The notes beneath the pieces were generated by a model. The model searched no databases. It was not told where the DNA came from and saw nothing but the letters and a program-made list of their open reading frames with translations. Positions 1 to 64,000 of a stretch of DNA of 64,000 nucleotides are shown here, piece by piece. The stretch covers positions 1-64,000 of the forward strand of contig JAFGTS010000003.1 of the NCBI GenBank assembly GCA_016933965.1, read 5' to 3'. The first letter of the stretch is position 1. Every line of letters starts with the position of its first letter. Source of the DNA: Deltaproteobacteria bacterium (GTDB lineage Bacteria; Desulfobacterota; Syntrophia; Syntrophales; UBA2210). The position numbers were made by a program, and so were the translations under genes.

Positions 1-887
1 CCTCCGTAAAGCATTTCGTAGCACTCCTGATAGAGATCCTTCTGTTCCTGGGTCGCCTTGCCGCAGCAGAATGTCCGGTAAACGCATGATTTGTATCCCT
101 GGTAAGAATTCCCATCCACATCGATATACACAAGATCCCCGGGACGCAGGGGTTTGTCAGTAAAGGACCAGCCATACGGATTGGTGTTGTATCCGGACAT
201 GCAAACAAGATCCTCGGTATGATCGGCTCCCTCCTCATAAAGGGCTTTGATGCCGATACCGACCAGATCACATTCCCGAATACCGGGGCGAATGGCATCC
301 ACAATGGCAGCAAAGGCCGATTCAGTGTTTCCGCAGGTGATCCGCATCAGCTCGATCTCATCCCGGGTTTTGATCATACGGGCTTTGTCCATGATCGGTT
401 TGCCGTGTACCGTCTTGATTCCTGCTTTTTCGAATGCCCGGCTGAACAGCATGCTGCAAACAGTTCCTTCAATGGCCAGAGGCTCTTTTTCAAGGCCGTA
501 CTCTGCCAGCAGCTTTCCAATAGTATCGACGACGATCAGGACAGTGATGTGGTCCTCATTGTCTGCCACGATCTTTACCGGAGGGAATGAAGGCCTCACC
601 CGCCCTTTCATCCACGGCATGCGTCGTTCTGTCTCTGAAGGGGTCCCGCCGCCGAACAGGATCGGCTCGCCATTGCGCGGCAGGAAAGCGCATTGTATCT
701 CAGCCGGACGCATGGGGGTGGTCACATAGTAAGATGTCAAGTAACGGATATTGGCCTCATCCCAGGTGATGATCGCTCCGGCTCCGGACGCATTCAACTC
801 TGCCGTGGCTTTCTGGAGCCGCTCCTTCCTCAAGCGGTCATAGTTGACCCGTTCTTCATAATCCACGGCGTATTTTCCAAGTGCCAT
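1..887 (-). CDS. M24 (aminopeptidase P/creatinase-type) family protein, C-terminus beyond window
   Basis: The reading frame is open from an ATG at 887, preceded by a good AGGAGG site, to the window edge, giving 295 visible residues. The N-terminal half looks like a creatinase N-terminal domain and the second half enters the pita-bread M24 fold (HTEDLVCMSGYNTNP, then RPGDLVYIDVDG, then YRTF). In true M24 peptidases the segment just before RTF normally supplies a second metal-binding Asp; here it reads SCVYRTF, so that Asp appears replaced by Cys. The protein may therefore be a creatinase-like hydrolase or other non-peptidase rather than Xaa-Pro aminopeptidase. It lies 121 bp downstream of an AraC-type regulator on the same strand, which could control it. 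The remaining metal ligands lie outside the window. Confidence 0.85.
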   Translation of the reverse strand, partial: MALGKYAVDYEERVNYDRLRKERLQKATAELNASGAGAIITWDEANIRYLTSYYVTTPMRPAEIQCAFLPRNGEPILFGGGTPSETERRMPWMKGRVRPSFPPVKIVADNEDHITVLIVVDTIGKLLAEYGLEKEPLAIEGTVCSMLFSRAFEKAGIKTVHGKPIMDKARMIKTRDEIELMRITCGNTESAFAAIVDAIRPGIRECDLVGIGIKALYEEGADHTEDLVCMSGYNTNPYGWSFTDKPLRPGDLVYIDVDGNSYQGYKSCVYRTFCCGKATQEQKDLYQECYEMLYG

Positions 888-1008
888 GGCGGTTCCTCCT
901 TTCTAAAGGTCTGTAACTTGCTATCATACCAATGAAGACGGAAACAGCAATAGCAGTGGGTGCCAAAAAGGGAACCATTTGCGCCACGTGAAGCACGGTG
1001 AAAGCAGT

Positions 1009-2064
1009 TCACGGGGCCGCCGGATCGGGTGATCTCGGAGAATATTTTCTGCGGTATACGCTGGGTGATTGGCCGGACCAGCGTTTGAAGGCCCGGGTAA
1101 AACTGTGCCTGTCCGAAAAGCCCAGTTTCTCGCTGATCTCCTCAATGCTGAGCTGCCCGGATCTCAACGCCTGAACGGCCAGTTGAAATCTGATCTGATC
1201 CCGTAATGCGGACCATCCGTAACCGTTTTCGGCCAGACGGCGTTGCAGGGTTCTGGCACTGATATTCTGAGACCGGGCCAATTCCCGCAACGGTGCGTTC
1301 AACAGGTCGTTCCTCTTGACCAGGAGCTGTCTTATCTCTTCCGCCGGTCCGTCATGCAGCGGAGAATCGGCTATCTGCTGGTCCAGGATATTTCCGGCCT
1401 GCCGGCGGATATCCGGAAAACCGCCCGGCAGGGGAAGGTCCATGATGACGCGTTCGTAGCGTATGATGTTTTCCGGCGCATTCAGGACAACAGCGCAGCC
1501 GAAGAAGTCGACGTACAGGGGAATGATCTCGGAACGTCCATGACGGAAATAAACGGCCTTGGGCGGGACGGTTTTTTTCATGAGGCGGTTCACAAGGGTC
1601 TTTATGGATGAAAAGACCATTTCCGTATAGTGCCGCTCATCCTCCTCGGAAAGCATCCTGTCCGGCTGTAACATGATGCTGACGTCATCACCGGTCTCCT
1701 GCAGTTTCAGGATAAGCAGCGGCGAGATGAGCTTTCGAAGTGATTGGGTATTCTCAGAGGCCTCCCGAATGGTTGAGGAGGACATCAGGAAGGTCTTGAG
1801 ATGCGGCATATATTCGAAATCGAAATTTTCGCCGTTCAAGAGACCGATCGCTGGATGTCCGGTGGCCTTCTCCACCTCCATAACGATGGCATGGACCTGA
1901 TCCAGACCTATGGTCGTCCGCGTGATATGTTCCAGATCGATCGATATCCCGAGTTTGCGCAGTATGTCCTGAATGTCAACACCCAGCTTCACCGCCGTGC
2001 TGATAATTCCAGGCAGCACGACCGCCGACGTTTTCACATGGCCCGCATGGGAATCGTCTTTCAT
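1009..2064 (-). CDS. AraC-family transcriptional regulator
   Basis: A 351-residue protein. The start is taken at the ATG at 2064 because AGGAG lies six bases upstream; an in-frame ATG at 2151 would add 29 residues without a good ribosome site. The N-terminal ~200 residues resemble the arabinose-binding-like sensor domain of OruR/ArgR-type AraC regulators. The last ~100 residues carry two helix-turn-helix units (RELARSQNISARTLQRRLAE and IEEISEKLGFSDRHSFTRAF, ending with the usual GQSPSVYRR). It is transcribed toward the M24-family gene and divergently from the carboxyltransferase gene at 2382, so either could be its target. The ligand cannot be read from the sequence. Confidence 0.9.
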   Translation of the reverse strand: MKDDSHAGHVKTSAVVLPGIISTAVKLGVDIQDILRKLGISIDLEHITRTTIGLDQVHAIVMEVEKATGHPAIGLLNGENFDFEYMPHLKTFLMSSSTIREASENTQSLRKLISPLLILKLQETGDDVSIMLQPDRMLSEEDERHYTEMVFSSIKTLVNRLMKKTVPPKAVYFRHGRSEIIPLYVDFFGCAVVLNAPENIIRYERVIMDLPLPGGFPDIRRQAGNILDQQIADSPLHDGPAEEIRQLLVKRNDLLNAPLRELARSQNISARTLQRRLAENGYGWSALRDQIRFQLAVQALRSGQLSIEEISEKLGFSDRHSFTRAFKRWSGQSPSVYRRKYSPRSPDPAAP

Positions 2065-2381
2065 GAGCATCTCCTGACGCTGGATTGTACTATATGTCAA
2101 GTTGGAAATCCGCCATTTTATTTCCCGTTGAGGGCTTGCATGGATGAGCATGGCAGGAAATCAATTGTTAAAATCATTGACAGCACAATTCGGAAAGTTC
2201 TATTCATTCTGTGAACTCTTTTCATTAGAAATGTTTCCGCGTCCAGAATAAAGGGGTCAGGTCTGCCTTTGACCCATGTCATGGTATATTGCGGGGCCTG
2301 CCCCCGCCTTTGATATAAAATGTGTCGGCAGGGTTTCACTGCGTGCGGTGTTGACTCAGAAACTTGAAAGGACGGTGAAAG
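2065..2381. other. Intergenic region between divergent genes
   Basis: A 317-bp stretch between the AraC-type regulator and the carboxyltransferase. It must hold both promoters, but I could not assign convincing -10/-35 boxes. The only clear structure is one copy of the 60-bp dispersed repeat family A (2251-2311). An open frame on the minus strand here is a shadow of the neighbouring genes. Confidence 0.5.
2251..2311 (+). repeat. Dispersed repeat family A, copy 1 (divergent copy)
   Basis: A ~60-bp element with inverted ends: it opens with GGGGTCAGGTCT and closes with GGGGCCTGCCCCC. The centre reads TTGACCCATGTCATGG then TATATTGC. Copies 2 (5927-5986) and 3 (10208-10264) share the same order in the same orientation. 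Short palindromic elements of this kind are often mobilised by REP-associated tyrosine transposases; none is encoded in this window. Confidence 0.75.
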
Positions 2382-4019
2382 ATGAAGCCAACCGGTAACG
2401 GCAGAAAGACGGAAAAGGTGGTGCGGACGGCGGACAAAGAAAGAAAATCGGATGGGATACGCTCCGATCTTGCCGACGTCATCGAGCGGCATGCTTTCGG
2501 ATCGGACGAACGCCGTCCCGAAGCGGTAAAGCGCCTGCGGGAAAAAAACCGGAGAACGGCTCGCGCGAATGTGCTGGACCTTTGCGATCCCGATAGTTTC
2601 ATCGAATATGGAGCCCTGGCGATCGCCGCCCAGCGCTTGAGAAGATCCACTGATGATCTGATCAAAAAGACCCCGGCAGACGGCCTGATCACCGGGATTG
2701 GTTCCGTTAACGGCGATATGTTCGGTCATGATAAGGCCCGCTGCATGGTGATGGCGTACGATTACTCGGTTCTGGCCGGCACCCAGGGGTTTTTCAATCA
2801 TAAAAAGAAGGATCGTATGCTGAAGCTGGCGCACGAATTGGGGATCCCCGTCATCCTCTTCGCGACGGGCGGCGGCGGAAGACCGGGTGACGTTGACGCG
2901 ATGAGTGTTGTTGTTTCCGGGCTGGATTATTCGACGTTCTATGAGTTTGCCCGGCTGAGCGGGCGTGTCCCCGTGGTCGGCATAGTGTCCGGACCGTGCT
3001 TTGCGGGGAATGCGGTCCTGGCCGGATGCTGTGACGTGATCATTGCAACCGGAGATTCAAACATCGGTATGGGCGGTCCGGTCATGATCGAAGGCGGCGG
3101 CCTCGGCGTCTTCAAGCCGGAAGAGGTCGGGCCGATGGATATTCAGGCCGGTAACGGCGTGGTCGACATCGTTGTTGAATGCGAAGAGGAGACCGTTGCG
3201 GCGGCCAGAAAATATCTGTCATATTTTCAGGGTTCCCTTTCCGAATGGCAGGCGGCAGATCAGTATGCGCTTCGGGATATGATCCCGGAAAACAGGAGGC
3301 GTGTCTATGATGTGCGGAAGGTCATCAAGACCCTGGCAGATATGGACTCCTTCCTCGAGCTGCGCCCCTTGTATGGTCAGAGCATGGTAACAGGGTTGAT
3401 ACGGATCGAAGGAAGGCCTTTCGGGTTGATCGCGAACGACTGCAGGCATGCCGCGGGAGCGATAGAAGCTGAAGGTGCGGAGAAGGCGGCGCGCCTGGTC
3501 CGGCTGTGCAATGCACACGGGCTTCCGGTCCTGTCCCTCTGCGATACACCGGGGTTCATGGTCGGGCCGGAGATAGAAACACGAGCGCAGGTACGCCGTG
3601 TGTGCCGGATGTTCGTGGCCGGCGCGCAGGCACATGTGCCGTATTTTACGGTCGTCCTGCGAAGAGGATATGGCCTTGGGGCGATGGCGATGGCCAAAGG
3701 CAGTTTTCACGAAAGCGTTTTTACCGCGTCCTGGCCGTCAGGTGAGTTCGGGGGGATGGGAATTGAGGGAGCCGTCAAGGCAGGCTTCAAGAGAGAGCTC
3801 GAAGCGATCGCGGATCCCGAGGAAAGAAAAAAGCTGTTCGATCAATTGGTCAAGACGGGATATGACATAGGCAAAGCTATGAACGTGGCCTCTTTCTTTG
3901 AGATCGATTCGGTCATCGATCCGGCCGATACGCGGCAATGGATAATAAAAGGACTGATCTCAGTGCCTGGTGGAAGAATGAAGGGAGAGATCCCGTCCCG
4001 TTTTATTGACACCTGGTAG
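2382..4019 (+). CDS. Acyl-CoA carboxylase carboxyltransferase subunit (propionyl/methylmalonyl-CoA type)
   Basis: A 545-residue protein with the two crotonase-like halves typical of the beta subunit of biotin-dependent acyl-CoA carboxylases and decarboxylases. It transfers carboxyl between carboxybiotin and an acyl-CoA. Visible family marks are the Gly-rich ATGGGGRPGDVD around residue 163, IGMGGPVMIEGGGLG around 230, and CDTPGFMVGPEIE in the second half. Length fits the family (510-545). The ATG follows AAAGGACGG. No biotin carboxylase or biotin carrier gene is adjacent, so it must work with subunits encoded elsewhere. Acetyl-, propionyl- and glutaconyl-CoA substrates are all possible; sequence alone does not decide. 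Confidence 0.9.
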   Translation: MKPTGNGRKTEKVVRTADKERKSDGIRSDLADVIERHAFGSDERRPEAVKRLREKNRRTARANVLDLCDPDSFIEYGALAIAAQRLRRSTDDLIKKTPADGLITGIGSVNGDMFGHDKARCMVMAYDYSVLAGTQGFFNHKKKDRMLKLAHELGIPVILFATGGGGRPGDVDAMSVVVSGLDYSTFYEFARLSGRVPVVGIVSGPCFAGNAVLAGCCDVIIATGDSNIGMGGPVMIEGGGLGVFKPEEVGPMDIQAGNGVVDIVVECEEETVAAARKYLSYFQGSLSEWQAADQYALRDMIPENRRRVYDVRKVIKTLADMDSFLELRPLYGQSMVTGLIRIEGRPFGLIANDCRHAAGAIEAEGAEKAARLVRLCNAHGLPVLSLCDTPGFMVGPEIETRAQVRRVCRMFVAGAQAHVPYFTVVLRRGYGLGAMAMAKGSFHESVFTASWPSGEFGGMGIEGAVKAGFKRELEAIADPEERKKLFDQLVKTGYDIGKAMNVASFFEIDSVIDPADTRQWIIKGLISVPGGRMKGEIPSRFIDTW

Positions 4020-4208
4020 CAGGACTTTTTGTAAAATTGAAAGAGACTATTTGATACAGGAAGCTCCTTGTTCCTGCAAGTCCTTCGAATTGCCGTATTA
4101 CTGAGGTCATCATATCCCCCATCACGCATTATTATGGTACCTGGAGGGTTCCTCTGGTTCCAAGGTTCATGACACAACGACTGCCAATGAAAATGACATT
4201 TTATATCG

Positions 4209-4655
4209 CTATCCCTTGCCATCAATAAGGGCTCTTATAATTTCTTTTGCTCCATCAGGAAGATTTTCCAACCACTCCTGCTCCTGCCCAGCGGGTGGGA
4301 AAACCTGTCCATATTTCAATATGCTGTCTGGCTCAATACCGCATAAATCAATCCAGATTGCATTTATATCCCAGTCAATGGACTCGCTCACATCCTTAAT
4401 CATTTCCAGCATCCACCGCTTACGCTGTTCTGCATTCCTGCCAATTCTGACATCTCCGCGTATCCACATATGTCTGTTACATAGATGTCCGCTTACAAAA
4501 CGATTGCTATCGAGGACTTCGTTAAAAATAACCTGTACATAGAACTCAGGTGCTCCTGTAGAATGAGAGTGTGACTTGGTTATTGCTTGTGCTGCCTTCT
4601 TTTTTTTCTCATCACTCAAAGTATTAGCTCTTACGTATACATTATAAGTTGGCAT
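4209..4655 (-). CDS. Tautomerase family protein, cis-CaaD/Cg10062-like
   Basis: A 148-residue protein starting Met-Pro, so that Met removal exposes the catalytic N-terminal proline of the tautomerase superfamily. Numbering from that Pro1, His28, Arg69, Arg72 and Tyr114 match the cis-3-chloroacrylic acid dehalogenase residues His28, Arg70, Arg73 and Tyr103 as I remember them. The position corresponding to cis-CaaD Glu114 reads Gln125 (QEQEW). That suggests a Cg10062-like hydratase/tautomerase rather than an efficient dehalogenase. The protein is cytoplasmic. No catabolic partner is next to it; it stands alone on the minus strand. Confidence 0.82.
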   Translation of the reverse strand: MPTYNVYVRANTLSDEKKKKAAQAITKSHSHSTGAPEFYVQVIFNEVLDSNRFVSGHLCNRHMWIRGDVRIGRNAEQRKRWMLEMIKDVSESIDWDINAIWIDLCGIEPDSILKYGQVFPPAGQEQEWLENLPDGAKEIIRALIDGKG

Positions 4656-4823
4656 TCTTTCTCCTTTCGTTTGAAAACTTAGTGAAATGCATCATGTAGC
4701 AGTATAGCATGTTTGGGATTACAGATTAGAAAATTGATATCCTGGGCATCGTGTTTAAATTATCCTTAACGGATGCCGATACCGGAGAAATTCCGGAAGG
4801 ACATACGTGAAAGGAGAAAAGAT

Positions 4824-5270
4824 ATGCAAAAGAAAATGTTAATAATCACACTCATCACGCTGCTTATCGTCTCTGTTGCTGTTGTTGTGCAGGCAGATCG
4901 GCGCGGATGGAGAGATGTAGATCGATATGATCACTGTGCCTATTACGGTTCAGGTTTTGACTCAGATGACGATTACGGACGCGGATGGGGCAATATGGGT
5001 CCCGGCATGATGTCACAAGGATGGTCACGTGATTACGATATGATGGGACCGGGTTGGCGTTACGGCGACCGTGAAGAATACCTCAAATTTCTGGATGAAA
5101 CGTCGAGTCTCAGGAAAGAACTTCAAGCAAAAAGGTTCGATTACCAAGAGGCATTGAGGAACTCTGATACAAAACCTGAAGATATGGGAAAACTGGAAAA
5201 GGAAATGTACGCTCTGGAGCAGAAAATTAGCAGCAGATCACCCCGGGGATGCTGGTGGCAAAGAGATTGA
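4824..5270 (+). CDS. Secreted heavy-metal-sensor-like (Spy/CpxP/ZraP-type) small protein
   Basis: A 148-residue exported protein. The start at 4824 is chosen because AAGGAG precedes it; an upstream ATG at 4773 would put 17 charged residues before the signal peptide. The signal peptide runs to about residue 25 (ending VVVQA). The middle is rich in Gly, Met, Trp and Asp (NMGPGMMSQGW, DMMGPGW). The C-terminal half is an amphipathic helix with LRKELQAKRFDYQEALR, the arrangement seen in periplasmic metal-sensing and chaperone-like proteins of the ZraP/CnrX kind. It is followed by a clear terminator. Metal binding is inferred from composition only. Confidence 0.72.
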   Translation: MQKKMLIITLITLLIVSVAVVVQADRRGWRDVDRYDHCAYYGSGFDSDDDYGRGWGNMGPGMMSQGWSRDYDMMGPGWRYGDREEYLKFLDETSSLRKELQAKRFDYQEALRNSDTKPEDMGKLEKEMYALEQKISSRSPRGCWWQRD

Positions 5271-5296
5271 TCTTTAACAAAGGATCTTCGAGTGGA

Positions 5297-5328
5297 AAGG
5301 CAGGGTCAATATAAGCCCTGCCTTTTTT
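5297..5328 (+). terminator. Rho-independent terminator
   Basis: A perfect nine-base-pair stem, AAGGCAGGG (5297-5305) with CCCTGCCTT (5316-5324), a ten-base loop and a run of T. It lies 26 bp after the stop of the small secreted protein and ends that transcript. Confidence 0.88.
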
Positions 5329-5526
5329 ATTGATTGCCTAATGAAAGCGTGCGTTATAGAAAAAATGCTTGGCGAATAATTACAGGAAGAAGTGGATTCT
5401 TGACTTCACCCTGTAATTTATTGAAACGCCTCAGGGGTTCTGTATGCGCCTTTGTATATGTAATCGGTAATCAAAACAGGACCCCACTTGACATTGTCTG
5501 TCAAGATAAGTGTAAGCCGGGACAAT

Positions 5527-5823
5527 CTACCATTTTGCAATAATCAATTGCCCCTGAGAAGTAACAATAGTTAACGAATCAGTCTTCACGGGGGTAAAGC
5601 TTTCTGACTGATCTTCAGGAGTTTCTTTTTCTGAAGAAGCTTCCGGTTTCGTCGTGTAAACGTAATAAATACCAACAATTACCAATGCTCCGACGATACC
5701 CCAGCCTACCGCATCACTCATTAAAGGTTCACCACCAGCTCCCCCGGCACAGGCGACCTTCTGAGATACCAGGGGAATCATTAAAGCGAAAAGCAATATG
5801 GCAATGACTAATTTTCGCAGCAT
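5527..5823 (-). CDS. Small membrane protein of unknown function
   Basis: A 98-residue protein with strong translation signals (two AGGAGG-like sites before the ATG). It has an N-terminal signal peptide or helix (MLRKLVIAILLFALMIPLV), a Gly-rich link and a second hydrophobic segment (VGWGIVGALVIVGIYYVY, about residues 39-56). A charged tail of about 40 residues follows. The family is not recognised. It is convergent with the secreted protein at 4824, with a terminator between them. Confidence 0.65.
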   Translation of the reverse strand: MLRKLVIAILLFALMIPLVSQKVACAGGAGGEPLMSDAVGWGIVGALVIVGIYYVYTTKPEASSEKETPEDQSESFTPVKTDSLTIVTSQGQLIIAKW

Positions 5824-6350
5824 GCCGTTACCTCCTGCCTCCTGTTGTTCAACATTATGGGCATTAATTATACCAGAACATGAAGCTCTCTGCCGTTTTT
5901 GATTATGATGTGAAATGTTCTCAATGAAGGGGTCAAGTCTACCGTTGACTCATGTCATGTTATATTGCAAGACCTGACCCCACCCTCCGTGTCCGTATAT
6001 TGAATACATCAAATAAATTCGACCCTTTCATTGACAATGGGATTTGATGATGTTACGTAATAATATATGTTTTTTTTATGCTTTCTATCATCAGACACAA
6101 CCGGAGACTGCTGTTTGATATGTTCCGGCAGTGTGCGTGACCCTCTCTTTTCCCCTTTAAAAACCTGCAATGGACGTGACGAAAGAACATGCGGTTCCCT
6201 GTTCGATATGAGCATGAGCGTTTGATGCAGGTATCGACATATATCAGTTGCTGAGCATGACCGTTATCCGAATCGGAAGATCTGATACTATCGGTACACA
6301 TTCGTGACACTCACGTCATGCGGCGGACACGATCAAAAGGAGGGATTATC
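5824..6350. other. Intergenic region upstream of the octahaem cytochrome operon
   Basis: A 527-bp AT-richer stretch between divergent genes. It holds family A repeat copy 2 (5927-5986). The rest has no frame with codon usage or translation signals that I would call a gene. The octahaem gene promoter must lie here, but I could not fix it. Confidence 0.5.
5927..5986 (+). repeat. Dispersed repeat family A, copy 2
   Basis: A 60-bp element with inverted ends GGGGTCAAGTCT and AGACCTGACCCC. The interior (CCGTTGACTCATGTC, then ATGTTATATTGCA) is almost identical to copy 3 at 10208-10264. Confidence 0.85.
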
Positions 6351-7976
6351 ATGGTGGGAAGAACCAGCATCAGAATGTGCTGCTCGCTTGTAAGTTTGCT
6401 GCTGTTTCTCTGGGTTTCGGCATGTATCATCGCTAATGCAAGCATTGCGCAGGCATCACCGGCTGTTCCCGACCGGACGAACTTGTCAACCGCAGACCAC
6501 TCTAAATTCAAGGAGTTACAAAAGGTCTTCGCGTCCGGGCCGGAAGTTACTCAGGCATGCCTTTCGTGCCATACCGAGGCGGCCTCCCAGCTTCGTCACA
6601 CATTTCACTGGACGTGGGTGCCGGATGAACCAGGCGATACATGCCTTGGGAAAGCCCGGTATTTGAATAATCTCTGAGTAACGCCTCAATCCAACTGGTG
6701 CAGGTGTACCAGCTGCCACATAGGTTATGGTTGGAAGGACAAGGCATTCGACTTCAGCGCCCAGGATCGGATCGATTGCCTGGCCTGTCATGACACGACG
6801 GGGACGTACAAAAAGTTTCCCACCGGATGCGGCCATCCGGCGTATGAAACGAAACAGTTCGGCGGCAAAACATTTCAACCTGCCGATCTTTCTTCTGTCG
6901 CCCAGCATGTGGGCAGAACAAGCAGAGCAACATGCGGTGCCTGCCATTTCTATGGCGGTGGAGGAGACGGCATCAAACACGGTGAACTGAACTCTCTGCT
7001 GGTGGCTCCCTCCAAGGCGATCGATGTCCATATGGATGTCGAGGGGCTGGACTATCGATGCACGACATGTCACACCACGGTCGATCACGTGATCCCGGGG
7101 AGATACTATGTCTATCCGGCGCAGAATGCCCACCGGTATGCCGTGCCGCATGATAAGGAAAATCTTATCGGGTGTGAGACATGCCACGGCGCAGCGCCTC
7201 ATCCGGATTCGGCTACGCTGAACGATCACGTCGCCACTGTTTCTTGCCAGGCCTGCCATATTCCGACGATCGGCAGGGGCGGCAAATCAACACTCGTCGG
7301 CTGGGATTGGAGCACGGCGGGAAAATTTGACGAGAACCAGAAATTTATTGTGAAAAAAGATGCGGCCGGCAATGTCAGTTATCATACCATGAAGGGTGAC
7401 CTGGCATGGAACCAGTCGTTCGTTCCGGAATATCGATGGTATACGGGGGGCATGACATATCATTGTGCCGACGACCCCGTTGATGCTGCCGAAGTGCTCT
7501 CGATGAACAGCCCCGAGGGCGCGTATGGTCTCGAGGGAGCTAAGATATTCCCCTTCAAGGTTCTCCGCGGCACGCAGATATATGACCCCGTCACCAGCGT
7601 CCTGATCGTGCCGAAACTGTTCGGTCCGAAGGGAATGGGTGCCTACTGGGCGGATTTTGACTGGAAGAGATCAGCGACGGCGGGCATGGCTGAGGTGGGC
7701 AAGCCCTTCAGCGGTGAGATCGGGTTTGTTGAGACGGAATCCTACTGGCCGGTCACCCACATGGTAGCGCCGAAGGAAGAGTCTCTGCAATGCGACGCCT
7801 GCCACAGCAGGAACGGCCGGCTCGCACAGCTCGGCGGTTTTTATCTTCCCGGTCGGGACGCGTCTTCCGTCCTCGATACCGCCGGCTGGATCCTGGTCAT
7901 ACTGACACTTATCTGCGTGATCGCGCATATCCTGTTGCGTGTATATTTCACTACGATGAAGAGGGAACGATCATGA
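6351..7976 (+). CDS. Octahaem c-type cytochrome, tetrathionate reductase family, with in-frame TGA at codon 109 (probable selenocysteine)
   Basis: One frame from the ATG at 6351 (site AAGGAGG) to 7976, interrupted only by TGA at 6675-6677. Read through, it gives 541 residues: a signal peptide (to about residue 40), eight CXXCH haem sites starting at residues 70, 119, 143, 195, 237, 275, 299 and 481, and a C-terminal membrane helix (about 509-535). The order, together with CTSCHIGYGWKD, CLACHDTTGTYKKFP and CGACHFYGGGGDGIKHG, matches the octahaem tetrathionate reductase (OTR) family, periplasmic enzymes tested on tetrathionate, nitrite and hydroxylamine. The TGA falls in the NNL-x-VTPQSNW segment, where I recall an active-site Cys in relatives. 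A hairpin resembling a bacterial SECIS follows it. Its stop overlaps the start of the cytochrome b gene. The alternative is a nonsense mutation or a sequencing error. Confidence 0.85.
6675..6715 (+). promoter_or_regulatory. Candidate bacterial SECIS hairpin directly after an in-frame TGA
   Basis: TGA is at 6675-6677. Twenty-four bases later an apical loop AGGT (6702-6705) is closed by a seven-pair stem, CTGGTGC (6695-6701) with GTACCAG (6706-6712), containing one G-U pair. After an A-C mismatch, two further pairs extend it (6692-6693 with 6714-6715). The E. coli fdhF SECIS has a similar apical stem (GGTTGC / GCACC) around AGGTCT, 17 bases after its TGA; bacterial SECIS loops are usually placed about 16-37 bases after the codon. 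The hairpin lies within coding sequence that includes the second haem site, so some pairing could be chance. Confidence 0.7.
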
Positions 7977-8584
7977 AAAAAGAAATCCTTTTATATACCG
8001 TGTTCGAACGTCTCTGGCACTGGACCCAGATGCTGCTTATTTTTTTACTGGTCATCACCGGTTTTGAGGTACACGGTTCCTGTCACATCGTCGGGTTCAA
8101 AGATGCCTGCATGTACCATGACTATTTTGGATGGGCACTCGTTACCCTGACGGTGTTCGGGATCTTCTGGCATCTCGTGACCGGTGAATGGAAACAGTAC
8201 ATTCCCAATGTCACTAATATCATGGGTGTTGCTTTTTATTACTTCATCGGCATGTTCAAAGGGCATCCGCATCCCTTTCAGAAGTCCCGTGAACGCAAAC
8301 TGAACCCTCTCCAGCAGGTATCGTATCTTTTTTTCGTGTTCCTGTTGCTGGTGCAGGTCATAAGCGGTGTGCTGTATTATTTCCCCGTATGGAGTAAAAA
8401 GTTTGTCGGGCTGAGCCTGGAGACGATAGCGCTTGTCCATACGGCCGTCGCTTTTCTCATGATCTCGTTCATTATCGTGCATATCTGCATGGCGACAACG
8501 GGACCGACGATCTTCACATATATAAAGTCGATGATAACCGGTCGGGAGGAAATAGAACAATTCGAGGATTATACAACGAAGTGA
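7973..8584 (+). CDS. Cytochrome b (thiosulfate reductase/Ni-hydrogenase b-type) membrane subunit
   Basis: A 203-residue integral membrane protein whose ATG overlaps the stop of the octahaem gene (ATGA), so the two are translationally coupled. The start ERLWHWTQMLLIFLLVITGFEVHG is the usual first helix of di-haem cytochrome b subunits, with His in RLWHW and EVHG. Further His occur in YHDYFGW, FWHLVTGEW, LVHTAVAFL and IVHICMA, and at least four hydrophobic helices can be counted. Its likely role is to pass electrons between the quinone pool and the periplasmic octahaem protein, which is itself anchored by a C-terminal helix. Homologous pairings in other sulfur-oxyanion reductases support this; direction of flow is not determined. 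Confidence 0.88.
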   Translation: MKKEILLYTVFERLWHWTQMLLIFLLVITGFEVHGSCHIVGFKDACMYHDYFGWALVTLTVFGIFWHLVTGEWKQYIPNVTNIMGVAFYYFIGMFKGHPHPFQKSRERKLNPLQQVSYLFFVFLLLVQVISGVLYYFPVWSKKFVGLSLETIALVHTAVAFLMISFIIVHICMATTGPTIFTYIKSMITGREEIEQFEDYTTK

Positions 8585-8738
8585 TAACGTGATGGCCGAG
8601 GTCTGCTACGTCGCCATATTGATAGAGACCCGACTGAAAATACGAGGGAGATCCCACGATAATACCCCGTGCCGATGTTATCTTCATACTTGTTCGCTGC
8701 GCAGTTCGTAACCGCTCGCCGCTTTCCTGTCGAATAGT

Positions 8739-9929
8739 TCATTCGATCACCGATGCCACGACCATGTCGGACAGGCGCTGATGCCGCATGAAGCTCCTTC
8801 CCTCCTCCATTAGTCCGGCGGAAAGGAATATATAGGTGAGCTCTTTTTCCGGATCAACCCAGAACATGGTTGAACCGGCACCTAAACCGGCATATGTCCA
8901 GGGCGAGGTATTCAAGCCCAACGGAGTTGGAAACATTCCCTCCCCCCTCAGAAAAAAGGTGAGGCCGAGATATGCGGGGATCTCCGGCCATCCGTACATC
9001 TCCCGCATATGGTCCATCAAATGATTCGGCAGATCGCCGGTGTGATTTGTCGTTGCGAGATCGACGGTTTCCGGGCTCAGCAGTCGTTTTCCGTTCAGCT
9101 CACCGCCCTGGCGAAGCATTTCCGTGAAGAGAAAGATATCATGAGCGGTCGAAACGACCCCTCCTGAGGGCAACTCGGTATCTTCAGCAGCGATGTAGTT
9201 CATCGACTCAATGAGGAAGGGTTCGAAAATACCCGGGGTCAGGTCGCGGACAATGATCGGCACGATCTTCTTCCTCAGTTTGTCAGGCAGGCCCAGGGCG
9301 GTGCTTTTCATGCCCAACGGCTCAAAGACGTCTTCTTTCATGATCGTCCGGAAGGGCCGTTTCCGTTCATCCAGCCGTTGGACCATGGCGGCAACCAGGG
9401 CAAGAGAAGTAACGGGATTGTAAGTGATGATCGTCCCAGGCATATACAGAAGCCGCTCAAGACAGAATGCCTTGACGACTTCTTCAATATTTCCAAGCTT
9501 GTCTACGGGAAGGGTAAAGGGGATCTCCGTATTTAATCCGCTCATATGGGTGAGGATGTGCAGGACGGTTATGTTCTGCTTACCCTTGGTGCCGAACTCG
9601 GGAATGACGTCTTTGATAGGTGTTGTCAGTGTGAATTTCCCCTCTTCGATTGCCATCAGGACCCTGACGGTCGTCATTTGCTTGGTCAGTGACATGATGA
9701 AGAATATGTCGTCCTTTTTTGCTTTGCGCTTTTTCGCCAGGTCTGTATGGCCGACAGCCTCGAACATGGCAATTTCACCATGTCGGGCGACGATGAAGAC
9801 GGCACCGTCATAGAGACCTTTTGCAGTATCTTCCGTGATTACCTTCTTCAACTTCCGTAAACGATCCGGATCAAGCCCCAGTTTCTTCGCGTTGCCGATG
9901 TCCGTTTTTCCGATCTTTGCTTTCGCCAT
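8739..9929 (-). CDS. Serine hydrolase, class C beta-lactamase-like fold
   Basis: A 396-residue protein with the S-x-x-K nucleophile motif SLTK (Ser80, Lys83) and a Tyr motif ITYNP (Tyr170). It belongs to the beta-lactamase/transpeptidase-like esterase family (EstB-type). No signal peptide is visible, and the N-terminus is Lys-rich, so it is probably cytoplasmic and more likely an esterase or amidase than an antibiotic-resistance enzyme. The ATG at 9929 follows AAAAGGAGGGGG. It is a monocistronic gene between the cytochrome operon (convergent) and citrate synthase. Confidence 0.87.
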   Translation of the reverse strand: MAKAKIGKTDIGNAKKLGLDPDRLRKLKKVITEDTAKGLYDGAVFIVARHGEIAMFEAVGHTDLAKKRKAKKDDIFFIMSLTKQMTTVRVLMAIEEGKFTLTTPIKDVIPEFGTKGKQNITVLHILTHMSGLNTEIPFTLPVDKLGNIEEVVKAFCLERLLYMPGTIITYNPVTSLALVAAMVQRLDERKRPFRTIMKEDVFEPLGMKSTALGLPDKLRKKIVPIIVRDLTPGIFEPFLIESMNYIAAEDTELPSGGVVSTAHDIFLFTEMLRQGGELNGKRLLSPETVDLATTNHTGDLPNHLMDHMREMYGWPEIPAYLGLTFFLRGEGMFPTPLGLNTSPWTYAGLGAGSTMFWVDPEKELTYIFLSAGLMEEGRSFMRHQRLSDMVVASVIE

Positions 9930-10292
9930 TTTACCCCCTCCTTTTCGTAGGATGTTTCGTTGATGATGTTTTGTTTCACCCTTCAGTCAGCACACTACGC
10001 CACATGTTATGCCAGAGTTCTGTTAATTTCAAATGTTAGAAGCGGAAGATCAGCGATTTCGGTTACCTGAGACCTGATTGAAATTAGTCTCATGCTGCTT
10101 TATTATGATTCTTCTCCCATTTGGTTGCAGAAAAGGGTTCGCAGTTTTGAGGTTTCTGGGTTTCAAGGTTTCGAGGGTCCAAGGGTTGTATTGTTTTCGG
10201 AGTGATAAAAAGATCAAGTCTACCGTTGACCCATGTTATATTGCAAGACCTGACCCCACCTTTGTGCTTTGAACCGGCCTTTTCGGGAATTA
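9930..10292. other. Intergenic region between two minus-strand genes
   Basis: A 363-bp stretch. It contains family A repeat copy 3 (10208-10264) and, before it, a low-complexity run of degenerate GGTTTC/AAGG units (10145-10190). No gene with credible codon use or a ribosome site was found. Confidence 0.5.
10208..10264 (+). repeat. Dispersed repeat family A, copy 3
   Basis: The same element as 5927-5986 with a slightly altered left end (AAAGATCAAGTCT) and an intact right end (AGACCTGACCCC). The core GTTGACCCATG and TATATTGCA is conserved. It lies 29 bp downstream of the citrate synthase stop. Confidence 0.85.
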
Positions 10293-11591
10293 TCAATCCT
10301 TCTGGTTTCGGTCTTCCCTGGGGATGTAATGCCGGATCGTCTCACCCTGGTAGATCTGCCGCGGCCGGCAGAGGCGACGGTTCGGATCGTCGTGACTTTC
10401 CTTCCATTGAGCGATCCAGCCGGGCAGGCGGCCGATGGCGAACATGACGGGAAACATGTTCAGGGGGATGTTCAACGCCCGCAGAAGAATTCCGCTGTAG
10501 AAATCGACATTTACATAAAGCTGGTGATCGATGAAGTAAGGGTCCTTCTCGACCACGTCCTTGAGCTTCCGGGCGATATCAAGCAGCGGGTCATGGCGCT
10601 TCAGTTTGTCGAGTATCCGTTCGACCACCTTTTCGAGGATCGGCGCCCGGGGGTCATGGGTCTTGTACACCCGGTGGCCGAACCCGTACAGCCGGAAGGA
10701 ATCCTCCCGGGTCTTGGCGCGTTCGATGAAGGGCTGGATGTCACCTCCGCTGTCATGTATCTTCTGGAGCATTTCGTAGACGGCCTGATTCGCTCCGCCG
10801 TGCAGGGGACCCCAGAGGGCGCTGATCCCCGCGGATACGGCGGCGTAGAGATTCACGTTCGCGCTGCCCACCAGGCGAACCGCCGAGGTGGAACAGTTCT
10901 GTTCGTGGTCCGCGTGAAGGATCCAGAACACCTCAAGAGCCCTGACGACATCGGGATCGATCTCATAGGGCCTGACCGTCGAATCGAACATCATGTTCAG
11001 AAAATTCGCGCAGTACTTGAGATCATACCGGGGGTACACGACCCGGTCACCCTTTGATATCCGGTAGGATACGGCGGCAAGGGTCCGCACTTTCGAGAGA
11101 AGCCGTGTGAAGGTGAGCCGGAGCTGTTCTTCGCGGTCCAGTTCCCGCAGCTCGGGGTAAAAGGCCCGCAACGCGTTCACCATGGACGAGAGAATACCCA
11201 TGGGATGGGTCCTCGGTGGATAGTGGCGGAAGAAGTTCAGCATGTCCTCGTGGACGAGGGAATGCTCGTTGAGCATTTCGGAAACGGCGGACAGGGTACG
11301 CTCGGAGGGCAGATCCCCGAAAATGAGAAGGTAGGCCGTTTCGACGAAGGTCGATTGCGCGGCCAGCTCTTCGATGGGGATACCCCGGTATCGGAGAATG
11401 CCATCTTCCCCGTTCATGTAGGAGATGCTGCTGACGCAGCTTCCCGTATTGGCGAAACCCGGGTCAAGGGTAATGACCCCCGTGTCTCTCCTGAGATTGG
11501 TGATATCGATGGCCCGTTCGCCCTCGGTACCCGTCACGATGGGTAATTCATAGGCCTTGCCGTCGATGATGAGTTGAGCGGTATCTCCCAC
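10293..11591 (-). CDS. gltA: Citrate synthase
   Basis: Condenses acetyl-CoA with oxaloacetate. The start is a GTG at 11591 (VGDTAQLIIDG), placed seven bases after AAAGGAG; the frame stays open upstream but that part has no family similarity. The 432-residue product has the type II (GltA) layout: a small beta N-terminal region, then HADHEQN, GPLHGGANQ and GFGHRVYK with the catalytic His residues, and NVDFYSG with the catalytic Asp near the C-terminus. The gene is divergent from the HATPase gene at 11833. In an anaerobe it may serve an oxidative or partial TCA cycle or glutamate synthesis. Confidence 0.96.
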   Translation of the reverse strand: MGDTAQLIIDGKAYELPIVTGTEGERAIDITNLRRDTGVITLDPGFANTGSCVSSISYMNGEDGILRYRGIPIEELAAQSTFVETAYLLIFGDLPSERTLSAVSEMLNEHSLVHEDMLNFFRHYPPRTHPMGILSSMVNALRAFYPELRELDREEQLRLTFTRLLSKVRTLAAVSYRISKGDRVVYPRYDLKYCANFLNMMFDSTVRPYEIDPDVVRALEVFWILHADHEQNCSTSAVRLVGSANVNLYAAVSAGISALWGPLHGGANQAVYEMLQKIHDSGGDIQPFIERAKTREDSFRLYGFGHRVYKTHDPRAPILEKVVERILDKLKRHDPLLDIARKLKDVVEKDPYFIDHQLYVNVDFYSGILLRALNIPLNMFPVMFAIGRLPGWIAQWKESHDDPNRRLCRPRQIYQGETIRHYIPREDRNQKD

Positions 11592-11832
11592 AAAACGACT
11601 CCTTTCGCGGGCGCAATAAACGTGAGTTAATATCAGAAAAGGATCCGGATTACCAGTAATTTGTAATACAAAAGAAACACAGATACAGGCGCGGCGGTCA
11701 GCTCCCCCGAGGTGATTTTCAGGGAATTCCTTTCCATGAATCAGGGTTTCCCCGATGGATAAAAAACGTTTTTTCCGCCACAGTGCATTCGACGGGTAAG
11801 GCTGCACAGAGACCCGCAAGGAGGTCACGGAA

Positions 11833-12351
11833 ATGGAAAAAAATGCAAAACTCAAAAGGATTCCCGGTATCGAGACCATTTTGACACCCGATATGCACAG
11901 CATTACGAACGGTGTCGGTCCCCTGTATAACTACTTTTTCCCCACCATCAAGGCGGGGCTGAACTGGCTTGCCGAGCGGTGCGAGGAGCAGAACGGCATG
12001 CACGTGGAGGTCAAGAACGGCGGCGGTCCCATCATGGTCGACAGGGACACCAATTTCATTCTTTTCGGCAGTGCTTCCATCCTGCTGTCCCGGATCTGTG
12101 AATATTCCCGGGCCAAAAACGTTCTCATTTCCCTTGAGAAGAACGGCAAAGGCATTACAGTCAGCGTCGAAGAGGACGGCATCGGCTTCGATGCGGCCGA
12201 TACGGATTCCCTGCTTCAGTATTCAAAGGAACATGAGCTGACCAGGATAAATGATCATCTGCGCTTCTTCGGTGGTCACCTTGCCGTTGAATCACGGAAG
12301 GATGCGGGGACGCGGGTATCCGTCACCGTGCCCACCGCGGCATTGAACTGA
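11833..12351 (+). CDS. Stand-alone histidine-kinase-type ATPase domain protein
   Basis: A 172-residue cytoplasmic protein with AAGGAGG before the ATG. Residues ~50-170 form a GHKL/HATPase domain: VSVEEDGIGFD is the G1-like box, and the C-terminal LRFFGGHLAVESRKDAGTRVSVTVP is the G2-like box and last strand. No dimerisation/phosphoacceptor His region or receiver is present. It could be an anti-sigma-factor-like kinase or a split sensor output; no partner is adjacent. The N-terminal 50 residues are not recognised. Confidence 0.78.
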   Translation: MEKNAKLKRIPGIETILTPDMHSITNGVGPLYNYFFPTIKAGLNWLAERCEEQNGMHVEVKNGGGPIMVDRDTNFILFGSASILLSRICEYSRAKNVLISLEKNGKGITVSVEEDGIGFDAADTDSLLQYSKEHELTRINDHLRFFGGHLAVESRKDAGTRVSVTVPTAALN

Positions 12352-12462
12352 GGAAGCGAGGCAATGCGGGGTGCCGGATACACATCGGTACCTGCATGAT
12401 GGAACGAACATTCAGGGATGCGTGATGATACGGTTGGATGACCTGGCGGCGTTTTTCCGGTG

Positions 12463-13311
12463 TCACGTGTCCCTTTTTGTATCCCCCCAGATGTCGGACA
12501 CCTCGCTGACACGGCTGATGAGCTGCCGGTAAAGCGTATCCTCGTCCTCGATGCTCAGCGTGAGTGCCCCCTCGGGACAGATCTCGACACAGCGGCCGCA
12601 GCCCTTGCAGCTTTCTCCCGGTGAAGCGACGCCGTCCTTCAGTTCCATGGCGGCCACGAAGCAGCGGTCGACACAGAGATTGCAGCCGGTGCATTTTGCG
12701 GCGTCGACGGTGATGGAAACGCCGGGCAGCCCCTGGTAGGCACGTTCCAGGTTGGGACCCCGTTTCTGCATGTGCGTCCGGTACAGGCAGCAGCAGTCGC
12801 AGCAGAAGCAGATGAACATGAGCCGGGTGAAATTGGTCAGGCCGAAGGCGACGGGATCGATCCAGACGTGGGCGACGTTGGCGATCAACCCCGCTTTCGA
12901 GGCCTTTCGTACATGTTCGATGGCTTCTTCCCGCGTCACTTTCCGCCCGTGTGAAGGGTGAAGGCGTTTGATTGACGGTCCCAGGGCCATGCAGCCCAGG
13001 TCCGCCGGATACTCTTTGCACCCCAGCTTCGTCCGGCAGATGCACTCGTCCAGGATGAAGAGATCATCCACGCTGGAAACGAATCGTTCCACCACCCGCC
13101 GCGGCAGGACCAGATTGTCGGGAGGCACCACCGTTTCCTGGATCGGGATCGCCGTGACCTCGTTCCAGGGGTAGGCGAAGAATGGATTGATGATCCATTT
13201 GAACGGGGGGTATGAACTTAACCGTTTCGCCACGATCATGATCGGCCAGGAAAGCCGGATCATGACCCGGACCATTTTTTTCGGCGGTCCGTACTTCAGA
13301 AAATCGAACAT
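12463..13311 (-). CDS. Cys-rich 4Fe-4S dicluster protein (paralogue of 13689-14510)
   Basis: A 282-residue protein. The C-terminal third carries two ferredoxin-type motifs, CTGCNLCVDRC and CKGCGRCVEICPEGA. Upstream are two unusual Cys clusters: CICRTKLGCKEYPADLGC around residue 91, and ICFCCDCCC around residue 176. The N-terminus (about 1-50) is hydrophobic and amphipathic, so it may sit at the membrane. It is the last gene of a three-gene minus-strand operon with a small membrane protein and a paralogue. Electron transfer is the likely role; the partner enzyme is not known to me. Confidence 0.82.
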   Translation of the reverse strand: MFDFLKYGPPKKMVRVMIRLSWPIMIVAKRLSSYPPFKWIINPFFAYPWNEVTAIPIQETVVPPDNLVLPRRVVERFVSSVDDLFILDECICRTKLGCKEYPADLGCMALGPSIKRLHPSHGRKVTREEAIEHVRKASKAGLIANVAHVWIDPVAFGLTNFTRLMFICFCCDCCCLYRTHMQKRGPNLERAYQGLPGVSITVDAAKCTGCNLCVDRCFVAAMELKDGVASPGESCKGCGRCVEICPEGALTLSIEDEDTLYRQLISRVSEVSDIWGDTKRDT

Positions 13312-13345
13312 AGCCGTTCCCCCTGCCGTGAATTTTTCCGGTTCC

Positions 13346-13681
13346 CTATCCCCAGCGGTTGAATACGCCCCGTGATACCGGTACCCACCAGGTAAAGCCG
13401 AAAATGATCGTGTTGATCATGACCCGTGACGATGGGAACCCGCGTTTGCCGGCGACACGGAGCGCGTGGGGCACTTCAATGCAGTGCAGGGCGAGAAGCG
13501 CCACGGGCAGCAGGGCCCGGCCCGCGGGGCTTTCAAAGAGGAGCCGCCCGAAAATGATGACGATGATCCAGAGCGCCACGGCGCCGAACATGAGGACATA
13601 CCAGAATTCCTTGCGTTTCAGCATTTCTCTCACTCTCCCTATCCAGCTCGTCCGGCCGCCCTGTCCCGCGCGCCGGTCCAT
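13346..13681 (-). CDS. Small integral membrane protein in Fe-S operon
   Basis: A 111-residue protein with three hydrophobic segments: YVLMFGAVALWIIVIIFGRLL, LLPVALLALHCIEVPHAL, and MINTIIFGFTWWVPV. The ATG at 13681 is seven bases from the stop of the upstream ferredoxin-like gene, with AGAGGG before it. It probably anchors or accompanies the two Cys-rich ferredoxin-like proteins that flank it. The family is not recognised with certainty. Confidence 0.7.
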   Translation of the reverse strand: MDRRAGQGGRTSWIGRVREMLKRKEFWYVLMFGAVALWIIVIIFGRLLFESPAGRALLPVALLALHCIEVPHALRVAGKRGFPSSRVMINTIIFGFTWWVPVSRGVFNRWG

Positions 13682-13688
13682 GTTCCCT

Positions 13689-14510
13689 CTAATCGACGTC
13701 GATGAGGGATTCGATGCGTTCCGTCAGCTCCCTGACGGCCTCATCGACATCTTCGATATCGGCGGTAACGGCCTTTTGCGGGCAGTTGGTGATACAGAGG
13801 CCGCAGCCGATGCACTTGTTCATATCGTGATGGATACGGCCGTCAACGATGGATATGGCGGCCATATGGCACTCGCCGACGCAGAGCCCGCAGAGGATGC
13901 ATGCCTCATGGTCCACGCTGATCTCAAGTCCCTTGAGACGCACCATTGACGCGGCCGCTTCCGGGGGCAGGTACCTGCCTGATGTGAGAAGGGTGCAGCA
14001 GCAGTGGCAGCAGTGGCAGACGGTCAGAAGCTGCCCGCGGTCGCGGACGCCCCAGATGAAGTTGTCGATCTTCACCCGGCCGATCATGGGAACGAGGCCG
14101 TTTTCAACGGTCCGATGGAGGTGGGCGATGGCTTCTTCCCGTGAAACGTGGTTGACGATCCGGGGGTCTATTTCGCGGGTACCCTCGCCGAGGAGCGTGC
14201 AGCCGAAATCTATGGGATGATTCTTGCATTGCCGCGCGTCACGGCAGGTACACCGTTTGAGGATGACCCGATGCGGCGAGCGCCTGATAAATTCCTCCAC
14301 GACCCTCACGGGCAGGAGGGTGCTGGTCCCAGTGATCTCCTGGTTGATGGGGAGGTAGGAAATGTTGAGGTTCTTTCCCGTGAACAGCGGGAGCGAGGCC
14401 ATCGCCACAATGGGGCCTATCAGAGGCCACTGCGTCATCCGGGCACTGATCCATGTCAGGGGCCATACCTTCGCGAGAAAGGTGAGCCACCAGGCAGGCC
14501 GTTTCGACAT
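13689..14510 (-). CDS. Cys-rich 4Fe-4S dicluster protein (paralogue of 12463-13311)
   Basis: A 273-residue protein and first gene of the operon. Like its paralogue it has an amphipathic N-terminus, then CTCRDARQCKNHPIDFGC, then VCHCCHCCC, then two ferredoxin motifs (CILCGLCVGECHMAA and CIGCGLCITNCPQKA). The two copies share layout and about a third of residues by eye, so they arose by duplication. GAGGGGG precedes the ATG. It is likely an electron carrier; the middle Cys clusters could hold an extra metal site. Confidence 0.82.
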   Translation of the reverse strand: MSKRPAWWLTFLAKVWPLTWISARMTQWPLIGPIVAMASLPLFTGKNLNISYLPINQEITGTSTLLPVRVVEEFIRRSPHRVILKRCTCRDARQCKNHPIDFGCTLLGEGTREIDPRIVNHVSREEAIAHLHRTVENGLVPMIGRVKIDNFIWGVRDRGQLLTVCHCCHCCCTLLTSGRYLPPEAAASMVRLKGLEISVDHEACILCGLCVGECHMAAISIVDGRIHHDMNKCIGCGLCITNCPQKAVTADIEDVDEAVRELTERIESLIDVD

Positions 14511-14675
14511 TATATCCCCCTCAACGAGACATGATGGAACACACGACGTGCGTGTTCCCTCCTCGTGCCGCCCTTATCGTGGCACAGGGAGCCGGTTCAT
14601 CGTTGAAAATCCTGTGCAGTATAAAAAAAAGCGATGAGCCATGTCAATTTTTTTCCATCATATCGATAATTCCTT

Positions 14676-14867
14676 TCGGACAATCCGAAACTGCTCGGCC
14701 GGCCGAAGGATTTTATCGTGACCGTCCGGGAAATTGAGATTGCTTCCGGTGGGGGTTTTCTGATACCTATTACCGGAGACATTCTCCGTATGCCGGGATT
14801 ACTCACGAAACCGGCGGCGGAAAGCATCGACATCGATGAAAACGGAGTCATATCGGGGTTGTTTTAA
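14676..14867 (+). pseudogene. 3' remnant of formate-tetrahydrofolate ligase (fhs)
   Basis: Sixty-three codons, in frame to a TAA, read SDNPKLLGRPKDF, then TVREIEIASGGGFLIPITGD, then MPGLLTKPAAE, then SIDIDENGVISGLF. This is the characteristic C-terminus of formyl-tetrahydrofolate synthetase. There is no start codon or upstream domain: the frame hits a stop just before and the preceding DNA belongs to the operon on the other strand. It is a deletion remnant and is probably not expressed. Confidence 0.85.
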
Positions 14868-14927
14868 TGGTCTGAACGGCCCCGGGGGTGGTGTTTTTTC
14901 AGTACAACGGAAAAAAGGAGGTTCGCC

Positions 14928-15644
14928 GTGGAAAAGCCCGTATTGTTCTCAGTAGAAGATTCGATAGCCCTGATAACCCTGAATCGCCCCGAGCGGCATA
15001 ATGCCATCTGCCAGGCTCTGCTCGTGGAACTGTATAATTCCATTGATGAAGTTGCTAAAAGAGACGACATCAAGGTCGCCGTACTGACCGGGAATGGAAG
15101 GTCCTTCTGCTCGGGTATCGACCTTGACGTCATCGGCAAGGATAACCTGCTCGACCCGCGCGGTGACGGGAAAGACCTTCCAGACGTTCTTGCCGGTTGC
15201 AATAAGCCGATGATCGGTGCCATCAACGGTGCTACTATTACCGGCGGGTTTGAACTGGCCCTGAACCTGGATTTCCTCATTGCCTCCGAGAACGCCCGGT
15301 TTATCGATTCCCACGCGAAGGTCGGCATTCACCCCGGGTGGGGGATGACCCAGCTTCTGCAACAGGCTGTCGGTCAGAGAATGGCGAAGCAGATGTCCTT
15401 CACCTGTCAGCCCTTGTCGGCTCAGGATGCGCTCCGCTGCGGGCTGGTGAACGAGGTGCTTCCGCTGGAGCAACTGCTGCCGCGGGCCCTGGAGATCGCC
15501 CGTCACATCTGCAGCGTGAACCAGGATATCCTGTACATGATGAGGGACCTTATTAAAAAGAGGAATTCCCTGCCCCTCGACAATGCGTACCGGGCGGAGC
15601 GGGAAAGCTTCCATGACTTCCTGCGGCGGATGAAGGTGCTGTAA
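14928..15644 (+). CDS. Enoyl-CoA hydratase/isomerase (crotonase) family protein
   Basis: A 238-residue protein starting at a GTG nine bases after AAAGGAGG. Crotonase marks are ITLNRPERHNAI near the N-terminus, the first oxyanion segment NGRSFCSGIDLDVIG (about residue 57), and INGATITGGFELALNLDF (about 100), where the second oxyanion Gly-Gly lies. The usual hydratase Glu at the end of GGF-E is present; the second acid, in HAKVGIHPGWGMTQLL, is replaced by Gly/Trp, so the exact reaction (hydratase, isomerase or other) is open. Cytoplasmic, monocistronic. Confidence 0.88.
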   Translation: MEKPVLFSVEDSIALITLNRPERHNAICQALLVELYNSIDEVAKRDDIKVAVLTGNGRSFCSGIDLDVIGKDNLLDPRGDGKDLPDVLAGCNKPMIGAINGATITGGFELALNLDFLIASENARFIDSHAKVGIHPGWGMTQLLQQAVGQRMAKQMSFTCQPLSAQDALRCGLVNEVLPLEQLLPRALEIARHICSVNQDILYMMRDLIKKRNSLPLDNAYRAERESFHDFLRRMKVL

Positions 15645-15693
15645 GGCAGTGCTCCGGAGCGATACCTCTTTATCGCGTGGTTCCTCTCTGTAT

Positions 15694-17049
15694 CTAATGT
15701 GAGGATACAGGCATAGCGGTGCCGCCTTTCACGACCATGGCGACCTGCTGCACGGCCTGGATGTCTTTGAGCGGATCTCCCTCGACGACGGTGAGATCGG
15801 CGTATTTCCCCTCCTCGATGGTACCGATGCGGTCATCCATGCGGAGAATTTTTGCGTTCACCGCCGTGGCCGCTTTCAATGCTTCAGCGTTCGTAAAACC
15901 GGCCCGGGTCAGGTGCCGCAGTTCTTTCCAGTAACTGCCGAAGAAGCTCAATCCCGTGCCGCAGCAGTCGGTGCCGACGCCGATGGTGCCGCCGGCCTTT
16001 TTGATCTTTTCAATGTTCTTCATCGCAATGGGATACCCCGCTTTAAAGAATTCCACGTCGGGATAGAACTGTTTTTGGTGATCCGGCGGGGGATAGGGGT
16101 GTTTCAGAAGCACTTCCACCCCCTCAACGGATTGTCGAAAAGGTTCCGAGAGAAGGTCTTTCGCTCCCTCACTGTGAAGAAAGTTCAGGATCTCGGGGAT
16201 TTCGAGATAGTCTCCAAAGGCCTTGATAGTGGGAATAACGGCCATGCCCGCTGAAAAGAACCGCTCGATGTCCTCGTCCGCCAGTTCATCCATTGCACAG
16301 TGCTCCAGGGTATCGACACCCATCTCAATACCCTTCAGAAAACCGGCCCGCTCCGTGTGATGCATGGCAACGGGTACATGCCGTTCCCTGCCGGCCTCCA
16401 CGAGAGCCGCGAAGCACTCGTCGGAGAGGTTCGGCAGTTTTCCGTGAAAGAGAAACGAATTTTCCGAGTACTGCGTTTTCAGCAGGTCTGCTCCCTCGTT
16501 AACGAGACCATGGGCTACGGTGGTGACCTCTTCCGGCGTGCTCAATCGCTCGGCGAACTGGCCGCCGGTGATGATCGACTCGATGGGGTTCAGGGTCGGC
16601 GCCATTTCAGGGACCCCCGTCGAGCTCGTGATGAACGACAGGGCCGTCAGTATCCGGGGACCCACCGCCTGGCCTTCATCTATGCGCTCCCGCCATTTCA
16701 GGATCTTTTTCGGAAAGGCCGCGACGTCACGCACGGTGGTCACCCCGTACCTGACGCAGTTGGCGAAGTTCATACCCACCTGCCGGTTCATCTGCAGGAG
16801 GCCCTTCAGGGTCACCTTCATGATAAAGGGAACGGTCATGTGAATATGGGCGTCGATCAATCCGGGGAGAACGGTTTTCCCCTTGAGATCGATCCGTGTG
16901 CAATCGGGGAAGCGGTCGATCGCCCCGTCATCCGTGATCGTATCGATACGGTCTCCCCTCGTGACGATAAGCTTGTTGTCCTCCAGCGTATCGCTTACAC
17001 CGGTGAACAGCTTCATCCCATGATACAGTATACGTTTTTTGTCCGCCAT
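15694..17049 (-). CDS. Amidohydrolase family protein (imidazolonepropionase/prolidase-like)
   Basis: A 451-residue metal-dependent hydrolase. The N-terminal beta domain closes with TVLPGLIDAHIHM, giving the HxH metal motif. Other ligands are visible as VAMHHTERAGF, DTLEHCAMDE and VGTDCCGTG (the catalytic Asp). The C-terminal IGTIEEGKYADLTVVEGDP is the hallmark of the superfamily. No signal peptide. It is the last gene in a minus-strand run with an aminotransferase and a ketopantoate reductase. The substrate is unknown; related proteins cleave Xaa-Pro peptides, cyclic amides or organophosphate-like compounds. Confidence 0.9.
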   Translation of the reverse strand: MADKKRILYHGMKLFTGVSDTLEDNKLIVTRGDRIDTITDDGAIDRFPDCTRIDLKGKTVLPGLIDAHIHMTVPFIMKVTLKGLLQMNRQVGMNFANCVRYGVTTVRDVAAFPKKILKWRERIDEGQAVGPRILTALSFITSSTGVPEMAPTLNPIESIITGGQFAERLSTPEEVTTVAHGLVNEGADLLKTQYSENSFLFHGKLPNLSDECFAALVEAGRERHVPVAMHHTERAGFLKGIEMGVDTLEHCAMDELADEDIERFFSAGMAVIPTIKAFGDYLEIPEILNFLHSEGAKDLLSEPFRQSVEGVEVLLKHPYPPPDHQKQFYPDVEFFKAGYPIAMKNIEKIKKAGGTIGVGTDCCGTGLSFFGSYWKELRHLTRAGFTNAEALKAATAVNAKILRMDDRIGTIEEGKYADLTVVEGDPLKDIQAVQQVAMVVKGGTAMPVSSH

Positions 17050-17134
17050 GGTTCCCTCCCCGCGGCTTCGGTATCACCGGCCGCCGATAAAGCCGTTTGT
17101 CCCGCAGTATTTCGGGTCGCCGGTCTGTCCCGTG

Positions 17135-18247
17135 TCACAATAGTTTTTTCAGTGCATCGAGAAAGAGGGACACGTTCTCCCGTTTACAGGAGTAACCCAT
17201 GAGACCGACGCGCCATATCTTTCCTTTCAATGGTCCCAGGCCGCTGCCGATCTCGATCTCGTATTCCTCGAGCAGGCGGCGTCGCAGGAGTGCTTCGTCG
17301 ACGCCGTCGGGGACCCTGACGGCGTTGAGCATGGGTGCGCGATAGGGTTTTTCCACCAGCATCTCCAGACCCAGGGCCTCGATGCCGGCGACGAGCTCGC
17401 TGTGCAGGGCACGGTGCCGCTCCCACCGGGCCTCGAGACCTTCTTCGATGGCGAGGCGGAGCGCTTCGCGCAGCGCGTATATCATGTTGATCGGCGCCGT
17501 ATGGTGGTAGACCCGTTCCGGCCCCCAGTATTTTTCCACCATCGTCATGTCGAGATACCATGACGGCACCCGATGGGACCGGCTCCTGAGCTTGTCGAGT
17601 GCCCGGGAGCTGAAGGTGATCGGTGCCAGGCCCGGCGGGCAGCTCAGGCATTTCTGCGTTCCCGAGTAGCAGACGTCGACGGACCATTCATCGGTCCGGA
17701 CCGGCGCGCCGCCCAGGGAGGTGACGGCATCCATCACCAGGAGCGCCTGGTGGGACTTCGTGATCGCTGATATTTCTTCCATGGGCTGGAGGACGCCCGT
17801 CGATGTTTCGGCGTGAACGATACACAGGACCTGCGCGGAAAATTCCTCGAAAGCCCGCGCGACCACCTCCGGGTCGACCGGTGTTCCCCATTCGACCTCG
17901 ATCTGCTTGAGCACGCCGCCGCAGCGCTCGACAATGTCGCACATCCGCCGGCCGAACACGCCGCTGACGCAGACGATGACCCGGTCCCCGGGCTCTATCA
18001 TGTTCACCAGCGCCGTCTCCATGCCCGCGCTCCCCGTTCCCGAAATAGGGATGGCGAACTCGTTATCGGTGAGAAAGACGGTGCGGAGCATTTCCTTTAC
18101 CTCGTCCATGATGCCGAGGAAAGCCGGATCGAGATGTCCGAGGGTCGGCAGTGAAAGCGCCCGGAGCACCTCCGGCGGTGTATCGCTGGGTCCGGGGCCC
18201 ATCAAAATGCGGTGGGGCACCGTAAGGGTTGAAGGGGATCCGCTCAT
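17135..18247 (-). CDS. Class V aminotransferase (alanine/serine-glyoxylate type)
   Basis: A 370-residue PLP enzyme. The start at 18247 is chosen because AAGGAG lies just upstream; an in-frame ATG at 18307 is weaker. GPGPSDTPPEVLRAL near the start and GTGSAGMETALVN (about residue 65) match the alanine-glyoxylate/serine-pyruvate aminotransferase family. VMDAVTSLGG holds the PLP-binding Asp and YSGTQKCLSCPPGL the Schiff-base Lys. It likely transfers an amino group between an amino acid and glyoxylate or pyruvate. It lies in the run between ketopantoate reductase and the amidohydrolase. Confidence 0.92.
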   Translation of the reverse strand: MSGSPSTLTVPHRILMGPGPSDTPPEVLRALSLPTLGHLDPAFLGIMDEVKEMLRTVFLTDNEFAIPISGTGSAGMETALVNMIEPGDRVIVCVSGVFGRRMCDIVERCGGVLKQIEVEWGTPVDPEVVARAFEEFSAQVLCIVHAETSTGVLQPMEEISAITKSHQALLVMDAVTSLGGAPVRTDEWSVDVCYSGTQKCLSCPPGLAPITFSSRALDKLRSRSHRVPSWYLDMTMVEKYWGPERVYHHTAPINMIYALREALRLAIEEGLEARWERHRALHSELVAGIEALGLEMLVEKPYRAPMLNAVRVPDGVDEALLRRRLLEEYEIEIGSGLGPLKGKIWRVGLMGYSCKRENVSLFLDALKKLL

Positions 18248-18324
18248 GCTGCTCTCTCCTTTCTCAAGTTTATTCCTGTTTCTCGATCGTCCATTCCCGC
18301 CGTTCACGGCAGGACGGCTTCCTC

Positions 18325-19257
18325 TTACAGGATGGCCCTTGCCGGATCGGTGAACGCGGCGTAGACGGTGTCGTGAAGAGGTGTTTCGATCCCCAGCGCC
18401 TGCCCCGCCCGCACGATGTATCCGACGAACGTTTCCAGCTCAAGCGGCCGCCCCTGTTCTCTGTCGACCAGCAGGGATGTTTTTGTCCCCGGCGGGAACG
18501 CGCTCACTTTCTGCAATGATCCCTGAACGATGTTACTGGGAAGGGCGATGGCTTTTGCCCGGGCGATCTCCTCCACTTCACGCATCATACCCTCCAGCAG
18601 GTGCCGGTGCTCCTCGCTCCGCTCCAGGTCGCCGAGCGTCAGCCGGTGCAGGGCGGTAACGGCGGCCACCGGGCCGATGAAGATGAATTTCGTCCATACC
18701 TCGGTCGTGACGGGAGCCGCGAGGGTCGCGTCAATGCCGGCGTTCCTGAGGAAGTCCTCGATGTACCCGTATGCTTTACCCCCGGTATCTTCAGGGCCGA
18801 AAAAGAGCTTGGCGGAGCCGCCCTTCTGGCTGACGATCCCCGGCCCTTCAAGGTGGCTGCTGATATACACGCATCCGTTGAGAAGAGTTCCCCACGGCAG
18901 CAGCCGCCCGAGGCGCTCCACGTTATCGACGCCGTTCAGCAGGGGAATGACGACGGTTGTTTCCTGAATAGCGGGTATCAGCATCCGGGCCGCCTCATCG
19001 AGGCCGTATTCCTTGACACAGACCAGGACCAGGTCAAGGGAGCCCAGTTCTTCGGTCCTGTCGGTCGCACGGGCCGGGCGCGTTACGAAGCGTTCGCTGG
19101 GCGTGATGAGCGTCAAACCCTCTTTCCGTATGGTGTCAAGATGGGTTCCCCTGGCGATAAAGAAGACCTCGTGTTCCGGGGATCGCTCGTAATATCGGGA
19201 AAGCTTCCCTCCGTAAAATCCTCCCACTCCTCCGATACCGATGATCGCTGTTCTCAT
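18325..19257 (-). CDS. 2-dehydropantoate 2-reductase (ketopantoate reductase family)
   Basis: A 310-residue NAD(P)-dependent reductase. The N-terminal Rossmann motif GIGGVGGFYGG is at residues 7-17. The N-terminal domain ends with PLLNGVDNVERLG, where the Asn-Gly and the active-site Lys region (VKEYGLDEA) match PanE. The C-terminal helical domain includes WTKFIFIGPVAAVTAL and KTSLLVDREQGRPLELETFVG with the family Ser/Asp/Glu residues. It may make pantoate, or act on another 2-oxo acid, since the family is broad. The stop of the next upstream gene is 15 bp away, consistent with one transcript. Confidence 0.9.
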   Translation of the reverse strand: MRTAIIGIGGVGGFYGGKLSRYYERSPEHEVFFIARGTHLDTIRKEGLTLITPSERFVTRPARATDRTEELGSLDLVLVCVKEYGLDEAARMLIPAIQETTVVIPLLNGVDNVERLGRLLPWGTLLNGCVYISSHLEGPGIVSQKGGSAKLFFGPEDTGGKAYGYIEDFLRNAGIDATLAAPVTTEVWTKFIFIGPVAAVTALHRLTLGDLERSEEHRHLLEGMMREVEEIARAKAIALPSNIVQGSLQKVSAFPPGTKTSLLVDREQGRPLELETFVGYIVRAGQALGIETPLHDTVYAAFTDPARAIL

Positions 19258-19272
19258 GCGTGCTTCCCTTTC

Positions 19273-19923
19273 TTATTGTGTGAAAACCGATTCGAAGAAC
19301 CGGTGGACCGGTTCGATCACCCCGGCGACGGTTCCCCGTTCGGGTATCAGGTATATGTATGCACGCCGTTCGTCGGCGGTGACGGCGATATGGCGGATGG
19401 TGCGGGGATCGGGGTTCTCCCGCATGAACGCGAGAAACAGCTCCCGCATTTTCATCCGCTCGTAATACAGGTAGAACACCAACTCCCCCCACCGGACCTC
19501 TTCTCTGTCAAGCCGGTGTTCATGGGTAATGGCGGCACCCCGGGAGGCCGCGTGTCCTTTTTCTATGAGATGGCCTTCACAGGGCGGCGGATAGCGCATG
19601 TAGAGAGTAACATACAACCGATCGTTCTTCATGGTCATTTTTGATATCGGAAGATAGAGCGGGGTGTGGCGGGGCAGAAGGGTGATGGTGGCGTCGATCT
19701 CAAAGAACGGTTCCCGGCGGTCGAAACGAAAGTTCGCGTGATGTCCCACGAGGCCGCCGATAGCGGTATATGTCCGGTCGTCCGGTCTGAAGAGCTTCTC
19801 CAGGTCCCGGAACGCCGAGAGATAGATACTCCGGTTGTTCCGTTTGCCCCGGGTGTACCCGAAGCCGATCAATGCCCCCAGGAGCAGGACCGCCAGTAAA
19901 ATGGGAAAAGACGAATGTTCCAT
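19273..19923 (-). CDS. Membrane-anchored protein of unknown function (paralogue of 19965-20630)
   Basis: A 216-residue protein with one N-terminal hydrophobic helix (FPILLAVLLLGALIGFGY) and a ~190-residue soluble domain. It shares many blocks with the upstream gene: RNxxIxLSAxxDL, RPDDxT, IGGxxGxHAN, DATITxLPRHxxLYLPxSK, HLIEKG, and PDPxxIRHIA. No catalytic motif or known family was recognised. Together with its paralogue and an ArsA-like ATPase it forms a cluster with tight spacing. No nearby start is better than the ATG at 19923. Confidence 0.72.
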   Translation of the reverse strand: MEHSSFPILLAVLLLGALIGFGYTRGKRNNRSIYLSAFRDLEKLFRPDDRTYTAIGGLVGHHANFRFDRREPFFEIDATITLLPRHTPLYLPISKMTMKNDRLYVTLYMRYPPPCEGHLIEKGHAASRGAAITHEHRLDREEVRWGELVFYLYYERMKMRELFLAFMRENPDPRTIRHIAVTADERRAYIYLIPERGTVAGVIEPVHRFFESVFTQ

Positions 19924-19964
19924 GTCACCCTGAATTCATAGGGGCTGTTTTCCCGAGAGGTTCT

Positions 19965-20630
19965 TTACTTTTCGGCGAGTGTCGGCATCCAGCGGTAGAT
20001 CGGCGCGAAGAACTGCTTGACCAGCGGCGGCTTCGGTATCATGAAGACGAATCCCTTCTTCTCTTCCGGTACGATGGCGATGTGCCGTATGATGCCCGGA
20101 TCGGGATATTCCTGAGCGAATCTCAGCAATGCGTCGCGTCCCGCGGCGCTCTGGTAAAAAAGGAAGAAGTCGTAGTCACCCCAGTGGATCGATTCCTTCT
20201 GCAATCGGTCGGCGTTGCTTATCTTTGTTCCCCTGAACCCGTTATACCCCTTTTCGATCAGGTGCAGCTCCTCCAGGGGTTTTCGCTTCAGGTACAGGGT
20301 GATGAACAGGCGGTCGTACTTCCGGATCAGCTTTGAGAGCGGCAGGTAGAGCCAGGAATGCCGCGGGAGCATGGTAATGGTGGCATCCACCCGTGAAAAG
20401 GGCGCGCCCTTCTTTTTTACGTAGAGGTTGGCATGGTATCCGATGGCACCCCCGATATTGGTAAATGTCTGATCATCGGGCCGGACCACGTCAACCAGGT
20501 CCTGCAATGCCGAGAGAAATATCTTCCGGTTCCGCCGCCTTCCCCAGAAGTATCCCGCCGTAAGCATGAAGGAAAAGGCAACAAAGAGAAAAAAGACCGG
20601 CTGTGTCAGGATGAGTTCGTATTTGAACAT
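19965..20630 (-). CDS. Membrane-anchored protein of unknown function (paralogue of 19273-19923)
   Basis: A 221-residue protein with an N-terminal helix (PVFFLFVAFSFMLTAGYFWG) and a soluble domain homologous to the downstream gene across its length. The block RVDATITMLPRHSWLYLPLS is its most conserved segment. It starts nine bases downstream of the ArsA-like ATPase stop, so co-expression is likely. Function unknown; a role with the ATPase at the membrane is a guess from position. Confidence 0.72.
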   Translation of the reverse strand: MFKYELILTQPVFFLFVAFSFMLTAGYFWGRRRNRKIFLSALQDLVDVVRPDDQTFTNIGGAIGYHANLYVKKKGAPFSRVDATITMLPRHSWLYLPLSKLIRKYDRLFITLYLKRKPLEELHLIEKGYNGFRGTKISNADRLQKESIHWGDYDFFLFYQSAAGRDALLRFAQEYPDPGIIRHIAIVPEEKKGFVFMIPKPPLVKQFFAPIYRWMPTLAEK

Positions 20631-20639
20631 GGCATCGTT

Positions 20640-21569
20640 CTATGGGTTGACGAGATGTGTCAGGTCTTCCTCGATGTCGAAGAGACGGTCGTTCCTCTTT
20701 TCCATCAGTTCCCGGGAAAGCCTGACCTGCTGTACCGGGATCCGGGCCGCCCGGGTTTGCAGCTCTTTCTCCACGTATTCCGCCATCTCGCCGTTCTCCC
20801 CGGTCACCTTGTTGTCGATGATGGCCCGCAGCGGGAGGTTCAGATCGTCAAGGCCGCTGATCAGGCGCTGCGATTCCTTCAGTGACAGCAGATCGGGATT
20901 GCAGACGAGAATTACGGAACATGTATCACCCTGGAGGATTTTATTCAATCCCTGATAGTTCGCTTCCAGTTTTTTCAGGCGGCGCAGCGCGTCATCGTCG
21001 TCTTCACGGTAGGAAAGGACCGTTTCCTCCGTGTCCAGGGCGCCCCTGAGACGGTGTATAGTATAGCGCTTTTCAATGATCGCCCGCCTGATCTGAATGA
21101 GCCGCTCGATCCAGGTGATCGTGACCCGGGGGAGCGCGAGGAACCGGAGCGTCAGCCCCGTGGGCGGCGTGTCGAAGACAATGAAATCAAAGGATGTTTC
21201 CTGCCGTATAATATTCTCGATGCTTGTCAGGAGCGCGTATTCCTCGATGCCGGGCGAGTACTTGAGCACGGAAAAATAGTTGTCGAGGTTCAGCGTCTGC
21301 AGGTACCGGTAGGTCCCCGAGAGAACGTCGATCTCCCGCTTGAGATAGTCCCGGGAAAGCTTCTGGAGGTCCACTTCCTGGAGAAAGAGGGTATCCGTGT
21401 ATTTGCGCTTCCTGTCGTTCAGTGAGACGTTGAAGACGTCGCCCAGGTTGTGGGCGGGGTCCAGCGAGACGATGAGGACGCGGTGATCTTTCGACAGTTG
21501 CCAGGCCGCCGCCGCGGACATGGTGGATTTCCCCACGCCGCCCTTCCCGGTGAAAAAGATGATCTTCAT
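20640..21569 (-). CDS. ArsA/Get3-family ATPase
   Basis: A 309-residue P-loop protein beginning MKIIFFTGKGGVGKST, the deviant Walker A of ArsA/Get3/MinD ATPases. The ATG at 21569 overlaps the TAA of the preceding gene (TAATG), which supports this start over the one 24 bases upstream. VSLDPAHNLGDVFN (switch I region) and FIVFDTPPTGLTLRFL (Walker B/switch II) follow. No arsenic-resistance genes are adjacent, and the metalloid Cys sites of true ArsA are not apparent. Relatives include Get3-like tail-anchored protein targeting factors. It sits with one small and two membrane-anchored unknown proteins. Confidence 0.9.
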   Translation of the reverse strand: MKIIFFTGKGGVGKSTMSAAAAWQLSKDHRVLIVSLDPAHNLGDVFNVSLNDRKRKYTDTLFLQEVDLQKLSRDYLKREIDVLSGTYRYLQTLNLDNYFSVLKYSPGIEEYALLTSIENIIRQETSFDFIVFDTPPTGLTLRFLALPRVTITWIERLIQIRRAIIEKRYTIHRLRGALDTEETVLSYREDDDDALRRLKKLEANYQGLNKILQGDTCSVILVCNPDLLSLKESQRLISGLDDLNLPLRAIIDNKVTGENGEMAEYVEKELQTRAARIPVQQVRLSRELMEKRNDRLFDIEEDLTHLVNP

Positions 21570-21850
21570 TAATCGATACCGAGGGTGCCGCACAATTCGG
21601 CGAGCATGTCACCGCTGTCCCGTGCCCGCCGGTTCATGACCTCGAGCTCCTTCTGCATGAAAGGCAGAAGTTCCACGGCCAGGAAGGTCGGCGGTGACGG
21701 CAGACCGACGAATGAACCGAGGAGCAGGAGGGCGAATATGTTCTCCAGCTCCTCCACCTCAACGATGGTCAGGGCCACGACGTTTTCGCGGTGCAAGGCA
21801 CCCATGCCGGACAGGAACCGCCACACTGATCGCAGGAACGAACGTACCAT
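21569..21850 (-). CDS. Small unknown protein coupled to ArsA-like ATPase
   Basis: A 93-residue protein, first in the cluster; its stop overlaps the start of the ATPase gene. It has a hydrophobic centre (IFALLLLGSFVGLPSPPTFL, about residues 37-56) and charged ends. The sequence is not recognised. Coupling to the ATPase suggests a regulatory or membrane partner. Confidence 0.65.
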   Translation of the reverse strand: MVRSFLRSVWRFLSGMGALHRENVVALTIVEVEELENIFALLLLGSFVGLPSPPTFLAVELLPFMQKELEVMNRRARDSGDMLAELCGTLGID

Positions 21851-21925
21851 TCAAGCCGCCTCAAATCAGCACGGCCGGCTGCCCGCAATCGCGAGCGCCG
21901 GCCGCGCCGTTCTCTCATACGTGTC

Positions 21926-23650
21926 TTATTCTACCTTGTATGCCTTGGTCTTCACAAAGTCGTAGATGAAGATGAAGTTCATGACGAACATGATCACCAG
22001 GATGATCATGACCGTCCATCCCGGTACCGGTTTTGCCGTGATGGCATCGGGCTGGACAAAGATGATGAACCAGATCAGGGCGCAGGTGACGGTGATCCAC
22101 AGCAGCCAGGCCGGGATGACCGCGGCGCTGGCGAAGCTGGATTTCATCTTTTTCGCAACGAAGGCCGCGCCGGTCATCAGGGCGATGGAGGCGATGAGCT
22201 GGTTCGCCGCGCCGAAGGATCCCCAGATGATCAGCCAGTTGCCGCTGGCGGCCAGGTAGACGCCGATGGCGGCGGGAATGGTCGAGGCGATCCAGCGGTT
22301 GGTCAGGAGATTGAAGAATGCCGGCGAGGTCTCCTTGAAAGGAGCGACCATTTCCGAGATGCAGTAACGGGCCAGCCGGTTCGTCGTATCAAGGGTCGTC
22401 ATGGCGAACGAGGCGACCCACATGCCGGCGAGGACCTTGACGAACTGCGTCGGTATCACGCTCAGCCACGTGGCGTTCACCATATCAGCGTAAGACTGGA
22501 CAAAGAGGTTCGCCGCCGAGAGCTTCGCACCCGCCGAAACTTTGGTGAACGCGGCCCCCCAGTTTCCGGGATTGAGGGCTTCCGTGGTGACCCCCGCGTT
22601 CATCAGTGCCGTGTACCCGAACCCGGCAATGGACACGATAACGACCGTGGACAGAAATCCCTCGGTGAACATGCTGCCGTATCCGACGAAGAGGGCGTCG
22701 GTTTCCTTATCGAGCTGCTTTGACGTGGTACCAGAGGCCACCAGTGAATGGAACCCCGAGAGAGAACCGCAGGCGATGACCAGCGGGATCGCCGGCCAGA
22801 AGGGCGTTGCCTTCCCGCCCAGGAGAACGGGTGAGAAACTTGAAAAGGCCGGGACCTCGAATCCCCTGAAGGCGAAGATGGCCGCGATGAATCCTACGAC
22901 CAGTCCTGCATAGAGGAGCCAGGAGTTCAGGTAATCACGGGGCTGCAGCAGAATGTTCACGGGAATGGCCGCGGCGATGATGATGTAGAAGAAGAACACC
23001 CACATCCATGTCCCGTAGGTCGCGGGAATGGGCGTCACCGTACCGAGCCAGATGGCGCCGGCCAGCATGAGAATGCCGATAATGGTGGCCACGACGAAGT
23101 TCAGCTTGACCCGGTAGAGCAGAACGCCGAGGATGAGCGCCGCCACTATCTTCCATACATAGGCGGAGGCGATTGCCGGCGTACTGACGAACATGCGGCC
23201 CACGATGGCGGCGAAGGCGGCCACGACCAGGATCAGGAGAAAGAACACGATCCAGTAGAAGGCATAGCCCGTTCTCTTGCCCATGAGGTCCGTCGCGACG
23301 AACTGGATGGATTTTCCATCGTAGCGGACCGATGCCATGAGCGCCAGGTAGTCATGGACGGCGCCGATGAAGATATTGCCGAACCACACCCAGAGGAGGG
23401 CCGGGGCCCAGCCCCAGCACATTGCCAGCGCCGGTCCGATGATCGGCGCCGCGCCGGCGATCGACGCGAAGTGGTGGCCGAAGAGCACCTCCTTGCGGGC
23501 CGATATGTAGTCCACCCCGTCATAGAGCCGCTTTGACGGGGCTTCATTGACATCGGTGGCCATCACCACGTCACTTTCAAGCTTTTTTCCATAGGTGAAA
23601 TACAGGATCAGATAGATCGCGAAACCGAGAACAATGATTAATGTCGTCAT
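21926..23650 (-). CDS. cstA: Carbon starvation protein CstA (peptide/pyruvate transporter family)
   Basis: A 574-residue integral membrane protein with about fourteen hydrophobic helices. The early segment GHHFASIAGAAPIIGPALA and, later, SGFHSLVASGTTSKQLDKE are signatures of the CstA family. Members import peptides or pyruvate. It lacks the long C-terminal extension of E. coli CstA (about 700 residues), as do many shorter family members. AGGAGGAGAGAG precedes the ATG. It is monocistronic, with a 240-bp AT-rich upstream region. Confidence 0.93.
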   Translation of the reverse strand: MTTLIIVLGFAIYLILYFTYGKKLESDVVMATDVNEAPSKRLYDGVDYISARKEVLFGHHFASIAGAAPIIGPALAMCWGWAPALLWVWFGNIFIGAVHDYLALMASVRYDGKSIQFVATDLMGKRTGYAFYWIVFFLLILVVAAFAAIVGRMFVSTPAIASAYVWKIVAALILGVLLYRVKLNFVVATIIGILMLAGAIWLGTVTPIPATYGTWMWVFFFYIIIAAAIPVNILLQPRDYLNSWLLYAGLVVGFIAAIFAFRGFEVPAFSSFSPVLLGGKATPFWPAIPLVIACGSLSGFHSLVASGTTSKQLDKETDALFVGYGSMFTEGFLSTVVIVSIAGFGYTALMNAGVTTEALNPGNWGAAFTKVSAGAKLSAANLFVQSYADMVNATWLSVIPTQFVKVLAGMWVASFAMTTLDTTNRLARYCISEMVAPFKETSPAFFNLLTNRWIASTIPAAIGVYLAASGNWLIIWGSFGAANQLIASIALMTGAAFVAKKMKSSFASAAVIPAWLLWITVTCALIWFIIFVQPDAITAKPVPGWTVMIILVIMFVMNFIFIYDFVKTKAYKVE

Positions 23651-23889
23651 CTCTCTCCTCCTTTATATGTCTGGAGTTATTGATGAAAAAACCAACAATT
23701 CCCGCTCACACGAAGACTATATGTGCTCTCCCGGAATGGGAGAGATGTTTTGATAATACATATGTATTGAAACTGAGATTCTTTGAAAACCTGAACAATA
23801 TAAGAAAGATTTTGATTATTTTTATAATGAATTCATTGGATGGTACTCGCCGGAGGACCGAAAGTCAAATTTTTTTCTCACAAAATGGT

Positions 23890-25443
23890 TCAGGATGGTG
23901 TGCTGATCGTCATTTCCAGTATCCGGTCGACGTTGAAGACCCGGTCCGAACAGCGCTGAAGGCAGTATGCTTCCATCGCCAGGAAGGAATGGCCCTTGTA
24001 GACGCGGGGGCCGACGGAAAGGGGCCGCACCGTCCGGCGGCTCTTTTCATCCTTCGATTTGAGGTAGACGATGTCAAGGGTGGTTCCCCGCGCGATGGCC
24101 TGCTCGATGCGGCGTATCTTCTCTTCCCGGGGCAGCAAGGTTTCCGCCTGCGCGTACTGGTAGCCCGTCAAAAAACGCACGACCTCCCAGTCCATCAGGA
24201 TGTGGCGCTTCTGGACGGGCTGCTTGAGGACGATGCCCTCAAGGCTCGTGCACCGTGACAGGGCCACGTACATCTGCCCGTGGGCGAAGGTGCCCCGGCC
24301 CACGTCGATGACGGCGTGGTGGAAGGTCTTCCCCTGGCTTTTGTGGATCGTTACGGCAAAGGCGAGACGCAGCGGGAACTGGGTGAACGAGCCGACGGGT
24401 TCCGAGGCGAGCTCGCCGCCCTTCAGAAAGAAACGGTAGATCTCCCAGGTGTAGGGTTCGATCTCGACGTCCAGTCCGTTGTCGAGTTTTGCAAGAATGA
24501 CATCTTCATCATCCTCGTTCGTTGAAAACCCCTTCACCCGTCCGATGGTCCCGTTGATCCAGCGCCCGTAGGTGTCGTTGTTCAGCATCATGATCTGGGC
24601 GTTCTTCTTCAGCCGCAACGTATGGGCCGTTGGCAGGTACTCCCCGCCGAAATCGCCCTGCACGAACCCGTCGAAGGACCGGGTTTTGCCGCGGAGCCTT
24701 CCCAGGTGCTCCTCGTTGACCCTGTCGGCGAGATCGTTCGTGCTGGTCAGGTGGATATAGAATTCCCGCGCCGGAGCGACGAAATCGGGATCGCAGCGGC
24801 GGTTGAGGACGGCAAGCTCCTCGTCGGTGACGGTCCGGTTCCGGATGGCGTTGAGAATGCCGATGAAGGCGTCATCGGTCTGGCGGTAGATCTTCTCCAG
24901 TTCCACAAAGGCCATGTCAAGGCCTTCCATGGCCCGCGCGCTGAAGAAATAGGGGCTTTTGTAGTGCTCGCGGAACAACTCCTTTTCGCGGCTGGTGACG
25001 ACGGGCGGAAGCTGGTACATATCGCCGATGAAGATCATCTGCACGCCGCCGAAGGGGCTGCCTTCCTCGGGGCCGTTGAGCCGCAGGAAGCGTTCCACGC
25101 AATCCAGCAGGTCCGCCCGCACCATGGAGACTTCGTCGATGACGATCGTCCGGAGCTTCCGGAAGAGATTCTTCCGCCCTTCGTCGCGGGTCTTCCTGAT
25201 CGACGACGGGGTCACATCGGGCTTGAAACCGAAGAAGGAGTGGATCGTCTGCCCCCGGATGTTCACGGCGGCCACGCCCGTCGGCGCGAGAAAAACGGCC
25301 CGTTTCTCCGTGGTGCCGCGGAAGTAGTCCAGAAGGGTGGACTTGCCGGTCCCCGCCCTGCCGGTGACAAGGACGGGGCGGTCGGTTTTCTCCATCAGGT
25401 CGAGGGCTTTCAGGAACTGTGGATTGAGCTCGATCGCGCACAT
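23890..25443 (-). CDS. RecD/Pif1-type helicase with C-terminal WYL domain
   Basis: A 517-residue protein. Residues 1-430 are a superfamily 1 helicase: LVTGRAGTGKST (Walker A), VIDEVSMVRADLL (Walker B), QMIFIGDMYQLPPV (motif III), and FAVTIHKSQGKTF with MYVALSRCTSLEGI (UvrD_C_2, motifs V/VI). The last ~70 residues (LDIVYLKSKDEKSRRTVRPL to RVFNVDRILEM) look like a WYL domain, a nucleotide/ligand sensor common in defence-linked regulators and helicases. The ATG at 25443 is preferred to one 54 bases upstream, which lies in the neighbouring coding region. It acts on DNA, probably 5' to 3'; biological role unknown. Confidence 0.9.
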   Translation of the reverse strand: MCAIELNPQFLKALDLMEKTDRPVLVTGRAGTGKSTLLDYFRGTTEKRAVFLAPTGVAAVNIRGQTIHSFFGFKPDVTPSSIRKTRDEGRKNLFRKLRTIVIDEVSMVRADLLDCVERFLRLNGPEEGSPFGGVQMIFIGDMYQLPPVVTSREKELFREHYKSPYFFSARAMEGLDMAFVELEKIYRQTDDAFIGILNAIRNRTVTDEELAVLNRRCDPDFVAPAREFYIHLTSTNDLADRVNEEHLGRLRGKTRSFDGFVQGDFGGEYLPTAHTLRLKKNAQIMMLNNDTYGRWINGTIGRVKGFSTNEDDEDVILAKLDNGLDVEIEPYTWEIYRFFLKGGELASEPVGSFTQFPLRLAFAVTIHKSQGKTFHHAVIDVGRGTFAHGQMYVALSRCTSLEGIVLKQPVQKRHILMDWEVVRFLTGYQYAQAETLLPREEKIRRIEQAIARGTTLDIVYLKSKDEKSRRTVRPLSVGPRVYKGHSFLAMEAYCLQRCSDRVFNVDRILEMTISTPS

Positions 25444-25462
25444 GGCTATCCCGTAGGCCCCC

Positions 25463-26479
25463 TCAGTGCTGATGCAGGTCGACGCCCATTTTATCAAAGG
25501 TCGGCCTGAGCAGTTCGAGGGCGTCCCGCTGGTGGGCCTTTACAGCTTCCTGGAAACGGAACCAGTCCGTATCTTCCCTCTCCACGTCCTCTCGCCAGAG
25601 GTAGCGGTCCTTCATGAGAGAGAACGTGGACGCAAGCCCGAACCGGCGGTCCGGCAGGCCGCGGACGTCCGTCTCAAAGGCCGCCTCGAACCACTCGTCC
25701 TCGTCGAACTCTCCCAGCCACGGCGCGAGCGCCTTGTAGTTCTCCACGCGCTTTTCCCTGCCCCAGTTCTCCGAACCGGAGCGCGAGGGCCCCGTGGCGT
25801 CGAGCAGTTTCACGCGGAGCTTTCTCCACGACAGTTTCGCCCCGCGCTTCCGCCCTTTCAGGAAGGAACGGTATTTCCCGTACAGCGCTTCGCCGGCGGC
25901 CAGGAATCGCTCGTTGTTGTCCACCATGCCCTCCACGAGGCGCGTGTCCTCCCAGCGGTGTGACACCCAGTCGGGATGATGCTCGGCGTCGGCGTGGCCG
26001 ATGTCGGGTTTCGGATCGATGCCGATATTGTTGAAATAGTCGAACCATCCCACAAAATTCTGATGGGCCCAGGTGTCGGTGTAGGCGTGGGTCGCCACGC
26101 CGACCCGGTGGAGCCGGACGTCTTCCGGCGCCTTCCATGCCGCGTCCATCAGGGTGTTCGCGTTCTCATTGTCGGGCGTCGTGTTGAGCCGGTGCATCTT
26201 GCCATCGCCGCGGCAGGCGCTGTCGCACAGGGGATCGCCGGGAACAAAATGGAAGATCGGGTAGATCCGCATGAGCTTGCGCTTCGGCTTCAGGATGTTC
26301 ATCGTCTGCGAGATGTACACTTCATAGGGGTCACCGCCTTCGCGGTCCTCGATCGTGAAGAGCATGTCATTCTCATCGACGAATTCAGAGGCCGTGGCGA
26401 TGGTCTTCGCCTCGTCCGTGGAGAACCCCGCGGCGTGGGCGATGAGCCCCGTGATGTAAAAATGAAATTCCGTGTTCAT
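25463..26479 (-). CDS. DUF6765-like His/Asp-rich protein
   Basis: A 338-residue protein, apparently cytoplasmic (no signal peptide). It begins MNTEFHFYITGLIAHAAGF and is rich in conserved-looking His, Asp and Trp: IYPIFHFVPGD, RVGVATHAYTDTWAHQNFVG, and GHADAEHHPDWVSHRWED. This pattern resembles the all-helical zinc phospholipase C/S1-P1-like fold, and the family is listed in databases as DUF6765 as far as I recall. A metal-dependent hydrolase is a reasonable guess. It lies between the alpha/beta hydrolase and the helicase on one strand with 18-20 bp gaps. Confidence 0.75.
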   Translation of the reverse strand: MNTEFHFYITGLIAHAAGFSTDEAKTIATASEFVDENDMLFTIEDREGGDPYEVYISQTMNILKPKRKLMRIYPIFHFVPGDPLCDSACRGDGKMHRLNTTPDNENANTLMDAAWKAPEDVRLHRVGVATHAYTDTWAHQNFVGWFDYFNNIGIDPKPDIGHADAEHHPDWVSHRWEDTRLVEGMVDNNERFLAAGEALYGKYRSFLKGRKRGAKLSWRKLRVKLLDATGPSRSGSENWGREKRVENYKALAPWLGEFDEDEWFEAAFETDVRGLPDRRFGLASTFSLMKDRYLWREDVEREDTDWFRFQEAVKAHQRDALELLRPTFDKMGVDLHQH

Positions 26480-26497
26480 GTCATCCCCCCCTCGTTC

Positions 26498-27346
26498 TCA
26501 ACGTGTTTCTTTTATCTCTCTCAGCACCGGCAGAATATATTCCCTGAATCGGACCGGGTCCTCGCTCATGGGGAAATGCCCCATGCCCTCGATGACCTGG
26601 AACTTCGCCCCCTCGATGTCGTTGGCGAGCATCTCGCTGATCATGGGCGGGCAGCTGAAGTCATATTCCCCCGTCAGGAGATACACGGCCGTTTTCGATG
26701 TGTCGATCCTGTCGGCCTGGTCTATGAGGTTGTGCTCCACGCTGTGGTAATTGAGGCAACCCTTCACGACTCCCGGCCCCCCCTGGCTGTAACACCAGCA
26801 GGTCTCCCGCTTCCGCTCCTCCGGCGAGGCGGGTCCCATCATGTCGTAGGCGATATGGCTGTTGAACCGGCTGTTGATCCGCGGATGGTCGAGCCATTTC
26901 TGGTTCAGGCCGGGCGTGTAATGGGCCGACTCGATGCCGATGACGGCCCGGAACTCGTCGGGGTAGTACAGGGCGAGGTCGGGCGCGAGGTGCCCGCCGA
27001 TGGAGCATCCCATGTAAACAGGACGTTCCAGTTCCAGCTCATGGCTCAGGGTTACGACGAACTTCATGAGAAAGTCCTGAGTGAGCTTGTATTCCTTCTC
27101 CCACCACCGGCTGCCGTCGGGCGGAAGCGATTTCCCATGAAAGGGAATATCATAGGCGAACATCCTGAAATCCTGGGCCACTTCCCGGTCGGCGAGGAGA
27201 TGCCGCCAGAGCCGTCCGTCGGAACCCGCCGTATGCTGGAGCAGCAGGGGGATGCCGCGGCCGTTTTCCTCGTAGTACACCCGGTATTCGATGCCGTCGA
27301 TGGTGAGATAGACGTACCGTCCGGTCATGTCGTCGAATCGTGCCAT
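26498..27346 (-). CDS. Alpha/beta hydrolase
   Basis: A 282-residue alpha/beta fold hydrolase. The oxyanion region is IPLLLQHTAGSDGRLW, the nucleophile elbow is GCSIGG (Ser about residue 116), and the catalytic His lies near the end in IEGMGHFPMSEDP. LLTGEYDFSCPP supplies the acid. GAGGAGGGAG precedes the ATG. Gene order (crotonase, SCP2-like, this hydrolase) suggests acyl-ester or acyl-CoA chemistry. Substrate unknown. Confidence 0.9.
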   Translation of the reverse strand: MARFDDMTGRYVYLTIDGIEYRVYYEENGRGIPLLLQHTAGSDGRLWRHLLADREVAQDFRMFAYDIPFHGKSLPPDGSRWWEKEYKLTQDFLMKFVVTLSHELELERPVYMGCSIGGHLAPDLALYYPDEFRAVIGIESAHYTPGLNQKWLDHPRINSRFNSHIAYDMMGPASPEERKRETCWCYSQGGPGVVKGCLNYHSVEHNLIDQADRIDTSKTAVYLLTGEYDFSCPPMISEMLANDIEGAKFQVIEGMGHFPMSEDPVRFREYILPVLREIKETR

Positions 27347-27359
27347 GGTCTCCCTCCTC

Positions 27360-27749
27360 TCACGATGCCGCGGGGCGGCAGAGCCGCATGATCTCTATCA
27401 TGCGGGAAAAGGCCCGGTAGTAGGCGCAGAACATCTCAAAATCTCCGCCGTGATCGAACCCGTGGAGCATGACCGCCGGCAGAAGGGCCTGGTAAAAAGG
27501 CCGCGGAGCGGGGTCGAGCAACTGTTCCCATTCATCGTCCGGGGCGGTGATGAAGAAGTCGAAGTTCCAGTCCTCCATCATGTCAGGGTCCGGATCGATA
27601 TCGGTGACCTTTCCCTCGGTGATCGTGACCAGGCATTTGTCGCCTCCCGCGTCGAAGCGCAGGATCGCGTTCCAGTACCGGGCCACGATGGCAAACTCCC
27701 GATCGCCATTGACCATGTCCATGAATCGTTGCCTGTCGATGAGTTCCAT
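27360..27749 (-). CDS. SCP2-like lipid-binding domain protein
   Basis: A 129-residue protein. The start at 27749 follows AGGAGG; an upstream in-frame ATG would add 13 residues ending in that ribosome site. The pattern of strands, ILRFDAGGDKCLVTITEGKV followed by DFFITAPDDEWEQLL and a C-terminal helix, is typical of sterol-carrier-protein-2-like domains, which bind acyl chains. It sits 13 bp upstream of the hydrolase and downstream of a crotonase. Assignment is by pattern only. Confidence 0.65.
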   Translation of the reverse strand: MELIDRQRFMDMVNGDREFAIVARYWNAILRFDAGGDKCLVTITEGKVTDIDPDPDMMEDWNFDFFITAPDDEWEQLLDPAPRPFYQALLPAVMLHGFDHGGDFEMFCAYYRAFSRMIEIMRLCRPAAS

Positions 27750-27838
27750 ATCCACCTCCTGCTGATACGCATGGTGTCCCGCGAGCATCCGCCGCGGGGA
27801 ATCTCACTGGTTTGCACGCAATTCCGGACGTGCCTTTC

Positions 27839-28561
27839 TTACTTGATGAACCACCGGTGCCAGCCGGCGGCGATCTTCTTGGGGTCCTCCACGTCGATGG
27901 TCTGCACTACGTCCCGGTACATGACGTCTTTCATCTCGGCAATGACGTCGCGGCGCTTGCGAAGGGTCCGTGCAAAGGCCATCGCCTCGTCGATGAGGCT
28001 CTCCGGGGGACAGGCCGTGTGGATGAGACCGCGGGCCACGCCTTCCTCGGCGGTCATCCGTTTGCCCGTGTACTGCAGTTCCTCAAGCGTCGAGACGGGC
28101 ATGGCCTTTTTGAGGACAGCGATCATCCCGGGGAGAAAGGGGACCCCCACATCGACCTCGGGAATCGAGAAAAACCCCTGGCCCGTTCGCATGAACCGGA
28201 AATCGAAACAGCAGCACAGAACGGCACCGCCGGCGAAGGCGTGTCCGTTGACGGCCGCGACGGTGGGCATAGGGAACAGCGTAATGCGCTTCATGAGGGC
28301 GTTCATGTCGGCCAGGTAGGCATAGAAGGCTTTAGTATCCCTGGCCCGGAGCACGGGGACCACCCATTCAAGGTCGATCCCGTTGCAGAATATCTTCGGG
28401 TGGGCCGATGTCGCCACGAGCACCTGGACATCATCATCGGCCTCGATACGGTCCAGGATGTCATTGAGCTTGTGCAGGAAATCCGGGTTGAAGCGATTCT
28501 CTCCGCGCGCCATGGTGAGCAGGGCGATGCCGTCGTCAATGGTGTAGGAAAAATCCGTCAT
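27839..28561 (-). CDS. Enoyl-CoA hydratase/isomerase (crotonase) family protein
   Basis: A 240-residue crotonase. The first oxyanion segment is HPKIFCNGIDLEWV (about residue 52), and the second is AVNGHAFAGGAVLCCCFDFRFM (about 104-125). The latter lacks a Glu at the hydratase position, and the later segment PEVDVGVPFLPG carries a Glu/Asp more typical of Delta3,Delta2-enoyl-CoA isomerases. An isomerase is thus more likely than a hydratase. It is first in the operon with the SCP2-like and hydrolase genes; GAGAGG precedes the ATG. Confidence 0.88.
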   Translation of the reverse strand: MTDFSYTIDDGIALLTMARGENRFNPDFLHKLNDILDRIEADDDVQVLVATSAHPKIFCNGIDLEWVVPVLRARDTKAFYAYLADMNALMKRITLFPMPTVAAVNGHAFAGGAVLCCCFDFRFMRTGQGFFSIPEVDVGVPFLPGMIAVLKKAMPVSTLEELQYTGKRMTAEEGVARGLIHTACPPESLIDEAMAFARTLRKRRDVIAEMKDVMYRDVVQTIDVEDPKKIAAGWHRWFIK

Positions 28562-28623
28562 GTATCCTCTCTTTCATCTGTCGTCCCGAACCTGACTGAG
28601 ATCCAGTCCATTTTTCAATTGTC

Positions 28624-28644
28624 ATGCCGGACTTGATCCGGCAT
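28624..28644. repeat. REP-like hairpin
   Basis: A perfect eight-base stem, ATGCCGGA (28624-28631) with TCCGGCAT (28637-28644), and a five-base loop. This sequence is a widespread extragenic palindrome in proteobacteria. It lies in the leader of the crotonase transcript, not at a gene end, so it is unlikely to be a terminator. Confidence 0.7.
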
Positions 28645-28776
28645 CTGTATGCTGCTGGAAGTTGAGATATTCGTTGCCTTCAGGGCAACGACGCCATACC
28701 GATGTACGGCACCCCCGGGGAGATACCGGTTTCTATACCGTAAAAGCCCATCAGTTTTCAAGACATGTTAATCCGT

Positions 28777-28880
28777 ATTCCGGCGACACAATACGTAATT
28801 TTTCTATACGCAGGGTGATCCGGGTATTTGTTCACGTAATGATTCCCCTGAACAAAAATTAAGTATCGTGTCCCCGGAAT
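28777..28880 (+). repeat. Palindromic repeat family B, copy 1
   Basis: A 104-bp element with ~27-bp inverted ends: ATTCCGGCGACACAATACG on the left and its complement CGTGTCCCCGGAAT on the right, with AATTTTT/AAAAATT inner parts. The interior (CGCAGGGTGATCCGGGTATT, then CACGTAATGATTCCCCTG) matches copy 2 at 30594. It marks the left side of the Fic gene. Confidence 0.88.
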
Positions 28881-28946
28881 AGACTAATTTGCCTGCCGTA
28901 ACAATATTTTATGCGAGAAGCCGTTTTATAATTCTTTTTCGAGGGC

Positions 28947-29059
28947 TGTAACTATTTTTCTTACACGGTCAATAAATAATGATGTGTACCCCCTTTGTAA
29001 GTATTTTTCTTGACATTGCATTGATTGTAACTATAATTCTCACATTGTAATCATTTTTC
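28947..29059 (+). promoter_or_regulatory. Four-copy operator-like array upstream of Fic gene
   Basis: Four direct copies of TGTAA-N9-(TTACA-like), beginning at 28947, 28996, 29026 and 29046. The spacer is nearly constant (CTATTTTTC, GTATTTTTC, CTATAATTC, TCATTTTTC). Copy 1 is a perfect inverted repeat, TGTAA...TTACA. Copies 2 and 3 overlap the -35 and -10 boxes of the promoter at 29010-29037, so binding would repress. The binding protein is unknown. Confidence 0.7.
29010..29037 (+). promoter_or_regulatory. Consensus sigma-70-type promoter for Fic gene
   Basis: TTGACA (29010-29015) and TATAAT (29032-29037) are both perfect consensus, with a 16-bp spacer. The start codon of the Fic gene is 33 bp after the -10 box. 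Operator-like repeats overlap both boxes. Confidence 0.82.
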
Positions 29060-29070
29060 CGGGGGATGCC

Positions 29071-30615
29071 ATGGCTGAAAACAGGCAGGACACATCGATA
29101 CACAAACTTGCAGGGTATGCGGCACTTGTCAAGCAATATGACCTCGACGTTATCCCGAACTGGCACAAATCCTTTGTCGCGATCACTGGAACCCACCGTA
29201 TTTACTCAAACGAGGGACTGATCGAAGAAGTTTACCCGTCCAAGTACTGGCCGGGGGATACCCTGGGCGGTCACCTCGAGTTTGCGCTCAAGTACGACGG
29301 TACTAATCTCGCGATACTCACCAGCCTTTTTATGAAAGCATCCGAGAAAGATCTCCTCGAATATGTCCGGTCCAAACCGACCGGTAAGTACGCCAGGCGG
29401 TTGTGGTTCCTGTACGAGTTCCTGACAGGTAAAACTCTCCCGCTGGATGACGTGAAACGCGGAAACTATATCGATCTTATCGATCCTGATAAATATTATG
29501 CGGTTACCCCAAGCCGCCAGATCCGCCGTCAGCGGATTAACGATAACTTGCCGGGCGATCGTAGATTCTGCCCGATGATTCGCCGTACTACCTTACTTCG
29601 CAACTTCGAAGCGGCCGACCTTTCCAGGCGCTGTCAGCGAGTCGTGTCTAAATACTCCCCGGAATTATTAAAACGGGCGCTCGGCTACCTCTACACCAAG
29701 GAGACGAAATCATCCTTTGAGATCGAACACATCACGCCCGGTTCGCAACGGACCGAACGCTTTGTAACGCTTCTTCATCTGGCGGAAAGCAAAGACTTCT
29801 GCAAGAAAACGAATTTGATCGAACTGCAAAATCGCATTGTTGATGCACGGTTCTCTGAATCTGATTATCGATCGAGCCAGAATTATGTCGGTGAGACGAT
29901 CGCCTGGCAAAACGAAAAGATCCATTTTGTATGTCCGAAACCGGAAGACCTGAACGGCCTCATGGAAGGCCTGACAGCGGCCCACGATCGCATGGACGCA
30001 GGTAAGGTATCCGCCGTGATTCACGCCGCCGCCATCGCCTACGGATTCGTTTTTCTGCACCCGTTCGAGGACGGCAATGGCCGAATCCACCGCTTCCTGA
30101 TTCACAATATACTTGCCCGGCAAGGGTTTACGCCCGAGGGAATCATGTTTCCCATATCTGCGGCAATGCTCAAAAACGTTGCCAACTATAACGATTCTCT
30201 CGAAGCGTTCTCCCGGCCACTCATGACCCTGGTGGAATACTCGCTCAACGAAGAAGGCCGCATGGCCGTACATAATGATACGGCCAGGTGGTACCGCTAT
30301 ATCGATATGACACCCCAGGCCGAGTCGCTCTTTGAGTTCATCGAGCAGACAATCGATACAGAACTTGCCCATGAATTGATGTTCTTGACCAACTATGATG
30401 AGACCAAAAGGGCTATCCAGGAGATCGTGGACCTGCCGGACCGTCAGATCGACCTCTTCATCCGGCTCTGCTTGCAGAACAATTGCCGGATCTCAGAAAG
30501 GAAACGTGCAAACCCCTTTGATTCCCTGTCGGATGATGAAATCCATCGCATGGAACAGGCCGTTCAGGACTCTTACGGTAGCAAAACTTCTTTATTCCGG
30601 GGACACAATACTTAA
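29071..30615 (+). CDS. Fic-domain protein (probable AMP transferase)
   Basis: A 514-residue protein. The Fic core HPFEDGNGRIHR lies at about residues 330-341, with the active His and the anion-binding loop intact, so it should modify a target protein hydroxyl with AMP or a related group. About 110 residues earlier, TKSSFEIEH resembles the inhibitory S-x-x-x-E-(G/N) motif of class II Fic proteins, with His in place of Gly/Asn. A ~150-residue N-terminal domain and a C-terminal helical region (likely winged helix) flank it. The last residues, RGHNT, and the stop are encoded by repeat family B. No antitoxin gene is adjacent. Upstream sites suggest autoregulation. Confidence 0.92.
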   Translation: MAENRQDTSIHKLAGYAALVKQYDLDVIPNWHKSFVAITGTHRIYSNEGLIEEVYPSKYWPGDTLGGHLEFALKYDGTNLAILTSLFMKASEKDLLEYVRSKPTGKYARRLWFLYEFLTGKTLPLDDVKRGNYIDLIDPDKYYAVTPSRQIRRQRINDNLPGDRRFCPMIRRTTLLRNFEAADLSRRCQRVVSKYSPELLKRALGYLYTKETKSSFEIEHITPGSQRTERFVTLLHLAESKDFCKKTNLIELQNRIVDARFSESDYRSSQNYVGETIAWQNEKIHFVCPKPEDLNGLMEGLTAAHDRMDAGKVSAVIHAAAIAYGFVFLHPFEDGNGRIHRFLIHNILARQGFTPEGIMFPISAAMLKNVANYNDSLEAFSRPLMTLVEYSLNEEGRMAVHNDTARWYRYIDMTPQAESLFEFIEQTIDTELAHELMFLTNYDETKRAIQEIVDLPDRQIDLFIRLCLQNNCRISERKRANPFDSLSDDEIHRMEQAVQDSYGSKTSLFRGHNT

Positions 30616-30722
30616 TTTTTCTACACGCAGAATAATCAGGGTATTTATTCAGTTAATGATCCCCCTGGACAAAAATTAAGTATTGTGTCCCCGGAAGACA
30701 TTCAGTATTGTGTCCCCGGAAT
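30594..30722 (+). repeat. Palindromic repeat family B, copy 2 with extra half
   Basis: 30594-30695 is a full element with inverted ends (ATTCCGGGGACACAATACTT and its complement) and an interior like copy 1 at 28777. A second right half, ATTGTGTCCCCGGAAT, follows directly (30707-30722). The element supplies the final codons and the stop of the Fic gene. Confidence 0.9.
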
Positions 30723-30806
30723 ACCAGCAGTACTTATGATGATCTAAAAACGTTTTCTCTCGATTGCCTGGAACGCGATGAAAGGAAAAATGATCTGTAG
30801 CGAGAA

Positions 30807-32318
30807 ATGGAAAAGATAGACAGGGAAAAAGAATCGCTGATAGCTGAGCTGAAAGAGGCCCACCGAAAGATAGCCGAATATGAAGAGGTCCTGAGGGATC
30901 GGGATATCGAGGAGGGCTTTTACAGCGCCCTGGAGAATATCGTCCGTGCAGGCATCTATATCGTCCAGGATGGAAAATTCAGGTTCGCCAATCATTATGC
31001 TTCAAAGTTCCTCGGTTATGCCAGAGAAGACATCATTGGCCAAAATTCGATAGACTTCGTGCACCCGGATGATCGAGAGATGGTGATCGCGAATGCAAGG
31101 GAGATGCTGTCCGGGAGACGCCATTCGTCCTATGAATTCAGGTCGATTGCAGAGGATGGGAGTATCCACTGGATAGAGGAAATAGTGCGGCCCACTCAGT
31201 ACGAAGGGAGGAAGGCCGTTCTCGGTAATATCATGGAGGTTACGGAGCGGGTAGAATCGAGAAAGAAACAGAAGGAGCTTGAAACGATCGAGGCCTCGAT
31301 CCTCGCGGCAATACCCCACGCGGTCATTGGACTGAAGGACAGGCGGATCATCTTTGCCAACGATGGTGTCCAGTCGGTCTTTGGATGGAATGAGGAAGAA
31401 CTGAGGGGGAAGAGCACGAGAATTCTCTACCGCACGGAGGAGGATTACGAAAAGATGGCCGGTCTCTATTCGAGACTGAAGCGTCAAAAAACGGTGCTGA
31501 CAGAATTTCCCTGCCGGCGGAAGGACGGTACCGATATCGAATGTATGGTCAGTGCCTCGAGAATAGGTGAGAGTCTCAAGGAAAAAGATATCGTCATTAC
31601 CTATGAAGATATTACCGAGCGTGAAAGAGCTAAAAACGAGCTGGAACGGTCGAGGGAACAGCTACGGAATCTTTACGCCAATCTTCAGTCAGTTCGTGAG
31701 AAAGAACGCACGAATATTGCGCGAGAGCTTCACGATGAATTGGGGCAACTGCTCACGGCACTGAATACCGATCTCATAATGATGCAGAGGAAGATACCTG
31801 ATAGCGAGGTGGCGCTCGTCCAAAAGACGGATGCAATGGTGAAGCTTGTTGATATGACGATGAACACGCTGAAACGGATCTATATGGATCTCCGACCCGG
31901 GATGCTCGATCACCTGGGTCTTATAGACGCGATCAGGTGGCAACTGGAAGAGTTCAGAAAGCGTTCAGCTATAGAATGCACCATTATTACCGAGCCCGAT
32001 GAGATTGATCTTGATGCCGAACTTTCAACGACGATCTTTCGTATCTTTCAGGAGACACTTACCAATATATTGCGACATGCAGAAGCGACGAAGGTCCATG
32101 TGAGGATCAGGAAGAGGAAAAAAACCATTGACCTTGTCGTTCGTGACAACGGAAAGGGAATAAGAGAAGAAGCGTTAACTAAAACCGATTCGTTCGGTTT
32201 ACTGGGCATTCGGGAACGGGCGATCGCCCTGGGAGGGACAGCCGAAATATCCGGTGAAAAGGGGAAGGGCACCACGGTAAAGGTTCATATCCCTCTGAAA
32301 GAAAGGAAAGATGAATAA
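30807..32318 (+). CDS. PAS-domain sensor histidine kinase, NarX/DesK (HisKA_3) type
   Basis: A 503-residue soluble kinase without membrane helices. After a short coiled coil (1-35) come two PAS domains (about 40-155 and 165-280; FVHPDDREM and FANDGVQSVFGW are typical). A HisKA_3 dimerisation helix follows, with phosphoacceptor His in RELHDELGQLL (about residue 309). The C-terminal GHKL ATPase has N-box FQETLTNILRHAEA and GLLGIRERA. Its TAA overlaps the ATG of the response regulator gene, so they form a two-component pair. The signal is likely cytoplasmic (ligand, redox or energy). Confidence 0.93.
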   Translation: MEKIDREKESLIAELKEAHRKIAEYEEVLRDRDIEEGFYSALENIVRAGIYIVQDGKFRFANHYASKFLGYAREDIIGQNSIDFVHPDDREMVIANAREMLSGRRHSSYEFRSIAEDGSIHWIEEIVRPTQYEGRKAVLGNIMEVTERVESRKKQKELETIEASILAAIPHAVIGLKDRRIIFANDGVQSVFGWNEEELRGKSTRILYRTEEDYEKMAGLYSRLKRQKTVLTEFPCRRKDGTDIECMVSASRIGESLKEKDIVITYEDITERERAKNELERSREQLRNLYANLQSVREKERTNIARELHDELGQLLTALNTDLIMMQRKIPDSEVALVQKTDAMVKLVDMTMNTLKRIYMDLRPGMLDHLGLIDAIRWQLEEFRKRSAIECTIITEPDEIDLDAELSTTIFRIFQETLTNILRHAEATKVHVRIRKRKKTIDLVVRDNGKGIREEALTKTDSFGLLGIRERAIALGGTAEISGEKGKGTTVKVHIPLKERKDE

Positions 32319-32956
32319 TGAAGAAAATAGAGATACTGATCGCCGACGATCATCCCATTGTTCGAGAGGGCTTCAAGCAGGTCATCTCAGAAACCGACGA
32401 CATGATAGTGGCTGACGAGGCGAGTAACGGGCAGGAGGTGATGGCCCTCGTAAATAAACGAGACTATGACCTGATACTGCTTGATATATCAATGCCCGGA
32501 AGAAGCGGTCTTGAGGTGCTGAAGGATCTCAAAAGTGAACATCAAAAGCTTCCCGTTCTCATACTCAGCATCTATCCCGAGGAGCAGTATGCGGTACGGG
32601 CCTTCCGGGCAGGGGCATCGGGATATCTGACAAAGGCGAGCGCACCGAACGAACTGATCTCTGCAATAAGAAAGATCGTTCATGGCGGGAGATACGTCAG
32701 CGAATCGCTCGCGGAAAAGCTTACCTATTATCTTGATCGGGACACCACGAAACCGCTCCACGATTCACTCTCGGATCGTGAATATCAGGTCATGCTGCTG
32801 TTAGGGTCGGGGAAGACAGTAAAAGAAATTGCCGAGATGTTGTTTCTCAGCGTAAAGACGATCAGTACCTATCGGACACATATCCTCGAAAAAATGAAGA
32901 TGAAAAACAATGCGGAGATAACGTTCTATGTAGTAAAGAACAAACTGATCGAGTAG
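32318..32956 (+). CDS. NarL/FixJ-family response regulator
   Basis: A 212-residue protein with receiver domain (acidic pair in ADDHP, phosphoacceptor Asp56 in LLDISMPG, Lys in GYLTKAS) and a C-terminal LuxR-type helix-turn-helix (LSDREYQVMLLLGSGKTVKE to LSVKTISTYRTHILEKM). Coupled to the kinase by overlapping stop and start. A likely target is the small gene and dehydrogenase just downstream. Confidence 0.94.
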   Translation: MKKIEILIADDHPIVREGFKQVISETDDMIVADEASNGQEVMALVNKRDYDLILLDISMPGRSGLEVLKDLKSEHQKLPVLILSIYPEEQYAVRAFRAGASGYLTKASAPNELISAIRKIVHGGRYVSESLAEKLTYYLDRDTTKPLHDSLSDREYQVMLLLGSGKTVKEIAEMLFLSVKTISTYRTHILEKMKMKNNAEITFYVVKNKLIE

Positions 32957-33150
32957 GACGAATACCTATGCAGATGTTACGTATAGTCCTATATCCTGCC
33001 ACTGTGATCTCTTAGTATTATCAGGCTATCCATCTTACATAATAAAAAGACCAATGCCGATTGTGCCTAGCATGGTGGTACATTAGATTACTTTTGAAGA
33101 AAAAAGGTCTTGTGAAACTACTAAATATCGAAAGGAAAGGAAGTGTGATC

Positions 33151-33330
33151 ATGAAGACCAGACAAAACAGAATGGGGAATGCTGAGAAAATGATACATGA
33201 CGATGCCTTATGGCAGGATCCCATGTCCTATCCGGCATTCGACAGTGAGAGCCTCTTGGAGAGGGCGGCGGTTCGAAAAGATACGGAGAGCAGATCGATT
33301 GATACTGCCGTCGGCAAGATCGCTGCCTGA
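33151..33330 (+). CDS. 59-residue protein sharing a tail motif with the adjacent dehydrogenase
   Basis: The start at 33151 follows AAAGGAAG; an earlier ATG at 33061 has no site. The product is small, hydrophilic and not recognised. Residues 17-31 read DDALWQDPMSYPAFD. The C-terminus of the next gene product has KEDQFWGDPMNFPVYD, giving a shared pattern W-x-D-P-M-x-(Y/F)-P-x-(F/Y)-D. The match suggests a common docking peptide or a detached copy of the tail. It lies 107 bp upstream of the dehydrogenase. Confidence 0.6.
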   Translation: MKTRQNRMGNAEKMIHDDALWQDPMSYPAFDSESLLERAAVRKDTESRSIDTAVGKIAA

Positions 33331-33436
33331 TCGTATGCTGTAACGGAACAGATCACGATCGACCTTTATGGATAAATGCGTATGTCACTCTGGTCGGATA
33401 GAAAGGTCTATCGGATCAATGAAGGTAATAAAATAG

Positions 33437-34501
33437 ATGAATGAGATACGAAGAGTAGCGGTTATCGGTACCGGGGTCATCGGAGCCGCGTGGGTGACGC
33501 TCTTTGCTATAAAGGGATACGACGTCGCGGCCTATTCGAGGACGAGATCAACAAGGGAAAAGGGCCTTGAGAACGTGCATTCAAACCTCGGCTTTTTTGT
33601 GAAGAAACATATGATATCCGAGGTCGAGCGAGAAAGCGCCCTTCGACGCGTAACGATAGTCGACGATCTGGAAGAGGCGGTACGGGATGCTGATTTCATT
33701 GAGGAATGCACGGGTGAGACCTATGATGTTAAAAAAAGCATCTTCAGTGAAATAGGAAAATACGCGCCGTCACATGCCATTATCGCCAGCAGTACCTCCG
33801 GTCTCAGCATGTCTGAAATTCAGCAGGTCGTAAAACAGAAAGACAAGTGTATCATCACACATCCCTGGAATCCCCCCCATTTGATACCGCTTATAGAGAT
33901 CGTACCAGGCAAGGATACCTCACAAGAGACGACCGATACGGCATATTCATTCATGGAACGTCTCGGAAAGGTTCCCGTCATCGTCAGGAAAGAGGTTACA
34001 GGATTTATAGGAAACAGGCTGGCAGCCGCCCTGTGGCGTGAAGCAATTGACCTTGTCGACAGGGGTGTTGCAACGGTTGAAGATGTTGACAAGGCGATCC
34101 ATGCGGGTCCCGGAATACGTTGGGCGCTGATGGGAACGCACATGACGTATCATCTCGGCGGGGGAGAAGCGGGCGGCTACTCTCATTTCATCGAGGGTAT
34201 CGGTAACACGACATTCAAGACGATCTGGGAAGAGCTCGAAACGAGAAACCACATAAGTGATCCGGTAAAAGAGAAATTAAACCAAGGTGTAAAAGAAGCG
34301 ATCAAGGGAAAATCCTTTCAGGATATCGTACAGTGGAGAGACGATAAGATCGTGGACATCCTTTCGATAAAAGAAGACCAATTCTGGGGTGACCCGATGA
34401 ACTTTCCCGTGTATGACGTGGACAATATAACGCAGAAGAGCGGTAAAGAGGTTCAGAAGAAACCAGCCGAGGTACGAAAGATAAAAGAGCGCGTGGCATA
34501 A
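33437..34501 (+). CDS. 3-hydroxyacyl-CoA dehydrogenase family protein with C-terminal extension
   Basis: A 354-residue NAD-dependent dehydrogenase. Rossmann motif VIGTGVIGAAW is at residues 9-19, ECTGE at about 94, and ASSTSGLSMSEI and HPWNPPHLIPLIEIVPG carry the family Ser/His. EVTGFIGNRLAAALWREA begins the C-terminal helical domain. Beyond the usual ~310 residues there is a ~40-residue tail with WGDPMNFPVYD (317-327), shared with the small protein upstream. It may act in beta-oxidation or, like carnitine/lambda-crystallin relatives, on other hydroxyacids. The ribosome site is weak (GAAGG). Confidence 0.9.
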   Translation: MNEIRRVAVIGTGVIGAAWVTLFAIKGYDVAAYSRTRSTREKGLENVHSNLGFFVKKHMISEVERESALRRVTIVDDLEEAVRDADFIEECTGETYDVKKSIFSEIGKYAPSHAIIASSTSGLSMSEIQQVVKQKDKCIITHPWNPPHLIPLIEIVPGKDTSQETTDTAYSFMERLGKVPVIVRKEVTGFIGNRLAAALWREAIDLVDRGVATVEDVDKAIHAGPGIRWALMGTHMTYHLGGGEAGGYSHFIEGIGNTTFKTIWEELETRNHISDPVKEKLNQGVKEAIKGKSFQDIVQWRDDKIVDILSIKEDQFWGDPMNFPVYDVDNITQKSGKEVQKKPAEVRKIKERVA

Positions 34502-34526
34502 AAAGCTCATTTCAGTCAGCTTCCAA

Positions 34527-34556
34527 ATTCCGGGGACACAATACTTAATTTTTCTT
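34527..34556 (+). repeat. Repeat family B, half copy 3
   Basis: Thirty bases, ATTCCGGGGACACAATACTT followed by AATTTTTC, identical to the left arm of copy 2 at 30594. Only one arm is present. It overlaps the last codons and stop of the CPBP protease gene on the other strand. Confidence 0.85.
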
Positions 34557-35330
34557 AATTCGGAGTGGTCTAGGAAGAAATACTGCTCCAATGATCGCGG
34601 CAATACCCCAGAACAGATAAAAATACTTGTAAGGATACAGGATCGCAAAGGCGAGGAAGTTCACTGATCCATGAAACAGGATGGCAGGAATCACACTGCC
34701 GCGTGATTTGCCCACAAATACCGCCATTGGGATGGTCCAACAAGTAAGCAAATAAATGAAAAGGATCACCGAGTGCCCGTATTGAGATGATCCGGGCATC
34801 AAGAACAGGGGCAAATGCCAAAGCGCCCAGAACACGCCTGTGGCAATGCTGCCTCCGAGCGGTCCAAAGCTCTGTTGAAACCGCGGCAGTGCAAACCCCC
34901 GCCAGCCGATCTCTTCACCAAGCCCGATGTATATCAATAAGAAGGCCATGAAACCGAGCGGCATGGATGGCGAGAACCAATCCTCAGCTATTTTGATCCC
35001 GTTGATCCAGACCGCTGCGATCCCACAAGCGAAGGCTACCAGCAAAGGCGTCAGCAGCGATGCCAGGTACCATCCCGGAGCGAACCGCCATTCCAGCGAA
35101 CGCCTGAACAGCCGACATAGATCTTCCTTTCCACCAGTTATCAGAGTCACCAGGCTCGCCGCGAACAGAGACGCAGGAACTCCTATGAGGACAAGAATTC
35201 CTCCCGGTTCTCCCGGATCGTAGGAAAACGGTATGTCAAATAACCTGCTGATTCCGAACAAGAGCCACAAATAGGCGTAAGAGATCGCTAAAAATAGAAT
35301 GAGCTGCGATCTCCCGGCTTTCTTGTTCAT
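34545..35330 (-). CDS. CPBP-family intramembrane metalloprotease
   Basis: A 261-residue membrane protein with about eight hydrophobic helices. The paired-Glu motif EEIGWRGFALPRF (about residue 139) and the later ATGVFWALWHLPLFL and ILFHGSVNF supply the CPBP/Abi (CAAX-like) metal residues. Such proteins process prenylated peptides or act in bacteriocin immunity. The last codons overlap a half copy of repeat family B, so the present 3' end was partly shaped by that insertion. Confidence 0.92.
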   Translation of the reverse strand: MNKKAGRSQLILFLAISYAYLWLLFGISRLFDIPFSYDPGEPGGILVLIGVPASLFAASLVTLITGGKEDLCRLFRRSLEWRFAPGWYLASLLTPLLVAFACGIAAVWINGIKIAEDWFSPSMPLGFMAFLLIYIGLGEEIGWRGFALPRFQQSFGPLGGSIATGVFWALWHLPLFLMPGSSQYGHSVILFIYLLTCWTIPMAVFVGKSRGSVIPAILFHGSVNFLAFAILYPYKYFYLFWGIAAIIGAVFLPRPLRIKKN

Positions 35331-35451
35331 GGTTCATCGTCCTTAGCTGTGGCCCCGGGATGGGCGCGAAATGGGTGAATAATTCCCACGGGCAACAATT
35401 TAGGATTGTAGCTAGGAATGGGGAGGGCCGGAATGGTGATGCACTGAATTT

Positions 35452-36387
35452 CTAACCTGCCATTCGAAATTTTTCATATCTCCGTTCAAGGAGCTCTGGA
35501 TTGGGCCACAGGCGTGAACTTTTCGGAAGAATGATTTCTTTCATGTGCATGCTTTGAAGCCCATGGACGAGCATGGGACCATCTTCTTCTTTTAAAATAT
35601 CTTCTCTCACCTCGATTTTATAATCCGGCCTGATTCCAAGTATGAAACTGTCAAATGCCGCGTGATGCAGTTTGCACAGGGCCACTCCGTTATTTACAAT
35701 CGGGTCTCCTCCTGGTTCGCCATCGGGGATTATATGTGCCGCATCGAGCAACTCGAGGTGCTTCAAACGGCAGAAAGCACACTGCTCACGATAGGCGTTA
35801 ATAACACGCTCACGGAATCCGCGCTGGTGCAATCTTTGTTTGATCGATGTTGTAATGTACATTCTTCGGATGTCTGACACCTCTCCGAAAATTGCGGGGG
35901 TGTCATCCTGTGAGTGAATATATTGATTTACCGTTTTATAATCATCAACAGCGACAGTGAATGTTAAGCTGTTCGGATTATCTTCCACGATATATACAGG
36001 CCATACGGCCAGATATTTGCCGGGCACAACACTGTGGAAGTAGATAATCGGAATATTGTGGAGCATGGCATTTCTGAGTTCCACATTGTCCCGGTGATAG
36101 GGGTCAGAACCTCTATATTTGTATAAAAGGAGACCTTCCGGGGTGAACCCATCGTCATAAGGTCCCGAAGTCGTTGTCGTTATCGATAGGGGGTATTCAG
36201 GTAATATTCTCGGCTTGAAAATGCCCTTAGGAGAAACGAGAGGTATTCTTTGATTTTCGAATACAAATCCCCTGGCCAGCAGTGACCTTGGGAGCACATC
36301 GCCGTGAATATTGACCTGTTCAGAAAGCCAATGAAATGCAGTAAGGCGGACGCGACGGTCGAGGTCTTGTGTGGAATAGTGATGCAT
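35452..36387 (-). CDS. HNH endonuclease family protein
   Basis: A 311-residue protein. The C-terminal half has a His-Asn-His nuclease fold: CAFCRLKHLELLDAAHIIPD with the first Cys pair and catalytic His, then NGVALCKLHHAAFDSFILGI. The N-terminal ~170 residues (PRSLLARGFVFENQRIPLV, then GPYDDGFTPEGLLLYKYRG) form a separate domain, likely a DNA-recognition domain of the SRA/PUA kind. AT-rich with a weak ribosome site. It follows another HNH gene on the same strand (49 bp), so the two may make a restriction pair. Confidence 0.87.
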   Translation of the reverse strand: MHHYSTQDLDRRVRLTAFHWLSEQVNIHGDVLPRSLLARGFVFENQRIPLVSPKGIFKPRILPEYPLSITTTTSGPYDDGFTPEGLLLYKYRGSDPYHRDNVELRNAMLHNIPIIYFHSVVPGKYLAVWPVYIVEDNPNSLTFTVAVDDYKTVNQYIHSQDDTPAIFGEVSDIRRMYITTSIKQRLHQRGFRERVINAYREQCAFCRLKHLELLDAAHIIPDGEPGGDPIVNNGVALCKLHHAAFDSFILGIRPDYKIEVREDILKEEDGPMLVHGLQSMHMKEIILPKSSRLWPNPELLERRYEKFRMAG

Positions 36388-36436
36388 ATTAAACCATAAA
36401 AAATAGTGGCGTTGTTAATTGTAAGAATAACCAGCG

Positions 36437-37396
36437 TTATTTCCGATAAACTTTCTTCCTGTGCCAGTTCAGGTTTTCCTGAGCCGGCCAGAAATGTTCT
36501 TTCTCCGGTGTAAAAATGTTCCTGTCCGAAAGGGTGAGGATATGGCCCGGAAGGTTTTGATCGAGCCTCACCTGTCGGGAAACAACTACCTGATAATCCT
36601 GATTAACACTGACAAACCCCTCATCAAATGACCAGTGGCAGAGGCGGCATAATGACATGCCGTTCGTCGGTTGATCATTATGGCTGATGCTCCAGGGAAT
36701 GATGTGCGCGCCTTCGACAACAGTATGACCTTCGGTGGTCAGCATTCGAATGCCGCATAAGGCGCATCTATGATCGTAAAGAGTGACAATCGCCTTTCTG
36801 AATCCCTGATCGCGGACTTTCTGATTTGTTTCTGTTGATTCCAATGTTTCGGCTGATTCATGTGTTTCCAAAAGTGCTTTGCTATACTGATAGGCATCAT
36901 AATTGATATGTATCTGTTCCAGGATAATCGGCTGTAGTTCCTCTGCAAAATAGGTTTTTACCAGTATCGTTCTCAAAGATGTCCGTGTATTGGTGCCTTT
37001 CATGAATTGGAACAGCTGTTCATCAAGTGTTGCCCCGGCAATCATATCTCTGAGCGACTTCATGGATTTCGACTCTCGCCGTATCTTGCTCTCGCTTCCA
37101 TGTTTCGGATTAAGTTGCCAGAATCCTTCAGATTGTAAGAAAAAGAACGGTAATGCCATCGTTGTTGTGGAACCGAGCGGCATGATTCGGGACCAGTAAC
37201 GGTTGAATGTATCGACCAACTCAAACGAAGGCTCGATAAAATTTTTCCCGATGATTCCCTGCTCGATAAGATCCATGACTGATAAAAGAAGAAATGGTTT
37301 GTGCGGGGCCTGGTAACAGGTAAGAGAGGACCACCGTTTTCGGTTTTTGTCTGTTCGAAGATGCTTGAATTTGTTGAGGAAGTAGCTTATATCCAT
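36437..37396 (-). CDS. HNH endonuclease with probable sulfur-binding (SBD-like) N-terminal domain
   Basis: A 319-residue protein. The C-terminal nuclease part has CALCGIRMLTTEGHTVVEGAHIIPW and NGMSLCRLCHWSFDEGFVSV, a complete HNH core with two Cys pairs. Near the N-terminus, QAPHKPFLLLSVMDLIEQG matches the helix of sulfur-binding domains in ScoMcrA-type type IV enzymes that cut phosphorothioate-modified DNA. That reading rests on this motif and memory of the family. No dnd/ssp genes are in the window, as expected if it targets foreign modified DNA. The start has no clear Shine-Dalgarno. Confidence 0.85.
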   Translation of the reverse strand: MDISYFLNKFKHLRTDKNRKRWSSLTCYQAPHKPFLLLSVMDLIEQGIIGKNFIEPSFELVDTFNRYWSRIMPLGSTTTMALPFFFLQSEGFWQLNPKHGSESKIRRESKSMKSLRDMIAGATLDEQLFQFMKGTNTRTSLRTILVKTYFAEELQPIILEQIHINYDAYQYSKALLETHESAETLESTETNQKVRDQGFRKAIVTLYDHRCALCGIRMLTTEGHTVVEGAHIIPWSISHNDQPTNGMSLCRLCHWSFDEGFVSVNQDYQVVVSRQVRLDQNLPGHILTLSDRNIFTPEKEHFWPAQENLNWHRKKVYRK

Positions 37397-37686
37397 TGTT
37401 TTTTATGAATATTTCGTGCTACTGAAACGGGTATTGTGAGAAAGTATGACCCACCCTCATTTCGATCAAAAATTTCGAAGGTATGTCATTTTGCCGCCCC
37501 CCGGTGTGCGGGGCTATAGTGGAAAAAATATCTATGAATGTCAAGGATAAATACACAAGCGACAAAGGGGCAAAGCGACAGAGCGTCAAAGTGAAAAACG
37601 ATGGAGTTACGAAGCTGCGCTTCGCAGGATCAAGGGATTACGGATTAAAGGATTATGATATTTGAGATTGCATCGATTCCGGGCGC
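37397..37686. other. Intergenic region with degenerate 8-mer repeats
   Basis: A 290-bp stretch between two convergent-free minus-strand genes. 37559-37592 holds degenerate copies of GCGACAAA-like units (GCGACAAAGG, GGCAAA, GCGACAGA, GCGTCAAA), related to the clean tandem array at 57503. An open plus-strand frame of 60 codons here is made of this repeat and has no ribosome site. Confidence 0.55.
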
Positions 37687-39225
37687 TCACCGCCCTTTTT
37701 TGTAAGGTATTCCCAGTTTGTCCATCCGTTTTCTGAGGGTGTTGGGATGGATACGGAGCAGGTCGGCCGCTCCGCCGGGCCCGTTTATCCTTCCACGGGT
37801 GATGTGCAGGGTCTTTTTGATGTGCAGCGCGTTCACTTCGTCGAGGGTGAGGATATCGGCCCCCTCACCCGCGGGATCGGTATTACCGTTGTAAGCCGGC
37901 GTGACAAGGGTGTCGAAGCGGAGGACGCCGTCCCTGCTCTTGATCAATGCCCGTTCGACGATGTTCTGCAGTTCCCGGACGTTGCCGGGCCAGTCGTAGG
38001 CCCTGAGCCGCTCCAGCGCCCCCGGGGCGAGCACGGGCCGGTCTCCCATCCTCAATTCCATGCCCTTCTGCTCTATAAAGTGGTGCACCAGCGCCGGGAT
38101 GTCCTCCTTGCGCTGTCGCAGAGGTGGAATGATGATGGGGAACACGTTGAGGCGGAACCAGAGGTCTTCCCTGAACTGACCGGCCTTGACCATGTCTTCA
38201 AGGTTTCTGTGGGTGGCGGAGATGATCCTGATATCGAGGGGGATCGTTTTTGTTCCGCCCACGCGCTCGATCTCCTTGTTCTGGAGGACATTGAGGAGCC
38301 GTATCTGGACCTGGGGCGGCAGCTCGCCCACTTCGTCGAGAAAGATGGTCCCCTTGTCGGCCCGTTCAAAGCGTCCCCGCTTCTGGACGATGGCGCCGGT
38401 AAACGCCCCTTTCTCGTGGCCGAACAGCTCGCTGTCCATGAGACTCTCGGGAATGGCGCCGCAGTTCACCTTGATGAAGGGCCCCTTTCTCCGGGGCGAT
38501 GAGTAGTGGATCGCGTTGGCGATCACCTCCTTGCCCACGCCAGTTTCTCCGTACAGAAGGAGGGGGCTGTCGAGGTGCGCCACCTGGCGCATCATCTTCA
38601 TCACTTCCCTGAGGCCGAATTCGGCGCCCACGATCTCCTCGCCGGCGATCTCCCTGAGCCGGGTCTGAAGGTACTGATTGTCATCGGCGAGCATGTCCTT
38701 GAGCTTGGACACCTCCTGGTGCCGGAGCGCGTTCGCCATGGCAATGGCAAAGGGCTCGTTGAGCGTCTGCATGAGTTCGGCATGTTCGGCGGTGTATCTG
38801 TCCGTCCCCTTGGTCATCAATGCCAGGACCCCGATGCGGTTGCCCTCCAGTTCCAGGCGGATGTTTATCATCGAAACGTTGATATCGAGGCCAAGCTGCT
38901 GGAACACGTTTTTCTGCTCCGGGTTGAGGTCGGGGCGATTGATGATCTCGAATGGCGGCATTGATGCCCACCGGGCGGCCCTGAATTTCACATCCTCGGG
39001 GGGAAGGGCGACGGTCTTCCCGAACCGCCGTTCGAATTCATCTCCCACGGAGGCGATGATGTGGGCGATGTTCAGTTCGGCGTCATAGAGCACCATGGAC
39101 AGGGAGGTGACGGGAATAATGTCCTTTATATAGTGAAAGCTGCTTTCGAGGGCCGCCCGGATATCGAGACTGCCGCAGATGCGGATGGTCGTCTCTTTAA
39201 AAAATTCGTTTCTGTCAATGTTCAT
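37687..39225 (-). CDS. Sigma-54-dependent transcriptional activator with GAF domain (FhlA/NorR-like)
   Basis: A 512-residue enhancer-binding protein. Residues ~10-175 form a GAF sensor domain. The AAA+ domain follows: GETGVGKE (Walker A), GAFTGA loop for sigma-54 contact, GTIFLDEVGELPP (Walker B) and FREDLWFRLNVFPI. The C-terminal Fis-type helix-turn-helix ends with GGAADLLRIHPNTLRKRM. The ATG follows AAGGGGG. It is divergent from a small gene and the RND efflux operon, and three palindromes lie between them, so it probably activates that operon in response to a small molecule. Confidence 0.94.
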   Translation of the reverse strand: MNIDRNEFFKETTIRICGSLDIRAALESSFHYIKDIIPVTSLSMVLYDAELNIAHIIASVGDEFERRFGKTVALPPEDVKFRAARWASMPPFEIINRPDLNPEQKNVFQQLGLDINVSMINIRLELEGNRIGVLALMTKGTDRYTAEHAELMQTLNEPFAIAMANALRHQEVSKLKDMLADDNQYLQTRLREIAGEEIVGAEFGLREVMKMMRQVAHLDSPLLLYGETGVGKEVIANAIHYSSPRRKGPFIKVNCGAIPESLMDSELFGHEKGAFTGAIVQKRGRFERADKGTIFLDEVGELPPQVQIRLLNVLQNKEIERVGGTKTIPLDIRIISATHRNLEDMVKAGQFREDLWFRLNVFPIIIPPLRQRKEDIPALVHHFIEQKGMELRMGDRPVLAPGALERLRAYDWPGNVRELQNIVERALIKSRDGVLRFDTLVTPAYNGNTDPAGEGADILTLDEVNALHIKKTLHITRGRINGPGGAADLLRIHPNTLRKRMDKLGIPYKKGR

Positions 39226-39257
39226 CTGTCGACCCCCTTCATCTCGTCATATTTCTG

Positions 39258-39335
39258 TTACGCCATGGCGTGACCATATGACAAAATTACACCATAGTAA
39301 AACATTAATCGCATCATAATTACGCCATGGTGTGA
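39258..39335. promoter_or_regulatory. Three operator-like palindromes
   Basis: TTACGCCATGGCGTGA (39258-39273), TTACACCATAGTAA (39287-39300) and TTACGCCATGGTGTGA (39320-39335). The first and third are near-perfect inverted repeats of TTACGCCATGG. Centres are about 28 and 34 bp apart, i.e. close to three DNA turns. They are good candidates for enhancer sites of the sigma-54 activator whose gene starts at 39225. Confidence 0.75.
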
Positions 39336-39386
39336 GAACGCGCTCCCCGATTGCCATAACATAATAATATAACTCATTATATTGCA

Positions 39387-39401
39387 TGGCATGCTTTGCG
39401 C
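39387..39401 (+). promoter_or_regulatory. Possible sigma-54 promoter
   Basis: TGGCATGCTTTGCGC has the diagnostic GG-N10-GC spacing and a near-perfect -24 element, but the -12 part reads GCGC instead of TTGC. It lies 45 bp before the small gene at 39446 and 52 bp downstream of the last palindrome. Confidence 0.45.
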
Positions 39402-39445
39402 ATATATCTGTCTTCAAAACATCAGGCAGTGCCGAGAGAACAACC

Positions 39446-39733
39446 ATGAAATGGACGGAAATTATCACTGTCCGTACCGCCGAGACGCCGGGCAAAGAGG
39501 TGATAGCCGATATTCTGAGCAATGTGCTGGCGAATACGGGACGGGAAAGGCCGGTGACCCTCAAGCTCTTTTCACACGCGACGGTGGAGAGTGACCTGAG
39601 TATCCACATCCAGTGGGAGGCTGCAGCGATGGACCGTCGCAAAAGCCCCCTCGGTCTCGAACTGGCCGGTCTGCTCGCGGATTTCGGACTGGTAAATCAT
39701 TCCGTCTGGATCGAAGAAAAGATAGAACAATAA
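39446..39733 (+). CDS. Small unknown protein at head of RND operon
   Basis: A 95-residue protein starting MKWTEIITVRTAETPG. The chosen ATG lies after a weak GAGAG site; an upstream ATG at 39386 would overlap the putative promoter. The alternating strand/helix pattern and lengths suggest a small alpha/beta (ferredoxin-like) fold, but no family is recognised. It lies 190 bp upstream of the efflux genes and downstream of the palindromes, so shared control is likely. Confidence 0.6.
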   Translation: MKWTEIITVRTAETPGKEVIADILSNVLANTGRERPVTLKLFSHATVESDLSIHIQWEAAAMDRRKSPLGLELAGLLADFGLVNHSVWIEEKIEQ

Positions 39734-39924
39734 ATAGGTACTGCCCGTATGGATAGTGATACAAAACACATATTTGAAACGACTGGAAAATTCCTGTTAC
39801 GGCCAGGGCAATGCAGGCCAGCGTGCCGATTTAATCATTGAGGAATTGAGAAAAAGAGAGTATGAGGCAATGTAACCATTTCCAAATCACCTATAAAATT
39901 AAACAAATCCGTGGGAGGAATGTA

Positions 39925-41136
39925 ATGCATTTCCGTAAAAAACCCGATAGCGTCGGCATATGGTTTTTTCTCTTCATACTTGCCTCTGTTTTCGTGTTGA
40001 ATGCCTGCGGCAACGGGCAGCAGGCCGGGCAGGCGCCTCCTCCACCGGAAGTGGTTGTCCAGGAGCTCAAGACGGAGGCGGTGGTTTTGACCACCGAGCT
40101 GCCGGGTCGAACGTCGGCATTCCTGATCGCTGAAGTTCGGCCGCAGGTGAGCGGCATCATCAAGGAACGCCTGTTCACGGAAGGCTCCGTCGTCAAAGCG
40201 GGAGACCTCCTGTACCGGATCGATCCCGATCTCTTTCAGGCGGCCTATGAAAGCGCCAAAGCCTCTCTGGCTCGGGCCGAGGCCAATCTGCCGGCCATGC
40301 GGATACGGGCCGAACGGTACGGCGAGCTGATCTCATCGAAAGCCGTCAGCCAGCAAGATTACGACGATATCCAATCCGCCCTCAAGCAGGCGGAGGCGGA
40401 AGTGCAGTACTGGAAGGCGGCTGCGGAATCGGCACGCATCAGCCTGGAATATACCAGTGTTACCGCGCCGATATCGGGCCGTACCGGAAGGTCCAATGTG
40501 ACGAAAGGTGCCCTGGTGACGATGAACCAGCCGATACCGCTGGTAACGATCCAGCAGCTTGATCCCATTTATGTCGATGTTCCGCAATCCACAGCCGAGC
40601 TGCTGCGACTGCGGCACAGCCTGGAGAAAGGATATCTCGAAAAGAACGGGGCCGACCAGAACGTGGTCAGGCTTCTGCTGGAAGACGGTACCGAGTATCC
40701 CCTGGAGGGGACGCTGCAGTTTCAGGACGTGACGGTGGACCGGTCGACGGGGACCGTTACCCTGAGGGCCGTCTTCCCCAACCCCGATAATTTCCTTCTG
40801 CCCGGCATGTTCGTCCGGGCGGTCCTCCAGGAAGGTGTGAACAAGCAGGCCATCCTGATACCCCAGCAAGCCGTGTCACGCGATCCCAAAGGTAACCCGC
40901 TCGCACTGCTCGTAAATCCCCAGGGCATGGTCGAGCAGCGACAGCTTACCATCGACCGGGCCATCGGCAACCAGTGGCTGGTGACCTCCGGCCTCGCCGT
41001 CGGTGAACACCTCATCGTCGAGGGTATTCAGAGGATACGGCCGGGGATGCCCGTGAGGGTTGCTCCACCCAGTGAAGATACAACCGCTCAAGGGACCGAG
41101 GCCGGACCCGGCGTCGCTCCGCAAACAGAGAACTGA
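39925..41136 (+). CDS. RND efflux periplasmic adaptor (AcrA/MexA type), lipoprotein
   Basis: A 403-residue protein. The start at 39925 follows GGGAGGA; the longer frame from 39862 lacks a site. A lipoprotein signal ends at LNAC. The usual adaptor order follows: barrel-sandwich half RPQVSGIIKERLFTEGSVVKA, a coiled-coil hairpin (about 100-165), SVTAPISGRTGR with the second lipoyl half, then beta-barrel and membrane-proximal domains (DRSTGTVTLRAVFPNPDNFL). Links the inner-membrane pump to the outer-membrane channel. First of three contiguous efflux genes. Confidence 0.95.
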   Translation: MHFRKKPDSVGIWFFLFILASVFVLNACGNGQQAGQAPPPPEVVVQELKTEAVVLTTELPGRTSAFLIAEVRPQVSGIIKERLFTEGSVVKAGDLLYRIDPDLFQAAYESAKASLARAEANLPAMRIRAERYGELISSKAVSQQDYDDIQSALKQAEAEVQYWKAAAESARISLEYTSVTAPISGRTGRSNVTKGALVTMNQPIPLVTIQQLDPIYVDVPQSTAELLRLRHSLEKGYLEKNGADQNVVRLLLEDGTEYPLEGTLQFQDVTVDRSTGTVTLRAVFPNPDNFLLPGMFVRAVLQEGVNKQAILIPQQAVSRDPKGNPLALLVNPQGMVEQRQLTIDRAIGNQWLVTSGLAVGEHLIVEGIQRIRPGMPVRVAPPSEDTTAQGTEAGPGVAPQTEN

Positions 41137-41148
41137 CGGAGAAGCGAT

Positions 41149-44100
41149 ATGTTGTCGAAATTTTTTCTGGCTCGTCCGGTCTTTGCCTGGGTCATCGCCA
41201 TCATCATCATGGCGGCGGGAGCCCTGGCGATCTATAATCTGCCCATATCCCAGTATCCGCCCATCGCCCCGCCGTCGATCGCCATTTATTCCACCTACCC
41301 GGGGGCTTCGGCCGTAACCGTTGAAAACAGCGTGACCCAGATCATCGAGCAGAAGATGACCGGTTTCGACAATCTGCTCTACATGTCCGCCACCAGCGAT
41401 TCGGCAGGAGGTTCCCGTATAGAGCTGACCTTTGAACCGGGGACCGACCCCGATCTTGCCTGGTCGCAGGTGCAGAACAAGCTCCAGCTCGCTATCTCGA
41501 GCCTGCCCGAGGTGGTCAAGAACCAGGGCGTCACGGTGAGCAAGTCCACCAGGAACTACCTGATGGTCATGGGCCTGATCTCTGAAGACGGCAGCATGGA
41601 CGGCAAGGACCTGCGGGACTTCGCTAAAACGAACCTGGAAAGTGTCATCGCGCGGGTGCCCGGCGTCGGTGAGGTGGAGATCTTCGGTGCGGGTTACGCC
41701 ATGCGCGTCTGGCTCGATCCCGATCGGCTGGTCAATTACCATTTGACCATAGAGGATGTGCTCGCCGCGCTCAAGGCGTACAACGTTGAGGTCTCGGCCG
41801 GGCAGTTCGGCGGCGGGCCCGCGGTGGAAGGCCAGCGCCTCAATGCCTCCATCGTCCTTCAGAGCATGCTCAAGACCCCTGAGGAGTTCGCCGACGTTCC
41901 CGTCCGCATCAATCCGGACGGCTCCGTTGTGCGGATCAGCGATGTGGGCAGGGCCGAACTGGGGACGGAATATTACGATATCGAGACCGCTTACAAAGGG
42001 AAACCCGTGGGCGGCATCGCCATCCGCCAGGCCGCGGGTGCCAACGCGCTCGATACGGCCGACGCGGTCAAGGACAAACTGGCCGAGATGAGCCGGTTCT
42101 TCCCGGAAGGCATGAAGGTCGTGTATCCCCATGACACCACCCCCTTCATCAGGGTGGCTATCAATGAAGTGGTGAAGACCCTTATCGAGGCCATCCTGCT
42201 CGTCTTCCTGGTCATGTGGCTCTTCATGGGCAGCATGCGGGCCACCCTGATCCCGACCATCGCGGTGCCCGTGGTCATCCTGGGGACCTTCGCGACGCTG
42301 GGGCTTTTCGGCTTCTCCATCAATATGCTCACCATGTTCGCCATGGTGCTGGCCATCGGCCTTCTGGTGGACGACGCCATCGTTGTGGTGGAGAACGTGG
42401 AGCGCATCATGAGCGAGGAAGGGCTTCCCCCGCGGGAGGCCACGGCCAAGTCCATGGAACAGATCACCAGCGCGCTGATCGGCATCGGGCTGGTCCTGTC
42501 GGCGGTCTTCGGCCCCATGGCCTTCTTCCCCGGCTCCACCGGTGTCATATACCGCCAGTTCTCCGTGACCATCATCTCCGCCATGCTGCTCTCGGTCCTG
42601 GTGGCCCTGATCCTCACGCCGGTCCTGTGTGCCTCGATCCTCAAGCCGGTACAGGCGGGGCATGAGCCGGCGGAGGAAGCGATCTTTTTCCTCCGGCCCT
42701 TTTTCCTGTGGTTCGATAGAATGTTCTTCGGCCTCAGAGATCGGTATGTAAAACTGGTCGGCCATTCTCTTTCCAGGTCGATCCGTTACCTGGTCATTTT
42801 CGTGGTGATCGTGGCGGCCATGGGGGTCCTCTACCTCCGCATGCCCACGGCCTACCTTCCCGATGAGGACCAGGGGATCCTGCTCGCCCAGGTGCTGATG
42901 CCGACGGGCGCCACGCTTGAACAGACCAATGCGGTCACCAAGCAGATCGAGCAGTATTTCGATGAAAATGAAAAGGAAGCGGTGGCGACCACCATGACCA
43001 TCTCAGGCATCGGTTTTTCCGGACGGGCACAGAACAACGGCATGGTGTTCATCAAGCTGAAGGACTGGGACCTCCGTGACCGGGATGACCTGAGGGCCAA
43101 GGCCGTCGCGGCGCGGGCATCCAGGGCCCTTGCCGGTATCCGCAATGCGCTGGTGTTCTGTTTCCCGCCGCCGCCCGTCGTGGAACTCGGTATTGCCAAG
43201 GGATTTGACTTCGAGCTCCTGGACCGGAGCGGTGTCGGACACCGGGCGCTGATGGACGCGCAGTACCAGTTGCTGGGCATAGCAGCCCAGGACCCGCGGC
43301 TGACCTCCGTGCGGCCCAACAGCATGGAGGATGTTCCCGAATACCACGTGGATGTGGACTGGGAAAAGGCAGGCGCCCTGGGAATTCCGATCACCTCCAT
43401 CCACCGGACGATATCGGCCTCCTTCGGCAGCGCCTATACCAATGACTTCATCCAGGGCGGCCGTGTCAAGCGGGTCTATGTCCAGGCCGACGCCCCTTAC
43501 CGCATGCTGCCGCGGGACCTGGAGAAGATATATGTTCGCAACGCGGCGGGCATGATGGTGCCCTTCTCCTCGTTCGCCTCGGGCCGCTGGGTCTCCGGCC
43601 CTCCCCGGCTGGCGCGTTTCAACGGGTTCCCTTCCATCAACATCTGGGGTGAGCCGGCGCCGGGGAAAAGCTCGGGAGAGGCCATGCAGGCCATGGAAGA
43701 GGCCGTTGAGAAACTGCCGAGAGGCATCGGTTTCGACTGGACCGGGCTCTCCTTCCAGGAGCGCATGTCGAGCTCCCAGGCGCCGATCCTGTACGCGTTC
43801 TCTGTCTTCGTGATCTTTCTCTGCCTGGCGGCGCTCTACGAGAGCTGGACCGTTCCCATCTCGATCCTGATGGTCCTTCCCCTCGGGGTCATCGGCGGCA
43901 TCATCGCTTCGAGCACGCGGGGACTGTCCAATGACGTCTATTTCCAGATCGGGCTGCTCACGACCCTCGGGCTGACCACCAAGAACGCCATCCTGATCGT
44001 CCAGTTCGCCAAAAGAGGGCTGGAGCAGGGCATGGGGCTCATGGAGGCGACCCTTGAAGGCGCGAGACTCCGTTTTCGTCCCATTATCATGACCTCCCTC

Positions 44101-44322
44101 GCCTTCGGTTTCGGGGTCCTGCCCCTTGCCCTGACCACCGGGGCCGGGGCTGGGGCACAGAACGCCATCGGCACGGGCGTGCTGGGAGGAATGGTGACGG
44201 CTACCGTGCTGGTGGTCATTTTCTCTCCCCTGTTCTATGTGCTGATCGAAAAGTTCTTCGGCAGGGGCAGAAAGCGCAAAGCAATCATCCCGGATGATGC
44301 GAACCCATCAGAGGATCGATGA
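41149..44322 (+). CDS. RND multidrug efflux pump, HAE1 family (AcrB-like)
   Basis: A 1057-residue inner-membrane proton/drug antiporter. It starts with FFLARPVFAWVIAIIIMAAG and has the twelve-helix, two-porter layout. IGLLVDDAIVVVENVERIM (about residue 400) contains the paired Asp of helix 4 used for proton transfer. The middle SAVFGPMAFFPGSTGVIYRQF and the C-terminal GLTTKNAILIVQFAK with its Lys are family marks. Begins 12 bp after the adaptor. It exports drugs, dyes or solvents from the periplasm and inner leaflet. Confidence 0.97.
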   Translation: MLSKFFLARPVFAWVIAIIIMAAGALAIYNLPISQYPPIAPPSIAIYSTYPGASAVTVENSVTQIIEQKMTGFDNLLYMSATSDSAGGSRIELTFEPGTDPDLAWSQVQNKLQLAISSLPEVVKNQGVTVSKSTRNYLMVMGLISEDGSMDGKDLRDFAKTNLESVIARVPGVGEVEIFGAGYAMRVWLDPDRLVNYHLTIEDVLAALKAYNVEVSAGQFGGGPAVEGQRLNASIVLQSMLKTPEEFADVPVRINPDGSVVRISDVGRAELGTEYYDIETAYKGKPVGGIAIRQAAGANALDTADAVKDKLAEMSRFFPEGMKVVYPHDTTPFIRVAINEVVKTLIEAILLVFLVMWLFMGSMRATLIPTIAVPVVILGTFATLGLFGFSINMLTMFAMVLAIGLLVDDAIVVVENVERIMSEEGLPPREATAKSMEQITSALIGIGLVLSAVFGPMAFFPGSTGVIYRQFSVTIISAMLLSVLVALILTPVLCASILKPVQAGHEPAEEAIFFLRPFFLWFDRMFFGLRDRYVKLVGHSLSRSIRYLVIFVVIVAAMGVLYLRMPTAYLPDEDQGILLAQVLMPTGATLEQTNAVTKQIEQYFDENEKEAVATTMTISGIGFSGRAQNNGMVFIKLKDWDLRDRDDLRAKAVAARASRALAGIRNALVFCFPPPPVVELGIAKGFDFELLDRSGVGHRALMDAQYQLLGIAAQDPRLTSVRPNSMEDVPEYHVDVDWEKAGALGIPITSIHRTISASFGSAYTNDFIQGGRVKRVYVQADAPYRMLPRDLEKIYVRNAAGMMVPFSSFASGRWVSGPPRLARFNGFPSINIWGEPAPGKSSGEAMQAMEEAVEKLPRGIGFDWTGLSFQERMSSSQAPILYAFSVFVIFLCLAALYESWTVPISILMVLPLGVIGGIIASSTRGLSNDVYFQIGLLTTLGLTTKNAILIVQFAKRGLEQGMGLMEATLEGARLRFRPIIMTSLAFGFGVLPLALTTGAGAGAQNAIGTGVLGGMVTATVLVVIFSPLFYVLIEKFFGRGRKRKAIIPDDANPSEDR

Positions 44323-44323
44323 T

Positions 44324-45733
44324 ATGAAGAGAACTCTGTTTTTTCTCCCGGTCATACTGATCGCCCTTGTGTGCGGGTGCACGCTGGCCCCGGAATACAC
44401 GAGACCCGATTCCCCTGTCCCCGCCGACTGGCCGACCGGCCCCGCCTACGAAGACGCCCGGGCCGCGACCGATGTCCCGGCCGTCCAGGAGCTGCCGTGG
44501 CGGGAATTCATCACCGACACCCGGCTGCAGAAGGTCATCGAGATGGCCATGGAGGGCAACCGCGATCTGCGGCTCGCCGCCCTGAACGTGGAGAAGGTCC
44601 GCGCCCTGTATCGCATTCAGCGGGCCGAACTGTTCCCCGCGGTGAACGCGGCCGGGACCAGGTGGCGCGAGCGGGTGCCCGCCGATCTCTCAAGCTCCGG
44701 AAGGTCCATGATAGCTGAAGAGGACAGCGTCACCCTGGGGATCACTTCCTGGGAAATAGATTTCTTCGGGCGCATCCGCAGTCTGGAGGACAAGGCGCTT
44801 GAGGAATACCTTGCCACGGAACAGGCGCACCGCAGCGCGCGTCTCTCGCTGGTATCGGCGGTCGCCGGGACCTATCTGACCCTTGCGGCGGACCGGGAGA
44901 ATCTCAAGCTTGCCATGAGCACCCTCGAAGCCCAGCGGGGCGCCTACGCGCTGATCCAGCGGCGCTACGAGGTCGGGCTCGTGACCGAGCTTGACCTGCG
45001 TCGTGCCCAGACACAGGTGGATGCGGCTCGGGGTGATGTCGCGCGCTACACGCAGATGACGGCGCAGGACCGGAATGCCCTGGACCTGCTCGCCGGCTCT
45101 GCCGTGCCGGAAGATCTTCTGCCGCCGGACCTGAGCAGCGTTAAACCCCTGAAAGATTTTTCGCCGGGCCTGTCCTCGGAGGTGCTTCTGAACCGGCCCG
45201 ATATCATGGCGGCGGAGCATCGGCTCAAGGGGGCCTATGCCTTTATCGGTGCGGCTCGCGCCGCCTTTTTACCCCGCGTTTTTCTGACCACATCAGTGGG
45301 AACCGCAAGTAACGAACTCTCCGGTCTCTTCGGGGCCGGTTCCGCCACCTGGAATTTTGTTCCCCAGATCACGATGCCGATCTTCGATACACGCGTATGG
45401 GCGGCTCTGCGGGTCAGCAAGGCCGAACGGGAGATCGTCCTGGCCGAATATGAAAAGGCGATCCAGACGGCCTTCCGGGAAGTGGCGGACACCCTTGCCG
45501 CGCGCGGCAGCGTGGATCAGCAGTTATCGGCGCAGCGCTCTCTCGTGAACGCCATTGCCGAAACATATCGCCTCTCTCACATGCGGTATACCAAGGGGAT
45601 CGACAGTTACCTGAGCGTCCTCGACGCGCAGCGCTCGCTGTACGGCGCGACGCAGGGGCTGATATCCCTCAACCTGGCGAAGCTCGTCAGCCAGGTGAAG
45701 CTCTACACCGTGATGGGCGGCGGAGGCGCGTAA
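44324..45733 (+). CDS. Outer-membrane efflux channel lipoprotein (NodT/OprM type)
   Basis: A 469-residue TolC-like protein. The start at 44324, one base after the pump stop, gives a lipoprotein signal ending LVCGC followed by TLAPEYTRPDSPVP, the usual NodT N-terminus. An earlier ATG at 44294 lies inside the pump gene. Two TolC repeats follow: WEIDFFGRIRSLEDKALEE and RADLLNRPDI-like SEVLLNRPDIMAAEHRL. Completes the adaptor-pump-channel operon. Confidence 0.95.
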   Translation: MKRTLFFLPVILIALVCGCTLAPEYTRPDSPVPADWPTGPAYEDARAATDVPAVQELPWREFITDTRLQKVIEMAMEGNRDLRLAALNVEKVRALYRIQRAELFPAVNAAGTRWRERVPADLSSSGRSMIAEEDSVTLGITSWEIDFFGRIRSLEDKALEEYLATEQAHRSARLSLVSAVAGTYLTLAADRENLKLAMSTLEAQRGAYALIQRRYEVGLVTELDLRRAQTQVDAARGDVARYTQMTAQDRNALDLLAGSAVPEDLLPPDLSSVKPLKDFSPGLSSEVLLNRPDIMAAEHRLKGAYAFIGAARAAFLPRVFLTTSVGTASNELSGLFGAGSATWNFVPQITMPIFDTRVWAALRVSKAEREIVLAEYEKAIQTAFREVADTLAARGSVDQQLSAQRSLVNAIAETYRLSHMRYTKGIDSYLSVLDAQRSLYGATQGLISLNLAKLVSQVKLYTVMGGGGA

Positions 45734-45790
45734 CCGGCCGGGACCGCTTCAGGGAAAAGATATAAGACCTGATAGCCCACCATTTGTGGT

Positions 45791-47659
45791 TCAGTTCAAC
45801 AGCATGCGGATGAAGCATCCTCCTCCGCCGCCACCGTTTCCTCCCCCATCACCTGTGTCATCGCCGCCGTTACCCTCGGGCGGGTCGGCGGGGCCGCCCA
45901 GGATGGTGATGATGCCGTTCGCCTCTCCGTCGCTGTCGCCGGTGCCGCCGTCGGTGACCTCGAAGACCACCATGTCATCGGTGATGTTCGTGTCCGCCAG
46001 GAGGTGGAAGCCGTCGTCATCGACGAAGTAGAAGACCGCGTCATCGGGGAGCGTGCCCGGATAGGTGAGGAAGACGGTGATGCTGTCTCCGTCAGCCAGG
46101 TCCTCCACGGTGAAAAAGATGAGTCCCTGGGGGAAAGGAGTGTCTGCCGGTTTTCCTGCTGCATTCAAGCTTGCATCAGTGTCCGGCAGGGGTGTTTCAT
46201 TATTCAGTGTCGCACCCTCCGGTGTGGAGACAGCGATCGTTATCTGCCCCGTTCCGGTCGATGACGAGGCCGTCGATGTCAGCGACGCGTTCAGCCAGGG
46301 AGTGTCTTCCAGGACGGCGAAGACCCCGAGCTGCGTTGTCGTGACGGAGATGGTCCGGTTCGTTTCATTGACCGTGCGTCCCGTGTCGATCTTCTGCCAC
46401 CGGCCGTCATTCGGTTTATCCGGTGAAAGCTGGTAGATGTCCAGACGCGAGGCAGTTTTCCCCTCGTAATACCGCAGGGTGACCGTCGCCGGCGTGCCGT
46501 CGGTGAACATGAGTGCATCGGGATGTATAAAAAACCCGTCGCTTGCCGGGGTGTAGATCCAGATCCAGCCGGCCAGGAGGTATTCCGTCTGCTCGTCGAT
46601 TTTGAAGGTCGTTGACGCGGCCAAGGCCCCCGCGGGAACAGTGATGCTGATGTCGGGGATACCGCTGGTGTTGCCGGGCAGTGTCAGTGACAGGGTGCCG
46701 CCGGTGGCGTCGATATCCGTCTGAGCGGGGTCTCCCACCAGGTTGGTGTAGTTGGTCGCCATCCCGGTGATGTTCCCGTCGATACCGGTCAACTGGCTGT
46801 CGAGGACCTGTATCTTCTGGTCGACCTTATCGACATCGGAGGTGGTCTTGTCACCGTCGATGGCGGTGAAGTGACTGCGGATGCCGGTTGTCATGCCGCC
46901 TTCATGCTTTTCGCAGTTGCTGATGACCTCGTCTATCAGGGCTTTAACGTCATCGTATTCGGCAAAGCCTTTTCGGACCGCCGTGAGGATGAACTTGAGT
47001 TCCGTGTAGTAGGCCTCGATCTCGATCCAGTTCGTGTATGGGCCGCCGCCCAGGAGGTCCAGGGCCGCATTGAGGTGCTCTATCTTTTTCTCATCCTGGG
47101 GGTCCTTGTTCTCTTCGTTCTGGAGGTCGTCCACCAGTCTCTGGCGAGCCGCGTCCTTGTCGCCCCCGTTGCTCCGTATGTAATCGTTGACGGTGTCGAT
47201 GATGGCTCCCATGTTCCAGGCCTTCAGGTTGTTCTCCTTTTCCAGGCGCATGACATGGGTCTTTTCATGGACGAGCGTGGCGGCCAGTTCCATCTGGCTG
47301 CCGCTTTTGACGAGGTCGTCGTTGAGCCGGATAGCGCCTGTCACATTGCCCCCGGAGCCCTGGTAGGCCGTGGTGGTGCCCTTGGGGGTGTACGACGGGT
47401 CCGTGTCCATGTGTATCTGCTTCAGCCCCGAGGTGGAACCGTCGGCACGGGTGATATCGCTGTCGAGCATTTGTCGGAGATTGTCGGCATGCGCGATAAA
47501 ACCGACATTGGCGATCAGATCGATAGCAGCTGAGATAGTGGCCCGCTGCTCTGTATTGAAGTTCCGGCGCTCTGATGCGACGGCTGCGGTGGAGAATGCC
47601 ATGGCGAGGATCATGATCAGGGTAACCACGAAAAACTTTTTTGTGGAAGTTGGGTTCAT
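45791..47659 (-). CDS. Exported protein with HEXXH motif and clipped CFI-box C-terminus
   Basis: A 622-residue secreted protein. The signal peptide ends at about residue 29 (STAAVAS). HEKTH at residues 131-135 matches the zinc metallopeptidase HEXXH motif in a context (LAATLVHEKTHVMRLE) similar to peptidases. Residues ~270-330 are coiled-coil-like, then come beta-rich domains of ZU5/Ig-like type (VTLRYYEGKTASRLDIYQL). The tail is Gly-rich (GDGGGNGGGGGGCFIRMLLN), like the GGGGGGCFIATAAYGS tail known as the CFI-box, but stops after CFI. It may be attached to or exported across the outer membrane. AGGAGG precedes the ATG. Confidence 0.82.
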   Translation of the reverse strand: MNPTSTKKFFVVTLIMILAMAFSTAAVASERRNFNTEQRATISAAIDLIANVGFIAHADNLRQMLDSDITRADGSTSGLKQIHMDTDPSYTPKGTTTAYQGSGGNVTGAIRLNDDLVKSGSQMELAATLVHEKTHVMRLEKENNLKAWNMGAIIDTVNDYIRSNGGDKDAARQRLVDDLQNEENKDPQDEKKIEHLNAALDLLGGGPYTNWIEIEAYYTELKFILTAVRKGFAEYDDVKALIDEVISNCEKHEGGMTTGIRSHFTAIDGDKTTSDVDKVDQKIQVLDSQLTGIDGNITGMATNYTNLVGDPAQTDIDATGGTLSLTLPGNTSGIPDISITVPAGALAASTTFKIDEQTEYLLAGWIWIYTPASDGFFIHPDALMFTDGTPATVTLRYYEGKTASRLDIYQLSPDKPNDGRWQKIDTGRTVNETNRTISVTTTQLGVFAVLEDTPWLNASLTSTASSSTGTGQITIAVSTPEGATLNNETPLPDTDASLNAAGKPADTPFPQGLIFFTVEDLADGDSITVFLTYPGTLPDDAVFYFVDDDGFHLLADTNITDDMVVFEVTDGGTGDSDGEANGIITILGGPADPPEGNGGDDTGDGGGNGGGGGGCFIRMLLN

Positions 47660-48321
47660 GATATTTCCCTCCTTTAAAATCCCTCCCGGCCTCCCTTTGC
47701 CAAAGGGAGGAGAAAACGCCGATAAATCGGCGAACTACATTTCTTCCGAAGTCATCATTCGCTGCTTGTAGTTGCCTGATTTATCAGGCGATTTTCAGAA
47801 AGCAGCCCGGCGACACAGCGCAAAATGCAGGGAACCTGAATGTCTGTTTTTGCTTCCCTCTTGCGTATATAAATCCCGCCCAACCTCCCTTTGACAAAGG
47901 GAGGAGAAAATAAGGTTAAATCCCTCCCCGCCTCCCTTTACGAAAGGGAGGAGGAAATAAGGTTAAATCCCTCCCGGCCTCCCTTTACGAAAGGGAGGGG
48001 TAAAACAAAAGGAAGGGGAAAAACGAAAAAGAGGGGAAGAACGAAAGGAGGACGAGGCCCGTTGGCAGATGTGTTCCCCCTTTGAAAAAGGGGGTCAGGG
48101 GGATTTTATGAACAGTGTCGATCGGGAACGGAGAATATCGCCGTGTGTCCGGAATAGTGAAAAAACTATACGCCCGGTCCCGGTGCCTGTCAAGATGTTC
48201 CATCTCTGCCGGAGGACTTCCAACATGCCATAAATACTTGCACTTCCCGGCGCCCTTTGCTACACTCTCTCCGTTTCCGACAACAACCCACGTCGGGCTT
48301 TTGCCGCCAAGGAGGTTCTCT
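47660..48321. other. Repeat-rich intergenic region upstream of lutA
   Basis: A 662-bp gene-free region. It contains a first hairpin CCTCCCTTT/AAAGGGAGG at 47677-47715, two small palindromes (CGCCGATAAATCGGCG at 47717-47732, and GCCTGATTTATCAGGC at 47774-47789), the tandem array 47871-48012, and a hairpin CCCCCTTT/AAAGGGGG at 48076-48094. Beyond these I see nothing coding. The lutA promoter must lie after 48094. Confidence 0.7.
47871..48012 (+). repeat. Three 47-bp tandem hairpin repeats
   Basis: Units begin at 47871, 47918 and 47965. Each has AAATCCCTCCC, then CCTCCCTTTAC with GAAAGGGAGG forming a 9-bp stem, then AAATAAGGTT. A fourth, separate copy of the hairpin is at 47677. They can fold as a row of stem-loops. 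Copies differ at a few bases, so this is not a CRISPR array (no unique spacers). Confidence 0.88.
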
Positions 48322-49050
48322 GTGGCTGCAGTGTCTCTTTTCATTCCCTGTACGGTCGATCTCTTCATGCCGGACATCGGCGTGTGCACCCATCGTCTGC
48401 TGAGACGCCTCGGTGTCAGGACCATCTATCACGAGGAACAGACCTGTTGCGGCCAGCCCGCCATCCGCGCGGGCTTTACCCGGGAAGCAAAGCGGGCGGC
48501 GAAGCATTTCATCGAGACCTTCGAGAACGATGAGGCCATCGTCAGTCCCTCCGGTTCCTGTATCTACACGGTCAGGTATTACTATCCGGACCTGTTTCGC
48601 GACGAACCCGGCTGGCTGCGGAGGGCCGAGGCCCTGTCCCCCCGGGTGTACGAGCTCTCCCAGTACATGGTGGACGTTCTCGGGGTCGATGCGGTGGGCG
48701 CGCGCTTTTCCGGGAAAGTGACCTATCACGAATCCTGCCATGTTCTCCGCGGCCTGGGGGTGTCGGAGCAGCCGAAAAAGCTTATCGGTTCCGTTCAGGG
48801 TGCCGAGTTCGTGCCGCTCAATAACGCCGACCGCTGCTGCGGTTTCGGCGGCGAGTTTGCCAATGCCTATCCCGATATTTCAGAGGAACTGGTGAAGGAC
48901 AAGGTGCAGAACTACCTGAACAGCGGCGCCGACCTCCTGGTGCTCTGCGAACCGGGGTGCCTCCTGAACATCAACGGCTACCTGAGCAGGAACCATCCGG
49001 GGAAACGGGCGATGCACATAGCCGAATTTCTCGCGGGGGGAGCGGGCTGA
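48322..49050 (+). CDS. lutA: Lactate utilisation protein A, CCG-domain Fe-S protein
   Basis: A 242-residue protein starting with GTG at 48322, six bases after AGGAGG; the frame is open upstream but without homology. It has two Cys-rich (CCG) domains: TCCGQPAIRAGF (about residue 33) and RCCGFGGEF (about 173), with CEPGC and ESCHVLRGLG also supplying Cys for iron-sulfur clusters. With LutB and LutC it forms the L-lactate (or lactate) oxidase complex that yields pyruvate. First gene of lutABC-larA. Confidence 0.93.
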   Translation: MAAVSLFIPCTVDLFMPDIGVCTHRLLRRLGVRTIYHEEQTCCGQPAIRAGFTREAKRAAKHFIETFENDEAIVSPSGSCIYTVRYYYPDLFRDEPGWLRRAEALSPRVYELSQYMVDVLGVDAVGARFSGKVTYHESCHVLRGLGVSEQPKKLIGSVQGAEFVPLNNADRCCGFGGEFANAYPDISEELVKDKVQNYLNSGADLLVLCEPGCLLNINGYLSRNHPGKRAMHIAEFLAGGAG

Positions 49051-49053
49051 GCC

Positions 49054-50514
49054 ATGGAGATCAAGACCCATCATTTCAAAAAGGTGGTCAAGAAGGAGAT
49101 CGCCGACGTCAGTTCCCGCACCTTTCTCTCCTTCCTTCCTCCCCTCTTCGCGGCGCTCAGGCAGGCGGCCCTTTCCAGTTTTCCCGATCCCGAGGGTGCC
49201 CAGCAGTACGCCGCGGCCATACGGGCCGAGGTGGTGGCCCGTCTTCCCGAGCTGCTCGAGGAGTTCGAGCGTAATGCCACCGCCCACGGTGCGAAGGTCA
49301 TCTGGGCCCGGACCGCCGGGGAGGCCAACGACTTTATCCTGAAACTGGCGCGGGACCGGGGGGTCACCTACGTGACGAAGGGAAAATCAATGGTGAGCGA
49401 GGAGCTCGGCATCAACGACGTCCTTAGCGAACAGGGGATCGAACCCTATGAGACCGACCTGGGCGAGTTCATCGCCCAGCAGCTCAACCGGCCGCCCTTT
49501 CATATTGTGGGCCCGGCCGTGAACATCTCTCTCGAAGAGATCTGTGACCTTTTCATGGAAAAGGCGGGCATGCAGGAACCCACGACGGACCCCGTCGAAC
49601 TGGGGTACGCGGCGCGGCTGTTCCTGCGGGACAAGTTCCACCACCTGAAGATGGGCATCGCCGGTGTCAATATAGCCGTTGCCGAAACGGGCTCGGTCAT
49701 GAATGTCGAGAACGAGGGGAATATCCGCCTGACGAAGTCATCGCCGGAAATACAGGTATCCATCATGAGCCTGGAAAAGGTGGTGCCCACGATGCTCGAC
49801 GCCATGCACATCATGCGGGTCCTCTGCCGGAACTGCACGGGCCAGAACATGTCGGCCTATGTTTCCATCGATACGGGTCCGAAGAAGAAGGATGAGATCG
49901 ACGGTCCCGAGGAACTCTACATTGTCATCGTGGACAACGGCCGCTCGAACTTCTATTTTGACGAAAAGGCGCGCGAAGCGCTTCGCTGCATCCGCTGCGG
50001 CGCCTGTCTGAACAACTGCCCCGTCTACACGTCCATCGGAGGGTATCCCTATGGCTGGGCCTACTCAGGCCCCATGGGTCAGGTCTTGAACCCGCTGCTT
50101 CTGGGTCTGGACCGGACCCGGGATCTGTACAATGCCTGCACCTTCTGCGGCGCCTGCCGGGCGGTCTGCCCGGGCGGCGTCGATCATCCTTCGCTCTTTC
50201 TCTATTACCGGTCGAAGGACGTTGAGGGAGACCCGGCGTTCAAGGGCGTCAGGCCGGGCAGGTGGGAGCAGGCCATGTACGCGGTCGCCACGTTCCTGAT
50301 GGCCCACCCGCCGCTCTGGCGGCTGGCATCGCGGCTCGGCCGTCCCTTCCTGAACCGAAGCGCCCGCGGCGGGGTCATCTCGGAGCTGTGGGGGCAGTTT
50401 GACGGGTGGTTCAGGAACCGGGACCTGCCGGCCATGCCGGCCAGGACCTTCCACCAGCGCTGGAAGGAACTGAGAAAGCAGTCCTCCGGCACGACGGGAA
50501 CAACGGACGGATGA
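49054..50514 (+). CDS. lutB: Lactate utilisation protein B, Fe-S protein with LUD domain
   Basis: A 486-residue protein, three bases after lutA. The N-terminal LUD domain spans about 60-290 (AHGAKVIWARTAGEANDFIL, then KGKSMVSEELGIN). Two [4Fe-4S] motifs follow: CIRCGACLNNCPVY (about 311) and CTFCGACRAVCP (about 361). The C-terminal hydrophobic stretch is typical. Electron-carrying subunit of lactate oxidation. Confidence 0.95.
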   Translation: MEIKTHHFKKVVKKEIADVSSRTFLSFLPPLFAALRQAALSSFPDPEGAQQYAAAIRAEVVARLPELLEEFERNATAHGAKVIWARTAGEANDFILKLARDRGVTYVTKGKSMVSEELGINDVLSEQGIEPYETDLGEFIAQQLNRPPFHIVGPAVNISLEEICDLFMEKAGMQEPTTDPVELGYAARLFLRDKFHHLKMGIAGVNIAVAETGSVMNVENEGNIRLTKSSPEIQVSIMSLEKVVPTMLDAMHIMRVLCRNCTGQNMSAYVSIDTGPKKKDEIDGPEELYIVIVDNGRSNFYFDEKAREALRCIRCGACLNNCPVYTSIGGYPYGWAYSGPMGQVLNPLLLGLDRTRDLYNACTFCGACRAVCPGGVDHPSLFLYYRSKDVEGDPAFKGVRPGRWEQAMYAVATFLMAHPPLWRLASRLGRPFLNRSARGGVISELWGQFDGWFRNRDLPAMPARTFHQRWKELRKQSSGTTGTTDG

Positions 50515-50524
50515 GGGGTCGAGC

Positions 50525-51196
50525 ATGCCGATGGAATCACGGGACATCATCCTGGGAAAATTGAAACAGGCCCGGAGAAAGTCTGTTGAAAAACGGATCG
50601 AACTGCCGCCGCTCCGCGAGCTGTCCCTCGACCGGGATCAGATGCTCGCCCGCTTTTCGGAACAGCTCTGGATGCAGACGGGAGTGATGCACCGGGTGGC
50701 CGGCGGTGCCGCGGCACGGGAACAGCTGACCGCTGTCGCCCGCGAAGAGAACCTCACGAAGGTGATAGCCGCCACCGATGACGTGCTGCGCCCCCTGGAG
50801 CTTGTTTCCTGGGGGAAGGAAGCGGGTGTCGAGGTGCGGGTGGCCGCGGATTTCGCGGACCGCGACGCCTTCAAGGATTACGTGTTCACCGAAGCCCAGG
50901 CGGGGATCACCGGCGCCGATTTCGCCATCGCCGAAACGGGAACCCTGGGCCTCGTTCATGATAAAGACCAGCCCCGCCTCGTGTCACTGGCGCCGATCCT
51001 CCATATCGCCCTGGTTCCTGTGGACCGTTTCGTCCGTGTTTACGAGGAGGCCGTTGAACGGGTGTATGGCGACTCGGGGAAGATGCCGAGCCAGTTTTCC
51101 TTCATCACCGGCCCCAGCATGACCGCCGACATCCAGGCCACGCCCTTCAGGGGTATGCACGGGCCGCGGCGTCTGATCGTTATCGTCATCGGCTGA
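50525..51196 (+). CDS. lutC: Lactate utilisation protein C (LUD domain)
   Basis: A 223-residue protein with a single LUD domain; AQAGITGADFAIAETGTLGL is the signature block. The start at 50525 has GAGGGG upstream; the second Met is an alternative. Part of the lutABC complex. Confidence 0.93.
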   Translation: MPMESRDIILGKLKQARRKSVEKRIELPPLRELSLDRDQMLARFSEQLWMQTGVMHRVAGGAAAREQLTAVAREENLTKVIAATDDVLRPLELVSWGKEAGVEVRVAADFADRDAFKDYVFTEAQAGITGADFAIAETGTLGLVHDKDQPRLVSLAPILHIALVPVDRFVRVYEEAVERVYGDSGKMPSQFSFITGPSMTADIQATPFRGMHGPRRLIVIVIG

Positions 51197-51217
51197 AAAA
51201 AGTCAGGGGGTCATTCA

Positions 51218-52462
51218 ATGAAGACCGTGTCGGTTCCGTCCCGCCTCTGGTACGAGAACGAGGAAAAGGTCCTGTCCTTTCCGGACCGGTGGGAAGTGGA
51301 TACCCTCACCTCACCCGGCCTTGACGCGCCGGGCCTGAGCGCTGAGGAGATCCGAAGGAGGATCGAGGAACCCATCGAAGGTCCCTCCCTGGAAGAGCTG
51401 GCCCGGGGGAAGAAGGAGGCCGTCATCGTCTTTGATGATATGACACGGCCGACGCCCATGAAGGACATCGCCCCCGCCGTCGTCGACATCCTCCACCGGG
51501 CGGGGCTGAAGCACGAGCAGATCCGGTTCATCTGGGCACTGGGCGCCCACGGCACGTACGACATGATAAGCGCCCGGAAGAAACTGGGCGATGCCATCGT
51601 CGAGAACTACGCCATCTATAATCACGACGCCTTTCAGAACACCGTCTCCGTGGGCCGGACGCCCACTGGTGTGGAGCTCTGGTTCAACCGGGAATTTGTG
51701 AACTGCGATCTGCGGATCGGTATCGGGAGCGTCACGGCCCATGTGCACGTGGGCTTCAGCGGCGGGGCCAAGATCATCCTGCCCGGTGTCGCCGGCATCG
51801 AAACGATCAATCAGTTTCACAACCAGATGTTCCGTGACGCCGCGAGGACCGGCCTCGGCAAGTTCGACAACAATATCATGCGCGCCGAATGTGACGCGGC
51901 GGGAGACCTGGCGGGGCTCCACTTCAAGGTGGACGGCCTCATCAACCGGCGCGGCGAGATCACCCACCTCTACGCCGGACCCTTCCGGGCCACCCACGCG
52001 GCGGGGGCGGAGGTGGCAAAGGAACATTACGGCATCCCCCACGCCACGGGGTACGACATCGCCGTGTGCAACGCCTACGGCAGGGTCAGTGAATCGGCGA
52101 TCGCCCTCGTCTTCACGCTGGCGGTCCTGAAGCCGGACACGACCGGGACGGGTGTTCTGATCTGTGATTGTCCGGAAGGACAGGTCCCTCACTATGTCAT
52201 GCGTTCATGGGGTACGGGATACGGCGGGCGGCATTACGCTCCCCGGGCTCCGGGGTTTGTCTCCCTGCTGATGAAAAAACTGATCGTCCTCAATCCACAG
52301 CCGGACCGGACCATGCTGGACCTGGCCTGTTATGCCGACGATGCCGTCGTCGTCAAGACCTGGCAGGAGGCCCTTGATATTCTCGAAGCGGATCATCCCG
52401 GAACGGCCCGGGCCTGCGTCATTCCCGACGGGACCGTGCAGTACATGAAACAGCCGGAGTAG
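51218..52462 (+). CDS. larA: Nickel-pincer lactate racemase family protein (LarA-like)
   Basis: A 414-residue protein of the LarA (DUF2088) family. VIVFDDMTRPTPMKDIAP near residue 70 and AHVHVGFSGGAKIILPGVAG (about 175) match the family; the latter holds catalytic His and the Lys that binds the pincer cofactor. It likely interconverts D- and L-lactate or another 2-hydroxyacid before oxidation by LutABC, with which it shares an operon. LarB/C/E, which make the cofactor, are not in the window. Some family members racemise malate or other hydroxyacids. Confidence 0.87.
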   Translation: MKTVSVPSRLWYENEEKVLSFPDRWEVDTLTSPGLDAPGLSAEEIRRRIEEPIEGPSLEELARGKKEAVIVFDDMTRPTPMKDIAPAVVDILHRAGLKHEQIRFIWALGAHGTYDMISARKKLGDAIVENYAIYNHDAFQNTVSVGRTPTGVELWFNREFVNCDLRIGIGSVTAHVHVGFSGGAKIILPGVAGIETINQFHNQMFRDAARTGLGKFDNNIMRAECDAAGDLAGLHFKVDGLINRRGEITHLYAGPFRATHAAGAEVAKEHYGIPHATGYDIAVCNAYGRVSESAIALVFTLAVLKPDTTGTGVLICDCPEGQVPHYVMRSWGTGYGGRHYAPRAPGFVSLLMKKLIVLNPQPDRTMLDLACYADDAVVVKTWQEALDILEADHPGTARACVIPDGTVQYMKQPE

Positions 52463-52477
52463 CGGCCCCGGCCCCTC

Positions 52478-53098
52478 TCAGTGTGATACCAGTTCCCTGC
52501 CCAGGGTGAAGGCCCGTACGTTGATGTCGAGCTTGTCGGCGGACAGGCTGGTGAGCATGACCGCCTTGAAGTCCTCCATGTCGAGGGGCAGGGGGCTCAT
52601 GCCCGCCAGGGCGCCGAGCATGATCACGTTTCCCAGGATCGGATGCCCCAGCTTGAGCGCCTCGTCGGTGGCGTCGATGAACCAGGCGCGTGCCGACAGT
52701 TCCTCGGCCTTTTTCTTCGTCTGCTCAAGGGGGGGATATTCCAGGTCCCCGGCGATGACGCCCACGGAATGGACCGGCCGGGTATTGCTCACGATCATGA
52801 TATCGGGATTTCCATAATCGGCCAGGACCCGGACCGCCTCCGTCGGCTCCAGGGCGACGACGACATCGGCCTTCCCCTTGGGGATCTGGGGGCTCCAGCT
52901 GCCCTGCCGGGAAACCCGCAGGTGGCTCATAACGGAGCCGCCCCGCTGGGATGCCCCGAAGGTCTCGCCGATGGTGACGGCGTATCCCTTGCGGACCAGC
53001 ATGTTTGCCAGTATCCGCGAGGCCAGGACGTTGCCCTGTCCACCCACGCCGGTGATGATGACATTATAAGGGTCTTTCGGCAGCGCGTTTCCTGTCAT
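52478..53098 (-). CDS. iorB: Indolepyruvate ferredoxin oxidoreductase, beta subunit
   Basis: A 206-residue protein of the 2-oxoacid oxidoreductase gamma-like domain family (GVGGQGNVLASRILANML at residues 17-34, and FGASQRGGSVMSHLRVS). Its ATG overlaps the iorA stop by four bases. With IorA it oxidises aryl-pyruvates to aryl-acetyl-CoA with reduction of ferredoxin. Its end is 15 bp from the end of the lut/lar operon, which converges on it. Confidence 0.93.
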   Translation of the reverse strand: MTGNALPKDPYNVIITGVGGQGNVLASRILANMLVRKGYAVTIGETFGASQRGGSVMSHLRVSRQGSWSPQIPKGKADVVVALEPTEAVRVLADYGNPDIMIVSNTRPVHSVGVIAGDLEYPPLEQTKKKAEELSARAWFIDATDEALKLGHPILGNVIMLGALAGMSPLPLDMEDFKAVMLTSLSADKLDINVRAFTLGRELVSH

Positions 53099-55041
53099 GA
53101 TATCCCGGCCTCCTTTCTCTGTATGGCGCCGGCGGGGCAGATATCGGCGCAGACTCCGCAGCCGATGCAGATGACCTCATCGAGCTTCGTGACCTGCCGC
53201 TCGGTGTCCCAGACCAGGCCGGGACAGCGGAATATGCGGGTGCACAGCCGGTTGCATCCGCAGTTCTCGCCTATGCAGATCTCTTCGTTGATGCTCATCT
53301 CGTACTTCTTGCCTGCCTTCTTTTCCGGGCTGAGCGTGCATATCTGGCGGAGGATGAGGACCTTGAGACCTTCTTCGTCCTCCATGAGCTCGTTCAGGAC
53401 CTTCCGGGTTTCCTCAAGGTCGAAGGGGTCCCGGACCTCCACCCGGGCGCCCATGGAGCGGCAGACATCGGCGATGTCGATACTGGGAACCGTATCGCCC
53501 AGGGCGTTGACGTCAAGGCCCGGGTGCGGCTGAAATCCGGTCATTGCCGTGCCGCTGTTGTCGAGGATCACCAGGGTGAAGTCCGCCTTGTGATGCCGCG
53601 CGTTGATCAAGGCCGGGATGGCAGTGTGAAAGAAGGTTGAATCGCCGCAGACCGCCACGATGGGCTGGTCGAAGTGGAACTGGCCCAGTTTCCCGAAACC
53701 GCTGGCGATGCCGCTTCCCGATCCCATGGCGTGGACGGTCTTCACCACGGAAAACCCCGTGGGGAGCATGGCCATGGCGTAACAGCCGATGTCGCCGCAG
53801 ACGAACCCCTTCCGGCCGTCCAGTTCCAGGGCGTTGTGAATGCTCCAGAAGGACGCGCGGTGGGGGCAGCCGGGGCAGAAGGTCAGCTCCCGGTGGGGCG
53901 CCTCTCCTGTAAAGGGGATGTTCTGGGCCGCCTGTGTGTACTCGTCGGGGCGTGCCTTGTATTCGATATTGAGGATCTTGCACAGGGCGCCGATGACGAA
54001 GTCCGGGTTGAGCTCGCCCACCATGGGCAGCGTGCCGTCGTTCTTTCCGTAGAATTTCTTGATGCCGATCTCCGCGGCCCGCTCGGCGGCGATGACCTTG
54101 ATGTTCTCCTCCATGAAGGGGATCACTTCCTCGACGATGAAGATGGTATCCGTCAGGGAGAGATAGCGGGTCAGCAGGTTCACCGGCAGCGGCCAGGTGG
54201 TCCCCAGCTTGAGGATGCCGACCCGGTCCTTCAGGCCGAGCAGGTGGACGGCTTCCTTGCTGTAGAGGGTACAGGCGCTGCTCGTGATGATCAGGACCTC
54301 CGGTTTCTCGGGGCCCGTGTAGGTATTGAAGGGACTGTTCTCGAACATCTCCCGGGCCTTGCGGATCTTTCCCTGTTGCAGCTCATGCTTGTATCCGACA
54401 GGGGCGCTGATAAGCACGCCTTCCTGGGGGTCGAGAACGAACCCTTCGTGCCTGAACCGGGCCGTGGCCTCGCGGGGCGGCAGCGGGCCGTAGGTGACCA
54501 TGCCGCTGGCATGGGAGAGCCGGGTGACGCTGCGCAGGACGACGAGCATCCGCAGTTCCTCGGAGAGCTCGAAGGCCCACTTGACCATGTCCTTTACTTC
54601 CTGAAAGTCGCCGGGCTCAAGAAGGGGAAGCTCCATCATCCGGGCGAAGTAGCGCGATTCGCCTTCGTTGATGCTCGACAGGGCCCCCGGGTCCTCGCAG
54701 GGGACCAGCACCATGCCGCCCCGGGTGCCGGAGCCGGCAAGGTGCAGGAGGAAGTCCGATGCCACGTTGACCCCGTTCTGCTTCATCGCGGTGAGGGACC
54801 TGAGCTCGGCGAATGACCCCGCCGCGGCGACCTCCATGGCCACTTTCTCGTTCACGGACCATTCCACGTACATGTTGGCTTTATCGGCGACCCGGGCGAG
54901 GGACTCGATGATCTCTGACGAGGGCGTGCCGGGATAGCCGGCGGCGACCCTGACGCCCGCTTCGAGAGCACCTCGGGCGATGGCCTCGTTTCCCATGAGC
55001 AGGTGTTGCGTTCCTTCCTTTCCGTCAAACAGCTCCGACAT
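53095..55041 (-). CDS. iorA: Indolepyruvate ferredoxin oxidoreductase, alpha subunit
   Basis: A 648-residue thiamine-diphosphate enzyme. The N-terminal pyrimidine-binding domain has GYPGTPSSEIIESLA, and the C-terminal TPP domain has CPGCPHRASFWSI, GDIGCYAMAMLPTGF and AVCGDSTFFHTAIP. The tail holds two ferredoxin-type clusters (CGCNRLCTRIFRCPG and CIGCGVCADICPAGAI). Cytoplasmic, used in aromatic amino acid breakdown in anaerobes, or in reverse. Second gene of the minus-strand operon with an FrhB-like protein. Confidence 0.95.
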   Translation of the reverse strand: MSELFDGKEGTQHLLMGNEAIARGALEAGVRVAAGYPGTPSSEIIESLARVADKANMYVEWSVNEKVAMEVAAAGSFAELRSLTAMKQNGVNVASDFLLHLAGSGTRGGMVLVPCEDPGALSSINEGESRYFARMMELPLLEPGDFQEVKDMVKWAFELSEELRMLVVLRSVTRLSHASGMVTYGPLPPREATARFRHEGFVLDPQEGVLISAPVGYKHELQQGKIRKAREMFENSPFNTYTGPEKPEVLIITSSACTLYSKEAVHLLGLKDRVGILKLGTTWPLPVNLLTRYLSLTDTIFIVEEVIPFMEENIKVIAAERAAEIGIKKFYGKNDGTLPMVGELNPDFVIGALCKILNIEYKARPDEYTQAAQNIPFTGEAPHRELTFCPGCPHRASFWSIHNALELDGRKGFVCGDIGCYAMAMLPTGFSVVKTVHAMGSGSGIASGFGKLGQFHFDQPIVAVCGDSTFFHTAIPALINARHHKADFTLVILDNSGTAMTGFQPHPGLDVNALGDTVPSIDIADVCRSMGARVEVRDPFDLEETRKVLNELMEDEEGLKVLILRQICTLSPEKKAGKKYEMSINEEICIGENCGCNRLCTRIFRCPGLVWDTERQVTKLDEVICIGCGVCADICPAGAIQRKEAGIS

Positions 55042-55056
55042 GATTGCCCCCTTCCC

Positions 55057-56169
55057 TCAGGCGATGCAGTCCGACACGGTCGCCGGGTCCACCCGCAGAT
55101 AGGAGCGGGTGCCCTCTGCGCCGTTTATCATGCCCTCTTCCCGGGCCTTTGCGAAGGCCCGTTTTTTCTTGTTTCCCGCGGCCCATTGAAGATGTTCGAG
55201 GTTTTCTCCGGGCATATCCTCGAGAACGAGGAACCCCTCAGCGACGGCCTCGTCGACGATCTTCTGCCCCCGCTCGGTCCGCACGATGAGGGTGTTCATG
55301 TCGGTCCGCCCCTCGAGGACGCCCACTGATATGTCGGCGAACTCCGAGGTCATGTCGATGCAGTAGGAGCAGGTGTCGGGGACGAGCTCACGGATCTCGT
55401 CGAGGCCGATCTCGATCTTTTCTTCCGCCGTGTAGATCTCCATGACCTCTGCCGGCGGCGGCGGGATATCGACCTTGATTACCCGCGATATGTCCACCCG
55501 CGCGGCGATGAAGGGCTCGAAGGCGCGGTAATAAACCGACCAGGTACAGAAGAGCCCCAGTGTCAGCGCGATGGGGTCGCTGAAATCGGGTTCCGCCGTC
55601 GGGTTCATGCGCATCTGGGCGACGGCCAGGACCTGGCAGGGGGTTCCCACCACGCCGATGTGCTTGTATCCCTGCCGGACGGCCTGGTTGAGGGCCGAAA
55701 GCGTGGGTGCCGACGTGTATTTCGAGGTGGAACACCGGGACACATCGGCGGGGTCCGTGATAATGCGCGGCACCGGCAGTATGCCTTCCTTGTCGGTCAG
55801 AACGGCGGCATCGAAGTACCCCTTGCGAAGAGCGAAGCCGATGAGCGCCGAGACGGTCCCGCCCGCCTGAAAATCGCCGGCATCGGCCTTCGGGCCGGCC
55901 TTGGCCGTATGGATGGACCGGTACCGTCCCAGAGGAGCACCGCTGTAGGGAGCCTGAAAGAAAAATTCCGAGAGCCTGTCCAGATCAACCTCGATCTTGG
56001 GACAGAAGGCATAGCAGCGTCCTTCCTCCTTCGTGCAGGGAAAGAGCATGGCAGTCCTTCCCTTGTAGGACCTGAAGTAGGGACACAGCTCGATGCAGGC
56101 CCCGCATCCGATACAAAGGTTTTTGTTGATAACGTCTTCAATCAGTTCGTTGGGTCCGAAAAGACTCAT
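55057..56169 (-). CDS. Coenzyme F420 hydrogenase/dehydrogenase beta-subunit-like Fe-S flavoprotein
   Basis: A 370-residue FrhB/FdhB-family protein. An N-terminal cluster motif CIGCGACIELCPYF (about residues 19-32) precedes two FrhB domains (FQAGGTVSALIGFALRKGYF, then GTPCQVLAVAQMR, then DTCSYCIDMTSEFADISVG). Family members carry FAD and transfer electrons to F420 or another acceptor. It is 15 bp upstream of iorA, so it may pass electrons from the oxidoreductase to another carrier. Whether this organism has F420 cannot be told. Confidence 0.9.
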   Translation of the reverse strand: MSLFGPNELIEDVINKNLCIGCGACIELCPYFRSYKGRTAMLFPCTKEEGRCYAFCPKIEVDLDRLSEFFFQAPYSGAPLGRYRSIHTAKAGPKADAGDFQAGGTVSALIGFALRKGYFDAAVLTDKEGILPVPRIITDPADVSRCSTSKYTSAPTLSALNQAVRQGYKHIGVVGTPCQVLAVAQMRMNPTAEPDFSDPIALTLGLFCTWSVYYRAFEPFIAARVDISRVIKVDIPPPPAEVMEIYTAEEKIEIGLDEIRELVPDTCSYCIDMTSEFADISVGVLEGRTDMNTLIVRTERGQKIVDEAVAEGFLVLEDMPGENLEHLQWAAGNKKKRAFAKAREEGMINGAEGTRSYLRVDPATVSDCIA

Positions 56170-56471
56170 GATTCTCCTCCCCGGGAAAGGTATCTATGAG
56201 GAAATATGGTATGTTCGCCCCTATCCGACGGTTCCGAACCGGCCGTTTTTGGTGACGCGGAACCGTCATCAGGAGACAGCGAACAATCTATACCATAAGG
56301 ATGGCTCTTATGTACATAATATTGTAACCGGCGGGAAATAATCGGGAATTATCCTTCCTTTGCTGCCGCCTCCCGGGAAAAATGTTCTATCCGCGAGAGA
56401 ATGGTTTTCTTTCGCCGGCGGGCTGTGCTATGAAACCCGGTGAAGCCAGATCAGAAAAAGGAGGTCGAACC
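56170..56471. promoter_or_regulatory. Divergent promoter region with a long hairpin
   Basis: A 302-bp region between the ior operon and the HdrB-like gene. A perfect ten-base inverted repeat, GACGGTTCCG (56227-56236) and CGGAACCGTC (56258-56267), is separated by 21 bases. It could be an operator or an mRNA structure. No other pattern stands out. Confidence 0.5.
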
Positions 56472-57500
56472 ATGTTCTACGAAGAGAAGTGCACGCTCTG
56501 CGGCGAATGTCTCATGAAGTGCGAGTACCTGGCCTATCCGGAGGAAAAGGCGAAGGCGGAGTTCAAGAAGCTGATAGATGGCGAACCGACACCGGTCACG
56601 GCGGAATGCATCACCTGTGTCGCCTGCAACATGTACTGTCCCGAGGGCGCCAATCCCTTTGACCTCATCAATCAGCGGCAGGAAGAAACAGGGACGTTCA
56701 ATGTGAAGGAACAGTCCCTGGCCATGATGAGCATGGCTGATCAGCTTCCCTCGCAGGTCATCGAGGGAGACCCGGAAAAACCGGCGATCAATCTCTGTTC
56801 CGTAGGGGGTTTCCTGCCCGGGGTCATCGAGGGAAAGCTTTTCGACGGGCTGACGCTCATTCAGGGAGGTGATTATTTCTGCTACGTCGGGTGGGTTCAT
56901 GTGGGGAAACCGGGCATGCTCAGCGACAACGCGCAAAAGTTCGTCAATAACCTGGCTGCCACCGGCGCGAAGGAGATTATCTGCTACCACGACGACTGTT
57001 ACGTGGTCCTGGCCAACAAGGTGAAGGAACTCGGCATCAACGTTCCCTTCAAGGTGACCCACCTGTTCGAGTACCTGCGCGATTACGTGAAGGAGCACGC
57101 CGGCGAGGTAAAGCCCCTGAACATGAAGATCGCCTACCAGCAGCCCTGCGCGTCGCGGTATACCTTTGAAAAGGACGCGATACTGGATGAGCTGTTCGAA
57201 CTGATCGGGGTCACCCGGGTGGAACGGAAATACGACCGCGTGGGCGCGCTTTGCTGCGGCGGTGCCCAGGGGGCCATGGCCGACGTCAGCAAGGACGAGA
57301 TCAGGGAATGGCGGATGAAGAACATCGACGACGCCAGGGAAGCGGGCGCCGAGGCGATGATATTCCTCTGTCCCATGTGCGCCATGGCGATGCGGAACCC
57401 CTGCCACGCGAACGGCCTCGAACCATACATGATCAGCAACCTGGTACGGCTCGCCCTGGGCGAGGAGCTGACACAGGGAGGAGCGGGGAAGGTGTTTTAA
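56472..57500 (+). CDS. HdrB/GlpC-like Fe-S protein with CCG domains
   Basis: A 342-residue protein. The ATG at 56472 follows AAGGAGG; 30 upstream residues in frame are unlike the family. It begins with two ferredoxin motifs (CTLCGECLMKC and CITCVACNMYCPEG). Two Cys-rich segments follow: ICYHDDCYVVL (about 177) and QQPCASRYTF with LCCGGAQGA (about 215-265), ending CPMCAMAM. That is the pattern of heterodisulfide-reductase-like (HdrB/HdrD) and GlpC proteins, which reduce disulfides or pass electrons. Divergent from the frhB-like/iorAB operon, so a shared electron circuit is plausible. Confidence 0.87.
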   Translation: MFYEEKCTLCGECLMKCEYLAYPEEKAKAEFKKLIDGEPTPVTAECITCVACNMYCPEGANPFDLINQRQEETGTFNVKEQSLAMMSMADQLPSQVIEGDPEKPAINLCSVGGFLPGVIEGKLFDGLTLIQGGDYFCYVGWVHVGKPGMLSDNAQKFVNNLAATGAKEIICYHDDCYVVLANKVKELGINVPFKVTHLFEYLRDYVKEHAGEVKPLNMKIAYQQPCASRYTFEKDAILDELFELIGVTRVERKYDRVGALCCGGAQGAMADVSKDEIREWRMKNIDDAREAGAEAMIFLCPMCAMAMRNPCHANGLEPYMISNLVRLALGEELTQGGAGKVF

Positions 57501-57502
57501 GG

Positions 57503-57558
57503 GCGACAAAGCGACAAAGCGACAAAGTGACAAAGCGACAAAGTGACAAAGCGACAAA
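57503..57558 (+). repeat. Seven-copy 8-bp tandem repeat
   Basis: Seven consecutive units, GCGACAAA x3, GTGACAAA, GCGACAAA, GTGACAAA, GCGACAAA, starting two bases after the stop of the HdrB-like gene. A degenerate relative occurs at 37559-37592. Likely a variable microsatellite. Confidence 0.92.
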
Positions 57559-57840
57559 GTGGGGTTGGGGGGATTTTATTGAAGGTCCTCTCTCGAGTAG
57601 GTGCAGTTACTGAAAAGGGCCGAGGGGGAGAGGGTTCTGGGGGAATGAAATGACGAAGCAATCTTATGGTTCGAAGGACCAGCCGTGAGATTGCCACGAA
57701 TGCCTTCGGCATTCTCGCAATGACATAAAACCATTATAAATCTCCCCTACCCCTCGACCCCTCGACCCCTATGAAGTCTTTGACCCCTTGAACCTTTGAC
57801 CCCTTGAAACCTCGAAACCTTGACCACTGATAAGAAAAAA

Positions 57841-57875
57841 AGGGCCGGAGCCCTGAAGGGCCCCGACCCTTTTTC
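57841..57875. terminator. Bidirectional rho-independent terminator
   Basis: AGGGCCGGAGCCC (57841-57853) pairs with GGGCCCCGACCCT (57858-57870) with two mismatches around a TGAA loop. It is flanked by A7 on the left and T5 on the right. On the minus strand it ends dnaK. Confidence 0.85.
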
Positions 57876-57901
57876 TATGTGTACGCTCAAACAGCGGTTT
57901 T

Positions 57902-59818
<1,917 letters not shown>

Positions 59819-59887
59819 TGTTATAAATCCTCCTTACTGTACTGTCTGCTCATAATAGCTGTCTTCATATATAATAATCATGATATT

Positions 59888-60454
59888 TCATTTTGCCACG
59901 GACACCTTGGTCGGCCTCAGCAGCCTTCCGTTGAGGAGATACCCCGTTTCGAATTCCTCGACGACCTGGTTTGCGTCGTGTTCGCTGCTTTCGACCTGCA
60001 TGACCGCTTCGTGGATCGAGGGATCAAAATCCGCGCCGACGGCTTCGATCTTTTCAACGCCGTGCTTTTCAAGTGTGCCGTGCAACTGTTCGTCGATGAG
60101 TTTCAGCCCCGCCTTGAATGCTTCGAAATCACCCGAGTTCGACGCGTGCTCCAGGGCGCGTTCGAGGCTGTCGACGATCGGCAGCAGGTCCCTGATCAAT
60201 TGTTCGTTGGCGTAGTTCATCAGGTCGGCACGGTCTCTGGCCACCCGTTTTTTATAGTTTTCCAGTTCCGCCGACAGTCGAACGTATTTGTCGTAATTTT
60301 CGGCGGCTTCCTTTCGTGCCGTTTCCAGTTCGGATTCCTCTTCCTGCCGGGAGATCGCTTCCTGTTCCTCTTCCGTATGGGGTTTCTCGCTTTCGGAAAC
60401 CACCCGTATTTTCTGCCTGTCGCTTCCCGTCATCTTCTTTCCTTTTTTCTTCAT
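59888..60454 (-). CDS. grpE: Nucleotide exchange factor GrpE
   Basis: A 188-residue protein with a long N-terminal coiled coil (acidic, Glu-rich to about residue 60) and the GrpE head: YKKRVARDRADLMNYANEQL, LPIVDSLERALEHA, GVEKIEAVGADFDPSIHEAV, and VVEEFETGYLLNGRLLRPTKVSVAK. It exchanges nucleotide on DnaK, whose gene is 69 bp downstream. The first or the eighth codon (after AAGGA) could be the start. No HrcA gene or CIRCE element was seen. Confidence 0.97.
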   Translation of the reverse strand: MKKKGKKMTGSDRQKIRVVSESEKPHTEEEQEAISRQEEESELETARKEAAENYDKYVRLSAELENYKKRVARDRADLMNYANEQLIRDLLPIVDSLERALEHASNSGDFEAFKAGLKLIDEQLHGTLEKHGVEKIEAVGADFDPSIHEAVMQVESSEHDANQVVEEFETGYLLNGRLLRPTKVSVAK

Positions 60455-60501
60455 ATTCCGATACTGCCTCTCACTGCTGAAAGTACCGGGACCGGATCGG
60501 T

Positions 60502-61092
60502 TTATGCCTCGGGTCTCCTGAACAGCCGGTAGTCGACGAGCTCGCAGATGACGTGTCCCACCGTGATATGTACCTCCTGAACGCGGGGCACGCTGTTGGA
60601 TGATACGGTCAGATTGAAATCAGCGATCGCTGCCATCTTTCCACCGTCCCGACCGGTGAGTGCCACTGTGATGATGCCTCTCTTTTTTGCCTCCTCGAAA
60701 GCCTTGACCACGTTCGGAGAGGAACCGCTGGTGCTGATGCCCCAGGCAATATCTCCCTCGTGTCCCAACGCCCGGACCTGCTTTGAAAAGACCTCCGAGT
60801 AATCGTAATCATTGGCGATGCTTGTCATGACCGACGTGTTCGTCGTCAGGGCTATCGCCGGGAGCGGCGGCCGTTCTATCTGAAACCTGTTCACGAATTC
60901 CGCCGCGATATGCTGGGCGTCGGCGGCACTGCCGCCGTTTCCGAAGAGGAGTATTTTTCTGCCGTTCTTCAGGGTCTCCGTTATCACATCTACGATCTTC
61001 ACGATCTTCCCGAGATTTTCATTGACGAAAACCTCTTTCAGATTACAGCTTTCTTTGAAGATCCGTATGATAATGTCTTCGATATATTCCAT
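60502..61092 (-). CDS. gmhA: Phosphoheptose isomerase (sedoheptulose-7-phosphate isomerase)
   Basis: A 196-residue SIS-domain protein. FGNGGSAADAQHIAAEFVNRF (about residues 50-70) and the following region with LTTNTSVMTSIANDYDY match GmhA, which starts ADP-heptose synthesis for lipopolysaccharide. GISTSGSSPNVVKAFEEAK and the tail VPRVQEVHITVGHVICELVD complete the family pattern. Cytoplasmic, tetrameric in relatives. Confidence 0.94.
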   Translation of the reverse strand: MEYIEDIIIRIFKESCNLKEVFVNENLGKIVKIVDVITETLKNGRKILLFGNGGSAADAQHIAAEFVNRFQIERPPLPAIALTTNTSVMTSIANDYDYSEVFSKQVRALGHEGDIAWGISTSGSSPNVVKAFEEAKKRGIITVALTGRDGGKMAAIADFNLTVSSNSVPRVQEVHITVGHVICELVDYRLFRRPEA

Positions 61093-61227
61093 ATTTTGCC
61101 CGTCTGGTCTGTGTCGGGGTTAATATATTTATCGCCCCCCCCGATGTCAAGGAATGCGGGCATAATTAATGGATACAATTCCGGCAGGTTCGATTGACGG
61201 GTTTACAGGGGAGGTTCACCGCGGTCC

Positions 61228-63291
61228 TCAGGAATGAAAGCCTCTGCGGTAGCGGTCCCGCAATTCGGCTATCTTGCCCTTGTTCCAGCCGGAAACCTTG
61301 GAATAATACCCTGAGATGCGGGCGATGCCTTCAACGGTTTCGGCGCCGCAGCCGGGGCAGCGGTCCGCCAGCCCCCGTGCCGTTCTTCCGCAGGTGGAGC
61401 AGGTGGTGAATTCCGGGGAGACGACGATCTGGCGGTTCGTCGTTTCCCGGAACGCCCGGGCGACCAGTTCGGCGATGCTCCCCGCATCCGCCCCTTTTTC
61501 ATCGAGCCAGAGATAGGTGGCGGTGTTTCCCTCTATGAAGGGGTGGAACATGCCTTCCAGGGCGACGCGGTCGAAGGGTGCCAGGGGCGCCGAGACACTG
61601 CAGCAGGTTGAATTGGTGTAGTACAGTTCCCCCCGGGCGATGTTTCCGCGGATAAAATGCCCCGACCGGGGTGAATAGTGTTTCAGGTCCAGCCGCGCGA
61701 AACGATAGGCCGTTGTTTCCGCCGGAGACTGGTTCAGGATGACCCGGAGACCCTTCCGCCGGGAAGCGCCACCGGCGATCTCCTGCAAGGCCTTGATGAT
61801 CCTGAACCCCAGCCGGCGGGCTTCTTCCGAATCATGCAGATGTCCGCCGCAATGAATGGCGACCAGTTCGTCGAGTCCCACCATCCCCAGGAGACAGACG
61901 GCGCTGCCGTTTTGAAAATAGGGCTCGTCGCTGTATGAGCCGGTGAGCAGCGACAGCGGACCGGCCTCGCCCTGGGCAAGAAGGCGGTCGATGAAGGCCT
62001 TCTTTTCCATGTGGGCCCAGAGCGCCATGTCGGCCGTTTCCATGAGCAGGTCGAAGAGCCGGTCATCGGAGCCCTCCGCCCGGTAGCCGAGCCGGGGAAG
62101 GTTGATGGACACGTTCTGCAGGGCCGCGTGCCGCATGTTCCACGGGGCGCTCCCCCCTTCACCGTCCTGCTCGTCGGAAACGCGGAAGGTCCCGCACTCT
62201 GAAAGGGAGAGACAGCCGCCCCGGTCGAGGATGAAGTGGGTGTTTCCCTTCTCGGCGGCGACGGCGCATATCTTTCTGAGAAATTCCTCACTGCCGGCGG
62301 TCCGGAAGAACGCCTCCGTTATGTGCACGAAAGGACGGGGAAAGACGAAGGGCTGCCCCGCCGCGTCACCTTCCCTGAACACATCGAAGATCGCTTCGGC
62401 GAACCGCTGGGATTCCTGTTCATAGTCCCCGTATGTTTTTCCCGTGTACTGTCCCCCGGGGCCGATGGCCGGAAGGGACGCGAACCGGTCGGGAACCTCC
62501 CAGAAGAGGTGAATGTCCGTGAAGATCGTCTGCCCGCCCCTGCCGACGGCCTGCTGGGCGAACTCGTAGAGAAGCATCTGCGCGATCTGGCGGACCCGGT
62601 CGTCGCTCAGGCCGGCCAGGTAGGGGGCGAAGTGGATGTTGACGCCGTCCCAGCCGATGGCGCCGGAGAAATTGCCTTGCAGGGCCGCGGCGAAACGCAC
62701 CATGTGCGCCAACAGGGTTTCCGCGCGCATGGCCGGTGTCGCCACGGTAATGGAGTGGGGCAGGTTCAGGCCGAACTTCTTGATGCGTTCGAGGGACTGG
62801 CATGAACAGTATGGACGGTCGATGTACCCGAGATTATGGATATGGATATCCCCCCGGGCATGAGCGTAGGAAACGTCGTCGGAAAATACGTTCAGGAGGG
62901 CGTATTCCTTTTTTATTCCCTCGGCCAGGGTCAGGTTCGTTCCCTCGGGACTGTGGGGGATGTTCGCGTTCTCCTTGTTGCTGTAAAAAATGAGCTGCTC
63001 CACGTCATAGAGCGGGAAGCCGAGGCGGGCGTGCATGCGCGATTCACCGTCGAGGCCGCGTTCGATCAGCTTCGCGTCCACCAGTTCCCGGATCAGGGAT
63101 GCCGTGAGGACCTCTATCCCCGACGTGGCTATCTGGCGCTCGACCTCGCGGCTGATGTCCTCGGCCGTTTCGCGCTCCACGTTCGTTTCCCGGATCAGGG
63201 CGTCGACGATGCGCTGCCGGTTCCAGCCCGTAATGTCTTCCTGGGAACTTCGGACAAACAGTGTCAGGTCCGTTGTTTCGGTTCCGCCCAT
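61228..63291 (-). CDS. nrdD: Anaerobic (class III) ribonucleoside-triphosphate reductase
   Basis: A 687-residue glycyl-radical enzyme. Residues ~5-95 are an ATP-cone. The catalytic body includes HIHNLGYIDRPYCSCQSLE and NSTCCSVSAPL. Near the C-terminus a zinc site, CSTCGR and CPGCGAE, precedes RISGYYSKVSG with the radical glycine. It makes deoxyribonucleotides without oxygen. Its activating radical-SAM enzyme NrdG is not next to it within the window. Length and order fit non-enterobacterial NrdD forms. Confidence 0.96.
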   Translation of the reverse strand: MGGTETTDLTLFVRSSQEDITGWNRQRIVDALIRETNVERETAEDISREVERQIATSGIEVLTASLIRELVDAKLIERGLDGESRMHARLGFPLYDVEQLIFYSNKENANIPHSPEGTNLTLAEGIKKEYALLNVFSDDVSYAHARGDIHIHNLGYIDRPYCSCQSLERIKKFGLNLPHSITVATPAMRAETLLAHMVRFAAALQGNFSGAIGWDGVNIHFAPYLAGLSDDRVRQIAQMLLYEFAQQAVGRGGQTIFTDIHLFWEVPDRFASLPAIGPGGQYTGKTYGDYEQESQRFAEAIFDVFREGDAAGQPFVFPRPFVHITEAFFRTAGSEEFLRKICAVAAEKGNTHFILDRGGCLSLSECGTFRVSDEQDGEGGSAPWNMRHAALQNVSINLPRLGYRAEGSDDRLFDLLMETADMALWAHMEKKAFIDRLLAQGEAGPLSLLTGSYSDEPYFQNGSAVCLLGMVGLDELVAIHCGGHLHDSEEARRLGFRIIKALQEIAGGASRRKGLRVILNQSPAETTAYRFARLDLKHYSPRSGHFIRGNIARGELYYTNSTCCSVSAPLAPFDRVALEGMFHPFIEGNTATYLWLDEKGADAGSIAELVARAFRETTNRQIVVSPEFTTCSTCGRTARGLADRCPGCGAETVEGIARISGYYSKVSGWNKGKIAELRDRYRRGFHS

Positions 63292-63360
63292 GATCTCATG
63301 TGCCTCCTCCGCTCTTCTCGTGGAACAGCGGTTCCCGGCGGTGATGGTCCAGCCGGGCGA

Positions 63361-64000
63361 TCAGATATTGGTTTTGATGGTATCTCCGATCGATCCAAGG
63401 GACGTCTCGGCGGCGGCGGTCAGTTCCCCGTCGTAGGCGTGGTTGAGGGAGAAAACCCGGAAATGGACGATCCGGGCCGGGATGAACCGGTAGATCTCCT
63501 GCAGCGGCTCCAGTGATATCCTGTTGGTTGAGGGATTGAAGATCGTGATCCTCCGATCCTGCTCGACCATTGGATTGACGGGCCGCGGGTCCTGCGTCGC
63601 CAGGTCGACCTTGAAGCGGATGCCCCGCAGCCGCGGCGGCAGCTTCTGCCGGATCTGTCTTTCATAATCACCGGCTTCGGCGAAACGGGCTCCCTTCTGT
63701 ATCTGGTCGATGGAAAGTTCGGCGGCGAAGGACATCTTCCACTTCACCTGCCGCTGGTAAAGTTTTTCCCATTCCTGCGCCAGCTTCCTTTTCCGCCGGT
63801 CCTTGAGACGTTTCCATCCCTCTACCTCCCGGTAGAGCTTCCATTCGTCCAGATCGAGGTAAGCATCCAGGTCCTTCAGGGGGTTTCCCTGGATCATCAG
63901 CTCCATTGTTTCCCGGAATATCTCCTGGAGATGGAGATCGATGGCGCGCGTGGTGCGGTGGTAATAGACATTGGCATACAGGTTAAGGCGGGCGTTGAGG
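63361..64000 (-). CDS. C-terminal part of an HD-superfamily phosphohydrolase-like protein
   Basis: The frame enters from the right edge; 212 residues are visible before the stop. LNLYANVYYHRTTRAIDLHL followed by QEIFRETMELMIQGNPL is typical of the helix after the HD metal core in dGTPase-like proteins of the COG1078 type. The metal-binding His/Asp residues would lie beyond the window. The rest is charged, with a basic segment (KRLKDRRKRKLAQEWEKLY). A start at 63906 suggested by an internal Met is rejected since homology runs through it. It may regulate nucleotide pools, which would suit the nrdD neighbour. Confidence 0.68.
   Translation of the reverse strand, partial: LNARLNLYANVYYHRTTRAIDLHLQEIFRETMELMIQGNPLKDLDAYLDLDEWKLYREVEGWKRLKDRRKRKLAQEWEKLYQRQVKWKMSFAAELSIDQIQKGARFAEAGDYERQIRQKLPPRLRGIRFKVDLATQDPRPVNPMVEQDRRITIFNPSTNRISLEPLQEIYRFIPARIVHFRVFSLNHAYDGELTAAAETSLGSIGDTIKTNI

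Follow-up and report, generated by a model that had tools for sequence, protein, structure and literature searches.

In the octahaem tetrathionate reductase (OTR) from Shewanella oneidensis (1SP3), haem 2 is the catalytic haem, with Lys153 as its axial ligand, and the residues lining the active site at this Lys-ligated haem are reportedly Cys64, Asp150 and Lys153 (Mowat et al. 2004). The Shewanella enzyme reduces nitrite and hydroxylamine (PMC4484225) and has been described as soluble and periplasmic (PMC6449678). Another family member, BOGUAY_2386 from an orange Beggiatoaceae, is described as having predicted N- and C-terminal transmembrane helices, with a gene for a thiosulfate reductase cytochrome b following downstream; the recombinant protein reduced tetrathionate at ~93 umol/min/mg and nitrite at ~1.3 umol/min/mg (PMC6449678). 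Unlike the protein reported here, it was produced in active form in E. coli, and selenocysteine is not mentioned for it (PMC6449678).

Selenols have a lower pKa and greater nucleophilicity than thiols (PMC13188914). Selenocysteine (Sec) has been predicted in another kind of multihaem c-type cytochrome, ExtKL of Geobacter (GSU2937-2936; NF040886) (PMC5877670), which has five haems and belongs to another family. The first-pass annotation of the DNA studied here knew of no described selenoprotein in the OTR family, which does not hold: a review of May 2026 lists in a table a 'Tetrathionate reductase family octaheme c-type cytochrome, TIGR04315' (WP_331457571.1) with one Sec, marked 'GenBank annotated', in a row without motif, Sec position, SECIS, distribution or function (PMC13188914). 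Beyond that table row, no other mention of a Sec-containing TIGR04315 protein was found in the open-access papers searched. As far as could be seen there, the gene described below is a new member of a catalogued but unanalysed selenoprotein family, and the Sec position, the spread and the companion cysteines of the OTR family appear not to have been described before.

The OTR gene and its product

The window, by which we mean the whole stretch of 64,000 nucleotides that was analysed, carries a gene in which two halves of an eight-haem cytochrome had been noticed on either side of one TGA. Translation of the frame 6351-7976 confirmed that TGA 6675-6677, codon 109, is its single internal stop; the gene's own stop is also TGA (7974-7976). 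Mapping of the eight CXXCH motifs showed that codon 109 falls after haem motif 1 and before haem motif 2, as had been claimed, and all eight are intact in the read-through protein. The features of the locus are given here.

6338 to 6343, + strand: AGGAGG, Shine-Dalgarno-like, upstream of the ATG at 6351 (sequence)
6351 to 7976, + strand: predicted Sec-containing OTR family cytochrome, 541 residues with Sec
6558 to 6572, + strand: haem motif 1, CLSCH
6675 to 6677, + strand: TGA, codon 109, predicted to be read as selenocysteine (Sec109), equivalent of Cys64 of 1SP3
6695 to 6712, + strand: putative type A SECIS apical hairpin, CTGGTGC-AGGT-GTACCAG, which shares bases with the codons of haem motif 2
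6699 to 6701, + strand: Cys117, an extra cysteine confined to type A Sec forms (alignment)
6705 to 6719, + strand: haem motif 2, CTSCH, the haem taken as catalytic in 1SP3
6828 to 6830, + strand: Cys160, the second extra cysteine, likewise confined to type A Sec forms (alignment)
6966 to 6968, + strand: Asp206, equivalent of Asp150 of 1SP3 (alignment)
6975 to 6977, + strand: Lys209, equivalent of Lys153 of 1SP3 (alignment), invariant in 99/99 OTRs
7791 to 7805, + strand: haem motif 8, CDACH
7973 to 8584, + strand: cytochrome b561-type membrane subunit, PF01292, its start overlapping the OTR stop (ATGA)

The family assignment made at first reading was correct, as the read-through protein matches TIGR04315 along the entire profile (1-440/440; E=4.5e-172; 573 bits vs a cut-off of 375) and 1SP3 with E=3.6e-113. 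When residues were counted along the 1SP3 alignment, the TGA fell on Cys64 (NNFC), and Asp150 and Lys153 fell on Asp206 and Lys209. The window protein thus shares full-length homology, eight CXXCH motifs and the conserved Lys153 and Asp150 with the S. oneidensis enzyme, and differs from it by Sec in place of Cys64, two extra cysteines, a C-terminal transmembrane helix and a cytochrome b partner. It begins with an N-terminal signal or anchor and ends in a hydrophobic helix (residues 506-540 in the AlphaFold2 model, which has a mean pLDDT of 66 and falls below 50 in the active-site segments 82-111 and 195-274). The ExtKL model NF040886 was absent among the NCBIfam matches of the OTR protein, and Rfam at the gathering threshold gave zero matches across the window. 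On the sequence evidence set out below, we predict with a probability of about 0.95 that selenocysteine is inserted at codon 109, the position equivalent to Cys64.

Selenocysteine machinery

The genome containing the window, a draft of 55 contigs, was found to hold the Sec machinery for which a search had been advised, namely selA (606.8 bits), selB (365.4 bits), selD (377.6 bits) and a tRNA-Sec with UCA anticodon (56.9 bits) whose 3' end is incomplete, being cut by the contig end. The selD gene has an in-frame TGA of its own, in GAG-U-ACKI, at a site that presumably corresponds to the catalytic Cys of E. coli SelD. A gene in the same locus as this selD (L138, G000:C2:14091-15020) resembles a YedE-type transporter. 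Across the samples described below, selA was found in 33 of the 35 genomes with a Sec-form OTR, and it is present in nearly all sampled Desulfobacterota, whether their OTR has Sec or Cys; the machinery therefore does not separate Sec from Cys genomes.

TGA and cysteine codons among relatives

Searches covering 155 genomes from the order and 395 from the phylum turned up many further loci with exactly one internal TGA. At the column equivalent to Cys64, 99 aligned full-length OTRs have TGA in 36 cases, Cys in 63 and nothing else, which bears out both the proposal that relatives have an active-site Cys at residue 109 and the expectation of homologues with TGA at the same codon. The 36 TGA genes come from 35 separate genomes in the Desulfobacterota samples searched. 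A scan of genome contigs, on which the distribution outside Desulfobacterota is based, gave 23 loci, 21 with Cys and two with TGA at the same codon; the latter are Syntrophaceae MAGs whose proteins are 52-53% identical to the window protein. No internal TAA or TAG was seen in family matches above the cut-off, among those listed for the phylum sample.

The nearest Sec relative of the window protein is 55% identical, and for want of a closer one substitution rates were compared in other Sec members. Downstream of the TGA, dN between closely related Sec genes is far below dS (for example, 0.022 vs 0.214 and 0.082 vs 1.27), as expected of a translated protein, and this part of the protein is under strong purifying selection in those members.

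Gene callers that halt at TGA would split such genes, and Sec-OTRs are therefore probably under-counted. Two OTR-like loci below the family cut-off, L115 (TGA near 4136) and L116, have a common TGA in ...SY-U-APPNTV... and are possibly a further Sec group. Their site (HSYU and ETYU) may match the same Cys (NSYC in L135 and L137), a longer insertion preceding the next haem, and their downstream hairpin fits the bSECIS rules weakly. A distant OTR-like match (G197:C15:17216-18403) has one in-frame TAG.

The SECIS hairpin

Rules for bacterial SECIS elements (bSECIS) ask for a loop of 3-9 nt, a stem of 4-16 bp, a G in the first two loop bases, a loop 16-37 nt from the UGA and an MFE <= -7.5 (PMC13188914). 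The hairpin pointed out at first reading lies at 6695-6712, starting 17 nt past the TGA, and fits this model in all respects, with loop AGGT 24 nt after the UGA, a stem of 7 bp and -14.1 kcal/mol for the folded 51-nt stretch. In all 36 Sec genes, the rules for stem, loop length, loop G and the 16-37 nt spacing are satisfied. Thirty-three of them have a type A hairpin, CTGGTGC-AGGT (or AGTT)-GCACCAG, with the loop 24 nt after the UGA; the other three (L074, L075, L101) have type B, GCAACGA-GGC-TCGTTGC, with the loop at 20 nt. The two designs are unrelated.

Tested against synonymous codons, the window hairpin gives p=0.11, and many other genes p 0.1-0.4. Since the codons of haem motif 2 also spell out its hairpin, the single gene provides no significance; the significance comes from conservation. 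Among type A genes with Arg at +9, the codon is AGG in 30/30, vs 13.8% AGG over the remainder of these genes, whereas Cys forms with Trp at +7 always have CGN for the Arg there. The ACC codon of the type A hairpin is invariant, and in L113 an outer stem pair is changed on both sides, from C-G to T-A. In the hairpin, then, codon choice is under more constraint than the protein alone requires. Two Cys forms of the same order, L048 and L050, can form hairpins near-identical to the type B SECIS (GCAACGA-GCC-TCGTTGC in L048), which are either remnants from a Sec since lost or fortuitous points of departure for acquiring Sec.

Two other readings of the TGA can be weighed against these results. One base change turns TGC or TGT into TGA, and in a draft genome the codon might be a nonsense mutation or assembly error, and the gene dead or mis-sequenced. 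To this we give almost no credence, since the same codon is TGA in genes of 35 separate genomes, with TAA and TAG missing among the matches listed, and since purifying selection acts on the downstream frame of other Sec members and the window gene retains its eight haem motifs. The undamaged haem sites had already been held against an old nonsense mutation, and for the Sec-OTR family as a whole this explanation is already refuted. Equally improbable, in our view, is that the hairpin and Cys117 are mere by-products of encoding W-C-R-C-T-S-C-H, with the TGA read by suppression or as a reassigned UGA. Synonymous shuffles of that peptide do often give an equally long stem, as the p values of 0.1-0.4 reflect; against this stand the AGG bias, the invariant ACC and the entirely different hairpin of the three type B genes, which lack the peptide altogether. 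Reassignment of UGA was rejected, as the OTR gene itself terminates in TGA and the genome carries Sec genes. Selenocysteine insertion at codon 109 is the reading adopted in what follows.

Companion cysteines and repeated gains or losses of Sec

Cys117 and Cys160 occur together in 33/33 type A Sec proteins, in 0/3 type B and in 0/63 Cys forms. The RNA could dictate Cys117, whose codon lies inside the hairpin stem. It cannot dictate Cys160, which is encoded well away from the hairpin; the joint presence of the two thus points to a reason at the level of the protein. To our knowledge, a Sec/Cys/Cys triad by a Lys-ligated catalytic haem is known in no described multihaem enzyme.

On a quick tree, from an alignment in which the Sec/Cys column was kept, a single clade was rejected both for all Sec forms (p-AU 1e-49) and for the set with Sec/Cys/Cys (p-AU 6.6e-6). 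Sec appears to have been gained, or lost from a Sec ancestor, at least four times in the tree. We suggest, giving the idea an even chance, that Sec-OTRs are repeatedly evolved enzymes with a Sec/Cys/Cys triad by the Lys-ligated haem, whose SECIS lies inside the codons of that haem and partly dictates the residues between Sec and haem. The repeated switches between Cys and Sec and the two unrelated SECIS designs offer a natural experiment on the reasons for retaining selenium.

Proposed mechanism and substrate

In the mechanism that we propose, SelB and tRNA-Sec would decode TGA 6675-6677 as Sec, with the hairpin at 6695-6712 as their guide. This would yield a periplasmic, membrane-anchored octahaem OTR in which Sec109, next to the Lys-ligated catalytic haem 2, stands in for the active-site Cys64. 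Electrons would pass from quinol through cytochrome b to the OTR haems. In tetrathionate or a similar polythionate, the selenolate would attack the S-S bond at the centre of the molecule, and haem 2 would then reduce the resulting Se-thiosulfonate intermediate. A role of Cys117 and Cys160 may be to resolve the selenium or to protect it. The overlap of the OTR and cytochrome b genes suggests a membrane-anchored, quinol-driven enzyme of this kind, and a quinol:polythionate reductase is likewise suggested by BOGUAY_2386, which has the anchored layout and reduces tetrathionate.

By this analogy, a polythionate could be the substrate of the window enzyme, a proposal about as apt to be right as wrong. 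The Sec enzyme might instead act physiologically on nitrite, hydroxylamine, sulfite or another oxyanion, which we regard as possible but somewhat doubtful. The activities of the Shewanella OTR (PMC4484225) and some nitrite reductase activity of BOGUAY_2386 (PMC6449678) speak for it; against it, in the assays reported for BOGUAY_2386, the rate with tetrathionate was ~70 times that with nitrite (PMC6449678), and a selenolate nucleophile is, by general chemistry, suited to S-S cleavage. Sec-OTRs would bring selenium and a catalytic c-haem within reach of each other in widespread anaerobes (35 genomes in the Desulfobacterota samples searched), and they make the role of Cys64 in OTR a testable question.

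Gene neighbourhoods

A cytochrome b gene lies directly downstream of the OTR gene at 32/36 Sec loci, and these are all 32 whose protein has a C-terminal hydrophobic helix. The remaining four Sec proteins (L111-L114) have neither the helix nor the cytochrome b. Among Cys-form OTRs, cytochrome b is found downstream at 30/43 loci with enough downstream sequence. Also in the window, 4773-5270 encodes a small secreted Met/Gly-rich protein (MGPGMMSQGW...) with no Pfam match that is reminiscent of ZraP/CpxP-type periplasmic proteins. The genes for the soluble Sec-OTRs L111, L112 and L114 (genomes G333, G473 and G508) adjoin one for an oligopeptide-type substrate-binding-like protein, and a sigma-54 activator-like gene stands beside L111-L113 (G333, G473 and G285). 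Genomes G333 and G473 have a Cys-type OTR as well.
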